Assembly: GCA_026391005.1 (NCBI GenBank)
Contig: JAPLEV010000037.1
Span: 1 to 64,000 of the forward strand
Source of the DNA: Flavobacteriia bacterium
Lineage (GTDB): Bacteria; Bacteroidota; Bacteroidia; Flavobacteriales_D; Crocinitomicaceae
Length of the DNA: 64,000 bases
Reading direction: 5' to 3'
The number at the start of each line of letters is the position of its first letter. Position 1 is the stretch's first letter. This document shows positions 1 to 64,000 of this stretch, in pieces. The translations under genes and the position numbers were made by a program. The notes below the pieces were generated by a model. It saw nothing but the letters and a program-made list of their open reading frames with translations, did not search any database and was not told where the DNA came from.

Positions 1-100
1 GTCTTCCTGTCAAGCCAATTTTATAATTGTTGTCAGCCAAAAGTTTTGCAAGTCCTTTACCTATTCCAGATGTCGCCCCAATTATTATAGCTTTTTTCAT
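1..100 (-). CDS. short-chain dehydrogenase, partial (C-terminus outside window)
   Basis: Reading leftward from the ATG at 98-100, the frame stays open to the window edge and encodes 33 residues. It begins MKKAIIIGATSGIGKGLAKL, which is the beta1-alphaA NAD(P)-binding glycine motif (GATSGIG) of classical short-chain dehydrogenases/reductases. The substrate cannot be told because the catalytic Tyr-Lys part is outside the window. The gene starts about 40 nt beyond an attC-like palindrome (141-273), so it may be the next cassette in a cassette-like arrangement; that is inference. Confidence 0.75.
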   Translation of the reverse strand, partial: MKKAIIIGATSGIGKGLAKLLADNNYKIGLTGR

Positions 101-140
101 TCTTAATTTTGTCTGTTTGTTGTGTCGTCCTACAATGAGG

Positions 141-273
141 CATAACGGCTGGCCGCCTAGCGAACGGCCCAATTTTTTAAATAAATCGTTACACCGAAGT
201 TAAAATTATTTTCTTTCAAAATGACCGTTATTGCGAAGCGAAATCTTGGGCTGGCGCTAGACGGCGGTTATGG
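141..273 (-). repeat. attC-like imperfect palindrome
   Basis: The ends of this GC-richer island pair with each other. The left arm, starting cataacggctggccgcctag, is nearly complementary to the right arm, gggctggcgctagacggcgg followed by ttatg. The left arm carries a few extra unpaired bases. A secondary stem is suggested inside (cgttacaccgaag near ccgttattgcgaag). An end-pairing, bulged palindrome of about 130 bp ending in GTTATG/CATAAC resembles the attC recombination sites of integron gene cassettes. The core heptamers do not match the classical RYYYAAC/GTTRRRY consensus exactly. It lies 6 nt beyond the stop codon of the small secreted protein at 280-717, where an attC would be expected. 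Confidence 0.5.
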
Positions 274-279
274 GTATAT

Positions 280-717
280 TTATTCGTAACATTCTCCATT
301 TGGTACACAAAATAAATCTGGAAGAGATAGATATTGTGTGTTTATTTCTCCGAAAGTTAATCCATTATGTTTTATTGCTGTTGGTAATTCATCAGGCATA
401 TTAAATGTATAGATTCTAACTGTTTTTCCATCTTCATCTATAAATATTAATCTACTATGTCCGTGTCTTTTAATTGCAGCTTGAACAGAATAAAATTGAG
501 AAAGAACATTGTAAGCGATAGATTTTGAATGAAAACCTCCTTCTTTCATCTCAAGTTGCCCTAAATAAGTTGTTTCAAAAATTGTAGAATCTTGATCTAT
601 TTCAATTTGTTTTAAACCTACCAATTTATCATTTATATATTTTTTGAATTCATATTCATCTTGGCAAAATGAATATGCCGAAACCGTGAAAAACAATAGT
701 AAAATAAACAATTTCAT
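280..717 (-). CDS. small secreted protein of unknown function
   Basis: I do not recognise this 145-residue protein. It starts with a clear signal peptide (hydrophobic residues 3-17, likely cleaved near residue 19), so it should be exported to the periplasm or surface. The mature part is mixed alpha/beta in composition, with charged residues and Cys132 and Cys138 near the end; no domain is evident. It sits alone, bounded by two attC-like palindromes (141-273 downstream, 775-856 upstream) in the same orientation as the gene. That is the layout of a mobile gene cassette: one promoterless-looking ORF followed immediately by a recombination site. Function cannot be inferred. Confidence 0.7.
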   Translation of the reverse strand: MKLFILLLFFTVSAYSFCQDEYEFKKYINDKLVGLKQIEIDQDSTIFETTYLGQLEMKEGGFHSKSIAYNVLSQFYSVQAAIKRHGHSRLIFIDEDGKTVRIYTFNMPDELPTAIKHNGLTFGEINTQYLSLPDLFCVPNGECYE

Positions 718-1061
718 ATATCTTCTTTTAATCTAGATGTTTGGATTAACAGATTTCCACATTGTGCATCATTACCCATAACTTACTTATACACGCTACA
801 AACCTTCCTCAAGCACACCTATTTGGTTGTATATGCGCAGGTTTATTGCGTTAGGCTAAAATAGTGAGAATTTTTACTTATCACCTTAAAAATCACTGCT
901 AAATTCCTGTTTAATCAGAAAAATAGATGATGCGAATGTACTGACTTAGCTTGTTACTCATTTCTTTTATTAAGACCATCAAATTAATAAAATAGCTTCT
1001 GGATAAACAATAAACCTTGATAATGATTATTTTCGCTTGATAAAAACGATCCTTGCCCCGA
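718..1061. other. intergenic stretch with the second attC-like site, otherwise empty
   Basis: This 344-nt stretch separates the minus-strand small secreted protein from the plus-strand GlcD-like oxidase. The only structure I see is the imperfect palindrome at 775-856. The remainder is AT-rich with no convincing ORF, tRNA or terminator hairpin. A weak promoter-like match (tattttcg, compare TAnnTTTG) lies at 1028-1035, about 26 nt before the ATG at 1062. Confidence 0.6.
775..856 (-). repeat. second attC-like imperfect palindrome
   Basis: Read on the minus strand, the element opens with GCCTAAC, which fits the attC R'' consensus RYYYAAC, and closes with GTTATGGG. Between them, CGCAATAAACCT (plus strand 839-850) pairs imperfectly with AGGTTTGTAGCG (plus 794-805), leaving an asymmetric central part. 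The orientation matches the palindrome at 141-273, so the two would bracket one cassette holding the gene at 280-717. The match is by eye only; no integrase gene is in the window. Confidence 0.45.
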
Positions 1062-2447
1062 ATGATACGAACTGAAGACATTGCCTTTTTTAAATCAATT
1101 GTAGGAGACCAATTATCGCTCCTAGATGCGGACTTAAAGCACTACGGCCACGATGAAACAGAAGATTTATCGTTTCCACCGCATATTGTATTAAAACCTT
1201 CTGACCCAAAGCAAATAAGCGCGATCCTCGCCTATTGTCATTTGAATAAAATTCCTGTAACTCCAGCTGGTGCTAGAACAGGTCTCAGCGGCGGTGCACT
1301 GCCCATTTTCGGTGGCGTGTTGCTTTCGATGGAAAAATTCAATAAAATTCTACACATTGACGAGGAAAATCACCAAGTAATTACCGAGCCTGGCGTGATT
1401 ACGCAGGTGCTGCAAGATGCGGTAAAGGAAAAAGGCTTGTTTTATCCGCCAGACCCTGCTAGTAAAGGCTCTTGTTCGATTGGTGGAAATGTTGCTGAAA
1501 ATTCCGGTGGACCTAAAGCGGTAAAATACGGCGTAACGAACGAATATGTGCTCAATTTAGAAGTAGTACTTCCAACAGGGGAAATCATTTGGACAGGCGC
1601 CAACGTGCTAAAAAATGCCACAGGATATAACCTTACCCAGTTAATTGTTGGTTCGGAAGGAACGCTTGCCGTGGTTACCAAAATTGTACTCAAATTAATT
1701 CCTCATCCAACGCATGATTTATTAATGCTCGTTCCCTTTTACAATGCGGAAGATGCTTGCAAGGCAGTTTCTGCCATATTTATGGCTGGAATCATTCCAA
1801 GTGGCCTTGAGTTTATGGAAAGAGACGCATTAGTTTGGACCCAACAATTTATCGGAGAAAGCAGCATACGAGTTGCTGATAATCATGCCGCACACTTATT
1901 GATTGAAGTAGATGGATTTGACCCTGAACTATTAATGATTGACTGTGAAAAAATAATGACCGTTTTGGAGACATTCGAACACGATGAAATTTTATTTGCA
2001 GATACAGCGGCTCAAAAACAAACCCTTTGGACGCTACGTCGAAAAGCGGGTGAAGCCGTAAAAGCACAATCCATTTACAAAGAAGAAGATACGGTAGTAC
2101 CAAGATACCAGCTTCCTGAGTTGCTGCACCATATCAAGCGAATCGGCAAGAAATATGGCTTTCAATCCGTTTGTTATGGCCATGCTGGAGATGGAAATTT
2201 ACATGTGAACATCATTAAAGGAACGCTGAGTGATGAATTTTGGGACAATGAATTATCTGTGGCTATTCGAGAATTATTCACCGAGGTGGTTCGAATGGGC
2301 GGAACGATCTCAGGCGAACATGGTATTGGATTGGTTCAAAAACCCTATATGGACATTGCCTTTCCTGCGGTAAGCCTAAACATTATGCGCGAAATAAAAA
2401 AGGTCTTTGATCCAAATGGAATCTTAAATCCAGGAAAAATATTTTAA
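1062..2447 (+). CDS. FAD-linked oxidase, glycolate oxidase/D-lactate dehydrogenase GlcD type
   Basis: The product is a 461-residue flavoprotein of the GlcD/D-2-hydroxyacid dehydrogenase family, which oxidises 2-hydroxy acids such as D-lactate or glycolate and passes electrons to quinone or another acceptor. The N-terminal FAD-binding PCMH domain shows the GARTGLSGGALP loop at residues 70-81 and the GSCSIGGNVAENSGG loop near 140. The C-terminal FAD-oxidase domain has GHAGDGNLHVNII near 380 and the SGEHGIGLVQK signature near the end. A longer reading from a TTG at 1053 adds only three residues; I prefer the ATG at 1062. The gene stands alone, and no partner GlcE/GlcF is nearby, so it is probably a single-subunit enzyme. 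Substrate is uncertain. Confidence 0.88.
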   Translation: MIRTEDIAFFKSIVGDQLSLLDADLKHYGHDETEDLSFPPHIVLKPSDPKQISAILAYCHLNKIPVTPAGARTGLSGGALPIFGGVLLSMEKFNKILHIDEENHQVITEPGVITQVLQDAVKEKGLFYPPDPASKGSCSIGGNVAENSGGPKAVKYGVTNEYVLNLEVVLPTGEIIWTGANVLKNATGYNLTQLIVGSEGTLAVVTKIVLKLIPHPTHDLLMLVPFYNAEDACKAVSAIFMAGIIPSGLEFMERDALVWTQQFIGESSIRVADNHAAHLLIEVDGFDPELLMIDCEKIMTVLETFEHDEILFADTAAQKQTLWTLRRKAGEAVKAQSIYKEEDTVVPRYQLPELLHHIKRIGKKYGFQSVCYGHAGDGNLHVNIIKGTLSDEFWDNELSVAIRELFTEVVRMGGTISGEHGIGLVQKPYMDIAFPAVSLNIMREIKKVFDPNGILNPGKIF

Positions 2448-2449
2448 CC

Positions 2450-2977
2450 TTATTTCGTAAGCCACTTTAGATTGCGAGAGTACAGGAACACAAATAAACC
2501 AGCCAAAATGGCATTTGTTAGAATCAGTATCGATGGAACATTTACTGGAGCAACAAATGCGTAAACAGATAAAATCGATAGGAAAGAATATACGATGTAA
2601 GCATGAAAACCAAGTTTCATTCTTTTTAACATCATAAAAGCGCTTGCAGCACCAATTCCAGCGATAAAAACCGCTAAGAGGTTGAACATAATGAAATTAG
2701 CATACATGGCATCGTTTATAGCTTCCAATTTTGTAAATACATCCACAAAATACTCCAAATTCACTTTCTTAAACTCAACGATGGATTTTGCCATTTGTAC
2801 TTTCGATGCAAGAATTTCTTTTTCAGATGGCTTCCCAACAACTAGAGAAAAAACACCGCCTAATAAAGCAAGGCCTGTATTTATTAGCGTTAAAATGACT
2901 AATACAATCAGAAATGTTGGTGCTTTCGTTGGCTGCTCGGCATTCTCGAGTACTAAGTCTAAATCTGTTTCATTCAT
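2450..2977 (-). CDS. four-helix membrane protein of unknown function
   Basis: This 175-residue protein has four hydrophobic segments: about 23-45, 93-114, 125-145 and 147-168. A charged stretch of about 45 residues lies between the first and second. I do not recognise a family from residues alone. It is the last gene of the minus-strand fabG-hemB-hutH operon and overlaps the hutH stop by 4 nt, so it is translationally coupled to hutH. That coupling suggests co-expression, not a shared pathway. It converges with the GlcD-like gene with only 2 nt between the stop codons. Confidence 0.8.
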   Translation of the reverse strand: MNETDLDLVLENAEQPTKAPTFLIVLVILTLINTGLALLGGVFSLVVGKPSEKEILASKVQMAKSIVEFKKVNLEYFVDVFTKLEAINDAMYANFIMFNLLAVFIAGIGAASAFMMLKRMKLGFHAYIVYSFLSILSVYAFVAPVNVPSILILTNAILAGLFVFLYSRNLKWLTK

Positions 2978-4464
2978 ATTTTCATAGTATTAGTTACAAA
3001 ATTTTTGGCCAATTGCATATCAGTAAAAAGCGCTCTATCTTCTTCTAGGCGGTCAACATGGTCCCTAAAATCAGAAACTAATTGTTCCAAAACAGGCGAA
3101 GATACTAAAGGTCTGCGGAACTCAATTGCCTGAGCTGAATTTAATAATTCAATGCCCATAATGGAATAGCAATTATCTATGATTCGAAATAATTTAGTAG
3201 CGGCATTCGCTCCCATGCTAACGTGATCCTCTTGTCCATTGCTTGAATCTATGGAATCAACCGAAGCAGGCGTACACAATTGCTTATTTTGGCTAACTAT
3301 TGACGCACAGGCATAATGAACAATCATTAAACCTGAATTCAAGCCTGGGTTGGCAGTTAGAAATGCAGGTAATCCCCTACTTCCTCCTATTAATTTATAC
3401 GTTCTTCTCTCCGAAATACTTCCCAATTCAGCCAAGGCAATTGCTAAAAAATCCATTGATAGCGCCAAGGGTTGTCCATGGAAGTTACCTGCTGAAACCA
3501 CATCATCATCATCCGGAAAAATAGTAGGGTTGTCCGTTACAGCATTAATTTCTCGCTCAACAATTTTTGCACAATGATCAAAAACATCTTTAGACGCTCC
3601 ATGCACTTGAGGTATACATCTAAATGAATATGGATCTTGAACATGCGTTTTAGTTCGATTAAGCAATTCACTACCCTCCAGAATTAGACGGAAATAAGCC
3701 GCAACTTCAATTTGCCCAACCTGATTCCTAATTTCATTAACATTAGATTGAAACGGCTCTTTTCTGCCATCAAAAGCATCCAATGATAAGGCCGCAATTT
3801 TATTAAATTTAAGCCACATTTTAGAACAATGATAGACTGCATAACTAGCATAAGCAATCATAAACTGAGTCCCATTCAATAAAGCTAGTCCTTCTTTTGA
3901 CTGCAAGACTAAAGGAGAAATTCCCAGTTGATGATGTAATTCTTTTGAAGTCATTTTAACTCCCTTGTAATACACTTCACCCTCGCCAATTAATCCTAAA
4001 GAAATGTGAGCTAAAGGCGCTAAATCACCAGAAGCACCCAAACTTCCCAATTCGAAAACCAAGGGTAAAATATCATTATTATAGAAAAACAAGAGGCGCT
4101 CTACTGTTAAAACATCAACACCTGAATTTCCATGAGCCAATCCAATTGCTTTAAGAAGTAAGATGCGTTTGATAATTTCACAAGGAATCTCATCTCCTAT
4201 TCCACATGCATGAGAAATGACAAGATTACGTTGAAGTTTCCCTAAATCAGAAGCTGAAATCGCAGTATTGCACAAGGACCCAAATCCTGTATTAATTCCA
4301 TAAATTAATTGATCTGAATTTGCTATTTTTTCATCTAAATAAGAACGACATTTAATGATTGCCTCTTTCGCTGATTCACTTAACTCAACTTGACAATTAG
4401 AAGCAATAAGATTTTCAAAATCATTAAGGCTTATCCATTGATTGTCAATATAGTAAATAGACAT
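2974..4464 (-). CDS. hutH: histidine ammonia-lyase
   Basis: The 496-residue protein belongs to the aromatic amino acid lyase family and should deaminate L-histidine to urocanate. The electrophilic MIO cofactor forms from the Ala144-Ser145-Gly146 triad inside GASGDLAPL. Tyr55 in YGINTGFG is the conserved catalytic tyrosine, and the Ser84-His85 pair fits His/Tyr rather than Phe selectivity. The QDPYSFRCIPQVHGASKD segment is typical of bacterial HutH. The length matches the family. It lies 10 nt after hemB in an apparent operon (fabG, hemB, hutH, membrane protein). No hutU, hutI or hutG is in the window. Tyrosine ammonia-lyase activity, as used in flexirubin-type pigment clusters, is an alternative, but none of the other pigment genes are here. 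Confidence 0.88.
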   Translation of the reverse strand: MSIYYIDNQWISLNDFENLIASNCQVELSESAKEAIIKCRSYLDEKIANSDQLIYGINTGFGSLCNTAISASDLGKLQRNLVISHACGIGDEIPCEIIKRILLLKAIGLAHGNSGVDVLTVERLLFFYNNDILPLVFELGSLGASGDLAPLAHISLGLIGEGEVYYKGVKMTSKELHHQLGISPLVLQSKEGLALLNGTQFMIAYASYAVYHCSKMWLKFNKIAALSLDAFDGRKEPFQSNVNEIRNQVGQIEVAAYFRLILEGSELLNRTKTHVQDPYSFRCIPQVHGASKDVFDHCAKIVEREINAVTDNPTIFPDDDDVVSAGNFHGQPLALSMDFLAIALAELGSISERRTYKLIGGSRGLPAFLTANPGLNSGLMIVHYACASIVSQNKQLCTPASVDSIDSSNGQEDHVSMGANAATKLFRIIDNCYSIMGIELLNSAQAIEFRRPLVSSPVLEQLVSDFRDHVDRLEEDRALFTDMQLAKNFVTNTMKI

Positions 4465-4474
4465 ATGTAATGTA

Positions 4475-5446
4475 TTACTTTTTATTAAATTCAGCGAAAT
4501 CTTTTGCGAAATAAGTCAAAATTCCATCAGCACCAGCACGTCGAATGCTTAATAGCATTTCATAGACAGCTAGTTCATAATTCAACCAGCCATTCTGAGC
4601 AGCAGCGTGAACCATAGCGCATTCACCACTAACGTTATACGCCGTAATTGGAATCGGAAATTGCTGTTTCAACAAATGAATAATATCTAAATAGCATAAT
4701 GCAGGCTTAACCATAAGCATATCTGCTCCTTCTTCAAAGTCTAATTGGGCCTCCAAAAGTGCCTCGCGTTGATTCGCTGGATTCATTTGGTAGGATTTTT
4801 TATCGCCAGATTTCGGAGCTGAGTTCAATGCATCACGGAATGGACCGTAAAATGCACTGGCATATTTCGCGGTGTAGGACATAATGCTAGTGTCAGTGAA
4901 TCCTGCTAAATCGAGTGCTTCCCTAATATAACCAACACGGCCGTCCATCATATCCGATGGACCAATGATATCTACGCCAGCTTGTGCTTGAGCCACCGAC
5001 ATCTTTGCTAAAATAGGAAGTGTTTCATCATTTACAATTCTGCCGTCGACAACGAGTCCATCATGGCCATCAGACGAATAAGGATCCATGGCAACATCGC
5101 TCATTATGGCGATTTCAGGAAAGGTTTCTTTTAGTTCTCGAATGGCCTTGAGGTAAAAATTATCCTCCGCATAACTATACGAAGCGATCTTATCCTTAAG
5201 CGATTCATCAACAGCTGGAAATAAATCGTAGGTATAGATACCTAGGTTCATACAGGTTTCAATTTCCGGAATTAATTGATCCAGCGACCACCTATAATTA
5301 TTGGGAAGTGATGCTATTTCTTCCTTTATATTTTTCCCATCCTTAAGAAAAATAGGATAAATTAAATGCTGAACACCCAGTTGGGTTTCTTCTACCATGT
5401 TACGTATGGCGGCTGATTTTCGATTTCTTCTAGGGCGACTATTCAT
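4475..5446 (-). CDS. hemB: porphobilinogen synthase (delta-aminolevulinate dehydratase)
   Basis: HemB condenses two 5-aminolevulinate molecules into porphobilinogen for haem and other tetrapyrroles in the cytoplasm. The protein opens with the usual RPRRNRKS region. It carries both active-site lysines, in SYTAKYASAFYGPFRDA and MVKPALCYLD. The metal site reads DVAMDPYSSDGHDG, that is Asp/Ala in place of the cysteine triad, so this should be a magnesium-dependent rather than zinc-dependent form. I start at the ATG at 5444-5446 (MNSRPRRNRKS, 323 residues). A longer reading from 5476 would run into the end of fabG and adds ten atypical residues. It lies 8 nt after fabG. Confidence 0.95.
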   Translation of the reverse strand: MNSRPRRNRKSAAIRNMVEETQLGVQHLIYPIFLKDGKNIKEEIASLPNNYRWSLDQLIPEIETCMNLGIYTYDLFPAVDESLKDKIASYSYAEDNFYLKAIRELKETFPEIAIMSDVAMDPYSSDGHDGLVVDGRIVNDETLPILAKMSVAQAQAGVDIIGPSDMMDGRVGYIREALDLAGFTDTSIMSYTAKYASAFYGPFRDALNSAPKSGDKKSYQMNPANQREALLEAQLDFEEGADMLMVKPALCYLDIIHLLKQQFPIPITAYNVSGECAMVHAAAQNGWLNYELAVYEMLLSIRRAGADGILTYFAKDFAEFNKK

Positions 5447-5454
5447 TCTATAAA

Positions 5455-6201
5455 TTACATTAACATACCACCACAAACGTGAATGGTTTGACCAGTGATG
5501 TAAGCAGACATATCTGAGGCAAGGAATACGGTAGCATTGGCGACATCAATGGGCTGTCCACCTCTTTTCAATGGAATACTTTTTCTCCAACTTTCTACCA
5601 CCGTCTGATCTAATACTTCTGTCATTTCGGTTTCAATAAATCCTGGGGCAATGGCATTACAACGTATATTTCTAGATCCTAATTCTGCAGCAATTGATTT
5701 AGTAAAACCAATTAATCCAGCTTTCGAAGCAGCATAATTCGACTGACCAGCATTTCCTTTCACTCCAACAACAGAAGACATATTGATAATTGACCCTTTT
5801 CGTGCCCTCAACATTGGTTGCTGCACCGCTTTCGTTAAATTAAAAGCAGATTTAAGATTGGTATTAATCACTTCGTCCCATTGTTCTTCAGTCATTCGCA
5901 TTAAGAGCGTATCACGTGTAATTCCTGCATTATTAACGAGAACGTCAATAGTTCCAAATTCAGCTACTATATCCTCCACTAATTTCTGTGCTTCATTGAA
6001 ATTGGAGGCATCCGAACGAAATCCTTTAGCAGTGACACCAGCAGCACTTAACTCCGCAGCCAATGCATTCGCTTTCTCTTCCGATGAAAGATAGGTAAAA
6101 AGAACCGTTGCACCTTGATTGGCACATTCTTGAGCAATCGCTTTTCCAATTCCCCTTGAAGCTCCTGTAATTAGTACAATTTTGTTTTCAAGTAATTTCA
6201 T
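5455..6201 (-). CDS. fabG: 3-oxoacyl-ACP reductase
   Basis: The 248-residue SDR is a canonical FabG, reducing 3-oxoacyl-ACP to 3-hydroxyacyl-ACP with NADPH in fatty acid elongation. The cofactor loop GASRGIG is at 13-19, NNAG at 90-93, catalytic Ser143 in NMSSVVG, and Tyr156 and Lys160 in SNYAASK. The C-terminus ends in the family's ITGQTIHVCGGMLM. It is the first gene of the minus-strand operon running into hemB, hutH and a membrane protein. A TATCTTTA sequence (plus strand 6220-6227) 18 nt upstream of the ATG could be its -7 promoter element. No fabD, fabF or acpP is adjacent, so the specific acyl substrate could differ. Confidence 0.93.
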   Translation of the reverse strand: MKLLENKIVLITGASRGIGKAIAQECANQGATVLFTYLSSEEKANALAAELSAAGVTAKGFRSDASNFNEAQKLVEDIVAEFGTIDVLVNNAGITRDTLLMRMTEEQWDEVINTNLKSAFNLTKAVQQPMLRARKGSIINMSSVVGVKGNAGQSNYAASKAGLIGFTKSIAAELGSRNIRCNAIAPGFIETEMTEVLDQTVVESWRKSIPLKRGGQPIDVANATVFLASDMSAYITGQTIHVCGGMLM

Positions 6202-6258
6202 AACATTAATTTTACGGGGTAAAGATAAGGATAATGTTTTTTAGGGAACTAAATTCCT

Positions 6259-6266
6259 TATTTTTG
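6259..6266 (+). promoter_or_regulatory. -7 promoter element TATTTTTG abutting the start codon
   Basis: TATTTTTG is a full match to the Bacteroidota -7 consensus TAnnTTTG. Only 5 nt separate it from the ATG at 6272, so transcription would begin at or within a few bases of the start codon and the message would be leaderless or nearly so. Confidence 0.55.
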
Positions 6267-6271
6267 AACAA

Positions 6272-6961
6272 ATGAATTCTAAATTGAAAAATATAAAGCA
6301 CATTATTTACAGCGTTTTTTTCTTTGTAACCATACTAAGTGGATTTATTTTTATTGTTTCTTTTTCTCTTAAAAACAGAAAACAAAAACAAGACAAAGTA
6401 ACTAAGGCAATTACCAATGGTATTACTGATGTAAAAGATGGAGACATCATTTTTCAATCTTCCAAATCACAGCAAAGTAAAGCGGTTGAATTGGCAACCA
6501 ATTCCGTTTTTTCGCATTGCGGAATTATTTTTATTGAAAATGGAGTACCCTATGTTTATGAAGCGGTTCAACCTGTTGGAAAAAGAACTTTAATCGATTG
6601 GATAAATAGTGGCGTGGGAGAAAAATATAAGATTCGCAGACTCATCGATCGTGGCATTTTAGAGAATCAAAGTTGGCTATCGATGCAGGAATACGCACAA
6701 AAGCAATTTGGTAAAAATTACGATAGTTATTTTTCATGGACAGATAAGGAAATGTATTGTTCTGAATATGTGTGGAAAATATACCATGAAATAGCAAAGA
6801 TTACACTGGTAAAACCAAAAGAATTAAGGGAATTTAATATCGATGCACCACTAATTCGAAAGACCATGTTCGAGCGTTATGGCAATGACATCCCCTACGA
6901 CGAACTAATGGTTTCACCTGGACAACTTTATGATTCCGATTTATTAATGGACGTTAATTAA
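6272..6961 (+). CDS. YiiX-like permuted papain-fold amidase/peptidase, membrane anchored
   Basis: The 229-residue protein has one N-terminal transmembrane segment (about 11-33) followed by a domain like the YiiX/YebB (C92, NlpC/P60-related) cysteine hydrolases. The expected permuted order is visible: VKDGDIIFQ at 54-62, the catalytic-type histidine in FSHCGIIF (His82), a glutamate-containing YVYEAV, then the nucleophile-type cysteine in MYCSEYVWK (Cys163). Such proteins are thought to cleave amide bonds in peptides or lipids; the substrate is unknown. The domain should face the periplasm. It starts a plus-strand series with cysC 9 nt downstream, and a promoter box sits directly before its ATG. 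Confidence 0.8.
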   Translation: MNSKLKNIKHIIYSVFFFVTILSGFIFIVSFSLKNRKQKQDKVTKAITNGITDVKDGDIIFQSSKSQQSKAVELATNSVFSHCGIIFIENGVPYVYEAVQPVGKRTLIDWINSGVGEKYKIRRLIDRGILENQSWLSMQEYAQKQFGKNYDSYFSWTDKEMYCSEYVWKIYHEIAKITLVKPKELREFNIDAPLIRKTMFERYGNDIPYDELMVSPGQLYDSDLLMDVN

Positions 6962-6970
6962 TAGTAATAA

Positions 6971-7525
6971 ATGATAGAAAATCCCACCCCTAAAGCAATA
7001 ACAATATGGCTTACAGGTCTTTCCGGGTCTGGCAAAACAACCTTGGCAAATGCACTTGGGGAAAAATTAAAAGAAAAGAACATTAATTATTTATGCATCG
7101 ACGGGGATGTTTTAAGAGATGGTCTATGCAGTGACTTAGGATTTACCGATGCGGATCGGAAGGAAAATATGCGTCGCGCTTCTTGTCTTGCAAAAATGAT
7201 GAACGATCAAGGACAAATAGCAATTGTTTCGTTAATATCGCCTTTTAAAGCGGAAAGAGAAACCGCTAAAGACTTAATAGGAAAAAGTAACTTCATTGAA
7301 ATATTTATCGATTGTTCATGGGAGGAATGTGCGCAAAGAGATCGTAAAGGATTATACAAAAAAGTAGAGAATGGAACTTTATTACAGTTCACAGGAAAAG
7401 ATAGTAAATATGAAGCGCCAGAAAACCCTGCCGTCCACATCAAATCAAGTCAGATAGATGTTAGTGCAAGTTTGGCAATGATTATTTCTGAAATTGACCG
7501 AAGATTTCCATTAATTTTAGCTTAA
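6971..7525 (+). CDS. cysC: adenylylsulfate kinase
   Basis: CysC phosphorylates adenosine 5'-phosphosulfate to PAPS, the activated sulfate used for sulfotransfer or assimilatory reduction. The 184-residue cytoplasmic protein has the P-loop GLSGSGKTT at 16-24, the APS-binding LRDGLCSDLGFTDADRKEN region, and the GLYKKVENG / FTGKDSKYEAP lid region. The length is typical of a stand-alone kinase domain without a fused sulfurylase. No cysN, cysD or cysH lies nearby, so the source of APS must be encoded elsewhere. It follows the YiiX-like gene by 9 nt, and a rhodanese follows 17 nt later behind its own promoter box. Confidence 0.93.
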   Translation: MIENPTPKAITIWLTGLSGSGKTTLANALGEKLKEKNINYLCIDGDVLRDGLCSDLGFTDADRKENMRRASCLAKMMNDQGQIAIVSLISPFKAERETAKDLIGKSNFIEIFIDCSWEECAQRDRKGLYKKVENGTLLQFTGKDSKYEAPENPAVHIKSSQIDVSASLAMIISEIDRRFPLILA

Positions 7526-7530
7526 AGTAT

Positions 7531-7538
7531 TAACTTTG
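7531..7538 (+). promoter_or_regulatory. -7 promoter element TAACTTTG abutting the start codon
   Basis: TAACTTTG matches TAnnTTTG exactly and ends 4 nt before the ATG at 7543. It lies in the short gap after cysC and would give the rhodanese gene its own, probably leaderless, transcript. Confidence 0.5.
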
Positions 7539-7542
7539 TTAA

Positions 7543-7866
7543 ATGTCAATTCAACAATTTTCACCAAAAGACTGCAGCGATTTAATCGCAAGGAATTCTA
7601 TGATTCAATGTATTGATGTTCGAGAGCGCTACGAATATGAACTAGGTAATATTGGCTTTATAAACATTCCAATGAGCGATATCGCTTCAATTAGTTCTAA
7701 ATTTAATGCTGCGCAACAAACTATGCTGGTATGTAGGTCAGGAAAAAGAGCTGAGGCAGTTGCGAATTTGCTATTGAAAGAATTTCACTTCTCTGATATT
7801 ATTATTGTTGAAGGTGGCTTAGCGGCTTGGAAAACTTTTATTGACCCTACTATTGAACTCGATTAA
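7543..7866 (+). CDS. single-domain rhodanese-like sulfurtransferase
   Basis: The 107-residue protein is one rhodanese domain, a fold that carries sulfane sulfur on a cysteine persulfide. The active-site loop CRSGKR starts at Cys64, and the CIDVRERYEYELGNI segment near residue 23 is the conserved DVRE region. The catalytic cysteine is present, so sulfur transfer is plausible, but donor and acceptor cannot be told. It is cytoplasmic, with no signal peptide. A promoter-like TAACTTTG box precedes it, and the DedA gene begins one base after its stop codon region. Confidence 0.9.
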   Translation: MSIQQFSPKDCSDLIARNSMIQCIDVRERYEYELGNIGFINIPMSDIASISSKFNAAQQTMLVCRSGKRAEAVANLLLKEFHFSDIIIVEGGLAAWKTFIDPTIELD

Positions 7867-7867
7867 C

Positions 7868-8527
7868 ATGGAATTTTTTAATGAACTTTTTGCCATATTT
7901 CAGCACATCATCAAATTAGATTTTACTTGGTTTTTTGAAAACTATTCATCAGCCATTTATGTTATTCTATTCTTAGTTATTTTTATTGAAACTGGATTGG
8001 TAGCCATGCCTTTTCTACCCGGTGATTCACTTTTATTTACCGCTGGTCTCTTTGCCGCTTCGGGTGAATTAAACTTATCTTACTTGCTCATATTATTGCT
8101 TATCGCAGCAGTTCTAGGTGATAATTGTAATTATTGGATTGGTAGAAAAATCGGTTTACGTGTATTCGAATTGAAATTTAGAGCTAAACCTATTATAAAT
8201 AAGAAATACCTTGATCAAACAGAATTGTTTTTTGAGAAAAATGGAGTAAAAGCGATTATCATGGCGCGCTTTGTGCCTTTTGTTCGCACATTCGCACCTT
8301 TTGCTGCTGGGATAGGTAAAATGAATTACAATCGTTTTTTCTTGTTTGATTTATTAGGTGGTTTTTTATGGATTTTCAGTCTTACGCTAGCAGGTTATCT
8401 TCTTGGAGAAGTTGAATGGATTAGAAAACACATAGATTTAGTGTGTCTTGGAATTATATTCGTCTCCATTTTGCCGATGTTATTCGAAGTAATAAAAAGC
8501 AAATTAAAGGCACGTAATAAAGAATAA
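7868..8527 (+). CDS. DedA/VTT-family membrane protein
   Basis: This is a 219-residue inner-membrane protein of the DedA (VTT, SNARE-associated) family, linked to undecaprenyl-phosphate or phospholipid transport across the membrane and to envelope homeostasis. The family's MPFLPGDSLLF motif near residue 50 and the ARFVPFVRTFAPFAAG re-entrant loop near 140 are both present, with hydrophobic segments between and after them. I use the ATG at 7868, directly after the rhodanese stop. An upstream TTG (7841) would start inside the rhodanese gene and adds nine unlikely residues. It is probably co-transcribed with the rhodanese. Confidence 0.9.
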   Translation: MEFFNELFAIFQHIIKLDFTWFFENYSSAIYVILFLVIFIETGLVAMPFLPGDSLLFTAGLFAASGELNLSYLLILLLIAAVLGDNCNYWIGRKIGLRVFELKFRAKPIINKKYLDQTELFFEKNGVKAIIMARFVPFVRTFAPFAAGIGKMNYNRFFLFDLLGGFLWIFSLTLAGYLLGEVEWIRKHIDLVCLGIIFVSILPMLFEVIKSKLKARNKE

Positions 8528-8644
8528 CACCCACATAAAATTGTCCTTCATCCAATATAAAAAATGTAACTTTTTATTTATTTTGACTTGTGTGCAATTT
8601 TATTTAATTTTATAACGTCTTTGTACAGTAAAAAATAAAAAAAA

Positions 8645-11041
8645 ATGAAAAAAATCTTACCATTATTTATTTGTAGCATTTTATTATTATCTCAAAATCA
8701 AGTATTTGCTCAAGTATCGGGATGCCCAAATGCAGATTTCTCACAAAATTCTTTTGTAAACTGGACTGGTGCCACTGGCAGTTGCTGCGGCATTAATACC
8801 CCAAATATTGGTATTCAACCCGGACAACATGAAATTATGACGGGTGGGTTTGATCCAGCTGTTGGTTGTATTCAGTTACCAATGGTTCCTCCAGGCGCTG
8901 CTTTTTCAGCACGAGTTGGTGATGGGACAGGTACTGGTGCGCTAGCCGCTAGACTAACATACAATTTCACGGTAACCCCAACATCCAACTTAATCATCGT
9001 ACAATATGCCGTTGTTTTGCAAGATGCAGGTCACTCAGTAATGTCTCAGCCTCGTTTTGAAATTCAATTATTTGATCAATTAGGTAACCCAATACCTTGT
9101 ACCTTTTACCAAGAAGCGGCTGCTCAAGGAATCCCAGGATGGGGCTCTTGTGGTCAAATTGCCTATAAAAATTGGACCACTTTCGGAGTGGAAGTGACCA
9201 ATTATGTAGGGCAAACAGTTACCCTAGATGTAGCAACTGGTGATTGTTCTTTGACAGGACATTATGGATATGCCTATGTTTCAGCTTCATGTAGTTCACT
9301 TAATTTATCCGCGCTCTATTGTGAAAATGGAAGTAGCAACTCTGCCACCCTATCAGCTCCTTCGGGATTTGCTAATTACGTTTGGACAGATGCTGCTCCA
9401 CCCTACACACAATTAGGAGTAGGTCAGACCATTTTTATTCCAAATATCACCCAAGATTCTGTAAATTGTGCCATTACCTCTTCAAATGGATGTGTTGCCA
9501 CCTTAACTACAGAAGTTTTGCCCGCAGAAGTAATCGGTAGCATCGTGGATTCAAACGTATGCGCTGGAAATCAAACGCTATTATACAACCTAACATCATT
9601 TAATAACTCAGCTGTAGATAGTGTTCATTGGTCTTCTTCTGATGGCTACACCGATACTACTTTTAATTTCAATCACACTTTTCCTGGTCCGGGAGTCTAC
9701 AATGTTGAACTCATTGTTCAGAATACAGCAAACTGTATAGATACCGTAACAACAACCGTGGAGGTTTTCGAAAACCCAATAGCTTCCTTTGGTTTTGATG
9801 ATGTATGTCTAGGGCAAACGGCCATTTTTAACGCCAGTAGTAGCTTACTTGGCAACGATACCATCACCAATTATTGGTACGTAAATAATGATACCTTGGT
9901 TGGAGATACGGTTACCGTAAATTTCAATGGCCCCAATAATTACCAAGTAGATTTGGTAGCAATTACAGAAAATGGCTGTTCGGATACTATTTCACAACAA
10001 TTCACCGTATTTAATAATCCAACTGCTAACTTCACTATTGCTGAAGCTTGTATGGACGACCCTGTTTTATTCAATAATACAACCGCTAGTATTTCTGCAT
10101 TTACCCAGTTTGGATGGTACTATAACAATCAGCTATTGGATACCACTATGGACCTAAGTTATATTTTTAATACACCCGGAAGTAACACCATGACCCTAGT
10201 AGCGGTGGATTCATTTTCAGCAACTGTGTTTTGCGATGATACCATCAGTTTTAACTTCTTCGTTCATGATTATCCTGTTTTAGCTTATACAGCAGATTCA
10301 TTGGTATGTGAGGATATTCCGTTCGTATTCACCAATCAATCATTCGTATCAACTAATGAACCTTTAGTATATACTTGGGAAGCTGGTGGGGCTGTTATTG
10401 GTTCCAATCCTGATTTATCTTACACGATGAACAATGCTGGTTCTTACCAAATAACCCTTTCTGCGATTTCCTCATTTGGCTGTGATTCCGATACAACTTT
10501 TACGTTATTGGTGAAGCAGACTCCTTTAGAGCCTGTGTTATCAGTTACGACTCCAGATTGTCCTGGTGACCCTGTCTTTTTAACCGCAACCGCAGAGGAT
10601 TTTTCAACGATTTCATGGGTAGGTCCTAATAACTTCTCTTCGGATCAGTTTACAGTAACGATGCCTATTATGCCTAACGGTATGGGTTCTTACATTGCCT
10701 ATGTTGTTTCAGAATTCGGATGTATCTCAGATACAAGCAGTGTTGTAGCGTCTATTGCTAATATTGGTGATTTAAACGATTTCGATTTTCCCAATGTAAT
10801 AACTGCCAACGGAGATAGTAAGAATGATATACTTGATATTAAAACCTATTTTAGTTCTTGTGACGAATATACGCTTTACATCTTCAATAGATGGGGGCAA
10901 TTAATATTCGAACAAGGACAAGATACCGACCAATTCCAAGGGAAAGATATGAAAGGAAATGAAATTTCTGATGGCGTACTTTTCTACAAATTACTCTTTC
11001 AAAACTATGAAAAGAGTGGTTTTATTCACTTAATTCGCTAA
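8645..11041 (+). CDS. secreted PKD-type protein with T9SS type B sorting domain
   Basis: The 798-residue protein has a signal peptide (about 1-22) and a cysteine-rich N-terminal domain of about 200 residues. Repeated Ig/PKD-like modules follow from about 220 to 700, with phrases such as FNFNHTFPGPGVYNVELIVQ and LSYTMNNAGSYQITLS. It ends in a gliding-motility-type C-terminal domain (VITANGDSKNDILDI ... YIFNRWGQLIFE ... SDGVLFYKLLF ... GFIHLIR). That tail is the type B T9SS export signal, so the protein should be carried across the outer membrane and displayed or released. Its job is probably adhesion or matrix formation; no catalytic domain is visible. It ends exactly where the convergent gene ends, with no space for a terminator. 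Confidence 0.88.
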   Translation: MKKILPLFICSILLLSQNQVFAQVSGCPNADFSQNSFVNWTGATGSCCGINTPNIGIQPGQHEIMTGGFDPAVGCIQLPMVPPGAAFSARVGDGTGTGALAARLTYNFTVTPTSNLIIVQYAVVLQDAGHSVMSQPRFEIQLFDQLGNPIPCTFYQEAAAQGIPGWGSCGQIAYKNWTTFGVEVTNYVGQTVTLDVATGDCSLTGHYGYAYVSASCSSLNLSALYCENGSSNSATLSAPSGFANYVWTDAAPPYTQLGVGQTIFIPNITQDSVNCAITSSNGCVATLTTEVLPAEVIGSIVDSNVCAGNQTLLYNLTSFNNSAVDSVHWSSSDGYTDTTFNFNHTFPGPGVYNVELIVQNTANCIDTVTTTVEVFENPIASFGFDDVCLGQTAIFNASSSLLGNDTITNYWYVNNDTLVGDTVTVNFNGPNNYQVDLVAITENGCSDTISQQFTVFNNPTANFTIAEACMDDPVLFNNTTASISAFTQFGWYYNNQLLDTTMDLSYIFNTPGSNTMTLVAVDSFSATVFCDDTISFNFFVHDYPVLAYTADSLVCEDIPFVFTNQSFVSTNEPLVYTWEAGGAVIGSNPDLSYTMNNAGSYQITLSAISSFGCDSDTTFTLLVKQTPLEPVLSVTTPDCPGDPVFLTATAEDFSTISWVGPNNFSSDQFTVTMPIMPNGMGSYIAYVVSEFGCISDTSSVVASIANIGDLNDFDFPNVITANGDSKNDILDIKTYFSSCDEYTLYIFNRWGQLIFEQGQDTDQFQGKDMKGNEISDGVLFYKLLFQNYEKSGFIHLIR

Positions 11042-11563
11042 TTAAAATAACATTTGAATTTCTTTTTTAAGAAAATCAATCGCAATTTCTGAAGGTAATT
11101 GATCTATTTCTCCTGCTAAAGTTAAAATTGACGATGATAGCATTGTTGAATCTGCGTTCTCAGGTAATTTACCACTAGAAATATTAATTAGTTTAATCGT
11201 CTCTTCTTTAGCGTCTTTTAATAATTTCCACCCCAATGGTGAAATAAATAATTGTTGCGCTACATTATGATCATATTCTTCGCGAATAGTTTTTAATAAT
11301 GATGCTTGAAATATGGGAGCTGGAAGACCAGGATTTTGCATACGCATTACTAGACTATTAGGGTTTATTCTTTCTAAAAACAATATAGCACGTTGATAGG
11401 CCTCTACCCTATTTGGCAAGAAAAACTCCTGACGTTGTTTCTTTAATTCTGTTATCAAAATTGCTTGTTCTACGCTTTGATTTTTTTTAACAAAAAAAAC
11501 GACAACAAATAGTATTGAAAGGCTTGAAACAAGTAGCGCGAAAAAATAAATAAGTTCAGTCAT
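11042..11563 (-). CDS. membrane-anchored protein of unknown function
   Basis: The 173-residue protein has one N-terminal transmembrane segment (about 4-26) followed by a basic, helical, soluble part that would face the cytoplasm or periplasm depending on insertion. The soluble part contains QRQEFFLPNRVEAYQRAILFLERINPNSL and a LNISSGKLPENADS stretch. It resembles a widespread but uncharacterised Bacteroidota family that I cannot name with certainty. It converges with the T9SS type B protein with stop codons directly abutting, and is divergent from the symporter at 11667. No functional claim is supported. Confidence 0.75.
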   Translation of the reverse strand: MTELIYFFALLVSSLSILFVVVFFVKKNQSVEQAILITELKKQRQEFFLPNRVEAYQRAILFLERINPNSLVMRMQNPGLPAPIFQASLLKTIREEYDHNVAQQLFISPLGWKLLKDAKEETIKLINISSGKLPENADSTMLSSSILTLAGEIDQLPSEIAIDFLKKEIQMLF

Positions 11564-11666
11564 AAGGGCTAGTTTTTGTGCAAATATAATAGCATGTGTA
11601 CAAAGTTTAGTTACAATTAATTTTTTTATCCATTGCTTTAATATCTTTACAAGATAAATTTAAACC

Positions 11667-13133
11667 ATGGCATCGACAATTATTACCATTGTACTTTTCG
11701 CATATTTTGGCTTACTCCTTCTAATTGCTTACTTCACTTCACGTAATACAACCGCAAAAAGTTTTTTTACGGGCGACAAAAAGAGCCGTTGGTATTTAGT
11801 GGCATTTGGAATGATTGGAACCTCGTTATCAGGCGTTACTTTTATTTCAGTTCCTGGTGGCGTTCTTGATGGTGGCTGGTATTATTACCAGATGGTCATT
11901 GGATTTTTTCTGGGTTATTTTGTGGTGGCTTTTGTCTTACTTCCAATCTATTACAAATACAATCTCACGTCTATCTACCGTTATTTAGAACATCGACTTG
12001 GTTTCAGCGCTTATCAATGGGGTGCAGGGTATTTTATTCTATCAAGGACACTTGGAGCAACCGTACGCTTGTATTTAGTTATTAACGTACTTCAGCTTTT
12101 TGTTTTTGATTCCATTGGCATTCCTTTTTGGTTGTCAAGTGTAATTATAATCGCCATGATCATTGCCTATACCTTGCAAGGCGGCGTAAAAACAATCGTT
12201 TGGACAGATACTCTACAAACCATTTTTATGCTCTTAGCCTTAGTGGTTTGCATTTTTGCGATTCAAACTGAGCTCAATTGGAGTTGGAGTCATATTTGGG
12301 ATCAATTGGAAAAAACAAATATGACAAAACTTTGGAGCACAGATTATTTGCGAAAAGATTTCTTTCTTAAGCATATAATTGGCGGGGCTTTTATTACCAT
12401 TGCCATGACAGGATTAGATCAAGAAATGATGCAAAAAAATATCAGTGTCAAATCCTTAAAAGATGCCCAAAAGAACATGGTTGTTTTTAGTTTTGTGTTA
12501 TTACTTGTAAACGCATTGTTTTTATTTTTAGGAGGAATTTTATATCTCTATGCGAATCAGCAAGGAGTAAACTTTAAACCCGATGATGTTTTTCCTACAA
12601 TTGTCCAGCAACATCTACCGCTAGGCATCTTTATTATTTTTATCATAGGATTAATCTCTGCCTTATTCCCTTCCGTCGATGGAGCAATCACAGCACTCAC
12701 CTCCTCTTTCTGCATTGATATTCTCGGATTCGAACGTAGTGATGTATGGAATCAACATCAACAAATTAGAGTAAGAAAAATAATACATCTTTCATTCGCG
12801 CTCCTCTTCTTATTACTTGTATTTTACTTCAAATGGATGGACAATAAAAGCATTGTTGATCTTATCTTTTTAATTGCAGGCTATACCTATGGCCCTTTAC
12901 TCGGCCTATTTGCTTTTGGTATTTTGACAAAACGAACTATAAAAAATATCATGGTACCTATCGTTTGTCTTGCCTCGCCTCTTATCTGTTATTTATTACA
13001 AACTAATTCAGCAGATCTTTTGAACGGATATGTATTTGGGCACGAATTATTATTATTAAACGGAAGTATTACCTTTGGCTTACTATTTATTAGGAGTACT
13101 CATTCAGCAGATGCAATAAAAAATAACGTATGA
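11667..13133 (+). CDS. sodium:solute symporter family protein
   Basis: The 488-residue protein is a sodium-coupled symporter of the SSS family with about 13 hydrophobic segments. The N-terminal FTGDKKSRWYLVAFGMIGTSLSGVTFISVPGG (residues 33-64) contains the substrate- and sodium-site helix features of the family, and GMTGLDQEMMQKNISV-like residues near 248-263 match the conserved loop before helix 7. The substrate is not predictable; sugars, proline, pantothenate and sialic acid are all handled by this family. A TATCTTTA sequence about 20 nt upstream could be the -7 element. Its stop overlaps the start of the next gene by 4 nt (ATGA). Confidence 0.9.
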   Translation: MASTIITIVLFAYFGLLLLIAYFTSRNTTAKSFFTGDKKSRWYLVAFGMIGTSLSGVTFISVPGGVLDGGWYYYQMVIGFFLGYFVVAFVLLPIYYKYNLTSIYRYLEHRLGFSAYQWGAGYFILSRTLGATVRLYLVINVLQLFVFDSIGIPFWLSSVIIIAMIIAYTLQGGVKTIVWTDTLQTIFMLLALVVCIFAIQTELNWSWSHIWDQLEKTNMTKLWSTDYLRKDFFLKHIIGGAFITIAMTGLDQEMMQKNISVKSLKDAQKNMVVFSFVLLLVNALFLFLGGILYLYANQQGVNFKPDDVFPTIVQQHLPLGIFIIFIIGLISALFPSVDGAITALTSSFCIDILGFERSDVWNQHQQIRVRKIIHLSFALLFLLLVFYFKWMDNKSIVDLIFLIAGYTYGPLLGLFAFGILTKRTIKNIMVPIVCLASPLICYLLQTNSADLLNGYVFGHELLLLNGSITFGLLFIRSTHSADAIKNNV

Positions 13134-14278
13134 AAATAATTTTAGCTGACCTCAAGGCACATTTAAGATTTGCTCCACTTTCTTTAACGCGGCCAATTGG
13201 AGACATTCGAGTTGGTATGTTTACTAATTTTGAACGCTGGACTATCTTATTACCTGAAGATGAAATAGGATTTCATACCGAAAGTTACTTAAGTGATGAA
13301 TTTGAACAGTTGGAAAATGGGGTAATAGTCAATGCATGTGTTATTCCAAATGAAGACTTTGTTGCTGCAGTTGTTCACCTAGAAAATAATTATCGCTTAG
13401 TATTGAACGAAATCACCTTGGCTATCCATGGAAATGGCGATAACGCAATCACATTTAAAGGAGAAACACCCATAATTGTAAACCAAAGATGGGACCTGTT
13501 ATCAGTAAATGAAGCAGCAATTATCCATGATATTTCACTCATAAAAGAAAGTGTTTCTTTCCAGAAAATACCGAAAAGCATTACTGTAATTGGTTCTAAA
13601 GATGACATATATATTGAAGAAGGCGCATCGCTAGAAGCTTGTACTTTAAACACAACGGAAGGGCCAATATACATTAGTAATGGCGCAGAAATAATGGAAG
13701 GATCCTGCATACGTGGACCTTTTGTGATGTGTGAAAATTCGGTCGTTAAAATGGGCGCTAAAATATACGGTGCAACTACAATTGGTCCTTCTTGTAAAGT
13801 TGGTGGTGAATTAAGCAATGTCATATTCCAAGGTTTTTCCAACAAAGGCCACGATGGATTTCTCGGCAATTCCTACATTGGCGAATGGTGTAATTTAGGT
13901 GCAGATACCAATGTTTCCAATTTAAAAAATAATTATGGGTCCGTAAGTACCTATTGTTATGAAAAAGAAGAGCAAGTAAATACCGATAGGCAATTTCTAG
14001 GATTATTTATGGGGGATCATTCTAAAACTGGAATTAATACTATGTTTAATACCGGATCTGTTGTTGGAGTTTCTTGCAACCTTTACGGTGCTGGTTTTTT
14101 TCCTAAACACACACTTTCTTTTTCGTGGGGTGAGCCCAATGCTCTTGAACCATTTAGAATTGAAAAAGCCTTGGAATACGCCAATAAAATGATGGACAGA
14201 AGGTCAGAAGAATTATCGGCAGAAGAGGAAAATATATTAGTTCACCTCAAGGATGTATATGGTCTAAATAATCATTAG
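13130..14278 (+). CDS. GlmU-like sugar nucleotidyltransferase with left-handed beta-helix
   Basis: The 382-residue protein resembles the short GlmU-like sugar nucleotidyltransferases of Bacteroidota. The N-terminal part has LKAHLRFAPLSLTRPIGDIRVGMFTNFERW, which contains the TRP-DIR motif but not the LaGGxGtR loop of full GlmU. The C-terminal half is a hexapeptide-repeat beta-helix (about 150-320) with isoleucine/valine-led repeats. The family is proposed to make NDP-sugars or act in cell-wall sugar metabolism; this is not proven for this gene. It overlaps the upstream symporter by 4 nt, and its stop codon overlaps the convergent M14 peptidase stop in the sequence TTAG. Confidence 0.8.
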   Translation: MKIILADLKAHLRFAPLSLTRPIGDIRVGMFTNFERWTILLPEDEIGFHTESYLSDEFEQLENGVIVNACVIPNEDFVAAVVHLENNYRLVLNEITLAIHGNGDNAITFKGETPIIVNQRWDLLSVNEAAIIHDISLIKESVSFQKIPKSITVIGSKDDIYIEEGASLEACTLNTTEGPIYISNGAEIMEGSCIRGPFVMCENSVVKMGAKIYGATTIGPSCKVGGELSNVIFQGFSNKGHDGFLGNSYIGEWCNLGADTNVSNLKNNYGSVSTYCYEKEEQVNTDRQFLGLFMGDHSKTGINTMFNTGSVVGVSCNLYGAGFFPKHTLSFSWGEPNALEPFRIEKALEYANKMMDRRSEELSAEEENILVHLKDVYGLNNH

Positions 14279-15966
14279 TCGATAAAATAAATCGGTAGTC
14301 TCATATAGCTTTGCTCAAAATAAGGGCTATTTTGATATAAAAAATGCAGCTGCATTGCTTCAGAGTTTCGAAAGTCAAGATCTTCTAATTTCCGTTTTTC
14401 AAAAGAACTTTTTAGAGCAGGATCATTCGATAAAATCTCATCTATTTTATCCACAAATACATAAGCAGAAAAATATTCTTTTTGCTGTAAATAAGAATCG
14501 AAGAAATTCCAAGAAAAATAACTATCTTCCATTTGAGGTTGAAGCACAGCATGAATAAATTGACTATTAAATTGATGGGCATCGATACGGATATCTCCTG
14601 TTTCAATTCGCACTTCCTCCTCAATAAATTCAACTTTCGTATTACTGTGCTTAAAATGTCCTTCCCAGGGCTTGCTTAAACTCGAAAAATCGCGAACAAT
14701 AGCCACTTTAGCACGAGTTTTATAGGAAGAATCAGCAACTTGATAAAACACTCCATTTGCTTTAAGTCGCTCAATTATCGCTTTTTCCCTTCCTGAAATA
14801 CTATAAAAATGGGGACTTAAAATTGAATCGTTGGCGCTGTAATGGTTAAAATAGGGAATGTATTTATTATAGGGTTTAGTTCGATCGTAGTAAAGTCTAT
14901 TAACTTCTGTTGTAGGATGAATCGGCCTTGATGCTTCATAACCCAAAAACTCGATTGAATCAGCTTTTGCTGTCATTGAATAATTAAATTTGAGATAGTC
15001 TTGACCAATCGCCCATTTTCCTGCTTCCTTTCTGGCGTTTTCAATAGCATTCATGTTTTGACTTGTCCATTGATATAATACATCAATAAATTGTTCTGTT
15101 ACTTTCACTCTTTCTGAAAAAGGTTTCAGCATGTGCGTTTCGACTGTAAAACTAATGGCATGAAATAAACTAGCGTATCCCATAGCATAGCGCGGCAAAT
15201 CGTTGAATGCTACAATTCCGCTATCAGGGGTTTCTCCTTTGAGTTCAACATAGGGAACCATTTTTAATTTCTTGAGCATGTTAGGTAGCAATACATCATA
15301 TGTTAAATCAGCTATTGAAGGAGCAAGTCTATCTTTTAGCGATGAAATATACGTTAGTGTATACTGGTAATCAGCACCATTTGAAACATGTGTATCAACG
15401 AATACATCTGCTTGTAGGGCATGAAAAATCGTTGAAAAAGTGAAAGAATTTTCTGTATCCATTTTAATGAAATCCCTATTAAGGTCATAATTGCGTCCAC
15501 TTCCCCTAAATCCATATTCTTGCGGACCATCTTGATTGGCGCGACTCGTTCCGTTTCTATTCAGCATGCCGCCAACATTGTAAGCAGGAATTATAGCGAT
15601 GACAGGACTTTTGGGATTACTCTTCAACTTCAGTTGCTTTTCGATCCAAATAGCACTTGCATTCACCCCATCTGGTTCTCCCGGATGTATAGCATTATTT
15701 ATTAAAATAGTGGTAGTGGAACGTGCTTTTTCAAAGCTTGCGATCGAATCACCAGCACCATTTAATATGCATAAAAATATAGGTATTCCGCAATCTGAAT
15801 TCCCCATACAATATAGCTCAACCCGCTTGTCTTTTTTCGCAAGTTGTTTATAATAGTTAATTAATGTAAAATAATCAGGTGAGGCATTTCCCGTCCAATC
15901 AATCGACTGAGCAATGGATTGATTAAAAAGTAGTGTAATAAAAATAGCAAAGAATAAGAAACGCAT
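14275..15966 (-). CDS. secreted M14 family zinc carboxypeptidase
   Basis: The 563-residue protein has a signal peptide (1-19) and an M14 zinc-peptidase domain. The zinc ligands are His94 and Glu97 in NAIHPGEPDG and His193 in DTHVSNGADY. The substrate-binding asparagine/arginine pair is NRD at 163-165, and the catalytic glutamate is Glu276 in FTVETHML. It should remove C-terminal residues from peptides in the periplasm or outside the cell. The C-terminal 250 residues form an accessory region that I do not recognise. There is no T9SS sorting tail. It is convergent and stop-overlapping with the nucleotidyltransferase, and divergent from trmD. Confidence 0.88.
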   Translation of the reverse strand: MRFLFFAIFITLLFNQSIAQSIDWTGNASPDYFTLINYYKQLAKKDKRVELYCMGNSDCGIPIFLCILNGAGDSIASFEKARSTTTILINNAIHPGEPDGVNASAIWIEKQLKLKSNPKSPVIAIIPAYNVGGMLNRNGTSRANQDGPQEYGFRGSGRNYDLNRDFIKMDTENSFTFSTIFHALQADVFVDTHVSNGADYQYTLTYISSLKDRLAPSIADLTYDVLLPNMLKKLKMVPYVELKGETPDSGIVAFNDLPRYAMGYASLFHAISFTVETHMLKPFSERVKVTEQFIDVLYQWTSQNMNAIENARKEAGKWAIGQDYLKFNYSMTAKADSIEFLGYEASRPIHPTTEVNRLYYDRTKPYNKYIPYFNHYSANDSILSPHFYSISGREKAIIERLKANGVFYQVADSSYKTRAKVAIVRDFSSLSKPWEGHFKHSNTKVEFIEEEVRIETGDIRIDAHQFNSQFIHAVLQPQMEDSYFSWNFFDSYLQQKEYFSAYVFVDKIDEILSNDPALKSSFEKRKLEDLDFRNSEAMQLHFLYQNSPYFEQSYMRLPIYFID

Positions 15967-16015
15967 GATAAATATTTAGTGGCTTAAAACTACCAATTTT
16001 CAATTAAAATCAACG

Positions 16016-16023
16016 TATTTTTG
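16016..16023 (+). promoter_or_regulatory. -7 promoter element TATTTTTG before trmD
   Basis: TATTTTTG is an exact TAnnTTTG match and leaves 4 nt before the trmD ATG at 16028. The transcript would therefore be leaderless or nearly so. On the other strand, a TAGTTTTA-type box for the divergent peptidase lies in the same 60-nt gap. Confidence 0.55.
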
Positions 16024-16027
16024 CATT

Positions 16028-16717
16028 ATGCGCATCGATATTCTTACCGTATTGCCAAAACTATTGGAAAGTCCCTTTTCAATCTCAATCATGCAACGTG
16101 CTCAAGATAAAGGACATGTAACGATTTATGTTCATAATATCCGCGATTATTCGACCAACAAACATAAAAATGTCGATGATTACCAGTACGGTGGTGGCGC
16201 AGGTATGGTCATGAGCATCGAGCCCATTGCTACTATTATTGATAAATTAAAGGGAGAACGAAATTACGACGAAATCATCTACATGTCACCTGATGGCGAA
16301 TTACTAGAACAAGGTACCGCAAACCAATTGTCTTTGCTTAAAAATGTTATTATACTTTGCGGCCATTACAAAGGAGTTGACAACCGCATTAGAGAACATT
16401 ACATAACGAAAGAGATTTCCATTGGCTCGTACGTGCTTTCAGGAGGAGAATTAGCCGCAGCCGTTTTAGTTGATTCCATTGTTCGATTACTTCCAGGTGT
16501 TTTAAATGATGAGACCTCCGCTCTAACAGATTGCTTTCAAGACGATTTATTAGCGCCACCTGTTTACACGCGACCTGCTGAATTTAACGGTTGGAAAGTT
16601 CCTGAAGTTCTCTTATCCGGAAACGACGTATTAATAGAAAAGTGGCGAGAGGATCAGGCCATTTTACGCACTCAAGAACGCCGTCCAGACTTATTAAAAA
16701 AAGAAAGGAAGGATTGA
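16028..16717 (+). CDS. trmD: tRNA (guanine37-N1)-methyltransferase
   Basis: TrmD methylates N1 of G37 next to the anticodon and prevents +1 frameshifting. The 229-residue cytoplasmic protein shows the family's [13 protein letters not shown] segment near residue 50, and the trefoil-knot SAM-binding regions [21 protein letters not shown] and [14 protein letters not shown]. The C-terminal domain contains the [24 protein letters not shown] substrate segment. Length is normal. It is transcribed alone here, not with rpsP, rimM and rplS as in many bacteria, and starts directly behind a -7 box. Confidence 0.97.
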
Positions 16718-16745
16718 TTATTTCTACCATTTCAATTATAATGGT

Positions 16746-16753
16746 TAATTTTG
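16746..16753 (+). promoter_or_regulatory. -7 promoter element TAATTTTG before the aminotransferase
   Basis: TAATTTTG matches TAnnTTTG and lies 22 nt before the ATG at 16776, in the 58-nt gap after trmD. It probably drives the aminotransferase and the heptose kinase-like gene coupled to it. Confidence 0.5.
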
Positions 16754-16775
16754 TACCTTCTAAATTTTACAAAAA

Positions 16776-17972
16776 ATGATTGAAATTTCAGACCGACTTA
16801 ATGCAATGGAAGAGTCTGCGACTCTCGCCATGTCGAGAATCAGTAGAGAGTTAAAAGCACAAGGAAAAGATATTATTTCGCTATCATTGGGCGAACCTGA
16901 TTTTAACACCCCGCAATTTATAAAGGATGCGGCGGTCGTTGCCATGGATAAAAATTTCACAACCTATTCACCTGTTCCAGGATACGATGATTTAAGGGAA
17001 AGTATTTCTACGAAATTTTTACGGGATAATAATCTTAGCTACCCAAAAGAAAATATAGTCGTTTCGACGGGGGCGAAGCAATCTATTGCCAATGTTGTAC
17101 TGAGTTTAATTAATCCAGGTGATGAAGTTATCATTCCTGCACCATATTGGGTTTCTTATATCGAAATCGTAAAAATGGCCGAGGGTGTTCCCGTGGTAAT
17201 AGAGGCCAGTTTAGAAAATGACTTTAAAATAACACCGGAACAATTTTCCAACGCTATTACCTCAAAAACAAAGCTCTTTATTTTTTCTACGCCATGTAAC
17301 CCAACCGGATCTGTTTATTCAAAAAACGAATTACAAGGTCTCGCAATGGTATTAAAAGTAAATCCGTCTGTTATCGCTATTAGCGATGAAATATATGAGC
17401 ACATTAACTTTATTGGAAAACATGAAAGCTTGGCTCAATTCAATGATATAAGCAATCAAGTGGTAACGGTTAACGGCGTTTCGAAAGCATGGGCTATGAC
17501 AGGATGGCGACTTGGTTATATTGGTGCTCCTAAAATTATTGCTGATGCATGTAATAAAATTCAAGGTCAATTTACATCAGGAACCTGTTCAATAACTCAA
17601 AAAGCTACTATTTCAGCTATGAATGCTGATCCCAGTATTTTAAAAGAAATGGTTCAAGCCTTTCATGCTAGAAGAGATTTGGTGATTTCTAAACTAAAAG
17701 AAATGCCTGGTGTTGTTTGTAATATTCCGGAAGGCGCATTTTACGTTTTTCCAGATATTTCCTTCTTTATAGGAAAACAATATAACGAATACAAAATTAA
17801 TTCAGCACAAGACCTTTGTATGTTTTTATTAGCTGAGGGACAAATTGCATTAGTTAGCGGTGAAGGATTTGGAAGTCCTAATTGCATACGCATTTCTTAT
17901 GCCGCATCGGAAGAAACATTAAGTGAAGCGATGCGAAGAATGAAGGAGACGCTTTCAAAATTAACAGTATGA
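16776..17972 (+). CDS. pyridoxal-phosphate aminotransferase, aspartate aminotransferase-like
   Basis: The 398-residue protein is a class I/II aminotransferase of the aspartate aminotransferase (AspC, subgroup I-gamma) type, which swaps amino groups between aspartate and 2-oxoglutarate. The PLP-binding Lys237 lies in NGVSKAWAMTGWRLGY. The STPCNPTGSVYS loop near 170, the AISDEIYEHINF aspartate/tyrosine pair near 205, and the C-terminal RISYAASEE arginine are all present. Close relatives act on aromatic amino acids or prephenate, so the exact substrate is open. Its TGA overlaps the next gene's ATG by 4 nt. Confidence 0.9.
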   Translation: MIEISDRLNAMEESATLAMSRISRELKAQGKDIISLSLGEPDFNTPQFIKDAAVVAMDKNFTTYSPVPGYDDLRESISTKFLRDNNLSYPKENIVVSTGAKQSIANVVLSLINPGDEVIIPAPYWVSYIEIVKMAEGVPVVIEASLENDFKITPEQFSNAITSKTKLFIFSTPCNPTGSVYSKNELQGLAMVLKVNPSVIAISDEIYEHINFIGKHESLAQFNDISNQVVTVNGVSKAWAMTGWRLGYIGAPKIIADACNKIQGQFTSGTCSITQKATISAMNADPSILKEMVQAFHARRDLVISKLKEMPGVVCNIPEGAFYVFPDISFFIGKQYNEYKINSAQDLCMFLLAEGQIALVSGEGFGSPNCIRISYAASEETLSEAMRRMKETLSKLTV

Positions 17973-18958
17973 ACTATAATGATGTCTTTGATTCCTTTTC
18001 TAAATTTCGAGTAGTCGTTGTAGGCGATGTCATGCTAGACAATTACAAAATTGGAAAAGTACATCGAATGAGTCCTGAAGCACCGGTTCCAGTTGTTCTT
18101 TTTGAAAGAGAAGAAAATCGAATTGGTGGAGCCGGAAACGTTGCTTTAAATTTGATTGCTTTAGGCGCACATCCTATTGTTTGTTCTGTGATTGGCGCTG
18201 ACAATGCTGGAAAAATACTCATCGATAAATTCACGGAGAATGCTATCTCAAGCGCAGGTATCGTTCAAAGTAACAATCGGCAAACTACGGTAAAATCAAG
18301 AATTATTTCAAATAAGCAGCAACTCCTCCGTATTGATACTGAAACGACAGCACCTATTTCATCTGAGGAATCCAATGAATTGATGAATAAATTAAGATCG
18401 TTACTGAAGGATGGTATTGATGCCATTATTTTTGAGGATTATAACAAAGGAGTACTATCGGAAGATTTAATTCAACAAATTATCGCTTTTGCCAAATTAA
18501 ATAATATTATTACTTGTGTTGACCCCAAGTTTGAAAATTTTCTATCGTATAAATCTGTTGATTTATTCAAACCAAACCTAAAAGAATTAAAGGAAGGATT
18601 AAAGTTCGAATTTAATATGCAAAAATCATCTGAAAAATTGATTGAAGCTGTTTCACAGTTGGAGCAAAAATTGAGCAATACAATTTCCTTGATTACCTTA
18701 TCGGAATACGGTGTTTTTGTCAAAATGGGAGATCTGATCCACACAGCAAAAGCCCATCCAAGAAACATAAGCGATGTCAGTGGAGCAGGCGATACTGTTA
18801 TTGCCGTTGCTTGCCTTTGTTTACTGTCGGATTTGGCATACCACGAAATTGCTGAAATAGCGAATATTGCTGGTGGTTTAGTTTGTGAACATGCGGGAGT
18901 TATCAGCATCAATAAAGAAGAATTACTCGACGAGGTGAATAAACTATTGACTCAATAA
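17969..18958 (+). CDS. heptose 7-phosphate kinase-like PfkB family protein (RfaE domain I)
   Basis: The 329-residue protein matches the kinase half of HldE/RfaE, which phosphorylates D-glycero-D-manno-heptose 7-phosphate for LPS inner-core heptose. It has the start VVVGDVMLDNYKIGKVHRMSPEAPVPVV, the glycine-rich RIGGAGNVALNL loop, and the catalytic GAGD motif with Asp275. The nucleotidyltransferase half of bifunctional HldE is absent, so a separate HldC/RfaE2 would be needed. It is translationally coupled (ATGA) to the aminotransferase and is followed 14 nt later by ubiE. Another PfkB-type sugar kinase role cannot be excluded. Confidence 0.85.
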   Translation: MNYNDVFDSFSKFRVVVVGDVMLDNYKIGKVHRMSPEAPVPVVLFEREENRIGGAGNVALNLIALGAHPIVCSVIGADNAGKILIDKFTENAISSAGIVQSNNRQTTVKSRIISNKQQLLRIDTETTAPISSEESNELMNKLRSLLKDGIDAIIFEDYNKGVLSEDLIQQIIAFAKLNNIITCVDPKFENFLSYKSVDLFKPNLKELKEGLKFEFNMQKSSEKLIEAVSQLEQKLSNTISLITLSEYGVFVKMGDLIHTAKAHPRNISDVSGAGDTVIAVACLCLLSDLAYHEIAEIANIAGGLVCEHAGVISINKEELLDEVNKLLTQ

Positions 18959-18972
18959 ATTGTTGAACGAGT

Positions 18973-19704
18973 ATGACTAAAATCGAAGTAAAACCTTACA
19001 ACCAAGACCATAAATCAAAAAAACAAGAAGTCGCTGAAATGTTTGATAACATATCAGATCGTTACGATTTTTTGAATCATTTTCTATCCTTGGGGATTGA
19101 TAAGATCTGGCGAAGAAAAGCAATTAAAGAACTTCGATCTATTCAGCCAAAAAAAATAATTGATATTGCTACTGGAACAGGTGATTTTGCTATTGCAGCA
19201 CTAAAACTAAACCCTGAAGAAGTAATTGGTTTAGATATCTCGGCAGGTATGTTGGCCGTTGGCGAACAAAAAATGATAAAGAAAAAAGTGAATTCCATTA
19301 TAAAAATGCAATTGGGCGACTCTGAAAATATTCCGTACGATAGTGATTATTTTGATGCTTTAACCGTTGGTTTTGGCGTTCGTAATTTTGAAAACTTGGA
19401 ATTGGGATTGACAGAAATGCTAAGGGTTTTAAAGCCAGGTGGAAAGGCCGTAATCCTTGAATTCTCAAAACCAAAGCGATTTCCAATTAAACAAATATTC
19501 GGTTTTTATTCCCGCTACTTTATTCCTTTTTTTGGAAAGAGAATATCCAAAGATGCACAAGCATATTCCTATTTACCAGAAAGTGTTGCAGCCTTTCCTG
19601 AAGGAAAAGATTTTGAGGAAATTTTACACAAAATTGGCTACAAAAATATCGAATCAACTCTTGTTAGTGGTGGTATCGCTACAATCTATGCTGGAATAAA
19701 ATAA
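18973..19704 (+). CDS. ubiE: demethylmenaquinone methyltransferase
   Basis: UbiE/MenG is the SAM-dependent C-methyltransferase that turns demethylmenaquinone into menaquinone. The 243-residue protein shows the N-terminal MFDNISDRYDFLNHFLSLGIDKIWRR signature, the SAM loop DIATGTGDFAIAAL near residue 57, and the GFGVRNFENLELGLTEMLRVLKPGG motif. In Bacteroidota that lack ubiquinone, the menaquinone step is the expected one. It is followed immediately by porT, a gene order seen in other Bacteroidota genomes. Confidence 0.95.
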   Translation: MTKIEVKPYNQDHKSKKQEVAEMFDNISDRYDFLNHFLSLGIDKIWRRKAIKELRSIQPKKIIDIATGTGDFAIAALKLNPEEVIGLDISAGMLAVGEQKMIKKKVNSIIKMQLGDSENIPYDSDYFDALTVGFGVRNFENLELGLTEMLRVLKPGGKAVILEFSKPKRFPIKQIFGFYSRYFIPFFGKRISKDAQAYSYLPESVAAFPEGKDFEEILHKIGYKNIESTLVSGGIATIYAGIK

Positions 19705-19721
19705 AGTTGCAACTTTCAAGT

Positions 19722-19729
19722 TACCTTTG
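19722..19729 (+). promoter_or_regulatory. -7 promoter element TACCTTTG before porT
   Basis: TACCTTTG is an exact TAnnTTTG match in the 31-nt gap between ubiE and porT. The possible TTG start at 19727 is part of this box, which argues that porT instead begins at the ATG at 19736, 6 nt further on. Confidence 0.5.
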
Positions 19730-19735
19730 CGTTTA

Positions 19736-20458
19736 ATGAAGCGCATGAAACTATTTCTAACACTGCTTATTTTTATTGTTTTGGGGCATTCTTCCTATGC
19801 CCAAAAATTCAAGCAGGAGCGCTACAAGAATTTTGATAAGCGAATGTTTCATTTCGGTTTTATGCTAGGCTTCAATTCCAACGATTTTACGGTTTATCAA
19901 GATGTCAACGCATATGAGCAATATGGGCTTAAATTATTAGAGAATGATGCACAACCGGGTGGTCAGTTAGGCATTTTAACGACGATGAAATTAGGCACGC
20001 CTGTTCTACGTTTACGCTTTATTCCTACACTTTCATTTCAAGAAAGACTCTTAAGATATACTTTCGAAGATACCGTTTTAAATAAAGATGAAATTGGAGA
20101 AGAGCGCGTAAATTCTACCAATCTAGACTTCCCTTTAATGCTACAATTTAGAACTAAAAGACTTAATAACTTTGCCGCTTATGTTTTAGTTGGTGGGCAA
20201 TATTCTATTGATTTACAATCACAAGAAAAAGCGTCTCAAAATTATATTGATCCATACGTTAAAATCAAGCGAAATGATTTACAGGGCCAAATTGGCGGTG
20301 GATTAGAATTTTTCGCGCCTTATTTTAAGTTTGGAATAGAAATTAAATATTCACATGGTTTTATTAATAGCTTTATTCAAGATAATACCAATATCGCGAA
20401 ACCCATCAACAAGCTCTACAACAAAGTGTGGTCGCTCTCTCTCATATTTGAAGGCTAA
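19736..20458 (+). CDS. porT: type IX secretion / gliding outer-membrane protein PorT family
   Basis: The 240-residue protein has a signal peptide (MKRMKLFLTLLIFIVLGHSSYA) followed by an outer-membrane beta-barrel of the PorT type. PorT is required for type IX secretion of proteins such as gingipains and surface adhesins. Family features are the QERYKNFDKRMFHFGFMLGFN opening of the first strands, the NSTNLDFPLMLQFRTKR segment, and the short C-terminal strand KVWSLSLIFE. The adjacency to ubiE is a known Bacteroidota context. I reject the TTG at 19727 as a start because it lies in the promoter box. Another start at 19745 is possible. The next gene's ATG overlaps the TAA (TAATG). Confidence 0.85.
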   Translation: MKRMKLFLTLLIFIVLGHSSYAQKFKQERYKNFDKRMFHFGFMLGFNSNDFTVYQDVNAYEQYGLKLLENDAQPGGQLGILTTMKLGTPVLRLRFIPTLSFQERLLRYTFEDTVLNKDEIGEERVNSTNLDFPLMLQFRTKRLNNFAAYVLVGGQYSIDLQSQEKASQNYIDPYVKIKRNDLQGQIGGGLEFFAPYFKFGIEIKYSHGFINSFIQDNTNIAKPINKLYNKVWSLSLIFEG

Positions 20459-22008
20459 TGGAAAGTATTTCTTTTCAATGTTCACCGGAACAAGCACAAG
20501 ACGAAAAATTTATAGAAACTAAATTACGAACGGATAGTGGCATCGCATATCCAAAAAATATCTTCTATCGATGGAAAAAGAAAAGCATCGATGCTAGAGG
20601 CAGGAACATCAAAATAAATTGCACTTTCGAAGTAGCCAATTATACACTTCCCTCCCATTTACATGATTTCAATTTTCTTTCGGTAGCAAATGCTTCACCG
20701 ATTGTTATTATCGGAGCCGGACCAGCTGGCTTATTCGCTGCTTTACGTTGCCTGGAACTTAATCTAAAACCAATCATTTACGAACGTGGCAAAGATGTTC
20801 GTTCACGACGGCACGATTTAGCAAAGCTTAATAAAGAAGGAATCTTAAACCCAGAATCAAATTACTGCTTTGGTGAAGGCGGTGCCGGAACCTACTCTGA
20901 TGGAAAATTGTATACGCGTTCAAAAAAACGGGGTGATATTGAAAAAGTACTACAATTATTAGTTCATTTTGGAGCAGAAGATACCATTCTAGTTGATGCT
21001 CATCCTCATATTGGAACAAATAAACTTCCGCAAATTATTGAAGTAATTCGTGAAAAAATCATTCAATGTGGTGGAGAGGTTCACTTTAACAGTAAACTTA
21101 CGGATATAAAGCAGGAAAATAAAAAGTTAAGTTCCATACAAATTAATGACGGTGAATGGCTAAAAACTAAAAATTTGATACTAGCTACAGGCCATTCTGC
21201 CAGGGATGTTTTTTATTTGTTACACAATCGTAAAATTCGCATAGAATCAAAACCATTCGCACTTGGCGTTAGAATTGAACACCAACAATCTTTTATTGAT
21301 AAATTACAATACCATAATCGTGTAAACGACCAATACCTTCCCCCTGCCTCGTATAGTTTAGTTGCTCAAATAGATGGCAGAGGTGTTTACTCTTTTTGTA
21401 TGTGTCCTGGTGGAATTATTGCGCCCTGTGCAACAAGCGAAGAAGAAGTTGTCACCAATGGTTGGTCGCCCAGTAAAAGAAATAATCCCTATGCAAATTC
21501 TGGATTCGTCGTTAGTATTGATCCCTCAGATTTTAAAGATTACAAAAGCGATCCATTTGTTTGCTTAGATTTTCAAAAATCAATTGAAAAAGCATGCTGG
21601 AAAGCTGCAGGAGAAAATCAAAAAGTGCCTGCTCAAGGTTTAGCTGATTTTATTGATCGAAAGAAAACAATCAATTTCCCAAAAACATCCTATTTTATTG
21701 GTGTCACCAGCGTTGAAATGGATACTATTTTCCCTGCTTTTGTTATAGAACGTATCCGAAAGGCGTGCCTTGAATTTGAAAAGAAAATGCCGGGATTTAT
21801 AACCAATGATGCAGTTATTCACGCTCCTGAATCACGCACTTCTTCGCCTGTTCTTATACCGAGAAACCCTGAAACCTTTGAGCATGTTGAAGTGGCTGGA
21901 ATTTATCCATGCGCTGAAGGTGCAGGATATGCCGGAGGAATTGTCTCTGCTGCCATTGATGGAATGAGAGCTGTCAATGCTTTTTACGATAAGATTGAAA
22001 AAGAATGA
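20458..22008 (+). CDS. FAD/NAD(P)-dependent oxidoreductase, COG2509-like
   Basis: The 516-residue protein is a flavoprotein dehydrogenase of the uncharacterised 'FAD-dependent dehydrogenases' group. The dinucleotide-binding motif VIIGAGPAGLFAAL starts near residue 83 after an N-terminal 80-residue domain. Other conserved pieces are the NYCFGEGGAGTYSDGKLYTR segment near 135, SFCMCPGGIIAPCATSEEE near 315 and the C-terminal GAGYAGGIVSAAIDGM. The reaction is unknown. It overlaps porT by one base (TAATG), suggesting translational coupling to a T9SS gene, though this may be only compact packing. Confidence 0.88.
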   Translation: MESISFQCSPEQAQDEKFIETKLRTDSGIAYPKNIFYRWKKKSIDARGRNIKINCTFEVANYTLPSHLHDFNFLSVANASPIVIIGAGPAGLFAALRCLELNLKPIIYERGKDVRSRRHDLAKLNKEGILNPESNYCFGEGGAGTYSDGKLYTRSKKRGDIEKVLQLLVHFGAEDTILVDAHPHIGTNKLPQIIEVIREKIIQCGGEVHFNSKLTDIKQENKKLSSIQINDGEWLKTKNLILATGHSARDVFYLLHNRKIRIESKPFALGVRIEHQQSFIDKLQYHNRVNDQYLPPASYSLVAQIDGRGVYSFCMCPGGIIAPCATSEEEVVTNGWSPSKRNNPYANSGFVVSIDPSDFKDYKSDPFVCLDFQKSIEKACWKAAGENQKVPAQGLADFIDRKKTINFPKTSYFIGVTSVEMDTIFPAFVIERIRKACLEFEKKMPGFITNDAVIHAPESRTSSPVLIPRNPETFEHVEVAGIYPCAEGAGYAGGIVSAAIDGMRAVNAFYDKIEKE

Positions 22009-22067
22009 TCTTTAAAAGGTATAAAAGAAAATAATGCTATTCCTCATACTTTGATTAATTTTACAAG

Positions 22068-23243
22068 ATGAAACGTGTCGTAGTAGGACTTTCTGGAGGA
22101 GTAGATTCTAGCGTCGCTGCTCATCTTTTGGTAAAAGAGGGCTATGAGGTTATCGGTATGTTCATGCGAAATTGGCATGATGAAAGTGTTACGCTTTCGG
22201 ATGAATGTCCTTGGATTGAAGATTCAAATGATGCCCTCTTGGTTGCGCAACAACTCGGTATACCTTTCCAAGTAATCGATTTAAGCGAATCCTATAAAGC
22301 TAGAATCGTGGATTATATGTTTGATGAATATCAACGAGGACGCACACCTAATCCAGATGTTTTATGTAATCGAGAAATAAAATTTGACGTATTTCTAGAA
22401 GCAGCGATGAAACTAGGTGCTGATTTTGTCGCCACGGGTCATTATTGTCGTAAATCAGAAAATAAAGACGGCAGCTATTCTTTATTAGCAGGAATCGATA
22501 AAACAAAAGATCAATCTTACTTCTTATGTCAAATCACACAAAACCAACTATCTAAAGCTCTCTTTCCTATTGGCCACCTCGAGAAACAAGAGGTTCGTAG
22601 AATTGCCATGGAGTTAAACCTTGTTACAGCAAAAAAAAAGGACTCCCAAGGATTATGCTTTGTTGGTAAAATAAGTCTACCACTTTTTCTTCAACAAAAA
22701 TTAAAATCGAAAGTTGGAGAAATAATCGAAATTCCAAACGATTTAACACAATTTGAAGTATACAACGCCTTAACTATTGGCGCTGAAAATGTTAGCTTAT
22801 TGGCAGCTCCATTCACTTATACAAAGGATATAGGAACTATAGTAGGACAGCATCAGGGAGCTTATTACTTCACCATAGGACAACGAAAAGGATTACAAAT
22901 TGGCGGAAAACCACTTCCAAGTTTTATTATAGGAGTCGATACGAAAAATAATCTGCTTTATACTGGTCAGTCCGAGTTACACAATGGGCTTAATAAATAT
23001 GCATTGAAACTTGAGGTAAATAGTATTAATTGGCTTAATAATAAAGAATTATATATTAATAATCAATTGTCATGTCGTGTTAGAATACGCTATCGTCAAC
23101 CCTTACAGATCGCTACTTTACATCGGGTAAATGGCGATGTTTTCATTCTTTTTTCTAAGAAACAAAAGGGAATAACACCAGGGCAATTTGCCGCATGGTA
23201 TCAAGGAGATGAGTTATTAGGTTCGGGTGTAATAGAACATTAA
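22068..23243 (+). CDS. mnmA: tRNA-specific 2-thiouridylase
   Basis: MnmA activates U34 of Lys, Glu and Gln tRNAs by adenylation and inserts sulfur. The 391-residue protein has the PP-loop SGGVDSS at 9-15 and the two working cysteines: Cys100 in [12 protein letters not shown] and Cys197 in [11 protein letters not shown]. The C-terminal TrmU domain shows [15 protein letters not shown]. The sulfur would come from an IscS-type desulfurase and relay proteins encoded elsewhere. The gene ends head-on against a small ORF, sharing the TTAA stop region. Confidence 0.96.
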
Positions 23244-23434
23244 TTCATACCGACCGAAAAGAAAATCGAATTGTCATGTTCCAATTCCTTTCCATTATGG
23301 CTAATTTTATCCAATAAATCAGCAACTTGGAAAATATCTAAGGTACTTTTTTCTCCTAATTCACGGTGCTTAGATAATTTTAATTTCGCCTGATGAAGCG
23401 ATTTTTTTCTCAATGATTCTGTGTAAACGGTCAT
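23240..23434 (-). CDS. small protein of unknown function
   Basis: This 64-residue ORF encodes a basic, helical, cytoplasmic peptide ([19 protein letters not shown] followed by an acidic half). It overlaps the mnmA stop by 4 nt in the same way as other convergent pairs here. A TATGTTTG box (plus strand 23487-23494, minus orientation) about 52 nt upstream of the ATG could be its promoter. No family is recognised and expression is unproven. Confidence 0.5.
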
Positions 23435-23596
23435 AACTACTTTTTTAATACTGCGAATTTGTACGCTAGGTATTAATCAAAGTTTCAAACATAATGCCGA
23501 ATCTTAAAATTAGCTTTAATTACTTTTGCTAAATATATATTTAACAACTAGTTATCTTTAATAAATGCTTTTAATAAATTCAGATACAAACGCTAG

Positions 23597-24610
23597 TTAT
23601 TGATGCTGCTGGCAGAAACCGCTTGAATGAGATGTTTTTCTTTTACATTGACTTCCGCTTTTAGTCGATCCTTTACATTGGAGAGAAACTCCCGTATTTT
23701 TATCTTTTTGATTGTTAGTCGTTTTAACAGCTTTCCATGACCAACAACTTATACATACCTTACTTTCGAGATCTCTTTCAACTTTATCAGGTAAATTAGG
23801 AAAAAAATTCAATCCCGTCATAGCTTCAACACTATCAATTGATACGGCAAAATTAGATAAACTAGCTTTTTCGGTTTTGTTTTCCAATATAAAACCAATT
23901 GCTTTAACATCTGGTTGGCTGTAGTCTAATAGTACTTTATAATAGTATTTAGGAACAGAAACCTTATTTCCGCCAATTGTAGGAAGTCCTTTACTTAATA
24001 TTGGACCCGTAACAACATATAATGAATTGTTTTCATTCGCCCAATATCTAACAAGCTCCTCTAATTTCTTCCATATTCCACGGTTAAAGCTTGGGTCCTG
24101 TGGACTCATATTACTGAAATAGAATGATTCTAGCATCGTTTTGTTAGACCAAGACATATCAGCAGCAGGCGCCAAATGCCCACGATCATAACCAGCCCCC
24201 CTATAATCCTTATCGTTCGCTGAACCTGTTTTAACATCAGGATCAACAATGAACTTATCCGAACGATCAAATGCTTTCTTAGTTTCTTCTTTGGTTAATT
24301 CATATGCTATCCAAATTGCCTGTTCATGTTCCTCACTATATAAAAGGCTGTAAGCAGTGTGGTGAACAACTGTTTTTTTCTCATCAGTGGTGAACGGAAT
24401 CTCCATTTTTGAAGAGATAAAGTCATTCTTTTCTCCAGGACCTACTATCGTATCTACCTTAAGTTTACTAGAAGAATCGACTTTGACTTGATTTATAATC
24501 GAATCATTCACCGAAACGGCATCTTTTTTCTGCTTTGAACCTTTACAGGAATGACATGAAACGACGATTAAAATTAAAGTGCAATAAAAAACAACCGATA
24601 TTTTCCTCAT
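23597..24610 (-). CDS. DNA/RNA non-specific endonuclease, lipoprotein, with C-terminal Cys-rich zinc-binding-like tail
   Basis: The 337-residue protein is a NUC1/EndA-type beta-beta-alpha-metal endonuclease. The active site is DRGHLAPAAD with His145, and the magnesium-binding asparagine lies in NMSPQDPSFNRG (Asn176). A lipobox-like VVSC at 16-19 predicts a lipid-anchored, exported protein. A Ser/Lys-rich linker follows residue 30. After the nuclease domain, a 30-residue tail has four conserved-type Cys/His positions (CKGSTKSGSQCKRKT ... GFCQQH), like the small DUF5763-type zinc-binding modules. Likely roles are nucleic acid scavenging or biofilm DNA turnover. No immunity-like partner is adjacent. 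Confidence 0.87.
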   Translation of the reverse strand: MRKISVVFYCTLILIVVSCHSCKGSKQKKDAVSVNDSIINQVKVDSSSKLKVDTIVGPGEKNDFISSKMEIPFTTDEKKTVVHHTAYSLLYSEEHEQAIWIAYELTKEETKKAFDRSDKFIVDPDVKTGSANDKDYRGAGYDRGHLAPAADMSWSNKTMLESFYFSNMSPQDPSFNRGIWKKLEELVRYWANENNSLYVVTGPILSKGLPTIGGNKVSVPKYYYKVLLDYSQPDVKAIGFILENKTEKASLSNFAVSIDSVEAMTGLNFFPNLPDKVERDLESKVCISCWSWKAVKTTNNQKDKNTGVSLQCKGSTKSGSQCKRKTSHSSGFCQQHQ

Positions 24611-24650
24611 ATTTACTAGCGTTTTAAACTGACTTGATAGCTTTGAATTA

Positions 24651-24683
24651 AAAAAAGATTGTTTCTATTTACAAGCAATCTTT
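24651..24683 (-). terminator. intrinsic terminator overlapping the stop codon of the small lipoprotein gene
   Basis: On the minus strand, AAAGATTGCTT and AACAATCTTT form an 8-bp perfect stem, extended by near-pairs, with a loop of about 11-14 nt, followed by a run of seven T. The stem's 5' arm is inside the last codons of the gene at 24669-24887 and the TAA stop lies in the loop. It should end transcription of that gene before the nuclease gene 40 nt downstream. Confidence 0.65.
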
Positions 24684-24887
24684 ATAATCAGACATATCGT
24701 AATCCTTGCACTTTTCAGCCAAATCCTTTGTTTCTTCTTGATACTCTAATAACTTTGACTCATCTAAGTCTCCGAACTTATTTAGAAGTTCAACTGATTC
24801 TTTTGCACAATCGCATGCAGTCATTCCGCCACAAGATGTTAAGGACATAGATGCAATTAGAATAAAACCAAAAATAGCTATTTTCAT
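24669..24887 (-). CDS. small lipoprotein of unknown function
   Basis: The 72-residue protein has a lipoprotein signal peptide with lipobox SLTSC (Cys19), giving a mature peptide of 54 residues. The mature part is acidic and contains four further cysteines (CDCAKE, EKCKDYD, KDC near the end), which may pair as disulfides. It resembles the many tiny cysteine-bearing lipoproteins of Flavobacteriales; the function is unknown. An intrinsic terminator overlaps its stop codon, so it is probably a monocistronic transcript. Confidence 0.75.
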   Translation of the reverse strand: MKIAIFGFILIASMSLTSCGGMTACDCAKESVELLNKFGDLDESKLLEYQEETKDLAEKCKDYDMSDYKDCL

Positions 24888-25090
24888 AAAAGTAAATTTT
24901 GTTAAAATTATTGATTTGTTATTTATTATTAAACTTATTCAGGATAGCGATTTTTAACAAATTTAGATATCCTAGCTTTAGCGTCGATTTAAAGATAATA
25001 TAAATTTCTTTACAAACTTGTTGAATGTAAAAGTTTAAATGATACGTTATTTTAGAATTCGACGAGTTATCAATAATTATTATTTAAAAA

Positions 25091-25531
25091 TCACCGTACT
25101 TTATCGTCCTTCAGAATATTTATAAAATGAAATCCCTTTGGAGCAAAACCTTCATTATAAAAGAATTTATGAGCTTTAAAATTAGTGGTATACGAATCTA
25201 ACGAAAGCATTGTACAATCATGTTCAATTGCTTTTTTATGAAGAAAATCAAAAATCAATTTCCCAATACCTTGCCCCCTTTTCTTTTCAGTAACAATAAT
25301 ATTATCCAATTCTAGGTATTTACCACACCATAATTTTGTACCAATCCAAAAACCACTTATACCCAAACAATCCTCTCCATCAAATACCCCTACTTGTCCA
25401 TAATTGTGAGGCAGCATTTGATCCAATTCAATTGTATATTCTTCTAGCGTTAGACTAGGATATAACACTTGAAGAACTGATATATTATTAATCATTTCTT
25501 GCTTATCTACTAATTCTCTAACAGTTAACAT
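25091..25531 (-). CDS. GNAT family N-acetyltransferase
   Basis: The 146-residue cytoplasmic protein is a single GNAT domain. The acetyl-CoA-binding motif A is IIVTEKKRGQGIGKLIFDFLHKKA (about residues 78-101), followed by the motif B segment FYNEGFAPKGFHFI. Substrate is not predictable. It lies 5 nt downstream of the S9 peptidase gene on the same strand and is probably co-transcribed with it. About 200 nt of AT-rich sequence without features separates it from the small lipoprotein gene. Confidence 0.88.
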   Translation of the reverse strand: MLTVRELVDKQEMINNISVLQVLYPSLTLEEYTIELDQMLPHNYGQVGVFDGEDCLGISGFWIGTKLWCGKYLELDNIIVTEKKRGQGIGKLIFDFLHKKAIEHDCTMLSLDSYTTNFKAHKFFYNEGFAPKGFHFINILKDDKVR

Positions 25532-25536
25532 CTATG

Positions 25537-27870
25537 CTATTTTTTTAAATTCTTTTCAAATAATTCAAATATCCTTCTGTACTCATCTTGCCAAGAATAC
25601 GTATTTTTAAATCCATGTGCTTCAACAGGATATACTGCTAGTTCCCAGTCCTTTTTTCCTAATTCAATAAACCGTTGACTTAATCGAACGACATCTTGAA
25701 ATTGTACGTTATCATCCACCATTCCATGGAGCATAATTAATGGTTTACTGAGATTTTGAGCAAAATAAATAGGAGAGCTTTTTTCGTACGCTCCTGGATC
25801 CGTTGTTGGATAATTGAGAATATTACTCGTGTACTCGTGATTGTAATGTGCCCAATCTGTAACGGAACGCAAGGCAGCGCCACAAGCGAATTCAGTTGGG
25901 CTGGTCAATAATCCCATTAGTGTAATAAATCCACCGTAGGAACCACCATAAATTCCAACACGATTGGAATCAATTCCATGTTGTTTTACTAAGAAATCTT
26001 TCGCGTCAATGAAATCGTTCAAATCTCTTCCTCCCATATGTCGATAGATGGCGGTTCGATAATCCCTCCCATAACCTTCACTAGCGCGATAATCTACGTC
26101 CAACACAGTATAGCCTAAATCGCACAACAAGTTATGAAACATGTATTCACGGTAGTAGTTACTCCAATAGTTGTGGGCATTTTGCAAATATCCTGCACCG
26201 TGCACAAACAAAACCGCAGCGCCATTTTTCTTTTTTGGTTCAGGTTCATATAACCTTGATGCCACTTTAATTCCGTCACTTGCTGTAAATTGAATAACAG
26301 GTGGTTTTCGCCATGAATAAGCTAAAAATTCAGGCCTTGTTGAATGCGTAATCCGGACCATTTTCGTGTTTATTGTATTACTTGCCAAATACAATTCCCA
26401 AGGCGTGTTTGAATTGGAGTATCTTACGAGCAATGACTTTTCATCTGGCGAAACTTTCACATCGTGAAAACCATCTTCCGTAAGGATAGGAGTCCAAAGT
26501 AAACTTTTGATATCCAAGTGATAAAAATCACGATTTCCTGGATGCGTTTTGTTGGCCGTAATATAAAATCGTTTTTTATCTATTGATAATTGAGCACCTT
26601 GTATTTCAAAATTACCAGATGTTAATGCTGTTTTTTCACCTGATACTAAATCATAAGAATAGAGATGAGAGAAGCCCGATTCTTCCGATTGAAAATAAAA
26701 TGATTTGCCATCTTCTAACCAATCCAAAACGGCTTCTTCTTCGTTCCATGAAGAGATTCCAGGACCACCAATCCATGCCTCATCGTGTTGATGCTCCAAC
26801 TCTTTAAGGCTTGCATTATCCAAATCAATTAGTACAATCCAACGATCCTTATTATCAGCACTACGAATATCGCATAATCCTAAAATTGATGTTTTTGAGA
26901 ATTTTAAAGGATGTATAAATAGTGTTCTATCCTTTTCGTATTGGGAAGATTTTAATGTATCAAGGTAAGCTGGTTTCTTACGAATAGCGGAAAGTCCCGA
27001 AAAATCAACCCATTTTAAGGAATCTGAACGTAAGTTCAAAATAGCCAATCGCTGACCGGGTTCCATTTCACTTACTTTTGAACGTGCAGGATTCATAACA
27101 ACCTTCCCATTTACCGTAATAAATACAGGGACATTTGTTTCTGCTTGTGCAGCTTCCGTGTTCATCACGACTGATACAAAATTCCCAGATGGGTCTATTT
27201 GCATGGAGGAAAGGTTACCCGATCCAAGATAATTGACTTTAGGACTTGGGAAAAGATGGAAATCACCTTGCAGCTTATCCCATTCTTTCTTTTTGTTTTT
27301 GTCCTTAAAAAACACAAACAAGTCCTCCTGCTGTTTGTCCAAAAAGCTTGAATCTTTGTTTTTTGTTTTCGCTTCTCCCAGCGCAAAATTTGTCCGTGGT
27401 CGAAAGGTAGATTTTCCCTCCTTAATTTCCCATTCGAATAAATTCAATCCTTGTTGAAAAACGATTCTATTTGGATCTACTAAACGTTGAACAGTACTGA
27501 TCGATTCAAAGCCCTGGTAACACAATGAAACATCTCCATTAATCTTATTCAGTGAGGCAAGAGCGCCCTCTTTTTCGAAATACATTAACTTAAAGCCGCT
27601 CTGAAATTGATCGTGCCCTATTATCTTTGCTGACTGAATAGTATCGAGCTTCTTAATCATTTTAGTTTTACAATTATATTGATAAAGAGAGGTACCTAGC
27701 TCCTTTTCTTGTTGCCAATCAAAATAAATAGTACTGCCATCGTAGGACCAAAAGGGATTCTCTGGCAAGTGCCCGATAAAACTTGGGCCACTCATTATTT
27801 CCTTCAAATTAAGCTGAGAGAAACAAGCAATTGGCAAAGAGAAAACAATAAATAAGAAGAAAAATTTCAT
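25537..27870 (-). CDS. S9 family prolyl oligopeptidase-type serine peptidase, secreted
   Basis: The 777-residue protein has a signal peptide (1-18), a beta-propeller-type region (about 30-510) with WD-like repeats, and a C-terminal alpha/beta-hydrolase domain of the dipeptidyl-peptidase IV/acylaminoacyl peptidase type. The catalytic serine is Ser644 in YGGSYGGF, the aspartate is in HGMVDDNVQFQD, and the histidine in VEAHGFKN. It should cleave short peptides in the periplasm, feeding peptide catabolism alongside the M14 enzyme at 14275. It is divergent from the FkbM gene. Confidence 0.9.
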   Translation of the reverse strand: MKFFFLFIVFSLPIACFSQLNLKEIMSGPSFIGHLPENPFWSYDGSTIYFDWQQEKELGTSLYQYNCKTKMIKKLDTIQSAKIIGHDQFQSGFKLMYFEKEGALASLNKINGDVSLCYQGFESISTVQRLVDPNRIVFQQGLNLFEWEIKEGKSTFRPRTNFALGEAKTKNKDSSFLDKQQEDLFVFFKDKNKKKEWDKLQGDFHLFPSPKVNYLGSGNLSSMQIDPSGNFVSVVMNTEAAQAETNVPVFITVNGKVVMNPARSKVSEMEPGQRLAILNLRSDSLKWVDFSGLSAIRKKPAYLDTLKSSQYEKDRTLFIHPLKFSKTSILGLCDIRSADNKDRWIVLIDLDNASLKELEHQHDEAWIGGPGISSWNEEEAVLDWLEDGKSFYFQSEESGFSHLYSYDLVSGEKTALTSGNFEIQGAQLSIDKKRFYITANKTHPGNRDFYHLDIKSLLWTPILTEDGFHDVKVSPDEKSLLVRYSNSNTPWELYLASNTINTKMVRITHSTRPEFLAYSWRKPPVIQFTASDGIKVASRLYEPEPKKKNGAAVLFVHGAGYLQNAHNYWSNYYREYMFHNLLCDLGYTVLDVDYRASEGYGRDYRTAIYRHMGGRDLNDFIDAKDFLVKQHGIDSNRVGIYGGSYGGFITLMGLLTSPTEFACGAALRSVTDWAHYNHEYTSNILNYPTTDPGAYEKSSPIYFAQNLSKPLIMLHGMVDDNVQFQDVVRLSQRFIELGKKDWELAVYPVEAHGFKNTYSWQDEYRRIFELFEKNLKK

Positions 27871-27971
27871 AAAAAAAAGTGAAGTATAAAATTACATTTT
27901 TATAAGAACACATTCGTTTTTTTTCTTCATTTTTCGTGTGGTTTAAGGCCTAGTTCGTACCTTCGTACACT

Positions 27972-28742
27972 ATGATAAGTTTTGTAAAACGGATACTATT
28001 TAAATTACTTACGCAGCGTGCCTACCTTAAAGCAATGCACAGAGGGTTTTATCTTCTATATGATTTGGGAGTATTAAAATCTGACAAACGCTTTAAATAC
28101 CATTACATCGTAAAAGAACTTATCAAAAAAGATTTTACAGTTATTGATATAGGTGCAAACCTGGGTTATTTCGCAAAAATATTTGCTCGATTGACCCCGC
28201 AAGGAAAAGTGATTTGCATTGAGCCGATCCTTCCCTTTTACCAAATTTTACAAAAGTTTTTATCCCTCTATCCTCAAGTAGTTATTCATAATATTGCTTT
28301 GGGAGAGCAAGAGGGAATTGTTGAAATGGTTTTGCCAGAATCAAACGGAATGATTCGAACAGGCTTACCACATATCGTAGATAAGACGGAAGATATCGGT
28401 GGACAAAAAACAACGCAAGTAGAAGTCAAAAAAGGAAGTGAGTTATTTGGTTCACTTCAAAAAATAGATTACATCAAATGCGATATTGAAGGGTACGAAT
28501 GGATTGTTTTCAATGAATTACAACCCATTATTTCCAAATTCAGACCAATTATTCAAATAGAAATTTCCGAAAGTAATATTGATAATTTGGTTAATTATTT
28601 TGATCAATTAGAATACTGTCAATACGGAATTTGCGATTTTAAAATTATTAGTGAAAAAGGGCAGCAGAAAGAAATTGGTGATTTTTTATTTATTCCAAAG
28701 GAACAAAAAGAGGCATTTGAAACTAACTTTAAACTAAACTAA
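27972..28742 (+). CDS. FkbM family SAM-dependent methyltransferase
   Basis: The 256-residue protein has the FkbM-type Rossmann fold: VIDIGANLGYFAKIFARL (SAM loop, about residues 56-73), VICIEPI, and the later IKCDIEGYEWIVFNEL motif characteristic of the family. FkbM-like enzymes O-methylate sugars, polyketides or lipids; here an envelope glycan is the plausible acceptor, by inference. TACCTTCG (27958-27965), one base from TAnnTTTG, lies 6 nt before the ATG. A lipoprotein gene follows after 1 nt. Confidence 0.87.
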   Translation: MISFVKRILFKLLTQRAYLKAMHRGFYLLYDLGVLKSDKRFKYHYIVKELIKKDFTVIDIGANLGYFAKIFARLTPQGKVICIEPILPFYQILQKFLSLYPQVVIHNIALGEQEGIVEMVLPESNGMIRTGLPHIVDKTEDIGGQKTTQVEVKKGSELFGSLQKIDYIKCDIEGYEWIVFNELQPIISKFRPIIQIEISESNIDNLVNYFDQLEYCQYGICDFKIISEKGQQKEIGDFLFIPKEQKEAFETNFKLN

Positions 28743-28743
28743 C

Positions 28744-29364
28744 ATGCGATTTATCATTCGTTTTTTTTTGATTGGATTACTTATTTCCTGTGAAAAAGGC
28801 GCTGGGAATTTCACGATAAAAGGCACTATCACCGATGCTACGAATCAATCAGGCTTGCAAGGCGCCGAAATTAAAATATACAAGGTTCCTATTGCAAGCA
28901 CCCAGGAAATACTAATTGGAACAGCTATTATTGGTTTAGATGGCAGCTATACATTTACATTCCCCAGAGAAAAAATGGAACGCTATACCCTGCATGTTAA
29001 GAAAGAAAATTATTTTGATCTAACACAAGACGTTTATTATTCAAGCTTATCCCTTGACAATGACAATATCCGGAACTATTCCACCAAAGCGAAAGCATGG
29101 ATAGCACTACATTTTATAAATAATAATCCTCTAGCTACTGATCATTTACAATACATTAAACAAGACGGTTTGCAGGGTTGTACAGCTTGTTGTCCAAACA
29201 CAGAACAGAATTATTATGGAGCATTAGACACCACCATTTATTGTATTAATAATGGAAATGAGGTCTATTCAGTTTATTATTGGGTATTAAATACCAATAA
29301 TCAAGGTCTTTTGTCGACCGCAACTACTTCATTTGATACCACTGAAATTATATTAAACTATTAA
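28744..29364 (+). CDS. lipoprotein with carboxypeptidase-regulatory-like domain
   Basis: The 206-residue protein has a lipoprotein signal peptide ending in LLISC (Cys16). It is followed by a beta-sandwich of the carboxypeptidase-D regulatory type (FTIKGTITDATNQSGLQGAEIKIYKV ... GLDGSYTFTFPREKMERYTLHVKK). The C-terminal 100 residues contain the cysteine cluster GCTACCPN and another cysteine near 166. It is probably an outer-membrane-attached protein that binds something; no enzyme motif is visible. One base separates it from the FkbM gene, so they are probably co-transcribed. Confidence 0.78.
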   Translation: MRFIIRFFLIGLLISCEKGAGNFTIKGTITDATNQSGLQGAEIKIYKVPIASTQEILIGTAIIGLDGSYTFTFPREKMERYTLHVKKENYFDLTQDVYYSSLSLDNDNIRNYSTKAKAWIALHFINNNPLATDHLQYIKQDGLQGCTACCPNTEQNYYGALDTTIYCINNGNEVYSVYYWVLNTNNQGLLSTATTSFDTTEIILNY

Positions 29365-29425
29365 AACTGCATCAAATAAGTGGACTTTGTTTTTTAACTC
29401 TTTTTTTTATTCGTCAAAAAAGGTA

Positions 29426-29433
29426 TATTTTTG
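29426..29433 (+). promoter_or_regulatory. -7 promoter element TATTTTTG upstream of the gene at 29454
   Basis: TATTTTTG matches TAnnTTTG and lies 20 nt before the GTG start at 29454. The gap after the preceding gene (29365-29453) is otherwise T-rich and featureless. Confidence 0.5.
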
Positions 29434-29453
29434 CATTCATAAAATTTAGTTAG

Positions 29454-30731
29454 GTGGCGGAAAAAAATTCGGTTAATGATAGTAGTCCGAAAAAATCAGG
29501 TTGGCGTTCATTTATTCGCTACACTTATTTAACTTCCTTACATATTCTTTCTGCTATAGCTATATTCTTATTGCTAACAGCTCTCGCCGTTAAATTCAAA
29601 TGGACAAATCAAAAGGGCTCTGTGGATATTAATAGCCGCTATTTTTCAGGAATGGCCGATAAATATAATCAAGGATTTAAAACCGACAGCTTGTCCATTG
29701 CAAGAGATGAATATGTTTTGTTTAGAAACATAGGAATTCTTGCTAAATATTATCCTAGTAATGCCAAAACTATAATGATGGCATACTATAAAAACAACAA
29801 TGTTAGTGTCGCCTTACGTATGCTAGATGCTATTAATTTAAAGATGAAAGATAATAAATCATATCGGAATGAAATAGCTTCAATTAAAATAAACAATGAT
29901 TTAAAGACACTTTCAATTTTTTCTTGGTCGAACTGTAGGGAATGGAAACAATTTTGTAAAGCGGTTATCAAAGACAAGCGATCAATTGATTCAGTTTCTA
30001 GATTAACAGGAGTTGAATCACGCTTTATTGTTATGTGTTTAGTTGGCGAACAAATCCGAATGTTCAATTCAGGTCGTGAAGCTTTCAAGAAGTACGTAAC
30101 TCCTTTCAACTACTTAATCCTTCCAACTAATAGAGGTTATGGAGTAACAGGCATTTTAGAACACACTGCTCTTAAAATAGAACAGAATTTATTTGATAAA
30201 AAAAGTAAATTCTACGCAGGAGACTATTTTCAAAATGTCGTTAATCTTAAAGATTCATTTCCTGAAGTAGTAAATGATACAATTTCTGCACATAAATTCT
30301 TAACGATTCAGCGCCTTATAAAAGGAGGAGATCATTATTATTCCTATTTGTACACCGCTTTTTTCTTGCGCCAATTTCAAGCCCATTGGGTGAAAGAAGG
30401 ATTTACGTTGGACAATCGTCCTGAAATCTTAGGAACACTATTTAATTTAGGATACCAAAAAAGTATCCCAAAAAGTAATCCTGAAGTTGGAGGGTCTAAT
30501 TTCAATGTTGGTGGAATTGAATACACCTTTGGTGGTATTTGTTATGAATTTTACTATAGCGGTGAACTACAAGATTATTTTCCTTTAACTGGCGTTGGGT
30601 TTGTTCCGGTAGCAGAATTAGAACAGAAAAATAAAGCCTTCCTATTGGAAATTAAAAATAAACAAATTGAAGACGAAAAAATAAAAAAAGAGGAAGAGCA
30701 AAAGCTAAAATTGTTAAAGAAAGACGAATAA
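29454..30731 (+). CDS. membrane-anchored protein, possible lysozyme-like fold, function unknown
   Basis: The 425-residue protein starts with GTG. It has a cytoplasmic N-terminus of about 25 residues, one transmembrane segment (about 27-47), a helical extracytoplasmic region and a charged, lysine/glutamate-rich coiled tail (about 385-425). The middle contains DSVSRLTGVESRFIVMCLVGEQIRMF. There a glutamate follows 'TGV', as in lytic transglycosylase-like (SLT/DUF1402-type) folds, then GYGVTGILEHTALKIEQNL, which resembles the downstream glycine-rich part. This suggests a peptidoglycan lytic enzyme or a degenerate relative, but the match is weak. A TAnnTTTG box precedes it. Confidence 0.6.
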   Translation: MAEKNSVNDSSPKKSGWRSFIRYTYLTSLHILSAIAIFLLLTALAVKFKWTNQKGSVDINSRYFSGMADKYNQGFKTDSLSIARDEYVLFRNIGILAKYYPSNAKTIMMAYYKNNNVSVALRMLDAINLKMKDNKSYRNEIASIKINNDLKTLSIFSWSNCREWKQFCKAVIKDKRSIDSVSRLTGVESRFIVMCLVGEQIRMFNSGREAFKKYVTPFNYLILPTNRGYGVTGILEHTALKIEQNLFDKKSKFYAGDYFQNVVNLKDSFPEVVNDTISAHKFLTIQRLIKGGDHYYSYLYTAFFLRQFQAHWVKEGFTLDNRPEILGTLFNLGYQKSIPKSNPEVGGSNFNVGGIEYTFGGICYEFYYSGELQDYFPLTGVGFVPVAELEQKNKAFLLEIKNKQIEDEKIKKEEEQKLKLLKKDE

Positions 30732-30775
30732 ATTTAATTTCTTCAAGAATCCTTTTAAAATATAATAGAAGCAAT

Positions 30776-31393
30776 TCAATAGGAATTCTTATCTATTTTA
30801 TTAAGTGTGAAATGGCATGTTTTTTTGATGCTTTTCGATAATCTTTTCAAAAACACTTCTTTTCTGATTTCAATAGCACCATAACGAAGAACGTTTTCAT
30901 TAATGAATTGTGAGTCCAATAGTTCAAATTCATTAGTTACTAAAATCTGAATCAAATAATGAAAAGCTACCTTAGAAGAATTGGAAACAGCTGAAAACAT
31001 TGATTCTCCATAAAACACTCCCCCTAAGCATACACCATAAAGCCCGCCAACTAATTTATCATCTTGATAGGCCTCAACAGAATGCGCGAAACCTAATTTG
31101 TGTAACTCACAATAAACGGTAATCATCTCCTCAGAGATCCAAACGCCATCTAAATCAGTCCGTGGTTTTGAACAAGATCGCATCACTTCTTCAAATTGTT
31201 CATTTATCCTTATTTCAAAAACACATTTATTCAAGGTTGAGCGCAATGATTTGGAAGGCTTATAGGTATCTAAAGGGATAATGGCACGAGGATCCGGACA
31301 ATACCAACTTATTCGCCCCTTGTCATCGGACATAGGAAAAATGCCTTGTGAGTAAGCGGATAATAAGTGAGATACAGTTAATTTATTTTCCAA
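30776..31393 (-). CDS. aat: leucyl/phenylalanyl-tRNA--protein transferase
   Basis: Aat moves Leu or Phe from aminoacyl-tRNA to the N-terminus of proteins bearing Lys or Arg, tagging them for ClpAP by the N-end rule. The 205-residue protein has the family's opening YSQGIFPMSDDKGRISWYCPDPRAIIPLD, the GVWISEEMITVYCELHKLGFAHSVEAY segment, and GVFYGESMFS near residue 130. The C-terminus LLDSQFINENVLRYGAIEI is normal. Length is typical. It runs in the same direction as the nitroreductase 21 nt upstream and may share its transcript. Confidence 0.93.
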   Translation of the reverse strand: MENKLTVSHLLSAYSQGIFPMSDDKGRISWYCPDPRAIIPLDTYKPSKSLRSTLNKCVFEIRINEQFEEVMRSCSKPRTDLDGVWISEEMITVYCELHKLGFAHSVEAYQDDKLVGGLYGVCLGGVFYGESMFSAVSNSSKVAFHYLIQILVTNEFELLDSQFINENVLRYGAIEIRKEVFLKRLSKSIKKTCHFTLNKIDKNSY

Positions 31394-31414
31394 AAAAGTA
31401 ACGCTATTAATTCT

Positions 31415-32137
31415 CTATTTACGAAATACTACATCATCAAAAGGAACTCTAAATCGAGGACCCCACACTCCCTCTTCAGTTGCCATTCCAACAGATATTA
31501 TCATATTAATTTCAGCACCATAAGGCAACTTCAACATTCTCTTCACTCGAACTTCATCAAATCCCTCCATCGGACAAGAATGAAATCCTTCTGCAGCAAT
31601 AGACAACATAAATGTTTGAGCTGCCAGGGCACATGATTTATGAACCACTATTCGTTGGTTGGAAGGCCCACCAGTTCTGTAAAAAGGCTTACGTAATCCT
31701 GCGATAAAACTTAGTGATCTTCTTAGTGTAGCCATAATATAAAGTGGGTCATTAAAATACAAAAAGGGCATCAATTTACCATAGTAACTCAATCCTCTTT
31801 TTTGTAGTTTGGTAGGTTCACCTTCTACCATTTCTTTAATTTTTACAAGATTCCATTTTGCACGCTCCCGCCATTTATCTTTTCGTGTAACAAAAACTAC
31901 CATCTGTTTCGCTGTTTTAGCGGCAGATTGTCCTAAGCAAAGTGGAACTAATGCTTCTAGTTTTTCAGGTGAGCTAATCCAATAAAACTCCCATAATTGC
32001 ATATTGCTACTATTCGGAGATAATATAGCGGCTTCTAAGCTGCGTTTAATTACTTCGTCTGGTACCGCAATATTTGCGTCAAATTTTCTATTAGACCGTC
32101 TTAAATTAACAATGGCTTGGAATTCTGTTTGGTACAT
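31415..32137 (-). CDS. nitroreductase family protein
   Basis: The 240-residue protein is a nitroreductase-type flavoprotein. It has RRSNRKFDANIAVPDEVIKRSLEAAILSPNSSNMQLWEFYWI at the FMN-binding N-terminus, and a C-terminal EGFHSCPMEGFDEVRVKRML segment typical of the family, ending in the IISVGMATEEG region. An internal insertion (about 95-150) lengthens it over minimal members. Natural substrates (quinones, flavins, nitroaromatics, enones) are unknown. I start at the ATG at 32135-32137 (MYQTEF); the longer TTG reading at 32158 adds seven residues with no support. Divergent from comB. Confidence 0.85.
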   Translation of the reverse strand: MYQTEFQAIVNLRRSNRKFDANIAVPDEVIKRSLEAAILSPNSSNMQLWEFYWISSPEKLEALVPLCLGQSAAKTAKQMVVFVTRKDKWRERAKWNLVKIKEMVEGEPTKLQKRGLSYYGKLMPFLYFNDPLYIMATLRRSLSFIAGLRKPFYRTGGPSNQRIVVHKSCALAAQTFMLSIAAEGFHSCPMEGFDEVRVKRMLKLPYGAEINMIISVGMATEEGVWGPRFRVPFDDVVFRK

Positions 32138-32252
32138 TTTATTAAAATTAGTCTGCAAATATCCAATAATTTCATAGTATTTCTTATCATTTCAAAGCAA
32201 GCCACCAAAAATTATTTTGAGTACCTTTATACGCGAATAAAAATAAGCAAGG

Positions 32253-32975
32253 ATGAACGACAAAAGAAAACGCATAGAGGTTTGTTTCACGCCTGGAGAG
32301 TACACTTATTACAAGGATGAATTTGAAATTGTAGTCGTAATTGACGTACTAAGAGCAACCTCTGCAATGTGCACTGCTTTAGATTATGGCATTGCAGCAA
32401 TAATTCCAGTTCCAACTGTTGATGAAGCATGGGCATACAAAAAGAAAGGGTATTTGGCTGGAGCCGAAAGAAACGGTAAAATTGTGGAGGGCTTTGATTT
32501 CGGAAATTCCCCATTTTCCTATATGAAAGATGAATTTATTGGAAAAGAAGTTGTCCTTACTACCACCAATGGAACGAAATCACTGGAGGTGGCAAAAAAT
32601 GCTGAAATAGTTGTCGTTGGTTCATTTCTGAACTTAACAGCCCTAAGTGTATGGTTGTCAAAACAAGATAAAAACATCTTGTGCCTTTGTTCGGGATGGC
32701 AGGATAAATTTAATTTGGAAGATTCTATTTGTGCAGGGGCGATATCAGATCACTTGATTTCAACGGGAAACTTTATCTCCATTGAAGACTCTTCCATTGC
32801 AGCAAAATACTTGTTTCAGTCAGCAAGACATAGTTTTTTAGGATATTTAAAATCTAGTTCACATAGAAGACGATTAAAAAACTTAAATTTGAATGACGAT
32901 ATAAAATATTGTCTCACGCCTGACCAAACTGATGTAATACCCATATTGAGAGATGGAAAACTTGTTAAAATTTAG
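32253..32975 (+). CDS. comB: 2-phosphosulfolactate phosphatase family protein
   Basis: The 240-residue protein matches ComB, which removes phosphate from 2-phosphosulfolactate in coenzyme M/sulfolactate formation. Family motifs are the opening EVCFTPGEYTYY, the VVVIDVLRATSAMCTALDYG segment, AERNGKIVEGFDFGNSP, and the LTTTNGTKSL loop. Bacteroidota carry comB without the rest of the coenzyme M pathway, so the biological substrate is unclear. Its 3' end overlaps the start of the next gene by 23 nt, implying coupled translation. Confidence 0.85.
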   Translation: MNDKRKRIEVCFTPGEYTYYKDEFEIVVVIDVLRATSAMCTALDYGIAAIIPVPTVDEAWAYKKKGYLAGAERNGKIVEGFDFGNSPFSYMKDEFIGKEVVLTTTNGTKSLEVAKNAEIVVVGSFLNLTALSVWLSKQDKNILCLCSGWQDKFNLEDSICAGAISDHLISTGNFISIEDSSIAAKYLFQSARHSFLGYLKSSSHRRRLKNLNLNDDIKYCLTPDQTDVIPILRDGKLVKI

Positions 32976-33963
32976 AAGGTTATACCCCTTACTATTATTG
33001 CTCCCACTGGCATTTTCAACTGCTTACAAAGAAAACAACTCACCTGACTGGGGATTTTTTGGACACAAGCGCATTAATCGAATTGCTATTTTCACCTTAC
33101 CACGTGAAATGATTGGATTTTATAAAGAAAATATAGAATATATCACGGAACATTCAATCGACCCCGATAAAAGAAGATATGCTGTTGAGGGAGAGGCTCA
33201 GTGCCATTACATCGATTTAGATCATTACTACAAACCTGGTGAAAATCCTTTTATGTTGGTTCCCAAAAAATGGACCGATGCAATTGCTAAATACACGGAA
33301 GATACCTTGCAAGCTTATGGCATAGTTCCTTGGCACATTCAAGTGGTTAAGTATAAATTACAAAAGGCTTTTGAATCAAAAAATGCTGAATTGATTCTTA
33401 AATATTCGGCTGATATTGGACACTATATTGGAGATTCTCACGTGCCACTTCATACCACAGAAAATTACAATGGACAGAAAACGGGACAACGAGGAATTCA
33501 TGGCCTTTGGGAAAGTAGACTGGTTGAAATTAATGCCGAAGATTATGATTATTTTGTGGGAAAAGCAGCTTATAAATCAAGTGTATTAGATTTTATTTGG
33601 AATGCGGTTCAAGGTTCGCACAATGCGCTGGATTCTGTACTAAGAATCGAAAAGGAATTGTCATTAACTTTTCCAAGTGATTTAAAATATAGCTTTGAAC
33701 AACGAGGAAATACAACTGTTTCCGTTTACTCTAGAGAGTATAGTCAAGCGTATCACAGTCTTTTAAATAACATGGTAGAAAGACGTTTACGTGCGGCAAT
33801 AATCGCTGTTGGTTCGATTTGGTATTCCGCTTGGGTGGATGCAGGACAACCTGATTTAAGCAAACTTCAAAAACTACCTCCTTCTGAATCTTTATTATTA
33901 GAAATGCAGGAATTGGATGCTCATTTTCACAATGACAAGCATTTTGGTAGAATTTGTGATTAG
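32953..33963 (+). CDS. zinc-dependent phospholipase C / S1-P1 nuclease-like secreted enzyme
   Basis: The 336-residue protein has an N-terminal hydrophobic signal (about 10-24) and a fold resembling the zinc-dependent phospholipase C/S1-P1 nuclease family. Candidate trinuclear-zinc ligands are the mature N-terminal Trp in DWGFFGHKRINRIA with His, the aspartate in YIDLDHY, and the motif ILKYSADIGHYIGDSHVPLHTTENY, where HxxxD and H are conserved, with a further His in RGIHGLWES. It probably hydrolyses phosphodiester bonds outside the inner membrane. It overlaps comB by 23 nt and shares the TTAG stop region with the convergent amylase gene. Confidence 0.82.
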   Translation: MENLLKFRRLYPLLLLLPLAFSTAYKENNSPDWGFFGHKRINRIAIFTLPREMIGFYKENIEYITEHSIDPDKRRYAVEGEAQCHYIDLDHYYKPGENPFMLVPKKWTDAIAKYTEDTLQAYGIVPWHIQVVKYKLQKAFESKNAELILKYSADIGHYIGDSHVPLHTTENYNGQKTGQRGIHGLWESRLVEINAEDYDYFVGKAAYKSSVLDFIWNAVQGSHNALDSVLRIEKELSLTFPSDLKYSFEQRGNTTVSVYSREYSQAYHSLLNNMVERRLRAAIIAVGSIWYSAWVDAGQPDLSKLQKLPPSESLLLEMQELDAHFHNDKHFGRICD

Positions 33964-36317
33964 TCCGTTTTTACGAATTTTCCGTTGATCGTCATTTTAG
34001 AATTTCTAAGTCGTATAAAATATAAACCACAAACAAGATTTTGAATTGAAATATCGAAGGAAGTGAGACCCAACTTTTGCCATCCCTCTTTCACTATATT
34101 ACCATAACTATCAAGTATGGTAAAACTCATCAAATCTGTAAGTGCCTCTTCAGGAATAAGAACGTTGATATAGTCGTTAGCGGGATTAGGATAAATATTA
34201 AGTAACTGATTATCAATTTCATAAATACTACTTCCTGAAGTATTTTCACAAGCGCATTTATTTTTCACTACATTACTTTGAATAACTAAGGGTGCTGTAT
34301 AATTCACTTTAACAAAACATTTTTGTCCAACTTGATTATCGGAAGTATTTCGGATTCGTATGGTATGCCAACCATCATAATTTGCCGAGATAGCGAAATT
34401 AAAATTTCCTTTATTGGCAATCGTATCAATTACATTACATGATTTATCAAGCCATTCTATGGTGATTGAATCAAGTGAATTTTGAGGATAAATATCGATA
34501 CTAACCGATGTAGCAGAGTCGGTAAAAATTCTCCCTACCACGCGACAATCTCTACTATCAGTTGGCAATCTTCCTCCCTGTTGCAAAGATGCTACCCCAC
34601 TATCGCCTAAATCGTCTTCCATTTCCCATTCTTGAGTTATACTCTCTGATGGCCGTAAATAATTGGTTAATATGCCCTGTGGTGCCCAAATAGAATACCC
34701 TTTTCTTCCAGCTGCAGCTGTTCCATTGCATGGAGGAATAGATATATTAACCAAGCCGCCACCATAAACAGTTTGAGTTGTAGTCCCGTTGGCTCCAGAA
34801 TAATCCGCTAAAATAGTTCCATCTGAAAACGAAGTTTGAATTCCTGTTAAGTTTTGCCAATTTGTGAAGTGATCGTTAACCCCAATCAATGCCTTACCTT
34901 GTCGCTCAATCACCAAAGCATCTTGCAGTTGAGAACGCACCATGTATGCCCCCTCTTTAAAATGTAAATTTTGATGGCACCAAATAATATTTTGCACATC
35001 ACTAAATGTAGTTAATTCAATGTTGTTAGTTGGGTGATGATTAAAACGATTCCCGAGGTAACCAATATTAAATAAATCTTCAAAAAATATTTCGGGCGCA
35101 CCATCAACCGACATAGCAATCGCATATGCAATGCTCGACCTAGGGTCATTTGGTTCAATCTGCGTTCCAATTTGCGATCCGGCATTCCAACCGGTATAAT
35201 TACCTAAAGCATCTAATTGAGGGCGATAAGTGTCGTGATTATTTACAAATGGAACGGTGCGTAAACGATTTGTTTGTTGTGCAGCAGGGATGCTTCCTAA
35301 GTTGAAATTTCCATTTCCGTTAATGATATCTGATAAGGCAAAGCGCAAGCTAAAATCAAATGTTCCTGCCCTATTTTGAACATTATTCGCCCATGCATCC
35401 AATTGAGCTGAATTCCCTACCCATTCTCCAACAGCAAACATTTCGTTCGTTCCATTAGCCCAAAGTGCATTATTCTGAAGATTCCATAAAAAATCTTCCG
35501 CTGCATAGGTTGGGAAATGCTTTACTGCATCAATTCGCACACCATCCCATCCGACTTGTTTTTTATACCAAATCAACCAATTTCTAATTTCTGACCGCAT
35601 GTAATCATTGGATTGACTTGGATTAAATATAGCATTTCCACTAATCCCAAAAGCATTACTTTCATATGAAATATCAGGGCCCCAAAAAGGTGAATTAATA
35701 TCGTTTGTGCAGCAGATATTGTTATTATTAGGATAGAAATTCTGCCAATTTTTAGAAAATCGACCAGCTCGATTTAGGTAATTTGTGGCAGTTTCATTGA
35801 AAGCTGGAGTAGCAAAGCAAGCATAGCGGAAATTTTTAAATTTATTGGTTGTTCCGTCATCCATAGCTGTGGCATCCTGGCCCCCTCCACCATTGCTTGC
35901 AGAACCTGCACCAGTGATATGATTTAATACAATATCTTGAATAACATCAATTCCATTTGCTTTCATTACTGCCACCATTCGAAGAAGCTCATCTTTATCA
36001 CCCATTCTAGTTTTGACACTGTTTTTTTGGTATTTGTCCCCTAAATCGTAGTGGTCAAAGGGAGCGTATCCTACACTGTTTGTGCCTGTATTTTTGATCG
36101 AAGGTGGTATCCAAATAGCATCTATGCCTAGTTCCTTAAGTCGTGGAGCTAATTCAGAAAGATAATTTGACCAACCATTAGGAAAATTTGAATTCCAATA
36201 GTCCCACCAAAAGCCCTGAAGAACGACTTGCCTATTGGTTGGATTTACTTGCGACTTATATTCATTAGAAAAAAAGAAAAAAAGTAAAGTAAAAAGAATG
36301 ATTTTTATTCGCATCAT
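33960..36317 (-). CDS. secreted alpha-amylase (GH13) with T9SS type A sorting domain
   Basis: The 785-residue protein has a signal peptide (1-22) and a GH13 (beta/alpha)8 amylase domain. The nucleophile is Asp263 in GVRIDAVKHF, the acid/base is Glu298 in AVGEWVG, and the third carboxylate is Asp362 in NNHDTYR. An alpha-amylase C-terminal beta domain follows, then a beta-sandwich (about 560-690). The last 75 residues begin LNIYPNPANDYINVLI and end GLYFIRLRNSKMTINGKFVK, which is the type A T9SS sorting signal. The enzyme should therefore act on starch at the cell surface. It is the last gene of the six-gene starch/maltose operon, 13 nt after the GH65 gene. Confidence 0.92.
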   Translation of the reverse strand: MMRIKIILFTLLFFFFSNEYKSQVNPTNRQVVLQGFWWDYWNSNFPNGWSNYLSELAPRLKELGIDAIWIPPSIKNTGTNSVGYAPFDHYDLGDKYQKNSVKTRMGDKDELLRMVAVMKANGIDVIQDIVLNHITGAGSASNGGGGQDATAMDDGTTNKFKNFRYACFATPAFNETATNYLNRAGRFSKNWQNFYPNNNNICCTNDINSPFWGPDISYESNAFGISGNAIFNPSQSNDYMRSEIRNWLIWYKKQVGWDGVRIDAVKHFPTYAAEDFLWNLQNNALWANGTNEMFAVGEWVGNSAQLDAWANNVQNRAGTFDFSLRFALSDIINGNGNFNLGSIPAAQQTNRLRTVPFVNNHDTYRPQLDALGNYTGWNAGSQIGTQIEPNDPRSSIAYAIAMSVDGAPEIFFEDLFNIGYLGNRFNHHPTNNIELTTFSDVQNIIWCHQNLHFKEGAYMVRSQLQDALVIERQGKALIGVNDHFTNWQNLTGIQTSFSDGTILADYSGANGTTTQTVYGGGLVNISIPPCNGTAAAGRKGYSIWAPQGILTNYLRPSESITQEWEMEDDLGDSGVASLQQGGRLPTDSRDCRVVGRIFTDSATSVSIDIYPQNSLDSITIEWLDKSCNVIDTIANKGNFNFAISANYDGWHTIRIRNTSDNQVGQKCFVKVNYTAPLVIQSNVVKNKCACENTSGSSIYEIDNQLLNIYPNPANDYINVLIPEEALTDLMSFTILDSYGNIVKEGWQKLGLTSFDISIQNLVCGLYFIRLRNSKMTINGKFVKTD

Positions 36318-36330
36318 GGTGTTATCGTAT

Positions 36331-38610
36331 TTAATAACTAATAATAATTTGTTGACTTGATTCTAATTCATAAATCAAATCATATAGTTTAAACGAAATC
36401 AAATTTTGACTTTTATTTATAACAATACAAGAATTTTTTGAAACAGTAATGTGAATTGGTAGATTCAAATATAATATTTGAAAGGAATAGGCAGTCCAGG
36501 TCGACGGAATGGTTGGATTTATTTGCAATCCTTTTTCTGTAATTCTAATACCCGCAAATCCCTCTACTAAACTCATCCAAGTACCCGCCATACTTGTAAT
36601 ATGAAGACCTTCCTCAGCCTCTTGATTATAATCATCAAGATCGAGACGAGAAGTCCTCAAATACAACTCATACGCTTTTTCCAAATTACCTATTTTAGCC
36701 GCTAAAATAACATGTATACAGGGTGATAGCGACGATTCATGGACTGTTTTTGGTTCATAGAAATCAAAATTTTCTTTAATAGTTTGAGCATCAAAGAATT
36801 CCTCAAATAAATATAATCCTTGCAGAACATCAGCTTGTTTTATGAATACCGAACGTAGAATTCGATCCCACGACCAGTACTGATTAATCGGACGTTCATT
36901 CCGAGGAATATCAGAAGCTGAAAGCTGTTCCTTGTCCATAAATCCCTCTTGTTGTAAAAAAATTGATGTTCCCGTCAATTGTGGAAAGTAAATATTTTCA
37001 ATAATATGTCGAAAAGTGCTCACTTCCTTTTCCGTCATTTTTGGATTACTTTCATTACCTAGTTCCTCCTGAATTTTTAAACAATAATCTATGCACCATC
37101 TGGCAATATAGTTGGTGTACCAATTGTTATTGACATTATTTTCATACTCATTTGGACCTGTTACCCCCAACATGACAAAAGCATTCTTACTTTCGGACCA
37201 ATTAAAACGTTGAGCCCAAAAGCGTGCTATTCCTAAGAGGACAGGAAAACCGTATTCCTTTAAGTAGTCTTTATCATTTGTATGCCTAATATAATTATAG
37301 ATACCAAAAGCTATTGCTCCATTACGGTGAATTTCTTCGAAGGTAATTTCCCATTCGTTGTGGCATTCCTCCCCGTTCATCGTTACCATTGGATAGAGTG
37401 CTGCGCCATTTTTGAATCCTAATTTCTCAGCATTTTCGATGGCTTTTTGAAGATGGTTAAACCGGTAAATAAGTAATTGCCTTGCTATACTATAATCAGC
37501 TGTTTTGAGATAAAATGGCAAACAATAAGCCTCAGTGTCCCAGTAAGTTGCTCCACCATATTTTTCACCTGTGAAACCCTTTGGTCCGATATTTAATTTG
37601 GCATTTTTGCCGGTGTAAGTTTGATATAAATGAAATATATTGAAACGAATCCCTTGCTGAGCTGCACTATCGCCAGAAATGACTATGTCTGCTTTTTGCC
37701 AAATGGACTCCCAAGCTTTTACATGACGATCTAGTAGGCCATTGAAACCACTATTAAATGCATTTTCCACGCAACTAATTGCCATTCTTTCGACCTCATT
37801 TTCAGGGTATTTAATGCTTGCTGCGATACTAACATATTTGTGCAAAAAGTATTTCTTTCCTTGCATTAATTCATAATCAAAACTACTCTCTACATATAAT
37901 TCACAATCGTTGAGATGAGGAATAATTTCCAACTGTTTATTTCCCTCTGAAAAAGTGTAGCGCATGGCAGTAGCGACGACGAATTCTGTTTTTTTAGTTT
38001 TAGCGCAGACAAGGCCAAAATGGGGTGTTATCTCCCGGCTATGCTCATACCAAAAGAATTCATTATAATTTGAATCATGATTACTTACTCTACCATTTAG
38101 ATAAGGCGTAAAACGTACTATACCACTAAAGTTTAATGGAGTAACTGCATATGAAATAGCTGCAATATCTTCGTCATCCATAGAGCAAAAACGTAAAGCG
38201 TCAATTTCCATCTCTTTTCCGTCTTCTAAACGCAAGACAACGATGCGCTTTAGCGTTCCCAACTTCATATCTAATTCACGATAAAAGGATAGCACTTCAG
38301 CGGAAGCAAGATCAATTTGAAGACCATTTACTTCCATATTAATTCCAATCCAATTGCATGAATTAAGAACTTTGGCAAAATACTCCGGATAACCATTCTT
38401 CCACCATCCCACACGAGTTTTATCAGGATAATACACGCCGCCTACATAGCTTCCCAAAAGTGAATCGCCTGAATATTTCTCCTCAAAATTAGCGCGTTGA
38501 CCAAAAGAGCCATTTCCAATACTAAAGATACTTTCCGCTTGTTTTTGTTTGAGTGGGTCAAAAGACCACTCAATGACTTTCCATTCATCAATTTCGAATA
38601 AACTACGCAT
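36331..38610 (-). CDS. GH65 family maltose phosphorylase-like enzyme
   Basis: The 759-residue cytoplasmic protein is a GH65 disaccharide phosphorylase, which splits maltose (or kojibiose/trehalose) with phosphate into glucose and beta-glucose 1-phosphate. It has the SIGNGSFGQRANFEE start, GGATYWDTEAYCLPFYL near residue 340, and the catalytic acid Glu488 in TGPNEYENN; the C-terminal GTWMSLVEGFAGI is conserved. There is no signal peptide. I use the ATG at 38608-38610; the longer reading to 38658 is an artefact within pgmB. The neighbouring pgmB consumes its beta-anomer product, which supports maltose phosphorylase. Confidence 0.92.
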   Translation of the reverse strand: MRSLFEIDEWKVIEWSFDPLKQKQAESIFSIGNGSFGQRANFEEKYSGDSLLGSYVGGVYYPDKTRVGWWKNGYPEYFAKVLNSCNWIGINMEVNGLQIDLASAEVLSFYRELDMKLGTLKRIVVLRLEDGKEMEIDALRFCSMDDEDIAAISYAVTPLNFSGIVRFTPYLNGRVSNHDSNYNEFFWYEHSREITPHFGLVCAKTKKTEFVVATAMRYTFSEGNKQLEIIPHLNDCELYVESSFDYELMQGKKYFLHKYVSIAASIKYPENEVERMAISCVENAFNSGFNGLLDRHVKAWESIWQKADIVISGDSAAQQGIRFNIFHLYQTYTGKNAKLNIGPKGFTGEKYGGATYWDTEAYCLPFYLKTADYSIARQLLIYRFNHLQKAIENAEKLGFKNGAALYPMVTMNGEECHNEWEITFEEIHRNGAIAFGIYNYIRHTNDKDYLKEYGFPVLLGIARFWAQRFNWSESKNAFVMLGVTGPNEYENNVNNNWYTNYIARWCIDYCLKIQEELGNESNPKMTEKEVSTFRHIIENIYFPQLTGTSIFLQQEGFMDKEQLSASDIPRNERPINQYWSWDRILRSVFIKQADVLQGLYLFEEFFDAQTIKENFDFYEPKTVHESSLSPCIHVILAAKIGNLEKAYELYLRTSRLDLDDYNQEAEEGLHITSMAGTWMSLVEGFAGIRITEKGLQINPTIPSTWTAYSFQILYLNLPIHITVSKNSCIVINKSQNLISFKLYDLIYELESSQQIIISY

Positions 38611-39253
38611 ATTCATCAAGATTAAAATCAAGTAAAGATGAAACGAAAACATCAACACTTTTCTTTATATGAATATTTCCAACACCAACCACAAAAAAAC
38701 CACCATCTTTTCCAGCTTTCACGCCACTTTCGGCATCTTCAAAAACGATAATATCATTGGGAGCAAGCCCTAATTCCATTGCGCCATTTAAAAATACCTC
38801 AGAATTTGGCTTGGGAAACTCAACCCCATTTCCATCGATAATAGAATCAAAATATCTTTCAATTTCAACTAAATTTAGAATAGTCTTTGCATTTTTACTA
38901 GACGAACCCAATCCACATGGAATATTTTTAGATTTCGCTTTGTCAAGCAGTGCTAAAACACCGGGTAATAAATCTTTTTGATTTAATTTTTGAATAGAAT
39001 CTAAATAAATTTCATTTTTTAAATGCAGTAAATCATTAAATTCATCCTCTGAAATCCGAACATTACCTAGTTCAAGTATTATTTTTAACGAGTCTACCCT
39101 ACTCATCCCTTTTAAACGCTCATTATCCAATTCATCGAAAGAGATTTGGAATTTATCTGCTATACTTTTCCAAGCGTGGAAATGATTCTGTTCTGTAGAA
39201 ACTAAAACCCCATCAAGATCAAATAACAAGCCCTTAATTCTAGTTTTACTCAT
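38603..39253 (-). CDS. pgmB: beta-phosphoglucomutase
   Basis: PgmB interconverts beta-glucose 1-phosphate and glucose 6-phosphate. The 216-residue HAD-fold protein has nucleophile Asp12 and Asp14 in LLFDLDGVLVST, the substrate-cap HFHAWKSIA and KGMSRVDSLKIIL segments, the Ser loop LGSSSKNAKT, and the acidic motif FEDAESGVKAG. It overlaps the MFS gene upstream by 8 nt and the GH65 gene downstream by 8 nt. It thus sits between the enzyme that makes its substrate and the carrier that imports the sugar, as in maltose phosphorolysis operons. Confidence 0.94.
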   Translation of the reverse strand: MSKTRIKGLLFDLDGVLVSTEQNHFHAWKSIADKFQISFDELDNERLKGMSRVDSLKIILELGNVRISEDEFNDLLHLKNEIYLDSIQKLNQKDLLPGVLALLDKAKSKNIPCGLGSSSKNAKTILNLVEIERYFDSIIDGNGVEFPKPNSEVFLNGAMELGLAPNDIIVFEDAESGVKAGKDGGFFVVGVGNIHIKKSVDVFVSSLLDFNLDEYA

Positions 39254-40616
39254 GGTCGCTTATTGCATGTTTATCTGTAATTAATAAAGTAGAAAAAGAA
39301 CCCAATGCCATTGACACACCTGCAAGCGTCATGGCAAATATCGTTTCTTGACCAAATAATTTGTATAATATAGTGATACCACCAAGCGCGGCAATTATTT
39401 GTGGAATAACAATAAACATATTAAACAGTCCCATCATCATTCCCATTTTTGCTGGATTTACCGAACCAGATAGCATAGCATAAGGCATTGATAGAATACT
39501 TCCCCAGGAGATTCCAATGAGAAGGAAGCTATATTTTAAGGTTGTTGGTGTTGCATAAAACATCATTAAAAAACCGATCCCTCCCAAAAGCAAGGAAACC
39601 ATATGAATATTTCTACGGTTAATTTTAAATCGGGACGTGTAGAAAGTCAAAAGAAGAGCAAAAGCCATTGATGATAATCCGTACACCCCCATTGATGATC
39701 CTACTTTATCTGCGGAGACATTATATTTTATATTGAGGGAATTAAATACTTCTATCTGTTTCGAATCTTTTAAATTATAATTTTTTGAAAGCGGTGCAGG
39801 TGAATGATAAACATGATCTGTCAATGCTGGCGTAGCCATACTCCACATCGTAAAAAAAGCGAACCAACTAAAAAATTGAACGATACCTAATTTTAACATT
39901 GTCGATGGCATTTCAATACAACTAGTGCAAAAATCCTTAAAGAAGTTGCTTTGTTTTTTATTATTTCTAAATACTTCGTAATCGTCTGGGGGGTATTCCT
40001 TAGTGGTAAAAATAGTATAGAGAATGCTCAAGAGAAAAACCATGGCACCAATTGCAAATGCTATTTTAACATACATAGGAACAATTCCAGGCGTTTGATC
40101 ATCTGAGACCCCCAAATTATTGACCATCCATGGTAAATTAGAAGCTATCCAAGTTCCAATTCCAATGATCAAGGTTTGCATAACAAAACCATAAGAGCGC
40201 TGCTTATTAGGTAATTTATCAGCTACTAAAGCCCTAAAAGGCTCCATGCTAATATTGATGGATGCATCTAATACCCATAACAAGCCAGCAGCAACCCAAA
40301 GATAAGGTGAATTTGGGACAATAAATAGCGCCAAAGATGATAGAATAGCACCAATCAGAAAATATGGCTTACGCCTACCAAATTTTGGATGCCACGTATT
40401 ATCAGACAGATAGCCAATAATGGGTTGAACAATTAAACCCGTAAGAGGTGCTGCAATCCATAATAAGGGAATTTCATCTGGCTGAGCACCTAGGGTTTGG
40501 AATATTCGTGACATAAAGCCACCCTGCAAGGCAAAACCGAATTGAATACCAAGAAATCCAAAACTCATGTTCCAGATTTGCCAAAAAGATAAATTAGGTT
40601 TCGATTGACTACTCAT
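39246..40616 (-). CDS. MFS sugar transporter, SLC45/maltose-permease-like
   Basis: The 456-residue protein has 12 predicted transmembrane segments. It begins LSFWQIWNMSFGFLGIQFGFALQGGFMSRIFQTLG, and the cytoplasmic loop DNTWHPKFGRRKPYF contains the MFS motif A; this is typical of the SLC45/GPH-type maltose and sucrose carriers of Bacteroidota. A loop of about 45 hydrophilic residues is inserted between helices 7 and 8 (about 260-305). By context it brings maltose or short maltodextrins across the inner membrane. It overlaps pgmB by 8 nt and follows the periplasmic amylase by 12 nt. Confidence 0.88.
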   Translation of the reverse strand: MSSQSKPNLSFWQIWNMSFGFLGIQFGFALQGGFMSRIFQTLGAQPDEIPLLWIAAPLTGLIVQPIIGYLSDNTWHPKFGRRKPYFLIGAILSSLALFIVPNSPYLWVAAGLLWVLDASINISMEPFRALVADKLPNKQRSYGFVMQTLIIGIGTWIASNLPWMVNNLGVSDDQTPGIVPMYVKIAFAIGAMVFLLSILYTIFTTKEYPPDDYEVFRNNKKQSNFFKDFCTSCIEMPSTMLKLGIVQFFSWFAFFTMWSMATPALTDHVYHSPAPLSKNYNLKDSKQIEVFNSLNIKYNVSADKVGSSMGVYGLSSMAFALLLTFYTSRFKINRRNIHMVSLLLGGIGFLMMFYATPTTLKYSFLLIGISWGSILSMPYAMLSGSVNPAKMGMMMGLFNMFIVIPQIIAALGGITILYKLFGQETIFAMTLAGVSMALGSFSTLLITDKHAISDHE

Positions 40617-40628
40617 GAATAAAAAGGA

Positions 40629-41960
40629 TTATAAATGAAACACACGATATCCCCATGGTCCTAGCTTTATTTTGGTGTCATCTTTTATCTTTTTTCTTTT
40701 AGAAGAAAATAACTCTGAATAAATTCCGGCTATTTGACCTCCACTTAATGTAATTACTGATTTGCTATTCGCTAAATTAAAAACGCATAAGACTTTACGA
40801 TCATTTTTTATTCTAATAAAAGCCAAAACATTAGGATCATTGTCATTGGAAATAAATTGAACATCTCCACCAAAGGGACCATTCCAAAGTGCTTCATTAG
40901 ACTGGTGAAGCTTCATTAGTTTGGAATAAAAAGAAACCAAATTCATTTTAGACCAATCAATCGTATCTTTTTCAAAAAAACGTAGTCGTTTTTCTAATGA
41001 AGCTTCTTGCCCATTATAAATAAGAGGCATTCCTTGCAAAGTAGCACTTAGCACTGCAAGTGCAAAACGAGCGTCCCCCATTCTCTCTTTTTCTGTTCCG
41101 TTCCATGAATTTTCGTCATGATTAGAGGTAAACTGCATTCGAAGAGATCCTAGCGGATATTTTTTTTCATCTTCTATATATTTACGAATGGCCAAACTCG
41201 ATTTCTTCCCTTGAGCAATATCATTATAGATGTGATGACATTCCCAAGCATAGGTCATATCAAATGCCTGATGCAAATCAACACCCTCTGCCTCTGCCAG
41301 CATAAAAACAGGCTTTACTTTATATAATTCATTTCTGCATTGTTTCCAAAAATCAATTGGTACTGATCCAGCAACATCGCATCTAAAACCATCAATATCG
41401 GCCTCTTGCACCCAGTATTTCATCGCATCAATCATCGCCAAGCGCATATTTTTACTATCATAATTTAAATCTGCCACATCCCACCAATCAGTTCCAATAG
41501 TAGGTTGTAGATTTCCGAGGGAATCAAGTGTGTACCAATCTTTATGACCTTGATCCACCCAGGTGTTATCGGGAGACGAGTGATTCGCTACCCAATCAAT
41601 GATTAGTTTAAACCCTTGTCTGTGAGCTTCTTTAATCAACATTCTAAAGTCATCGATGGTGCCAAATTCGGGATTGACCCCTTTGTAATCTCGAACTGCA
41701 TAATAACTACCTAGTCGCCCTTTTCTGTTTAATTCCCCAATCGGGTGAATAGGCATTAGCCAGAGAATGTCAATTCCCATTTCTTTTAACCGAGGTAAAT
41801 GAGTTTGAAAAGCAGCGAATGTACCTTCGGGAGTAAATTGTCGGATATTGACCTCGTAGATAGTTGCGTTTTTAGTCCATTCAGGAACTTTAACTTGTGA
41901 CAAATAACTATTTGATAATCCGAGTACAAGCGTAAAAAGTAAATAAAAAAACAACTTCAT
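40629..41960 (-). CDS. periplasmic alpha-amylase family glycosidase (GH13, SusA/neopullulanase-like)
   Basis: The 443-residue protein has a signal peptide (1-21) and a complete GH13 barrel. The catalytic carboxylates are Asp195 in GFRCDVAG, Glu223 in MLAEAEG and Asp282 in TSNHDENSW; the VANHSSPDN segment is region I. It ends with a short beta-sandwich and carries no T9SS sorting tail, so it should stay in the periplasm and cut maltooligosaccharides to maltose or glucose. It lies 18 nt after the sugar kinase gene in the starch/maltose operon. SusA is the best functional parallel. Confidence 0.9.
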   Translation of the reverse strand: MKLFFYLLFTLVLGLSNSYLSQVKVPEWTKNATIYEVNIRQFTPEGTFAAFQTHLPRLKEMGIDILWLMPIHPIGELNRKGRLGSYYAVRDYKGVNPEFGTIDDFRMLIKEAHRQGFKLIIDWVANHSSPDNTWVDQGHKDWYTLDSLGNLQPTIGTDWWDVADLNYDSKNMRLAMIDAMKYWVQEADIDGFRCDVAGSVPIDFWKQCRNELYKVKPVFMLAEAEGVDLHQAFDMTYAWECHHIYNDIAQGKKSSLAIRKYIEDEKKYPLGSLRMQFTSNHDENSWNGTEKERMGDARFALAVLSATLQGMPLIYNGQEASLEKRLRFFEKDTIDWSKMNLVSFYSKLMKLHQSNEALWNGPFGGDVQFISNDNDPNVLAFIRIKNDRKVLCVFNLANSKSVITLSGGQIAGIYSELFSSKRKKIKDDTKIKLGPWGYRVFHL

Positions 41961-41978
41961 ATCTTCCTGAATAATTTA

Positions 41979-42836
41979 TTACTCTTTTCCTAAAACATAA
42001 TCCAAATGATACGACACAAGACCTTCAACGGGTTTTTGAACAACCCTCCCTATTCTTGCGTTCAAGGAATTAGCAGCGCGATCCAAGGCATTTCTAAATA
42101 CACTTGCGATACTTCCTACAAAATTAATTTCGACATCCTTATAATTTGGGTAACAACAAACATGCACCTCTATAAAATGTCTTAGACCATCTTCAATCAT
42201 TTTTTGAAAAAATAATTCGTCTTTATGCTTCGCAATAAAAGGCATAAAAGAGGCAATGTAGACATTGGCATTTTCGTTTCTGTAGACTTTATTAACAATT
42301 TCATTTTTATCGATAGCATATTCTTTAACGAAATCTTCTTCAACATGCTTTGGCAATTGATGGTATAAAAATGCCGAAAGCAATTTTTTACCAAAATAAG
42401 TTCCGCTTCCTTCATCCCCAAGAATATAACCAAGCGCAGGCACGACCTCAGAGACAGTTTTTCCATCAAAATAACAAGAATTTGAACCCGTTCCAATAAT
42501 GCAACAAATGGAGGGATTGCCGCTATATGTGGCGTAAGCACAAGCAATCAAATCATGATCAATGTGAATATGCGCATTTGTAAATACATTCGAAAGTCCA
42601 AGCTTAACGATATCATTCATTTCAGTACTAGAACATCCTGCACCATAAAAATAAATCTGCTGGATTTTTTCAGCATGGGTCATTAATTCTGTATGCCTTC
42701 TTAATTCATTTTCAATTACTGATGATGAATGAAAATAGGGGTTGAATCCCATTGATGAATATACCTCTTGTTTATTTTCCGGACTCAATAAAACCCAATC
42801 ACTCTTTGTCGAGCCACTTTCAACAATTAAAACCAT
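41979..42836 (-). CDS. BadF/BadG/BcrA-type sugar kinase (N-acetylglucosamine kinase-like)
   Basis: The 285-residue cytoplasmic protein has the actin-like ATPase fold. It has the phosphate-1 motif LIVESGSTKSDWVLL near the N-terminus, HIDHDLIACAYATYSG, the phosphate-2 IIGTGSNSCYFDG, and the adenosine-type FVGSIASVFRNALDRA. Close relatives phosphorylate N-acetylglucosamine or glucosamine. As first gene of an operon that yields free glucose by phosphorolysis, I infer it works here as a glucose kinase. The annotation as GlcNAc kinase would otherwise leave glucose unphosphorylated by the operon. A TATATTTG -7 box lies about 48 nt upstream. Confidence 0.82.
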   Translation of the reverse strand: MVLIVESGSTKSDWVLLSPENKQEVYSSMGFNPYFHSSSVIENELRRHTELMTHAEKIQQIYFYGAGCSSTEMNDIVKLGLSNVFTNAHIHIDHDLIACAYATYSGNPSICCIIGTGSNSCYFDGKTVSEVVPALGYILGDEGSGTYFGKKLLSAFLYHQLPKHVEEDFVKEYAIDKNEIVNKVYRNENANVYIASFMPFIAKHKDELFFQKMIEDGLRHFIEVHVCCYPNYKDVEINFVGSIASVFRNALDRAANSLNARIGRVVQKPVEGLVSYHLDYVLGKE

Positions 42837-42883
42837 ATACTAATAACTAAATTTTTCTTTACTTTGTGTCCTAATTACACTAT

Positions 42884-42891
42884 CAAATATA
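42884..42891 (-). promoter_or_regulatory. -7 promoter element TATATTTG of the starch/maltose operon
   Basis: Read on the minus strand, TATATTTG fits TAnnTTTG and lies 47 nt before the kinase ATG. It should be the promoter of the six-gene starch/maltose operon. The palindrome at 42906-42921 is centred about 26 nt upstream, over the expected -33 region. Confidence 0.5.
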
Positions 42892-42905
42892 CTAACAATC
42901 TCAAT

Positions 42906-42921
42906 AAGTTTTGAAAAACTT
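42906..42921. promoter_or_regulatory. candidate operator palindrome between regulator and starch/maltose operon
   Basis: AAGTTTT-GA-AAAACTT is a perfect 7-bp inverted repeat with a 2-nt spacer in the 100-nt gap between the divergent NUDIX regulator and the kinase gene. It ends 15 nt before the regulator's ATG and covers the -33 region of the operon promoter. It is therefore well placed for a dimeric regulator acting on both directions. AT-rich palindromes are common by chance, so this is a candidate only. Confidence 0.4.
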
Positions 42922-42936
42922 TTTACTAATAATGAA

Positions 42937-43659
42937 ATGAACGAGTTAAATCCCCATATATCAGTTGATTGTGTAGTATTCGGCTTTGACTTTGAAAAGT
43001 TAAATGTTTTGGTAATCGATCGAGGTTCAAATGATACTTCGAGAATGGCTTTGCCGGGTAATTTAATTTATAATTCCGAACATCTTAACGAAGCAGCAAC
43101 GAGGGTTTTGGAGGAACTAACAGGTATTAAAAATATATATCTAGAACAAATCGGTGCATTTGGAGATCCATTGCGCAGCAAAAAACAATCCGATCAAGAA
43201 TGGCTTAAAGCAATTCGTTCGGAACCTAGCGCTAGAGTTATTACCGTGGCCTATTTTTCATTGGTAAAAATGGCTGATTATATCCCTCACGCGTCTTCAT
43301 TTGCAAAAGTTGCAAGTTGGGTAAGCGTTAAAGAAATAAATGAGCTCGCATTCGACCACCTTGAAATTTTATCTGCCGCAAAAGAGACCTTAAAACAAAA
43401 AATAAAAATTCAACCAATTGGTTTTAATTTGCTTCCTGAAAAATTTACTTTAAGTCAGCTACACCGTTTGTATGAAGCAATTTTAGAGAAGCCACTTGAC
43501 AAAAGAAATTTCCGAAGAAAGATTCAGAAATTAGATATTATAACTCCTCTTAGAGAAAAGCAATTCGGAGTTCCACACAAGCCATCGCAACTTTATAAAT
43601 TCAACAAAGAAAAATACGAACTTTTAACAAAAATTGGATTTGATAACTTTGGATTTTAG
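42937..43659 (+). CDS. NUDIX-domain transcriptional regulator (NrtR-like) with winged helix
   Basis: The 240-residue protein joins an N-terminal Nudix domain (about 8-150) to a C-terminal winged-helix domain (about 160-235), the architecture of NrtR-type regulators. The Nudix box is degenerate: from Gly41 to Glu48 and on to RVLEELTGI at 56-64, the usual REUxEE has lost its first and last glutamates. It should therefore bind a ligand rather than hydrolyse it. Related Bacteroidota proteins control sugar utilisation (for example arabinose). Divergent placement next to the starch/maltose operon makes that operon its likely target and an imported sugar or its phosphate the likely effector. Confidence 0.85.
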   Translation: MNELNPHISVDCVVFGFDFEKLNVLVIDRGSNDTSRMALPGNLIYNSEHLNEAATRVLEELTGIKNIYLEQIGAFGDPLRSKKQSDQEWLKAIRSEPSARVITVAYFSLVKMADYIPHASSFAKVASWVSVKEINELAFDHLEILSAAKETLKQKIKIQPIGFNLLPEKFTLSQLHRLYEAILEKPLDKRNFRRKIQKLDIITPLREKQFGVPHKPSQLYKFNKEKYELLTKIGFDNFGF

Positions 43660-43725
43660 TGGTTATAGAAAAAATTCTAATTGCCAGACTTCATATACTC
43701 AATGGTAAGGTGAAATTGGTATCTT

Positions 43726-43759
43726 TTTGTTTTTTGTTTAACTTAATATCTTACATTTG
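43726..43759 (+). promoter_or_regulatory. -33/-7 promoter pair upstream of the ECF sigma gene
   Basis: TTTG at 43726-43729 and TACATTTG at 43752-43759, 22 nt apart, fit the Bacteroidota housekeeping promoter (TTTG, then TAnnTTTG). Transcription would start near 43766, leaving a leader of about 65 nt before the TTG start at 43833. A TGTAACTTTT stretch at 43785-43794 lies in that leader and may be a second, alternative-sigma element. Confidence 0.45.
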
Positions 43760-43832
43760 TTTTGCTTGAAATAATTTGTCAAGCTGTAACTTTTCGTGAG
43801 AGAAGATTGTTTTAACTGTAATTGTCACCATT

Positions 43833-44321
43833 TTGAAAAGACAAGAATTCAATGATGTAGTGGAAATGCACAGCAAGAATCTATTCCGATTCGCTGTTAA
43901 TTTCTTGCGCTCATCGAATGATGCAGAGGATATTGTGCAGGATGTTTTTGAAAAATTGTGGATAAACAGAGAAAAAGTGGAATTGGAAAAGGCAAAAAGT
44001 TGGTTATTTACTTGCACGCACAACGCGATGTTGAACTTAATTAAAAAAAGTTCGCGTTTGGAGTACATGGAAACCAGCCTGATACCGGAAAACACTGCTA
44101 CGGCTACCTCAAGTTTCGAATCGAAACAAGTGGTTGATCGGATCGTTAGTATTTTACCTCCAATCCAAAAGAGCATTATCTTGATGCGGGACCTTGAAGG
44201 TTATTCGTATGATGAAATCGGCGACATGCTGGAATTATCCCCGTCTCAAGTAAAGGTCTATCTGTTTAGAGCAAGAATGAAAATTAAAAAGCAGTTAAAA
44301 GGATCTAATCAATTTGCGTGA
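43833..44321 (+). CDS. ECF-type RNA polymerase sigma factor
   Basis: The 162-residue protein is a group 4 (ECF) sigma factor. Region 2 has EMHSKNLFRFAVNFLRSSNDAEDIVQDVFEKLW (about 12-44) and region 4 has LRDLEGYSYDEIGDMLELSPSQVKVYLFRARMKIKKQL (about 118-155). No extra domain is present. The only reasonable start is TTG at 43833; the first ATG (43866) would cut into region 2. The next gene starts 4 nt inside its 3' end, so sigma and its presumed anti-sigma partner are translationally coupled. Target genes are unknown. Confidence 0.92.
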   Translation: MKRQEFNDVVEMHSKNLFRFAVNFLRSSNDAEDIVQDVFEKLWINREKVELEKAKSWLFTCTHNAMLNLIKKSSRLEYMETSLIPENTATATSSFESKQVVDRIVSILPPIQKSIILMRDLEGYSYDEIGDMLELSPSQVKVYLFRARMKIKKQLKGSNQFA

Positions 44322-45961
44322 ATATACCCAATAAAGAAAATATAGACCGTTGGTTGTTTGATTGGACAGAGGGTAACCTAAGTCCATCTCAGGAATTTCT
44401 GCTCCAAGAATTCTTATTGCTAAATCCAGACCTCGAATCAGATGCAGAAGCATGGGACGCTGCCTCAGTTTCTTCAATTCCCTTCACTTACAGTAATCAA
44501 GAATCTTTAAAAAGAAAGAAAAGAAGGATTCTTGGATATTGGCAGTTTTATGCTTCTGCTTGTTTTGTATTAACGATTGGAGCAAGCTTATTCTATGGTT
44601 TATCACAAAATAATGAGGTTAAGCCAACACAAAAAAATAAAACCCAGGTATCAAATAAGTCTAAAATAAGTTTAAAAAACAATATTAAAACTGGCTTAAA
44701 AGAAATAAATCCAACTCTTTTGGGTTTAAGCTCGTACAAGAAAGAATTGACAAATAAGCGTGTGATAGAAGATAAAGATTTTTTCATTTCAATGGCTAAC
44801 TATTCTTCCAGTTTGAAAGAACAAGAAAATTTTAATAACTACGATAATCTTTCCACAAAATCCTTAATCGATTATCAAATAGCGGATAACAGTTCATCCG
44901 ATGAAAATTCCGTAAATGATTTTATTAGTTACGACATGTCATCTACTGAAAATCTTACAGAAGAAAAAAACGACAAAGTAAAAAAATCGTTATCAATTTC
45001 ACTAAAACTTAATCCATCGTCATCCGTATCAAAATGGTTGAAGAAAGAAGTTACTAATACCAATCAAAAAGAGCGAATTTATTCACTTCCAGAAAAGTCG
45101 AATTTGGATATAAATAGTTCATTTGCTGGAAATACTTCACAATTCAAATTTCAATCGATGTCAACTGCTCGTTGGATGAATACTATTGATCAACAAAAAA
45201 TAGCGCAACAAATTTCAATGGATGGTTACCTTCGCAGTGCAAAATCAGGATTAGGAATGGTAGCTAATTACAGCACATTTGGAAATGGATTAATTCAAGA
45301 TTGGAATATTAATTTTATCTACGCACCAAAACTTGCTTTAAATCGTTACATCACCATCGAGCCTTCAATGAAATATACTTTTGGTAAAAAAGTTTTAGAC
45401 AATACAAAAATTGTTAATAATGCGAATGTAGAATTCGAAACAAACCATCTGGAAACATTTACAATTGATCCAAGTCAACCAATTGGTAAGAACTTATGGT
45501 ACCGTGATTTAGGCGCAGGACTTGTAATTAATGCTGGTCCGGTATATTTGGGTGGACAATTAACGAATATTTTAAAACACCAAGATAATCTCTATTCTAA
45601 TGATTACTCATCCGTTCGAAAGGCAAATCAAGAATTAACTTTAATAGGTGGTACTGATTTTGTCTCTAAAAATGGTTTTTATAATTTCTCACCCTATTTA
45701 TGTCATACTATTTCAGGGACAGTTAATACGACCTATTTAGGTGCTAGTGTTCAGATAAAATCGTTCCTTCTTGGCGGTTCCATTCAACCTAATGGGTCCA
45801 GTAGCGCAATGATTGGGGTTAACAGCAATCGTTTTGCATTATTTTGTCAATCCTCTTATGTTTCAAGCAGTTTTAGTCAACAAAAATCATTTATTCATCA
45901 ATTAACCTTTAGAATTAATTCTAATATTAGTAAAAAAGTCAGACGTTATTTATATTTGTAG
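44318..45961 (+). CDS. anti-sigma-like protein spanning both membranes, with PorP/SprF-like beta-barrel
   Basis: The 547-residue protein starts with GTG and overlaps the sigma gene by 4 nt. Residues 1-60 (ENIDRWLFDWTEGNLSPSQE ... NPDLESDAEAW) resemble the N-terminal sigma-binding region of Bacteroidota anti-sigma factors. A basic patch KRKKRR (65-70) and one transmembrane helix (about 73-94) follow. A Ser/Asn/Lys-rich, probably disordered linker spans about 95-275. The last 250 residues form beta-strands laid out like the adjacent PorP/SprF protein (LNRYITIEPSMKYTFGKK, DLGAGLVINAGPVYLGGQL). The order implies cytoplasmic head, inner-membrane helix, periplasmic tether and outer-membrane barrel, as in the dual-membrane-spanning anti-sigma (Dma) proteins reported in Bacteroides. 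That topology is inference. Confidence 0.75.
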   Translation: MNIPNKENIDRWLFDWTEGNLSPSQEFLLQEFLLLNPDLESDAEAWDAASVSSIPFTYSNQESLKRKKRRILGYWQFYASACFVLTIGASLFYGLSQNNEVKPTQKNKTQVSNKSKISLKNNIKTGLKEINPTLLGLSSYKKELTNKRVIEDKDFFISMANYSSSLKEQENFNNYDNLSTKSLIDYQIADNSSSDENSVNDFISYDMSSTENLTEEKNDKVKKSLSISLKLNPSSSVSKWLKKEVTNTNQKERIYSLPEKSNLDINSSFAGNTSQFKFQSMSTARWMNTIDQQKIAQQISMDGYLRSAKSGLGMVANYSTFGNGLIQDWNINFIYAPKLALNRYITIEPSMKYTFGKKVLDNTKIVNNANVEFETNHLETFTIDPSQPIGKNLWYRDLGAGLVINAGPVYLGGQLTNILKHQDNLYSNDYSSVRKANQELTLIGGTDFVSKNGFYNFSPYLCHTISGTVNTTYLGASVQIKSFLLGGSIQPNGSSSAMIGVNSNRFALFCQSSYVSSSFSQQKSFIHQLTFRINSNISKKVRRYLYL

Positions 45962-45963
45962 TT

Positions 45964-46929
45964 ATGAAAATTAAAAATGCAATCTTATCCTTGTGTATAT
46001 TAGTAGGTGCTAACGCAATGGCACAAGACCCAACTTTCACACAATTCTATTCTAACCCGACCTATTTGAACCCCGCATTAGCAGGTTCTTTGGGCTGTCC
46101 TCGGATCACAATGAATTATAGAAATGAATGGCCACAACTCACTGGTAATTACGTTACTTACAGTATGGCTTACGACACATACGTAAAGAGTATTTCTGGC
46201 GGTATTGGTATTATTGCTACCCATGACCAACAAGCTCGAGGAACCATTTCAACGACCATGTTGGGTGCCATTTACTCTTACAATTTAAGGGTAAATAGGA
46301 AATTTTCAATCATGTTTGGTGCAAGAGCTGCGTATTATCAAAAATTCTTGGATTGGAGTAAGTTGACATTCGGCGATCAAATTGACCCTAGAAGAGGATT
46401 CATCTACCAAACAGGAGATGTACCTCGCGGCAATGGAAAGCGCGGCTTTTTTGATGTTTCAGCAGGAATGGTTGGGTACACTCAAAATTTCTATGCAGGT
46501 TTAGCGATTCATCACCTAAACCGACCTGATGAGTCAATGATTTTAGGTCAATCTAAGCTGCCGATGCGCTTTACTGGACACGCCGGAGCAAATATTCGAA
46601 TTGGCAATAAAGGGAGATATTCAAACTCTACTGCTGTGATGCCAAACATTATATACCAATACCAAAATGGTTTTCAAGAATTAAGTATTGGTACTTATTT
46701 GAAATATGAAAACTTTACAGTTGGTGCATGGTATCGTAATAAAGATGCATTTATATTATGCTTCGGGATAAACACAGAGAGCTTTAAAGTTGGATATAGC
46801 TATGATGTGACTGTTTCAAAATTAGGAAACGGAATATCAGGTGGTTCACATGAAGTTTCTTTAGGACTAAATTTGAAGTGCAAGAAAAAACCTAAAAACT
46901 TCAGAAAACTAAATTGTCCTTCTTTCTAA
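45964..46929 (+). CDS. PorP/SprF family type IX secretion membrane protein
   Basis: The 321-residue protein has a signal peptide (1-20, cleaving before QDPTF) and the PorP/SprF outer-membrane barrel. The start DPTFTQFYSNPTYLNPALAGS is the family signature. Family members work with type IX secretion, often paired with large surface adhesins such as SprB. Here no adhesin follows; instead the gene starts 2 nt after the anti-sigma-like protein that carries a related barrel. The three genes (sigma, anti-sigma/barrel, PorP) look like one operon. A role as partner barrel or signal input is inferred. Confidence 0.88.
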   Translation: MKIKNAILSLCILVGANAMAQDPTFTQFYSNPTYLNPALAGSLGCPRITMNYRNEWPQLTGNYVTYSMAYDTYVKSISGGIGIIATHDQQARGTISTTMLGAIYSYNLRVNRKFSIMFGARAAYYQKFLDWSKLTFGDQIDPRRGFIYQTGDVPRGNGKRGFFDVSAGMVGYTQNFYAGLAIHHLNRPDESMILGQSKLPMRFTGHAGANIRIGNKGRYSNSTAVMPNIIYQYQNGFQELSIGTYLKYENFTVGAWYRNKDAFILCFGINTESFKVGYSYDVTVSKLGNGISGGSHEVSLGLNLKCKKKPKNFRKLNCPSF

Positions 46930-46942
46930 GTTTTGTTATAGC

Positions 46943-48580
46943 TTACAATTCGTCACCACTGTAAACTAATTTACCCAAAACGTAAGTTTTATCAGCAAAA
47001 TTGGGTGTAAAAATAGTTTCATTTTTTATTGCTCGTTGAACAATAAAAAATGTAGCTTCCCTACCCTTTGAAATTGTACCACGTAAATTTTCATCAAACG
47101 CAGCAAACGCAGCCCAAATTGTCATTCCCTTCAATACCTGCTCAAGCGAAAGCGATTCATTAACTTGAAATCCATTCGCTGGAAAATTATCTTTATTCTT
47201 TCTTTGTGTAGCGGCAAAAATTGTTAAAAAAGGATTTGTATTTTCAACTGGAAAATCGGTGCCAATAGCGACCATTCCAAAAGCATCTAACAACGATCGA
47301 TATGCATAAGCCCCTTGCATTCTTTTCTTTCCTATGCGTGCTTCGACCCACTGCTGATCTGAGACAGCATGAGTTGGTTGAACAGATGGGAATATCGCAT
47401 AGTCAGAAAAAAAATGAAAATCGCTTTGGTCAATTACCTGCGCGTGCTCAATTCTCCAACGATGATCCTTTCTAAGCAAATATTCTTTTTTGTAGAGGCT
47501 CAAAACGATTTTATTGGCTGAATCACCAATCGCATGCGTATTCATTTGATAACCAATTTTTGAGCAGAAATTCGACATTTCTTGGATACGTTCAATTGGC
47601 ATTGTTAAAAGTCCATGACTTGTTTTATCGTCACTATAGCAGTCCTTTAATAAAGCTCCTCTAGATCCTAATGCACCATCTGCATAAAGTTTAAAGCTAC
47701 GGATACTTAGATTCTGATATTTATAAAGGCCATTTTTCGCTGCGAATTTTTTATTTTTTTCGGAAGGTAAAAGCATTGCGTAAATATTCAACTTTAACTT
47801 CTTTTTCGAAATGAGGGATTTGAATAGATCAATATCTTCAAATTCTATTCCGGCCTCATGAACACCCGTTATTCCATACTGAAACAATTCGTCCTGAATC
47901 TCAAGAATTGCAGTATTAATTTCTGAGTTTGAGAACCTTGGTATGTAATTGTTCAGAAGACTTAGGGCATTATCAATGAGCAAGCCAGTGCATTTTCCGT
48001 CCTTCATAACAATTACACCGCCATCAACTGAGGCCGTGGAAAGTCCTGCTTTTTTTATTAGACAATCATTTACTAAAGCTGCATGACCATCAATGCGAAA
48101 CAAACAAACTGGAATATTTGGAAAAGCAATATTCAGCAATTGATTATCAGGCATTTCATCTGAGCCCCATAAAGACTGATCCCAACCACGCCCCAGAATG
48201 AATTTCTTTTGTGTTTTTTGCTGATACTTTTCGGTCCGAGTTACTACCTCTTGAAGCGATTTGGAAGCAACTAAATCTACCGAGAGCTTTTGGTTAGCAT
48301 ACGACAAAATATGTCCATGCGCATCAGTGAAACCGGGATAAACTTCTTTTCCTTCAGCGTCTACATACTCGTCTGCAGCAAATTTGTTAAGTATTTGCCT
48401 TTCAGGACCAACTTCAATAATTTTTCCATTTCTAATCGCCATTGCATCACTAATTGTATTTGCATCATCCAAGCAATGTATTTTAGCATTGTGAACAATT
48501 AAATCGACTTTCTCACCTTTCATACATGAGTTAAGAAAGAGAAAAAACAAACTAAACAAGCATATAAAATAGGGTCTCAT
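46943..48580 (-). CDS. amidohydrolase family lipoprotein (YtcJ-like)
   Basis: The 545-residue protein has a lipoprotein signal ending in FLNSC (Cys19) and an amidohydrolase domain of the YtcJ type. Metal-binding histidines lie in FTDAHGHIL near residue 90 and in RIEHAQVID near 380. The DGALGSRGALL segment near 300 and GTDFPVENTNPF near 440 (active-site aspartate) are conserved. Typical substrates are amides or cyclic ureas; the specific one is unknown. Being exported, it would act in the periplasm or at the surface. It follows the BamA-like gene by 9 nt on the same strand. Confidence 0.87.
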   Translation of the reverse strand: MRPYFICLFSLFFLFLNSCMKGEKVDLIVHNAKIHCLDDANTISDAMAIRNGKIIEVGPERQILNKFAADEYVDAEGKEVYPGFTDAHGHILSYANQKLSVDLVASKSLQEVVTRTEKYQQKTQKKFILGRGWDQSLWGSDEMPDNQLLNIAFPNIPVCLFRIDGHAALVNDCLIKKAGLSTASVDGGVIVMKDGKCTGLLIDNALSLLNNYIPRFSNSEINTAILEIQDELFQYGITGVHEAGIEFEDIDLFKSLISKKKLKLNIYAMLLPSEKNKKFAAKNGLYKYQNLSIRSFKLYADGALGSRGALLKDCYSDDKTSHGLLTMPIERIQEMSNFCSKIGYQMNTHAIGDSANKIVLSLYKKEYLLRKDHRWRIEHAQVIDQSDFHFFSDYAIFPSVQPTHAVSDQQWVEARIGKKRMQGAYAYRSLLDAFGMVAIGTDFPVENTNPFLTIFAATQRKNKDNFPANGFQVNESLSLEQVLKGMTIWAAFAAFDENLRGTISKGREATFFIVQRAIKNETIFTPNFADKTYVLGKLVYSGDEL

Positions 48581-48589
48581 AGAAAAAAA

Positions 48590-51355
48590 TTAAAAAGGAT
48601 ATCCGATGCCAAATTGCAAGGCAGGTGCAAAAGGTTTTGGTAATTTACTAAGTGCCCTATCGCGATTCATCTCCGGTGTAAAATTGGGAAGACTATAATA
48701 AGCTATTCCTTCTTGGTAATAAGGTTCTCGGCTTTGACTTATCCAACGAGATTTTGATGGAAGTGCAGGATTATATACAGGTACTCCAAAATCCAATCGA
48801 ATAATAAAAAAATCTAAATCTAACCTAAAACCAACACCAAGCGCCACGGCAAATTGTTCATACCAATTATTCGAAAACTTTGCACCAACTCTTGAATCAT
48901 CCTCTTTATAGGTCCAGATATTTCCAAAATCAGTAAAAAAAGCTCCTTTAAGAGAACTATTAATCGAATACCTATATTCTATAGTTCCTCCTAGTCTAAT
49001 GTCTCCAATTTGTGCAGTAGTAGCAGTTGAATCAAGATAATACTTGAAAGACCCCGGTCCCAAAGTTCGTGCTCGCCAACCTCTATTATCGTTTGCACCA
49101 CCACCAAAAAAACTATAATCATAGGGCATAGATAGTTTCGAATTACCAAAAGGAATCCCAAATCCCCCAAAGAATTTAAGATTCAAAGATGAGTTTTTAT
49201 TAAACTTTTTATTAAAAATATAAATATTATCATTTCGGACAAATTGAGCATAACCAATTCCATAGAAGGAAAACTGCCCATTTGAAAGCGTATCTTGGTA
49301 GCGATTAAACCAAGAAAGAAATGAGCCCGCTGACGAAAAACTGGACGTAAAATTTATTTGTGCATCTAAGAAGGCCTTTTTAAAAAGTTTATTTTTAGTA
49401 TTTAAAAATTGCTTTTTTGTATTATCATAAATAAAAGAGAGTTTAAAGTCCTCCCAAATAAACTGATTGCTGTATGAATTCTTTAAAAATAAATCATTTT
49501 GGGAATTTATTTGCGATTCGAATAATGGGCTTTTATTGATTGATACATATTTTATAACTGAAGCAAACGGGAGCCCAAATTCGAATATTTGCGTTTTATC
49601 AACAAGCATTTTAAAAGTATAATTTAATTGGAAAAGACTGCGTTCAAAAATATCCCTTTTCTCATAATTAAAGGCCATAGATATTACTGTTTTCGGTTTT
49701 TGCCTTTTAGACAACAGATTGACTTTAGTTGGAAATAAACCTGGAATTTCGAGCTTCAGACTAGGACCAAATTCAAAAGTATTAAATACTATACCTTTCC
49801 GAGAACCATCATCAAAGACGATAGGTTGAGATTCAAAACCGCCACCAAAAGAAAATGTCAGTTTTTGACCTCCGCCAAAAATGTTCCTATCCGAATAATT
49901 TATCGACGCATTTACCCCTAATAAACCAAACGATGATGTGAATTTAGGTTCAAAAGCAAAGACTTTTCTTTTCGCAGGAATTAAGAAATAATGCACATCC
50001 AGCTTGTTATTCGGCAGTTCTTTGATAATTGGTTTGATTATTGAAAAAAGACCAAGCTGATTTAATGATTGGTACGATCTTTCTAAATAAACTTCTTTGT
50101 AGACATTTTCCATTTCTAAATAATTCTGTAGCTCAAGTAAATTGACATTCACACACGGTTTTTCTCCGTTGTAATGAACATAAATCATCCGATTTGGATT
50201 TAAAGCATCTTTATTCGTTATTTTAAGTTCTTTTCTTTTCTTCTTAGTATAAAATTCTTTTGCATAAAAGAACTCGTTTTTCGTTGCTAAAAAATTATTG
50301 TCAAGGGAATCTAAAATAGATCGTTTAAATTCCTTATCTAAATAGGACGCAAACCTTACATTCAACATAGAAGTATCTGACAAATGAAAATGAACCTTAT
50401 TTATAAATGTTTTAACGTAATTCTTTTGTATTAAGCTGTCCTTGTTATTTGGGTCTGCAACTAATCTCTTTTGAAATTCAATACCTAAAATCACCTTCAT
50501 CGAAGATTTACTTGTATCTGCGGTAAAGATTATACTTGAAGCAGAAAAACCATAAAAAGTTTGATTTCGCATATAAACAGCTATGACCTCTCTATAATCT
50601 TCCAGATAATCAATATCAAATGGTTTATTTAGCAGTGGTTCAATTCCATTATTTTTGCTCAAATATTCAATTAAAAAATACTTTTTATAAATATTCAAAA
50701 TCGATGATTCTACCCCCGGATAATAAACAGAGTCGATTGTATAGAGTGGACCAGTATTAATAGAATAGTCAACGGAGACTTTTTTATTCTTTATGCTGCT
50801 CGAATTAGCTGTTAGACTCGAGTAATAATATCCCTTTCGCTTTAGATAAAATCCAATTTGATTAATCGATTTCTTCATTAAAACACTATCAAAAATTACT
50901 GGTTTCTCAGCTATTTTATATTTAAGCCATTCACGAAAAAACAATCTAGAGTTCTCAATATCAATAGGTATAATTACTTTTTGGGTATAGAGTTTTTTGC
51001 CATTTTCTCTAGCTTTCTCAATTCTTTTAGCATTAATTAGGCTAACTTTTAGGCTATCTTTTTTATTTTTTTCAGTAATCTTTAAATTTATTTTATTTCT
51101 TTTATTTGCTATTTTGAGTGAATCTAGACTATTAAATAGGATTAGCTTGAAAGGAATTCCTAACAATCTACTATTTGCTTGTTGTCGGACCAGCTCATTA
51201 ATTTCAGTGGTGTTAACAGTAGTGTTACTACTTTTTATTTCTATTTTGTTTTTCTTTAGCAATAAACTTCCGTTCGGAATATTTTTTGAAACATTACAAG
51301 ACCCTAAAAATAATAGCAGAAATGGAATAAATATGGTGTAAATTTGAATTCTCAT
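48590..51355 (-). CDS. BamA/TamA-family outer-membrane protein, lipoprotein type
   Basis: The 921-residue protein starts MRIQIYTIFIPFLLLFLGSC, a lipoprotein signal with lipobox LGSC (Cys20). A lysine-rich POTRA-like periplasmic region covers about 30-480, and the C-terminal half is a 16-strand Omp85-type barrel. Its final strands contain PYDYSFFGGGANDNRGWRARTLGPGS (the family's RGW..R motif), RLGGTIEYRYS and the end LQFGIGYPF. Such TamA/BamA paralogues assemble outer-membrane proteins or export lipids. The start at 51353-51355 replaces a longer frame to 51403 that lacks a signal peptide. A TATTTTTG promoter box precedes it. Confidence 0.9.
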   Translation of the reverse strand: MRIQIYTIFIPFLLLFLGSCNVSKNIPNGSLLLKKNKIEIKSSNTTVNTTEINELVRQQANSRLLGIPFKLILFNSLDSLKIANKRNKINLKITEKNKKDSLKVSLINAKRIEKARENGKKLYTQKVIIPIDIENSRLFFREWLKYKIAEKPVIFDSVLMKKSINQIGFYLKRKGYYYSSLTANSSSIKNKKVSVDYSINTGPLYTIDSVYYPGVESSILNIYKKYFLIEYLSKNNGIEPLLNKPFDIDYLEDYREVIAVYMRNQTFYGFSASSIIFTADTSKSSMKVILGIEFQKRLVADPNNKDSLIQKNYVKTFINKVHFHLSDTSMLNVRFASYLDKEFKRSILDSLDNNFLATKNEFFYAKEFYTKKKRKELKITNKDALNPNRMIYVHYNGEKPCVNVNLLELQNYLEMENVYKEVYLERSYQSLNQLGLFSIIKPIIKELPNNKLDVHYFLIPAKRKVFAFEPKFTSSFGLLGVNASINYSDRNIFGGGQKLTFSFGGGFESQPIVFDDGSRKGIVFNTFEFGPSLKLEIPGLFPTKVNLLSKRQKPKTVISMAFNYEKRDIFERSLFQLNYTFKMLVDKTQIFEFGLPFASVIKYVSINKSPLFESQINSQNDLFLKNSYSNQFIWEDFKLSFIYDNTKKQFLNTKNKLFKKAFLDAQINFTSSFSSAGSFLSWFNRYQDTLSNGQFSFYGIGYAQFVRNDNIYIFNKKFNKNSSLNLKFFGGFGIPFGNSKLSMPYDYSFFGGGANDNRGWRARTLGPGSFKYYLDSTATTAQIGDIRLGGTIEYRYSINSSLKGAFFTDFGNIWTYKEDDSRVGAKFSNNWYEQFAVALGVGFRLDLDFFIIRLDFGVPVYNPALPSKSRWISQSREPYYQEGIAYYSLPNFTPEMNRDRALSKLPKPFAPALQFGIGYPF

Positions 51356-51365
51356 AATTGTCTTA

Positions 51366-51373
51366 CAAAAATA
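51366..51373 (-). promoter_or_regulatory. -7 promoter element TATTTTTG of the BamA/TamA-like gene
   Basis: On the minus strand, TATTTTTG fits TAnnTTTG and ends 10 nt before the ATG at 51355. The box overlaps the 5' end of the divergent longer reading of the TrmH-type gene, one reason to move that gene's start downstream to 51388. Confidence 0.5.
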
Positions 51374-51387
51374 GCAATATTGTACAA

Positions 51388-52128
51388 GTGGAAAAACTTT
51401 CAATTAATAAGTTAAAATGGATCCGAAACCTACATTCCAAAAAGTTCAGAGATAGTGAAGGGTTTTACATCGCTGAAGGAGAAAAAATACTTCGTGAAAT
51501 CGTTGCTGTTGATCCATCCTCAATAAATTTCATCGTTTGCACAAAAACCACGCTAGAAATCCTTGAAAACTATTCCGAGTTTGATCTTTTTATCGCCAGC
51601 CCAAATGAATTTGAACGAATTTCTTTACTGAAGGCTCCACAAGGGATTTTACTTGTTTTAAAAAGTAAAATTTCAGCTGTTAGCAGCTTAAATCTCACGG
51701 AAAATATCCTAGTATTAGATAACATCCAAGATCCTGGAAATTTGGGCACTATTTTACGAACAGCAGATTGGTTTGGTATTAAGCAAGTTTATTGTAGTAA
51801 GAATACTGTTGAATGCTATAATCCTCGTGTGGTTCAAGCGTCAATGGGCAGCTTGTTTAGGACGAACATTATTTACGGAGATTTACCCGAGTTCCTATCA
51901 CAACAAAAGCTTCCAATATATGGTGCGATGCTGAATGGCCAATCCTGCTACAGTCAAAAAATAGCTAAAAATGCTATTTTAATTATTGGGAATGAAGGCA
52001 ATGGAATTTCAAAAGAAATTATTGATCTTATCCAACATCCTATTACAATACCTGGAGACGGAAATGGAGAGTCGTTAAATGTCGCTGTGGCTTGCGGAAT
52101 ATTATTATCGCATTGGGTAAAAAGTTAA
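51388..52128 (+). CDS. TrmH/SpoU-family RNA methyltransferase
   Basis: The protein is a SPOUT 2'-O-ribose methyltransferase acting on rRNA or tRNA. The N-terminal substrate-binding part has LKWIRNLHSKKFRDSEGFYIAEGEKILREI. The trefoil-knot SAM motifs are LDNIQDPGNLGTILRTADWFG, IIGNEGNGISKEI and IPGDGNGESLNVAVACGILL. I use GTG at 51388 (247 residues); a TTG at 51358 adds ten residues but overlaps the opposite promoter box. The exact position methylated cannot be predicted. Confidence 0.88.
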   Translation: MEKLSINKLKWIRNLHSKKFRDSEGFYIAEGEKILREIVAVDPSSINFIVCTKTTLEILENYSEFDLFIASPNEFERISLLKAPQGILLVLKSKISAVSSLNLTENILVLDNIQDPGNLGTILRTADWFGIKQVYCSKNTVECYNPRVVQASMGSLFRTNIIYGDLPEFLSQQKLPIYGAMLNGQSCYSQKIAKNAILIIGNEGNGISKEIIDLIQHPITIPGDGNGESLNVAVACGILLSHWVKS

Positions 52129-52163
52129 TTTAATTTGTTTAACAATCTTAAAAGAAAAGGCCT

Positions 52164-52171
52164 TACTTTTG
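52164..52171 (+). promoter_or_regulatory. -7 promoter element TACTTTTG before the helicase gene
   Basis: TACTTTTG matches TAnnTTTG and lies 25 nt before the ATG at 52197. A TTTG at 52134-52137 is 26 nt upstream, slightly far for a -33 element. Confidence 0.45.
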
Positions 52172-52196
52172 CATTTTATTTTTCGCCACTAATTAA

Positions 52197-53705
52197 ATGA
52201 TTGATACCGATCTTTACGAAGCCAAGAAGCTCTACCCCTTTCAAGAAAAAACTGTTGAATCTGTCTTAGAAGAGTTCCGAAGCAATGGCAAAAAATTCAA
52301 TCTACTTTATCAATTGCCTACGGGTGGCGGAAAAACTGTAATTTTTTCAGCAATAGCGAAAAAGTATATTCAAGAATGGGGCCTAAAAGTGCTCATTCTA
52401 ACGCATCGAATTGAATTATCTGTTCAAACTTCTAGACAATTACAAGCGATTGGAGTTAATAATAAAATCATCAACTCTGAGGTTAAGCAATTAAATGATC
52501 AAGATAATTATTCTTGTTTTATTGCTATGGTTGAAACCTTAAATAATCGACTACTAGACGATGTTAATTTCATAAAAGATGTAGGTTTAGTTATTGTCGA
52601 TGAAGCGCATTACAATAGTTTTCGTAAAATTTTTCAATACTACGAAAATGGAAATATATTAGGCGTTACTGCCACCCCTTTAAGCAGCAATAGAGCTTTA
52701 CCATTAAAAGATAATTACAATAAATTAATTACAGGAGAGAGTATTTCAGGCCTGATTCAAAGTGGTTATTTATCCGATGCAGAAACCTATAATTACGATG
52801 TAAATCTCCATGGATTAAAAATTGGGACAAATGGCGATTTTACAGTAAGTAGCTCCGACGTATTATACAGTAACTTCTTTATGCAAGAAAAATTAATCTT
52901 TGCATACGAGGAAGTAGCTCTTGGACAAAAAACGTTAATATTTAATGCTGGAATTGAGACATCAATGCGTGTATATGATTCGTTCAAAAAATTAAAATAT
53001 AACGTTCGCCATTTGGACTCTACCTTCAGCGACAAGGACAGGAAAGATATCTTGGAATGGTTCAGGAACAGTCCAGACGCAATATTAACGTCTGTGGGCA
53101 TTCTAACAACAGGATTTGATGAGCCAACAGTAAAAACAATAATACTAAACCGCGCTACCCGATCATTGACGCTTTATCATCAAATGATTGGCAGGGGATC
53201 TAGAAGTCTTCCCGATAAAAATCAATTTAGTATCATAGATTTAGGAAACAACGTTAGAAGGTTTGGATTTTGGCAAGACTATATCAATTGGCATGACGCC
53301 TTTCGTTTCCCCGATCGATTTTTAGAATCACGTATCTCGGAACTAGAGGATATGGAATTTGAAATAGAGTTTGAATTTCCAAAGGGTTATGAAAAGCTAC
53401 TTGATACCTCCATCCTCGAAAGTTTTAATATCAAAGAAAACTATTATGAGTGTCTTGACCGCGGTGAGAAAGGGAAAAATGCAGTAGATAACTCACTGCA
53501 AAATCATTTTGAATCCATTATTGGATTTGCGAAAGACCTTCATCACGCCCTTTCACTGGTCGAATTACTTCAAGAACACATTGAGCATCGTTTAAAGAAT
53601 TATACCCGATGTATTGCAAAATCAACAGATAATTACTTGAAATACTTACTTGAAACATACAATCGACAGCTTTGTCAAAAGTTAAGGGCAGCTATTGTTG
53701 ATTGA
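52197..53705 (+). CDS. stand-alone DEAH-box superfamily 2 helicase
   Basis: The 502-residue cytoplasmic protein is an SF2 helicase/ATPase. Motif I is LPTGGGKT (40-47), motif II DEAH (135-138) in VIVDEAHYNSF, motif III GVTATP near 156-161, motif V TTGFDEPTVKTIILNRATRS, and motif VI QMIGRGSRS. The core resembles the SSL2/type III restriction helicase branch. The last 120 residues contain no recognisable nuclease or accessory domain. No methyltransferase, nuclease or phospholipase partner is adjacent, so a defence role has no direct support; DNA repair or RNA processing are alternatives. Confidence 0.88.
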   Translation: MIDTDLYEAKKLYPFQEKTVESVLEEFRSNGKKFNLLYQLPTGGGKTVIFSAIAKKYIQEWGLKVLILTHRIELSVQTSRQLQAIGVNNKIINSEVKQLNDQDNYSCFIAMVETLNNRLLDDVNFIKDVGLVIVDEAHYNSFRKIFQYYENGNILGVTATPLSSNRALPLKDNYNKLITGESISGLIQSGYLSDAETYNYDVNLHGLKIGTNGDFTVSSSDVLYSNFFMQEKLIFAYEEVALGQKTLIFNAGIETSMRVYDSFKKLKYNVRHLDSTFSDKDRKDILEWFRNSPDAILTSVGILTTGFDEPTVKTIILNRATRSLTLYHQMIGRGSRSLPDKNQFSIIDLGNNVRRFGFWQDYINWHDAFRFPDRFLESRISELEDMEFEIEFEFPKGYEKLLDTSILESFNIKENYYECLDRGEKGKNAVDNSLQNHFESIIGFAKDLHHALSLVELLQEHIEHRLKNYTRCIAKSTDNYLKYLLETYNRQLCQKLRAAIVD

Positions 53706-53727
53706 AAAAGTTTATTAATTTAGTAAA

Positions 53728-55179
53728 ATGAGATTTTTAATTGTCCTTTCACTAAGCGTTTTCTTAATTACTCCGCTATCATCCTTTGGCCAATCTCCTA
53801 AGTTAAGAGCATATTTAGACACGAAGCAATTCTACGATCCAAGTATTGGAAATTACTTGGAAATTCAAATGCAATTTGTTGGTTATAGTTTTAATTATTC
53901 CGCCTTAAAAGAAGGGCTGCAGGCAACGGTTGCTGTCAGACTAAAATTAATCTCAGTCAATAAAGATACGTTATCAGATACCTACTTATTAAACTCACCT
54001 GTTTTCAAGGATAGTTTAATTGATGATTTCTATGATATTAGAAGAATTAAATTAGCGCCAGGAAAATATGAATTGTCCCTAGAACTTCAAGATATAAATA
54101 ACATGTCCAATACCATTAGAGCTCAACAAACAGTTGTAGTGGTTTCATTAAGCAATATTGCATCAATTTCAACCATAGAAATAGCTGAATATGCCTACCC
54201 TGATACGCTAGCCAGTACGTTTCAAAAATCAGGATTCTATCTGATTCCACGAATCTCCAATTATTATCCTACGCAATTGAATAAATTGCCCGTGTATTTT
54301 GAGGTGTATAATTTAAATTTATCTGAAGACTCGATTGTTGGTTTAAAACAAACCATAATTAATGTCGAAAGTAAAGTTGAATTGGAGAACTATACCACAT
54401 TTAACAGATTAAAACCTGAGTTGGTAACCCCCATTTTTAAAACGGTCGACCTAAGTTTGCTTCCAACTGGAAAATATGTGCTTAATTATTCGCTCGTTAA
54501 TCGCTTGATGGAAGATAAATACCAGGAAAGCTATGAATTTGAGCGGACCAATGACTTTATGGATAGTTTGCAGACAGAAGATATTATATTAGATCCTTCG
54601 TTTCAGGAGTCAATTAGCGAAGATAGTGTTTCCTTTTTTCTTGAAAGTCTAATTCCAATAGCTAAACCAGCGGAGGTAAAGAATATAATTTCAACTTTGA
54701 AATCTAAGGATATTCCTTTGATGCGCAAACACATTCAGGCGTTTTGGAAATATACAGCCCCTAACTCTCCGTACGATGCCTGGTTAAATTATAAATCTCA
54801 AATTTTATTAGTCGAGCGAGAATATGCTAATAATTTTCAAGAGGGATTTGAAACAGATCGTGGGCGTGTTTACCTAAAATATGGTTCTCCAAGTACAATT
54901 AATGCCAGAGAAACATCACCAACAGAATATCCTTATGAAATATGGATTTATAATAAAATAGGGGCATTTAGCAATAAAAGATTTGTATTTTACAATCCAG
55001 ATTTAGTTAATAATGCCTATAGATTATTGCATTCGGATATGCTTGGCGAATTAAAGAACCCAGCATGGCAGCAGATTTTAGTAAAACGTAATACAATGAA
55101 CGGAGACGTTGACAATCCCAATAAATTCAATCAAAGAGTATGGGGTGGTAACAGCAATGATTTGTTTCGACAATACTAA
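53728..55179 (+). CDS. GWxTD domain-containing secreted protein
   Basis: The 483-residue protein has a signal peptide (1-21), a long beta-rich region (about 25-290) and a C-terminal GWxTD-type domain. That domain contains FQEGFETDRGRVYLKYGSPSTINARE, the PYEIWIYNKI strand and the YRLLHSDMLGELKNPAW end. The namesake GW-x-TD tetrad is altered to GFETD. The family is of unknown function, common in Bacteroidota and related phyla, and is thought to be in the envelope. It precedes a GT2 transferase and a GH92 mannosidase with gaps of 6 nt and a 4-nt overlap, so the three form an operon. Confidence 0.82.
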   Translation: MRFLIVLSLSVFLITPLSSFGQSPKLRAYLDTKQFYDPSIGNYLEIQMQFVGYSFNYSALKEGLQATVAVRLKLISVNKDTLSDTYLLNSPVFKDSLIDDFYDIRRIKLAPGKYELSLELQDINNMSNTIRAQQTVVVVSLSNIASISTIEIAEYAYPDTLASTFQKSGFYLIPRISNYYPTQLNKLPVYFEVYNLNLSEDSIVGLKQTIINVESKVELENYTTFNRLKPELVTPIFKTVDLSLLPTGKYVLNYSLVNRLMEDKYQESYEFERTNDFMDSLQTEDIILDPSFQESISEDSVSFFLESLIPIAKPAEVKNIISTLKSKDIPLMRKHIQAFWKYTAPNSPYDAWLNYKSQILLVEREYANNFQEGFETDRGRVYLKYGSPSTINARETSPTEYPYEIWIYNKIGAFSNKRFVFYNPDLVNNAYRLLHSDMLGELKNPAWQQILVKRNTMNGDVDNPNKFNQRVWGGNSNDLFRQY

Positions 55180-55185
55180 GGGTAA

Positions 55186-56205
55186 ATGCAAGAACTAGCC
55201 ATCGTCATCTTGAATTTTAATGGTTTTGACCATTTAAGTAATTTTTTACCAAGTGTTTGTAAATACAATGAGAATTTTCCCATTGTAGTAATAGACAATG
55301 CGTCAACAGATGAATCAATCACCTTATTAAGTGAGAAATTTCCTCAAGTAGAAGTCGTGAAACTCACTTCTAATTATGGTTTTGCAGCGGGATACAATGA
55401 AGGATTAGCGCTGTTAAAAAATCGTTTTAAGTTTTATCTTCTGCTAAATAGTGATGTTGAGGTTAGTGAAAACTGGATACCTCCCCTCCTATCCATTATG
55501 AAAGATGAAAATGTAGCAGCGTGCCAACCAAAAGTACTTTCCTACACGAGAAAAACACACTTTGAGCATGCGGGTGCTGCAGGCGGTTTTTTGGATAAAA
55601 ATTACTTTCCGTTTTGTAGAGGTCGTATTTTTGATCATTGTGAAGAAGATCTTGGTCAATATGATTATGCCACTAAAATAGCATGGACATCAGGAGCTGC
55701 TATGCTTATTCGATCGGAACTTTTTCATTCAAGTGGCGGATTTGATTCTGATTTTTTTGCGCATATGGAGGAAATTGATCTCTGCTTACGACTTAATCTA
55801 GCCGGATATTCATTCGTTTGCGAACCCCAATCTGTTGTATACCACCTAGGTGGAGGGACAATGCCATACAAATCACCTACCAAATTATTTCTTAATTTCA
55901 GGAATAACTTAATTGTACTCCTAAAAAATCATAATGGTCCATGGGCCCCTCGTTTATTTATAAGAATGTGTCTCGATGGTTTAGCAGCAATACAATTTTT
56001 GCTAAGCGGAAAGTTTAGCTATTTTTATATGGTTTTATTTGCCCATTTTTCTTTCTATTCTAAGTTAACAGACACCTTAAGAAAGAGACGTGAAATAAAA
56101 AAGATACATGCAAACTCACCACGCTACAATGGAAATATCATTTGGGATTATTATCTTAAGAAAAATAAAATTTATAAAAGCTTAAACAAAAGACGTTTTA
56201 CATGA
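55186..56205 (+). CDS. glycosyltransferase family 2 protein
   Basis: The 339-residue protein is a GT-A fold transferase of family 2. The nucleotide-sugar-binding start is AIVILNFNGFDHLSNFLPSVC, with VVIDNASTDES near residue 35, the metal-binding-type LNSDVEVS near 88 and the acceptor-side FFAHMEEIDLCLRLNLAGY. It resembles rhamnosyltransferase-like enzymes that add sugars to lipid-linked glycans at the cytoplasmic face. The C-terminal 80 residues contain hydrophobic segments that may touch the membrane. It overlaps the GH92 gene by 4 nt. Confidence 0.9.
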   Translation: MQELAIVILNFNGFDHLSNFLPSVCKYNENFPIVVIDNASTDESITLLSEKFPQVEVVKLTSNYGFAAGYNEGLALLKNRFKFYLLLNSDVEVSENWIPPLLSIMKDENVAACQPKVLSYTRKTHFEHAGAAGGFLDKNYFPFCRGRIFDHCEEDLGQYDYATKIAWTSGAAMLIRSELFHSSGGFDSDFFAHMEEIDLCLRLNLAGYSFVCEPQSVVYHLGGGTMPYKSPTKLFLNFRNNLIVLLKNHNGPWAPRLFIRMCLDGLAAIQFLLSGKFSYFYMVLFAHFSFYSKLTDTLRKRREIKKIHANSPRYNGNIIWDYYLKKNKIYKSLNKRRFT

Positions 56206-59195
56206 TGAAATTCGGTACAACATTTATTTTTTTATTAGTATTCCTCTATTCATTTTCGCAAAACCCAATCAAAGAACTTCAAGGCGCAAGTGACAAAGCG
56301 CAAGAAATCTTGTGGAGAAGTAACACTCGACCCTTAACACCAAGTAAATATGTTAATCCATTTATTGGCACAGGCGGACATGGACATACCTTTCCAGGAG
56401 CTACGGCACCATTCGGGATGATTCAACTTAGTCCTGATACACGCGAAGATAATTGGGATGGTTCATCGGGCTATCATTATTCTGATTCAATAATTTATGG
56501 CTTTAGCCATACCCATTTAAGTGGAACAGGTATTCCAGACTATTGTGATATCTTATTCGTTCCTCAAATTGGAAAAGCTAAATTAACACCCGGATATAAA
56601 AACAAAGATGGCTATGGCGCCCCATTTAAACATATTAATGAAGTAGCTAATCCAGGACTTTATGAAGTTAAATTGGATAATGGAATACATGTTCGACTAA
56701 GTGCAACCAAACGAGCTGGAATACATGAATATACATTCATGGAAAAGAAAGGAGAGAAAACAGTATTAATCGATTTAGATCACCGAGATCAGGTAATAAA
56801 TGCTGCATTTACCCTAATTGATAATCACACTATTAGCGGAAAAAGAATTTCAAACTCTTGGGCGAAAGAACAGCACGTCTATTTTCATATTGAGACTTCT
56901 ATTCCCTATTCAAAATCAACATTAATAACAAAAAATGGCGCGCATAAACTTCTATTAACTTTTCCAAAAGACACGAAGAAATTATTAATTAAAACCGGGA
57001 TTTCAGCCGTTGATGAACAAGGAGCGCTTACCAATCTTGCACAGGAAATTCCACATTGGAATTTCAACGAAATTGTAGCAAATACAACTAGATTATGGGA
57101 TAAGGAACTTTCAAAAATTGAAATTAGCGACAAAAACGAAACTAATCTCCGTATTTTTTACACGGCCCTTTACCACACCTTTATTTCACCGAATATTTTT
57201 TCAGACCAAGACGGTCGCTATAGAGGAAGAGATAATAAAATACATTCCCTTACCAAGAAGGACCAACAATACACCGTTTTTTCACTTTGGGATACCTACC
57301 GAGCAGCACATCCCTTATACACCATTGTGCAGCAAGAGCTCACGAATCAATTTATTAGGACCTTTCTTCGTCAATATGAAGAAGGTGGCGATTTACCAGT
57401 TTGGGAATTAGCTGGAAATGAAACTGAATGCATGATTGGTTACCACAGCGTTTCTGTGATTGCAGATGCCTATTTGAAAAATCTAAGTGATTTTGATACA
57501 ATCGCAGCATTAAAAGCAATGGTCAACACCTCAAATTTTGATGAGTACGGAAAGAAAAGATACGCTACAGACGGATTTATAAGTTCCGATCAAGAGCCCG
57601 AATCGGTATCAAAAACCTTAGAATATGCCTATGACGATTACTGCATATATAAAATGGCAGAAAAAATGGGAGAAGATGAAATAGCAAAAACTTACCTAAA
57701 AAGGAGTTTCAACTTCATCAATCTTTTTGATCCGACGACCTCATTCATGCGTGCTAAACGAGGAGCGCAATGGTTCTCGCCATTTATACCCAGCGATGTT
57801 AATTTTAATTATACAGAGGCAAATAGTTGGCAATATTCGATGTATGCGCCTCAATCTATTCCACAGTTGAGTAATATGCTTGGAGGAAAAAATAAATTAG
57901 AAGCATGGTTAAATCAATTATTTACAACTGCGACCATTCCCTCAGGCCGCGAACAAGCAGATATTACCGGCTTAATTGGACAATATGCCCATGGAAACGA
58001 GCCATCTCACCATATGGCCTACCTCTACAATTTCACGAACTCGCCTCATCTAACTCAATTCTATGTTGATAGTATTTTAAAAACTATGTATTCAAATCAA
58101 CCTGATGGATTATCAGGGAATGAAGATTGCGGTCAGATGAGTGCATGGTATGTTTTAAGTGCTATGGGCTTTTACCCTGTTACACCCGGAAGCTCGGTCT
58201 ATCAAATTGGAAGACCGATTTTTGAACAAGTGCGGATCAATATGGAAAACGGAAACGTTTTTTCAATTAAAACCCTTCAAAATTCAGCTGAAAATAAATA
58301 CATCGATTACATTAAACTTAATGATTCAATAATTAATTCTAATACATTAAAGCACAGTGATATAATTTCTGGAGGTGAGCTTATTTTTTACATGACAGAC
58401 ATTCCTAAAATATCCAATAAACCAGCATTCGAAAAGAACGAATTTTATGATGTGAATGTACCTGAAAATTTTGTTCCCGTGCCCTTTATAATAAACGAAA
58501 CTCGCATCTTTGAAGAAATGATAAAAATAGATTGTGGGGTTTACAGAGATATTAAAAACGAATCATTGCAAATTTACTATTCCTTAGATTCATTGGAATG
58601 GTTGATTTTCTCTGATCCGATACTCCTAAAAAAATCAAGTCAAATTTGGTTAAAAACTATCAAAGAAATCGGGCGCAGAAGATATGAGAGCGCAGTTGTT
58701 TCTAGTTATTTCATAAAAAAAGACTCGGGTATTCATATCGATTTAAAAACACCATACTCTAGCCAATACGCCGCATCAGGAACAAATAGCTTAATCGATG
58801 GTATCAGAGGTGCCAATGAATATAGAACCGGCGACTGGCAGGGATTTTACCAGAAAGATATTTCAGCGGTTGTCTCCTTTGATCAAGCGCGTCAATTAAA
58901 TGAAATTGGTGTTTCGTTCATACGAGATATTCGCTCTTGGATTTTTTTTCCGAGTCAAATTAACATTGAATCCTCTATTGACGGCATAAATTATACGACT
59001 TTAGTCTCTCAAAGACTCCCCGCTTTAAGTCAAAGTGATCTTAATGTATTAAGACAAGAATTTAAAATAGTTGCACCAATTCAAGACTTAAAATCAATAC
59101 GATTCACTATTATTAATGGTGGCAACTGTCCGCCTTGGCATCTCGGCAGTGGTAATCCCTCGTGGTTATTTTTGGACGAATTAATTGTTCGTTGA
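56202..59195 (+). CDS. GH92 family alpha-mannosidase, secreted
   Basis: The 997-residue protein has a signal peptide (1-19) and a GH92 catalytic unit: YVNPFIGTGGHGHTFPGATAPFGMIQLSPDT near residue 47, GNETECMIGYHS, GNEPSHHMAYLYNF and GNEDCGQMSAWYVLSAMGFYPVTPGS. GH92 enzymes are calcium-dependent inverting exo-alpha-mannosidases, acting on N-glycan or fungal-type mannans or on bacterial O-glycans. The last 150 residues resemble a discoidin/F5-8C carbohydrate-binding module. There is no T9SS tail, so it should be periplasmic. Together with the coupled GT2 gene it may serve turnover of the cell's own glycans rather than foraging; this is inference. Confidence 0.92.
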   Translation: MMKFGTTFIFLLVFLYSFSQNPIKELQGASDKAQEILWRSNTRPLTPSKYVNPFIGTGGHGHTFPGATAPFGMIQLSPDTREDNWDGSSGYHYSDSIIYGFSHTHLSGTGIPDYCDILFVPQIGKAKLTPGYKNKDGYGAPFKHINEVANPGLYEVKLDNGIHVRLSATKRAGIHEYTFMEKKGEKTVLIDLDHRDQVINAAFTLIDNHTISGKRISNSWAKEQHVYFHIETSIPYSKSTLITKNGAHKLLLTFPKDTKKLLIKTGISAVDEQGALTNLAQEIPHWNFNEIVANTTRLWDKELSKIEISDKNETNLRIFYTALYHTFISPNIFSDQDGRYRGRDNKIHSLTKKDQQYTVFSLWDTYRAAHPLYTIVQQELTNQFIRTFLRQYEEGGDLPVWELAGNETECMIGYHSVSVIADAYLKNLSDFDTIAALKAMVNTSNFDEYGKKRYATDGFISSDQEPESVSKTLEYAYDDYCIYKMAEKMGEDEIAKTYLKRSFNFINLFDPTTSFMRAKRGAQWFSPFIPSDVNFNYTEANSWQYSMYAPQSIPQLSNMLGGKNKLEAWLNQLFTTATIPSGREQADITGLIGQYAHGNEPSHHMAYLYNFTNSPHLTQFYVDSILKTMYSNQPDGLSGNEDCGQMSAWYVLSAMGFYPVTPGSSVYQIGRPIFEQVRINMENGNVFSIKTLQNSAENKYIDYIKLNDSIINSNTLKHSDIISGGELIFYMTDIPKISNKPAFEKNEFYDVNVPENFVPVPFIINETRIFEEMIKIDCGVYRDIKNESLQIYYSLDSLEWLIFSDPILLKKSSQIWLKTIKEIGRRRYESAVVSSYFIKKDSGIHIDLKTPYSSQYAASGTNSLIDGIRGANEYRTGDWQGFYQKDISAVVSFDQARQLNEIGVSFIRDIRSWIFFPSQINIESSIDGINYTTLVSQRLPALSQSDLNVLRQEFKIVAPIQDLKSIRFTIINGGNCPPWHLGSGNPSWLFLDELIVR

Positions 59196-59212
59196 TTTCA
59201 GCACTTGAAGAT

Positions 59213-59923
59213 TTAAACCATTCCTCCATTAACTGATATTGTTTGCCCGTTAATGTAATTAGCGTTATCTTTTAAAATAAAAGAAACCAGCTCAGCGATA
59301 TTTTTTGAATTCCCCAATTCACGAGATGGAATTGATTTTAATAATTCGGTTCTCATTTCTTCTGAAATTTCTCGAATCATCCCAGTATCCATATACCCGG
59401 GAGCAATTGTGTTAACCGTTATACCTGCAGCGCCAAGCTCTGATGCCATTGTTCGCGACAAGCCAATTAATGCACTTTTACTTGCCGCATATGCACTTGT
59501 GCCTGGAATTCCTTTTTGAGCAACCACTGAAGAGAAAAATATAATTCTACCCCACGAATTTTTTCGCATGGTAGGAATAAAAAATTGACTTAAATAAAAT
59601 GGTGCGAAATAATTAATATGGTTTACTTTTTCAAATTCCTCTTTTGGAACTTTCCATGACATCCCAGCACTTGCAATACCAGCAGCATGAATTAATACAT
59701 TTACGTCCTCAGTTGATTGAAATAAAACATTTAAGTCTTCATCAACCAAAAGGTCTGCAGCGATCATTTTAGTATGACTTGGGTATTTTTTACAGAGCGG
59801 CTGTAGCGCATTTGGATGAGAATGACAATGCAAATAAACGAAATGACCTTCCTGCAATAGTAATTCTGCAATAATAAGTCCTAAACCACCCGAGGCACCT
59901 GTAAGTAAAATTCGTCTATGCAT
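59213..59923 (-). CDS. short-chain dehydrogenase, FabG-like
   Basis: The 236-residue SDR has the cofactor loop GASGGLG at 9-15, catalytic Ser132, Tyr145 and Lys149 in SSVVAQ ... SAYAASKSALIGLSRTMASEL, and a C-terminus ITVNTIAPGYMDTGM ... NYINGQTISVNGGMV much like FabG. The N-terminal half is less conserved (HAAG in place of NNAG). I start at the ATG at 59921-59923, which overlaps the preceding GNAT gene by 8 nt; a TTG at 59944 is an unlikely alternative. It is the last gene of the AAC(3)-like/deacetylase/GNAT/SDR set, so its substrate may be a sugar or acyl chain rather than a fatty acid synthase intermediate. Confidence 0.85.
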   Translation of the reverse strand: MHRRILLTGASGGLGLIIAELLLQEGHFVYLHCHSHPNALQPLCKKYPSHTKMIAADLLVDEDLNVLFQSTEDVNVLIHAAGIASAGMSWKVPKEEFEKVNHINYFAPFYLSQFFIPTMRKNSWGRIIFFSSVVAQKGIPGTSAYAASKSALIGLSRTMASELGAAGITVNTIAPGYMDTGMIREISEEMRTELLKSIPSRELGNSKNIAELVSFILKDNANYINGQTISVNGGMV

Positions 59924-60839
59924 TATGTTTATATTTTTTGTCAAACAAACTTTTAAAGGGCCAAGGCATTCGGTTTGAAGACAAAAGTAAATAATTCATA
60001 TCAATTGCCCCAAACTTCATATTGAATTCACGCAAGCCCTTCATATTACTTCCTCCAAAATCAAAATAACGATGGGTTTCGCAAAATACTTGAAGGACAT
60101 AGTCGTGAAGACAAACCATAGCCCCCATTAACTTTCCTTTCTCAGTTACTGCACCTTTAAGAAACAGAATGGCATCTTTAGAAACAAAATAAAAAGATGA
60201 TGCCACTAGTTCACCCTCAGCATACGCATTGATTTGATAGTCATATTTCACTTTGTTGCCATTAATCATAAGTTGTTGAATAAAATCATATTCTTTCTGA
60301 CCAAGATGTCGAAATTCCGCTCCCTTTTCATTTCTAAATAATTCAATCAAAGTCACAGGGTCAAAATTATTTCTGATTTCCAATTTAAACTCAATAGACT
60401 TTTTCAAGGTTCGTTTAATATTTTGGGAATAATTACCATACAAAAGATCATATTTTTTGCCCAATTCTATTCGTTGATAACTCCTATTGGAACTTTTTAA
60501 ATTAGTTAGATTAAAATCAGTTGAAGAACCAAAAAACACTAAGCGATGGCGCATAAGGTGATCGTAGCATTCTTTTTTATATTCGAATGTTGGATTCGCT
60601 CCGATTATATTAAACTCACGTGAGAAAAGCGGCTGAGTAAAAAAAGACAGTCCAAATTTAGACGATGATACCATTGGAAATATTACCTCATAATCGTTTT
60701 GCACTACAGCGGTCCAATTAGGGCAAATTGCATCTAAATACCAAGAATAATGGAAAAATTGACCCGGCCCATCGTATTGTTCAACCAGGGCATCCCATTT
60801 TAATCGATCGATATCTTTAGCAGATATAATACTAGTCAT
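59916..60839 (-). CDS. FemAB-like GNAT acyltransferase
   Basis: The 307-residue cytoplasmic protein resembles the FemAB/GNAT-6 aminoacyl- or acyl-transferase group. It has the NIKRTLKKSIEFKLEIRNN segment near residue 140, an acceptor-side region QKEYDFIQQLMIN, and the C-terminal GNAT core YAEGELVASSFYFVSKDAILFLKGAVTEKGKLMGAMVCLHD, ending YFDFGGSNMKGLREFNMKFGA. This last motif (FDFGG...FK.GFG) is typical of FemAB-related proteins in polysaccharide clusters. It overlaps the deacetylase-like gene by 4 nt and the SDR by 8 nt. Confidence 0.78.
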   Translation of the reverse strand: MTSIISAKDIDRLKWDALVEQYDGPGQFFHYSWYLDAICPNWTAVVQNDYEVIFPMVSSSKFGLSFFTQPLFSREFNIIGANPTFEYKKECYDHLMRHRLVFFGSSTDFNLTNLKSSNRSYQRIELGKKYDLLYGNYSQNIKRTLKKSIEFKLEIRNNFDPVTLIELFRNEKGAEFRHLGQKEYDFIQQLMINGNKVKYDYQINAYAEGELVASSFYFVSKDAILFLKGAVTEKGKLMGAMVCLHDYVLQVFCETHRYFDFGGSNMKGLREFNMKFGAIDMNYLLLSSNRMPWPFKSLFDKKYKHNA

Positions 60840-61807
60840 ACCAGTTGATTAAGGGAAACAAATTCGACCTCCTCCTTAAATTTTGACATAAACAAATTTA
60901 ATTTCTCCAAAGAATACAAGGTACAGGCCTTTGGATGCCCGATAACAACAAGATGCGATTTTTTATCTTTACGAGCTGTCTTTAATGCTTTTTCAAGTTG
61001 GGATATAAAATAGCCGTCAGCACTTAAACAAAGCGTGTGATATTTTGAAAGCAAAGCTTTTTTTGATCCACCTCCTTGAGCAGGAATGCCATTTCCTATT
61101 GGTTTATGGCGAAAAGGATCCCATCTTCCCAATAAAAATAAACGCCAAAAAAACAAGGGCGAATATCGCAAAGAAGTAATAGGCAGCTCCAAAAAAAGAC
61201 CATTTTGATTTTCAATCAAAATATCTTTATCAAATCTATACGAAGTCTTATTGGGAACATTTATGAAATCATAATAGTAAGGAGACTTTGTATTTTTACC
61301 CCCATAAAATGCAGTAGAATCAATCGAAATTCCTAGATCTACAAATGCATCTCTAAAATTCAGAAAAGGTTGAACACACCAGCCCCCTGCTCGAAAAGAA
61401 CGCACAGGGGAACTAATTAATTGCTGTATCTCAGTAAAATAATTCATTATAATTGAATTCGCTTGACTTTGGTCGAAATCAGAAATTTTATATCGATCTG
61501 TATTATGGATCCATTCATTATTTTGATAACTTACATCTTCCCAATGCGGATGAATATGCAAACCTGTCTCATGGCCTCTTGCATCCCATAATTTTATTTG
61601 ATTGATCACCAATTCCAAATCAGGTAAAGCCGACTCATATTGTTTCGCTTTAACTAAATAACCAGCATCTGGAAAAAATGTAAATTTTGCATTATTATCT
61701 TCAGCGATTTGAAGTAAATCGGCTGTTGGCTTTATCATACAATTCTGAACAGTCCCGGATTTTTCTCCAAAAAACAATTCATAATCCCAAGTAAATGCTA
61801 TTTTCAC
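60836..61807 (-). CDS. polysaccharide deacetylase-like protein
   Basis: The 323-residue protein is a NodB/CE4-like deacetylase relative. It begins MKIAFTWDYELFFGEKSGT, where the aspartate matches the catalytic-base position. ETGLHIHPHWEDV near residue 97 supplies the metal-binding histidines, and the C-terminal HLVVIGHPKACTLYSLEKL resembles the last motif. Without a signal peptide it should act in the cytoplasm on a nucleotide- or lipid-linked sugar. It overlaps the neighbours on both sides by 4 nt, in a set that includes two acyltransferase-type proteins, so removal followed by replacement of an acyl group is a plausible scheme. Confidence 0.8.
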   Translation of the reverse strand: MKIAFTWDYELFFGEKSGTVQNCMIKPTADLLQIAEDNNAKFTFFPDAGYLVKAKQYESALPDLELVINQIKLWDARGHETGLHIHPHWEDVSYQNNEWIHNTDRYKISDFDQSQANSIIMNYFTEIQQLISSPVRSFRAGGWCVQPFLNFRDAFVDLGISIDSTAFYGGKNTKSPYYYDFINVPNKTSYRFDKDILIENQNGLFLELPITSLRYSPLFFWRLFLLGRWDPFRHKPIGNGIPAQGGGSKKALLSKYHTLCLSADGYFISQLEKALKTARKDKKSHLVVIGHPKACTLYSLEKLNLFMSKFKEEVEFVSLNQLV

Positions 61808-62706
61808 GTTGATATTCCCTTAGGTGTATACATTGTTATTCCATCAGATTCATAGGCATCTTTCATTGTTTGAAACATAAGATTAGCGTCGAATAGTAGA
61901 CATTCCGCATTACCTAGGAGAAACTTTTGACATACCTTTTTATTTAAAAATAGAGGAATTAGTTCATCACAACGCCTTTTCTTTGAATAAATTGGATTAT
62001 GAACTTTTGTTTTAACATGGTGCAAGACACCATTCTCATCTTTGACACTCAACTGAAAAATAGTATCATAGTAAACCGGATAAGCAAAATCGACAGCATC
62101 TTCAAGAAGATGTAAACTTGTTCCTGCATTGTCCAAAGTAACACCAACGTAAAGTATTTTCCCCTTTAGTCCGCATAACCTATAAAATGGAGAAAAGGAA
62201 TTATAAGGTGTTAATTGATTAAAGTGACCTTGCGTTAAAAATTCCGCTTGTGGACCAAATGCACAAACAGGTTCTGTGGGATGCAAACTTCGCCTTACTC
62301 CTGCCATTAATCTAAATTTTTCTGTAATGGCACCCATTTTTGAAGGGCTTAGTTTTACATCAAAAATAGGCTGTCCCTGAACATATGATAATTGTAAGCC
62401 ATCGACAGGAGAACTTGGCATAAGAAGCGTTCCGTTTGGACCAATAGCGGAAAAAAGTGCATCTAAAACTGTAGCAGGACCATCTTGAATGAAACCCATT
62501 TTACTAAGACTAGCATGTACTAATAGAGAATCACCCTGTTCAATACCCATCTTTTCTAATTGACTTAGAAGCGTTGAAGCCACGATCAGATTGCCTTTTG
62601 ATTTGGCTTCAGAGAGAGAGTTATTAAATTTTTTTCGTTTGTAAGTCTTGGCCTTATTGATCAGAAAGGCAGGAATAATTTTTCGAATACTTTTCCTTAA
62701 ATCCAT
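61804..62706 (-). CDS. AAC(3)-family N-acyltransferase, probably glycan-directed
   Basis: The 300-residue protein matches the aminoglycoside 3-N-acetyltransferase fold. The acetyl-CoA site is LVHASLSKMGFIQDGPATVLDALFSAIGPNGTLLMPS, and SLHPTEPVCAFGPQAEFL holds the conserved His and Glu region. An N-terminal extension of about 45 basic residues and its place beside a deacetylase-like gene argue for a role in acylating amino sugars of a surface glycan, not drug resistance. I start at the ATG at 62704-62706; the TTG at 62736 adds ten residues of doubtful value. First gene of the four-gene set. Confidence 0.83.
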   Translation of the reverse strand: MDLRKSIRKIIPAFLINKAKTYKRKKFNNSLSEAKSKGNLIVASTLLSQLEKMGIEQGDSLLVHASLSKMGFIQDGPATVLDALFSAIGPNGTLLMPSSPVDGLQLSYVQGQPIFDVKLSPSKMGAITEKFRLMAGVRRSLHPTEPVCAFGPQAEFLTQGHFNQLTPYNSFSPFYRLCGLKGKILYVGVTLDNAGTSLHLLEDAVDFAYPVYYDTIFQLSVKDENGVLHHVKTKVHNPIYSKKRRCDELIPLFLNKKVCQKFLLGNAECLLFDANLMFQTMKDAYESDGITMYTPKGIST

Positions 62707-62760
62707 TTTTAGCTTAGTAGCTTGAGTAAAAATCAAAAAAAAATTAAAGAAAAAACCTAG

Positions 62761-63159
62761 TTATTTGCAGGTGGATCCGTCGGTAAAATGTACTCTTTTT
62801 ATAACCACATTTATTTTATTTGCACCTTCAACCCAAGTTGTTGAACCATCGCTTAAGGACTCCCCTGGTAATTTGGGACCGAAAAAATTGCCTGCCTGCC
62901 AAGTAAATGAACGCTTACCCATAGATTCGTTAAATCCATTTTTATAATTCACTTCATAATCAATAGCATCCATTGAACGCTTCGAATTATTTTTAAAAAC
63001 CACATAAAAACCAACGTTTTTTCCCATTACTTGCTGGTTGTAAGACTTAACAACGGCTATCCCACATTTATCAGGTTGAGAATAGGATAAACTAAGTACG
63101 AAAAATCCGACTAGTAAAAATCCTACGATGAAAATATTTTTTAAATAATTACTGACCAT
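62761..63159 (-). CDS. secreted protein of unknown function
   Basis: The 132-residue protein has an N-terminal hydrophobic segment (about 8-27) ending in SYSQ, which reads as a signal peptide or anchor. The mature part is a probable beta-sandwich of about 100 residues (VGFYVVFKNNSKRSMDAIDYEVNY ... INVVIKRVHFTDGSTC) with Cys32 and Cys131, which may bridge its ends. I do not recognise the family. It lies upstream of the AAC(3)-like set on the same strand with a 54-nt gap and may or may not share its transcript. Confidence 0.72.
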   Translation of the reverse strand: MVSNYLKNIFIVGFLLVGFFVLSLSYSQPDKCGIAVVKSYNQQVMGKNVGFYVVFKNNSKRSMDAIDYEVNYKNGFNESMGKRSFTWQAGNFFGPKLPGESLSDGSTTWVEGANKINVVIKRVHFTDGSTCK

Positions 63160-63275
63160 GGCGAATATTTTTTTTTTTATAAAATTAGCAGATTATTTTC
63201 AATCTTACTAATCAATATTAATAAAAATGACTAAATTAGTTTTCTAATTAAAAAACAATAATAACAATAATTACT

Positions 63276-63659
63276 ATGAAAAAAATTCAGGTCCTTTTAT
63301 TTTCATTATTCCTAATTACCTCTTTTACCTATTCACAAACGAAAAGTGCAGAGGAACGTGCATTAGAACAAACGGCTAAATTGAAAAGCGAATTAAATTT
63401 AACAGCAACACAAGAATCAAGTATTTATGAAATAAATTATGGAATCATTCTAAAAAATGATGCCCTTCGTAACTCAAGCTACACAGAAGAAGTTAAAACA
63501 GCTGCATTGCAGCAAAATAAAGAAGCGAGAAAGTCAATGATCAAAGGGATTTTAACTCCTGAACAATATGCTTCTTTTGAAAATAAAATCGAGGAAAATA
63601 AAAAAGCAAACAAGAAGATTCGCCAAAAAGTAAAAAAAGAGAAAGATAAAAAAAATTAA
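63276..63659 (+). CDS. small secreted helical protein, possibly Spy/CpxP-like
   Basis: The 127-residue protein has a clear signal peptide (1-20, ending TYSQ). The mature part is helical, rich in Ala, Lys and Glu, ending in a very basic tail (KANKKIRQKVKKEKDKK). The segment LNLTATQESSIYEINYGI followed later by ILTPEQYASFENKIEE resembles the paired LTxxQ helices of Spy/CpxP-type periplasmic proteins. That similarity suggests a periplasmic chaperone or stress sensor; it is weak but position-consistent. It is divergent from the gene at 62761-63159 with a 116-nt AT-rich gap. Confidence 0.7.
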   Translation: MKKIQVLLFSLFLITSFTYSQTKSAEERALEQTAKLKSELNLTATQESSIYEINYGIILKNDALRNSSYTEEVKTAALQQNKEARKSMIKGILTPEQYASFENKIEENKKANKKIRQKVKKEKDKKN

Positions 63660-63715
63660 TGCTTATATATTAATTTGGCTTTTTTTGCTGTAAAGAACTT
63701 TAACCATTAAATTTT

Positions 63716-64000
63716 GTGACTAAAGCCAAACCATCAGGTCTTAGATTTTTCGAAAAAAACAGACTGGTTTATTTCATCATTGTTGTATTCGCTTTTTTGT
63801 TATATGGCAATACCATTTCTCATAACTATTCATTAGACGACGACTTAATAACTAGCACAGATCGTCATAAGCATCCATTGGTTGAACAAGGTATAAGCGG
63901 ATTAATCCCTATTTTGAAATCTAACTATGCGGTAAATCAGGAGCAAAATTATGATTACCGCCCTATTTCAACCTATAGTTATGCAATTGAATGGACTTTA
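63716..64000 (+). CDS. membrane protein, partial (C-terminus outside window)
   Basis: An open frame starts at GTG 63716-63718 and runs to the window edge (95 codons). It has a basic N-terminus and one transmembrane helix (about 19-35, LVYFIIVVFAFLLYGNT). An extracytoplasmic loop follows with YSLDDDLITSTDRHKH and later YDYRPISTYSYAIEW. The arrangement of an N-terminal helix followed by an acidic DDD motif and a 'YRP' motif resembles multi-spanning glycosyltransferases/mannosyltransferases of Bacteroidota (GT-C type), where an aspartate in the first loop is catalytic. The identification rests on 95 residues only. Confidence 0.6.
   Translation, partial: MTKAKPSGLRFFEKNRLVYFIIVVFAFLLYGNTISHNYSLDDDLITSTDRHKHPLVEQGISGLIPILKSNYAVNQEQNYDYRPISTYSYAIEWTL

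Follow-up and report, generated by a model that had tools for sequence, protein, structure and literature searches.

A predicted Dma-like anti-sigma protein with a PorP-type barrel is encoded between an ECF sigma factor and a PorP in a Crocinitomicaceae genome

Overview

An ECF sigma factor, a Dma-like anti-sigma protein and a PorP/SprF protein are encoded in what is, to judge from the sequence, one unit (the triad) in a Flavobacteriia bacterium (Crocinitomicaceae; GCA_026391005.1), on the forward strand of contig JAPLEV010000037.1 within positions 1 to 64,000 (the whole stretch that was analysed, 64,000 nucleotides, here called the window). The anti-sigma protein seems to extend from the cytoplasm as far as the outer membrane, and the adjoining gene switch seems to yield an extra PorP, a pairing that suggests that the cell monitors its own secretion machine. 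The favored reading, which is tentative and was given a probability of about 0.45, is that the barrel is a decoy derived from PorP, sensing either PorP or the status of the T9SS and controlling the triad.

The triad bears on how Bacteroidota learn the state of their outer membrane and type IX machine. For P. gingivalis, the connection from PorA at the surface to PorY in the inner membrane is stated to be missing (PMC7712824), and a single polypeptide that apparently couples a secretion-machine barrel to a sigma factor opens a connection of this kind to experiment.

Gene organization and conservation

The features of the locus, all on the forward strand, are the following.

43785..43816, +, conserved putative ECF-type promoter, TGTAACTTTT plus spacer plus TTGTTTTAAC (pattern TGTAACT-N13-16-TTGT)
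43833..44321, +, ECF sigma factor, 162 aa, TTG start (NF058625 over cut-off; Pfam regions 2 and 4)
44318..45961, +, Dma-like anti-sigma protein with PorP-type barrel, 547 aa, GTG start (gene calls, relatives, hhalign, AlphaFold2 model)
44318..44482, +, head, residues 1-55, presumed to bind sigma in the cytoplasm (model helices 9-18, 23-35 and 37-49)
44546..44602, +, membrane helix, residues 77-95 (top hydropathy window, preceded by basic residues; model helix 61-93)
44603..45064, +, tether, residues 96-249, mostly disordered (pLDDT <50 over 96-229; low conservation)
45065..45958, +, PorP-type barrel, residues 250-547, strands 277-534 (hhalign to PorP; model; 8gl6_F match)
45964..46929, +, PorP/SprF protein, 321 aa, near relative of core T9SS PorP (PF11751, TIGR03519)
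46351..46437, +, long conserved PorP loop FGDQIDPRRGFIY, residues 130-158 (mimicked by anti-sigmas in two further families; not present in the triad anti-sigma)

An earlier note on this DNA had assigned the unit to 43726-46929. The three forward-strand genes do lie in this span, but 43726 is not a gene start and falls in the intergenic promoter region. The 4-nt overlap of sigma and anti-sigma genes that it described agrees with the gene calls (43833-44321 and 44318-45961), as does a PorP start 2 nt past the anti-sigma stop (45961 and 45964).

Of 61 named loci, 46 hold the sigma, barrel-fused anti-sigma and PorP genes together, including L054, L068 and L073, whose sigma frame runs past the contig start, and the remaining 15 are cut by contig ends. 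Among the loci with a triad is L096, from the cultured relative Lishizhenia tianjinensis. Sigma gene and head are adjacent in all 60 named loci that hold both, and the junction is a 4-nt overlap in 46, a 1-nt overlap in 13 and a 33-nt gap in one. Five of the 61 loci, in which the anti-sigma gene is cut (L091, L103, L104, L105 and L108), were left out of A2, and loci L013-L042, which partly overlap L048-L108 on the same contigs, were excluded from the counts. Another 56 relatives, some as little as 19% identical, have the architecture of the anti-sigma protein, and the protein is missing from some genomes of the same genus. Across the phylum, the A5 profile gave matches in 21 of 395 genomes, largely over its first 150 positions, and the 22 loci from these matches contained no PorP match within the stretch covered.

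Domain structure of the anti-sigma protein

Searched alone, the 547-aa protein gave no match at E<=1 in Pfam or NCBIfam, and 1 of 57 family members had an anti-sigma NCBIfam match (E 0.0028). The head had no Pfam match and no PDB relative by sequence, and sequence searches for solved relatives of the PorP, the anti-sigma protein or the head returned none that was credible. Match lists from the fold search were filled by barrels. The AlphaFold2 model begins with a helical head, its helices spanning residues 9-49 overall, continues through a single membrane helix and a disordered tether, and ends in a 14-strand barrel predicted with confidence. Model and hydropathy agree with the short head, basic patch, single transmembrane helix and disordered linker that had been read from the letters by eye.

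Across the 57 members, the membrane helix has a median hydropathy of 1.85 (0.98 elsewhere) and the tether ranges from 146 to 240 residues; median identity over residues 96-240 is 10% among the 56 relatives. Heads of the same type also occur in proteins whose genes follow a sigma gene but whose C-terminal parts differ, and computation supports an anti-sigma-like head behind the ECF sigma gene.

Relationship of the barrel to PorP

Absence of a barrel from residues 290-547 would have refuted the earlier note; the model does not refute it, as it places 14 main strands between residues 277 and 534, with block means mostly 87-97. Comparison of barrel and PorP profiles by hhalign gave E = 1.4e-20 over 288 columns and paired DLGAGLVINAGPVYLGGQL of the barrel with DVSAGMVGYTQNFYAGLAI of the neighboring PorP. 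Because of this value and the recurrence of the architecture in 56 relatives, the alignment of the two proteins first made by eye is beyond chance. Homology to PorP extends along the entire barrel. At E<=0.1, PF11751 (PorP_SprF) matched 25 and TIGR03519 matched 20 of the 57 anti-sigma family members, the window member being among neither. The barrel matches 8gl6_F, a T9SS translocon chain, with Z 22.7, and both the model and the structural match fit a 14-strand barrel of FadL type; matches to FadL and 8gl6_F begin at residue 254 in the Dma barrel and at residues 14-21 in PorP. A loop profile detected the FGDxID loop of core-type PorPs in none of 64 Dma proteins at E<=10, and the barrel is therefore termed PorP-derived and not classed as a PorP.

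The neighboring PorP scores 207.1 bits against PF11751 (cut-off 22.3) and 242.3 bits against TIGR03519 (cut-off 90.55) and is closely related to the core T9SS PorP, with 71% identity to the PorP encoded beside PorK in the same genome. In a tree of triad and core PorPs, which left out the L100 barrel, the copies group together in four of the seven family genomes compared and fall in separate groups in G108, G100 and the genome of the window; triad PorPs of f13 likewise cluster apart from the f13 core PorPs. Because of these separate groupings, full interchangeability of the PorPs is not general.

Sigma factor and putative promoter

The sigma factor scores 139.6 bits against NF058625 (ECF sigma, GFO_1088/PG0214 family; curated cut-off 130), and its Pfam matches to Sigma70_r2 and Sigma70_r4_2 are both above cut-off. 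The pattern TGTAACT-N13-16-TTGT precedes the sigma gene in 55 of 56 distinct upstream regions and occurred in 9 of 11600 mononucleotide shuffles. In the window's own genome, the only zero-mismatch site of a longer pattern is that of the triad, the runner-up having 2 mismatches. Regulon scans of this genome yielded 5 sites for TGTAACTT-N13-16-TTGT (7 for the reversed control) and 67 for the longer pattern at <=3 mismatches (116 for the control). No wider regulon is claimed, because the exact site occurs only at the triad; a wider T9SS regulon under the triad promoter was not found in this genome, and a triad-type promoter was not seen by eye upstream of the core porP. Among 47 genomes of the genus, 31 have the long pattern at <=1 mismatch. 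There are also a few additional one-mismatch sites in these genomes, one of which (in G022) adjoins another ECF sigma gene. Scans for sigma-70 promoters and terminators gave no excess over shuffles.

Loop mimicry in two other families

In families f21 and f38, the tail of an anti-sigma protein encoded beside PorP imitates the most conserved PorP loop. One promoter motif precedes the sigma gene in 23 of 24 cases and the adjacent PorP in 19 of 20 in f21, and in f38 the same motif stands before both genes in all 3 loci. This evidence, with a promoter before the operon in the window and directly before PorP in f21 and f38, suggests that the switch produces PorP and does not use it only as a partner in sensing. 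Three f21 anti-sigmas retain the mimic with no PorP nearby. Because the triad barrel lacks the loop that the f21 and f38 proteins imitate, the two kinds of anti-sigma need not sense the same contact.

A loop mimic was also sought within the triad anti-sigmas, and none was found (0 of 64). Extra GGCAACC-N-CGTCTT sites in f21 genomes precede varied genes.

Proposed mechanism and alternatives

At rest, the cytoplasmic head would keep the ECF sigma factor bound. Across the tether, the barrel would sit in the outer membrane and, as a PorP decoy, sample a partner or site ordinarily occupied by PorP; candidates are the PorE/PorK-N ring and the SprA translocon. If the site were vacant or altered, a change would reach the head and sigma would be released, and the freed sigma would presumably transcribe its own operon from the conserved promoter, yielding sigma, anti-sigma and a further core-type PorP and restoring the rest state. 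Of this scheme, the sequence itself shows the promoter, the unit of genes and what kind of PorP is encoded. The reading of the earlier note, in which an outer-membrane event is passed through one polypeptide to the sigma factor with PorP as possible partner, is upheld in part: computation favors the layout of head, helix, tether and barrel and identifies PorP as a constant genetic partner.

The decoy model is preferred because the barrel is homologous to PorP throughout and the head, helix, tether and 14 strands are confidently modeled, because unit and promoter are retained (46/61 and 55/56) and the head is shared with other sigma-neighbor proteins, and because the neighboring PorP is close to the core PorP, with copies grouping in 4 of 7 genomes. 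The loop mimic and shared promoter motif of f21 and f38 provide a parallel case, and contacts between PorP and both PorE and PorK have been reported (PMC9143113). Against the model stand the absence of the loop from the barrel, the separation of PorP copies in some genomes, the lack of a wider regulon, a core porP without the promoter, the three f21 mimics without PorP and the same-genus genomes that are missing the protein.

A rather unlikely alternative is that barrel assembly, and not T9SS occupancy, is reported. The barrel would be a PorP-type BAM client, and its failed insertion into the outer membrane would cause the anti-sigma to be cut and sigma to be freed, whereupon sigma, anti-sigma and PorP would be replaced. 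Only parts already in evidence are required, namely a barrel on the anti-sigma and a PorP within the triad, but the choice of a PorP-type barrel is left unexplained, as are the loop-only anti-sigmas beside PorP, a loop mimic needing no BAM. It is also unlikely that a FadL-type lumen or a T9SS substrate face signals a bound hydrophobic ligand or type B CTD protein, with the tether entering the N-terminal plug region of the barrel. Such sensing would suit the matches of both barrels to FadL and 8gl6_F and the reported binding of type B CTD proteins by PorP-like proteins (PMC9143113); however, the triad contains no gene for a CTD protein or ligand, the next gene downstream of its PorP is on the opposite strand, and the conserved PorP loop has been lost from the anti-sigma barrel. 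That the protein has no regulatory role and is a tethered PorP-like barrel bridging the membranes beside an unrelated sigma gene is very improbable, for although binding of sigma by the head is a prediction, the two are adjacent in 60 of 60 loci and proteins lacking this barrel have a head of this kind behind their sigma genes too.

If the decoy model is true, a PorP piece would serve in decoy signaling as a whole barrel here and as a loop mimic in two other families. A more general proposal, held with somewhat greater reserve, is that such signaling operates in several Bacteroidota lineages, an anti-sigma with a PorP piece restraining a sigma whose output includes additional PorP, so that the cell meters its own T9SS. 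The loop mimic in the other anti-sigmas provides a second, simpler handle on the decoy idea.

Comparison with known systems

In cell-surface signaling, an outer-membrane receptor acts through a FecR-type anti-sigma on an ECF sigma factor. Communication of an outer-membrane barrel with an anti-sigma and an ECF sigma is shared, but receptor and anti-sigma are separate proteins there, whereas here the barrel is within the anti-sigma chain. SigP with PorX/PorY of Porphyromonas gingivalis likewise ties an ECF sigma to T9SS genes; unlike the triad, its control is two-component, and the available portion of the report describes no barrel-bearing anti-sigma (PMC7712824). The anti-sigma resembles PorP/SprF proteins in sequence along the entire barrel, to which it is homologous, and each is modeled with 14 strands; it differs in having a head, helix and tether and no signal peptide, in missing the FGDxID loop and, for the window member alone, in giving no PF11751 match.

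No anti-sigma/PorP fusion was found in the titles, abstract openings and passages of the literature that were available, although the Dma1 paper may cover such a protein; the Dma2 paper does not use the word PorP in its main text. Computation supports the likeness to Dma proteins that had been claimed for this locus: a gene beside an ECF sigma, a presumed anti-sigma part at the N terminus, a single membrane helix, a long disordered tether and a C-terminal beta-barrel are shared. Dma traits include sigma family ECF21; the sigma here is placed as NF058625. The 14-strand PorP/SprF-type barrel contrasts with the OMP_b-brl_2 barrels of two Dma-like relatives that were scanned. The Dma-like architecture is already known, and what differs here is the PorP-type barrel together with the core-type PorP gene that follows it.

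Gene layout and predicted architecture

The earlier note had read three closely spaced genes at this site, and their layout was confirmed:

43833-44321, plus strand, ECF sigma factor gene, above the NF058625 cut-off
44318-45961, plus strand, 547-residue frame of an anti-sigma-like protein (the middle protein), overlapping the sigma gene by 4 nt
45964-46929, plus strand, PorP/SprF gene, 2 nt further on, above the PF11751 and TIGR03519 cut-offs

These identities are held with high confidence. By itself, the middle protein matched no Pfam or NCBIfam family at E<=1. An AlphaFold2 model, with 57 aligned members as input, predicted head helices at residues 9-49, a long helix at 61-93, a tether with pLDDT under 50 at 96-229, and a barrel of 14 main strands at 277-534 (block mean pLDDT mostly 87-97). 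Hydrophobicity peaks at residues 77-95, preceded by basic residues. Compared with the window protein, 56 relatives show a median identity of 56% across the head; the barrel has 39% and the tether 10%. Two genes downstream of the unit, 48590-51403 on the minus strand encodes a big barrel-type protein that is TamL/BamA-like by eye.

Conservation of the unit and its putative promoter

Named relatives are mainly Flavobacteriales or Crocinitomicaceae MAGs, and the cultured Lishizhenia tianjinensis carries the unit; Crocinitomicaceae is probably also the family of the source genome. All three genes are present in 46 of 61 named loci; a further six are interrupted by a contig edge inside the unit, nine end inside the anti-sigma gene or no more than 169 nt from it, and none of the 61 extends beyond that gene without a PorP. 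The sigma and anti-sigma genes overlap by 4 nt in 46 of 60 loci and by 1 nt in 13, and lie 33 nt apart in one. The middle protein was matched in 172 of the 200 family genomes searched, many just weakly, as PorPs themselves would match, and at least three genomes of the same genus had no match. In a second family, f13, sigma and anti-sigma genes were found in all seven loci examined, with PorP whole in five; in the other two (L114:966-1256 and L117:468-1432) the porP next to the anti-sigma gene is either a fragment or divided between two frames, through assembly error or decay.

The site TGTAACT-N13-16-TTGT was found upstream of sigma in 55 of 56 distinct regions (L107 being the exception) and in 9 of 11600 mononucleotide-shuffled controls. 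A similar site is visible upstream of f13 sigma genes, and the longer form has its only exact match in the source genome (2.64 Mb, 56 contigs) at the triad. The conserved site fits an autoregulated ECF promoter that would serve the whole unit, including porP. A triad-like promoter also lies at about 1500-1530 of L165 (genome G022), flanked by an ECF sigma gene and, in divergent orientation, a gene whose product is probably exported.

Origin of the barrel

The only other matches of the middle protein in its own genome (E<=10) were two PorP barrels (19-20% identity, E 6-8e-4), namely the triad neighbor and a copy beside genes named from sequence as PorU- and PorK-like. Profile-profile comparison aligned residues 250-544 with PorP 20-313 (E = 1.4e-20). 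Among the 57 family members, 25 matched PF11751 and 20 matched TIGR03519; their Pfam table held no outer-membrane barrel family besides the PorP type, and in NCBIfam one matched an autotransporter adhesin model (0.0077). The neighboring PorP was likewise modeled with 14 strands, at lower confidence (mean pLDDT 73). Both models resemble FadL-type barrels, including chain F of the T9SS translocon structures 8gl6 and 6h3i, which we take to be PorV (middle-protein barrel, Z 22.7/22.4, rmsd 3.2/3.0 over 255/251 residues; PorP model, Z 21.6). Judged from these similarities, the barrel descends from PorP. The source genome has 12 PorP/SprF matches, two of them within longer frames (L046:4792-6159 and L047:2870-4561; 455 and 563 residues) with an OmpA-type C-terminal part by eye.

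Triad and core PorPs

Another PorP, referred to here as the core PorP, lies upstream of a PorK-like gene in all 20 genomes tested. In seven family genomes, its identity to the triad PorP of the same genome was 70, 70, 71, 71, 81, 91 and 95%. In four genomes the two copies grouped together in the tree:

Core and triad PorP pairs, by tree grouping
L255 (core) and L040 (triad), genome G127
L257 (core) and L112 (triad), genome G011
L254 (core) and L109 (triad), genome G040
L256 (core) and L096 (triad), Lishizhenia (G005)

In the source genome, G108 and G100, triad and core PorPs fell into separate neighboring groups, and f13 triad PorPs stood apart from f13 core PorPs. Because codon identity at shared residues between the G127 copies (71%) exceeds that of core genes between G127 and other genomes (40-48%), recent gene conversion is indicated there. 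Values in the other six genomes (45-50%) were not above background; tree pairing in three of them suggests older conversion or re-duplication.

Loop mimics in short anti-sigma factors

A class-level search revealed that some PorPs sit downstream of a gene pair for an ECF sigma factor and a small anti-sigma. Family f21 was sampled in one genus; 34 of its 36 genomes gave a match, and in the 30 loci examined 24 anti-sigmas have a segment such as FGDMLDSSKGIIGETKEK, matching the best conserved PorP loop, LTFGDMIDPRRGFIYQT (loop-profile E 3.7e-8 to 1.7e-3). No further non-PorP ORF in these loci reached 0.1 with the loop profile. PorP adjoins 21 of the 24, with none within the 6.5-7.5 kb examined for three; the six anti-sigmas lacking the segment have no PorP nearby. 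Three loci of family f38 also carry the mimic, two with E 1.1e-11 and 1.8e-8 and one in altered form (FPDQIDRRFG). In f48 locus L120, sigma, anti-sigma and PorP are all present, and no mimic was seen by eye in the anti-sigma.

Short anti-sigma genes with mimics of the FGDxIDxxxGF loop
L281-L304
L320-L322, e.g., L320:5505-6251, minus strand

In f21, GGCAAC-N13-18-CGTC precedes sigma in 23 of 24 loci and the adjoining PorP in 19 of 20 (43 sites in a total of 88 kb, where mononucleotide shuffles predict 0.15). With the pattern relaxed slightly, it is present near both genes in 3/3 f38 loci, and the motif is absent from the core porP genes of eight such genomes. Because it precedes both sigma and PorP and is missing at core porP, sigma seems to act directly on the extra porP in these families. 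Kinship among these loci means that the counts are not independent.

Proposed mechanism

The sequence comparisons establish that a protein of anti-sigma type, ending in a PorP-derived barrel, is encoded in one unit together with sigma and a core-type PorP, downstream of a conserved putative promoter. The head would bind sigma, the barrel would insert into the outer membrane, and the signal would reflect the state of PorP or the T9SS. PorP is probably an output of this switch. As a PorP-derived decoy, the barrel would compete with PorP for a shared partner; PorE and PorK are reported as contacts of PorP (PMC9143113). A competing decoy is favored because two different architectures join a PorP-derived element to an anti-sigma whose sigma seems to produce PorP. 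However, the barrel has lost the very loop that the f21/f38 anti-sigmas imitate, and, if its N-terminus is periplasmic, that loop would face outwards or into the lumen, perhaps out of reach of a tail in the periplasm. Competition as the signal is a tentative proposal, somewhat short of even odds, and the main explanation as a whole, mechanism included, is given a probability of roughly 0.45. The comparative pattern, a barrel here and loop mimics elsewhere, points to self-monitoring of the T9SS.

Relation to Dma anti-sigma factors

The class-level search with the middle-protein profile matched 139 of 295 genomes; among the matches listed, the full-length ones belong to f1 (the window protein's family) and f13, and the others cover head or barrel alone. 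Of the proteins matched at the head alone, two that were scanned carry OMP_b-brl_2 barrels. Four anti-sigma-like proteins preceded by ECF sigma genes have two tandem heads (L127:1288-2361, L129:1276-2337, L130:1288-2388 and L131:1324-2352) and no barrel-profile match. The source genome has a further ECF sigma/anti-sigma-like pair at L228 (G000:C5:78793-79257), with a 418-residue frame. In a tree of 76 barrels, all 15 f1 and f13 barrels formed a single group (support 100/99), which fits a single fusion event or a single swap of the barrel. The literature searched, which excluded the Dma1 paper, gave no description of a PorP-barrel anti-sigma unit. Dma2 is described as an anti-sigma region, helix, disordered tether and barrel, encoded beside an ECF21 sigma gene (PMC13088901). 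Like Dma2, the window protein has a predicted membrane helix, disordered tether and barrel and an adjoining ECF sigma gene; its head is a putative anti-sigma region. The triad is a real, conserved variant of this recently described anti-sigma class.
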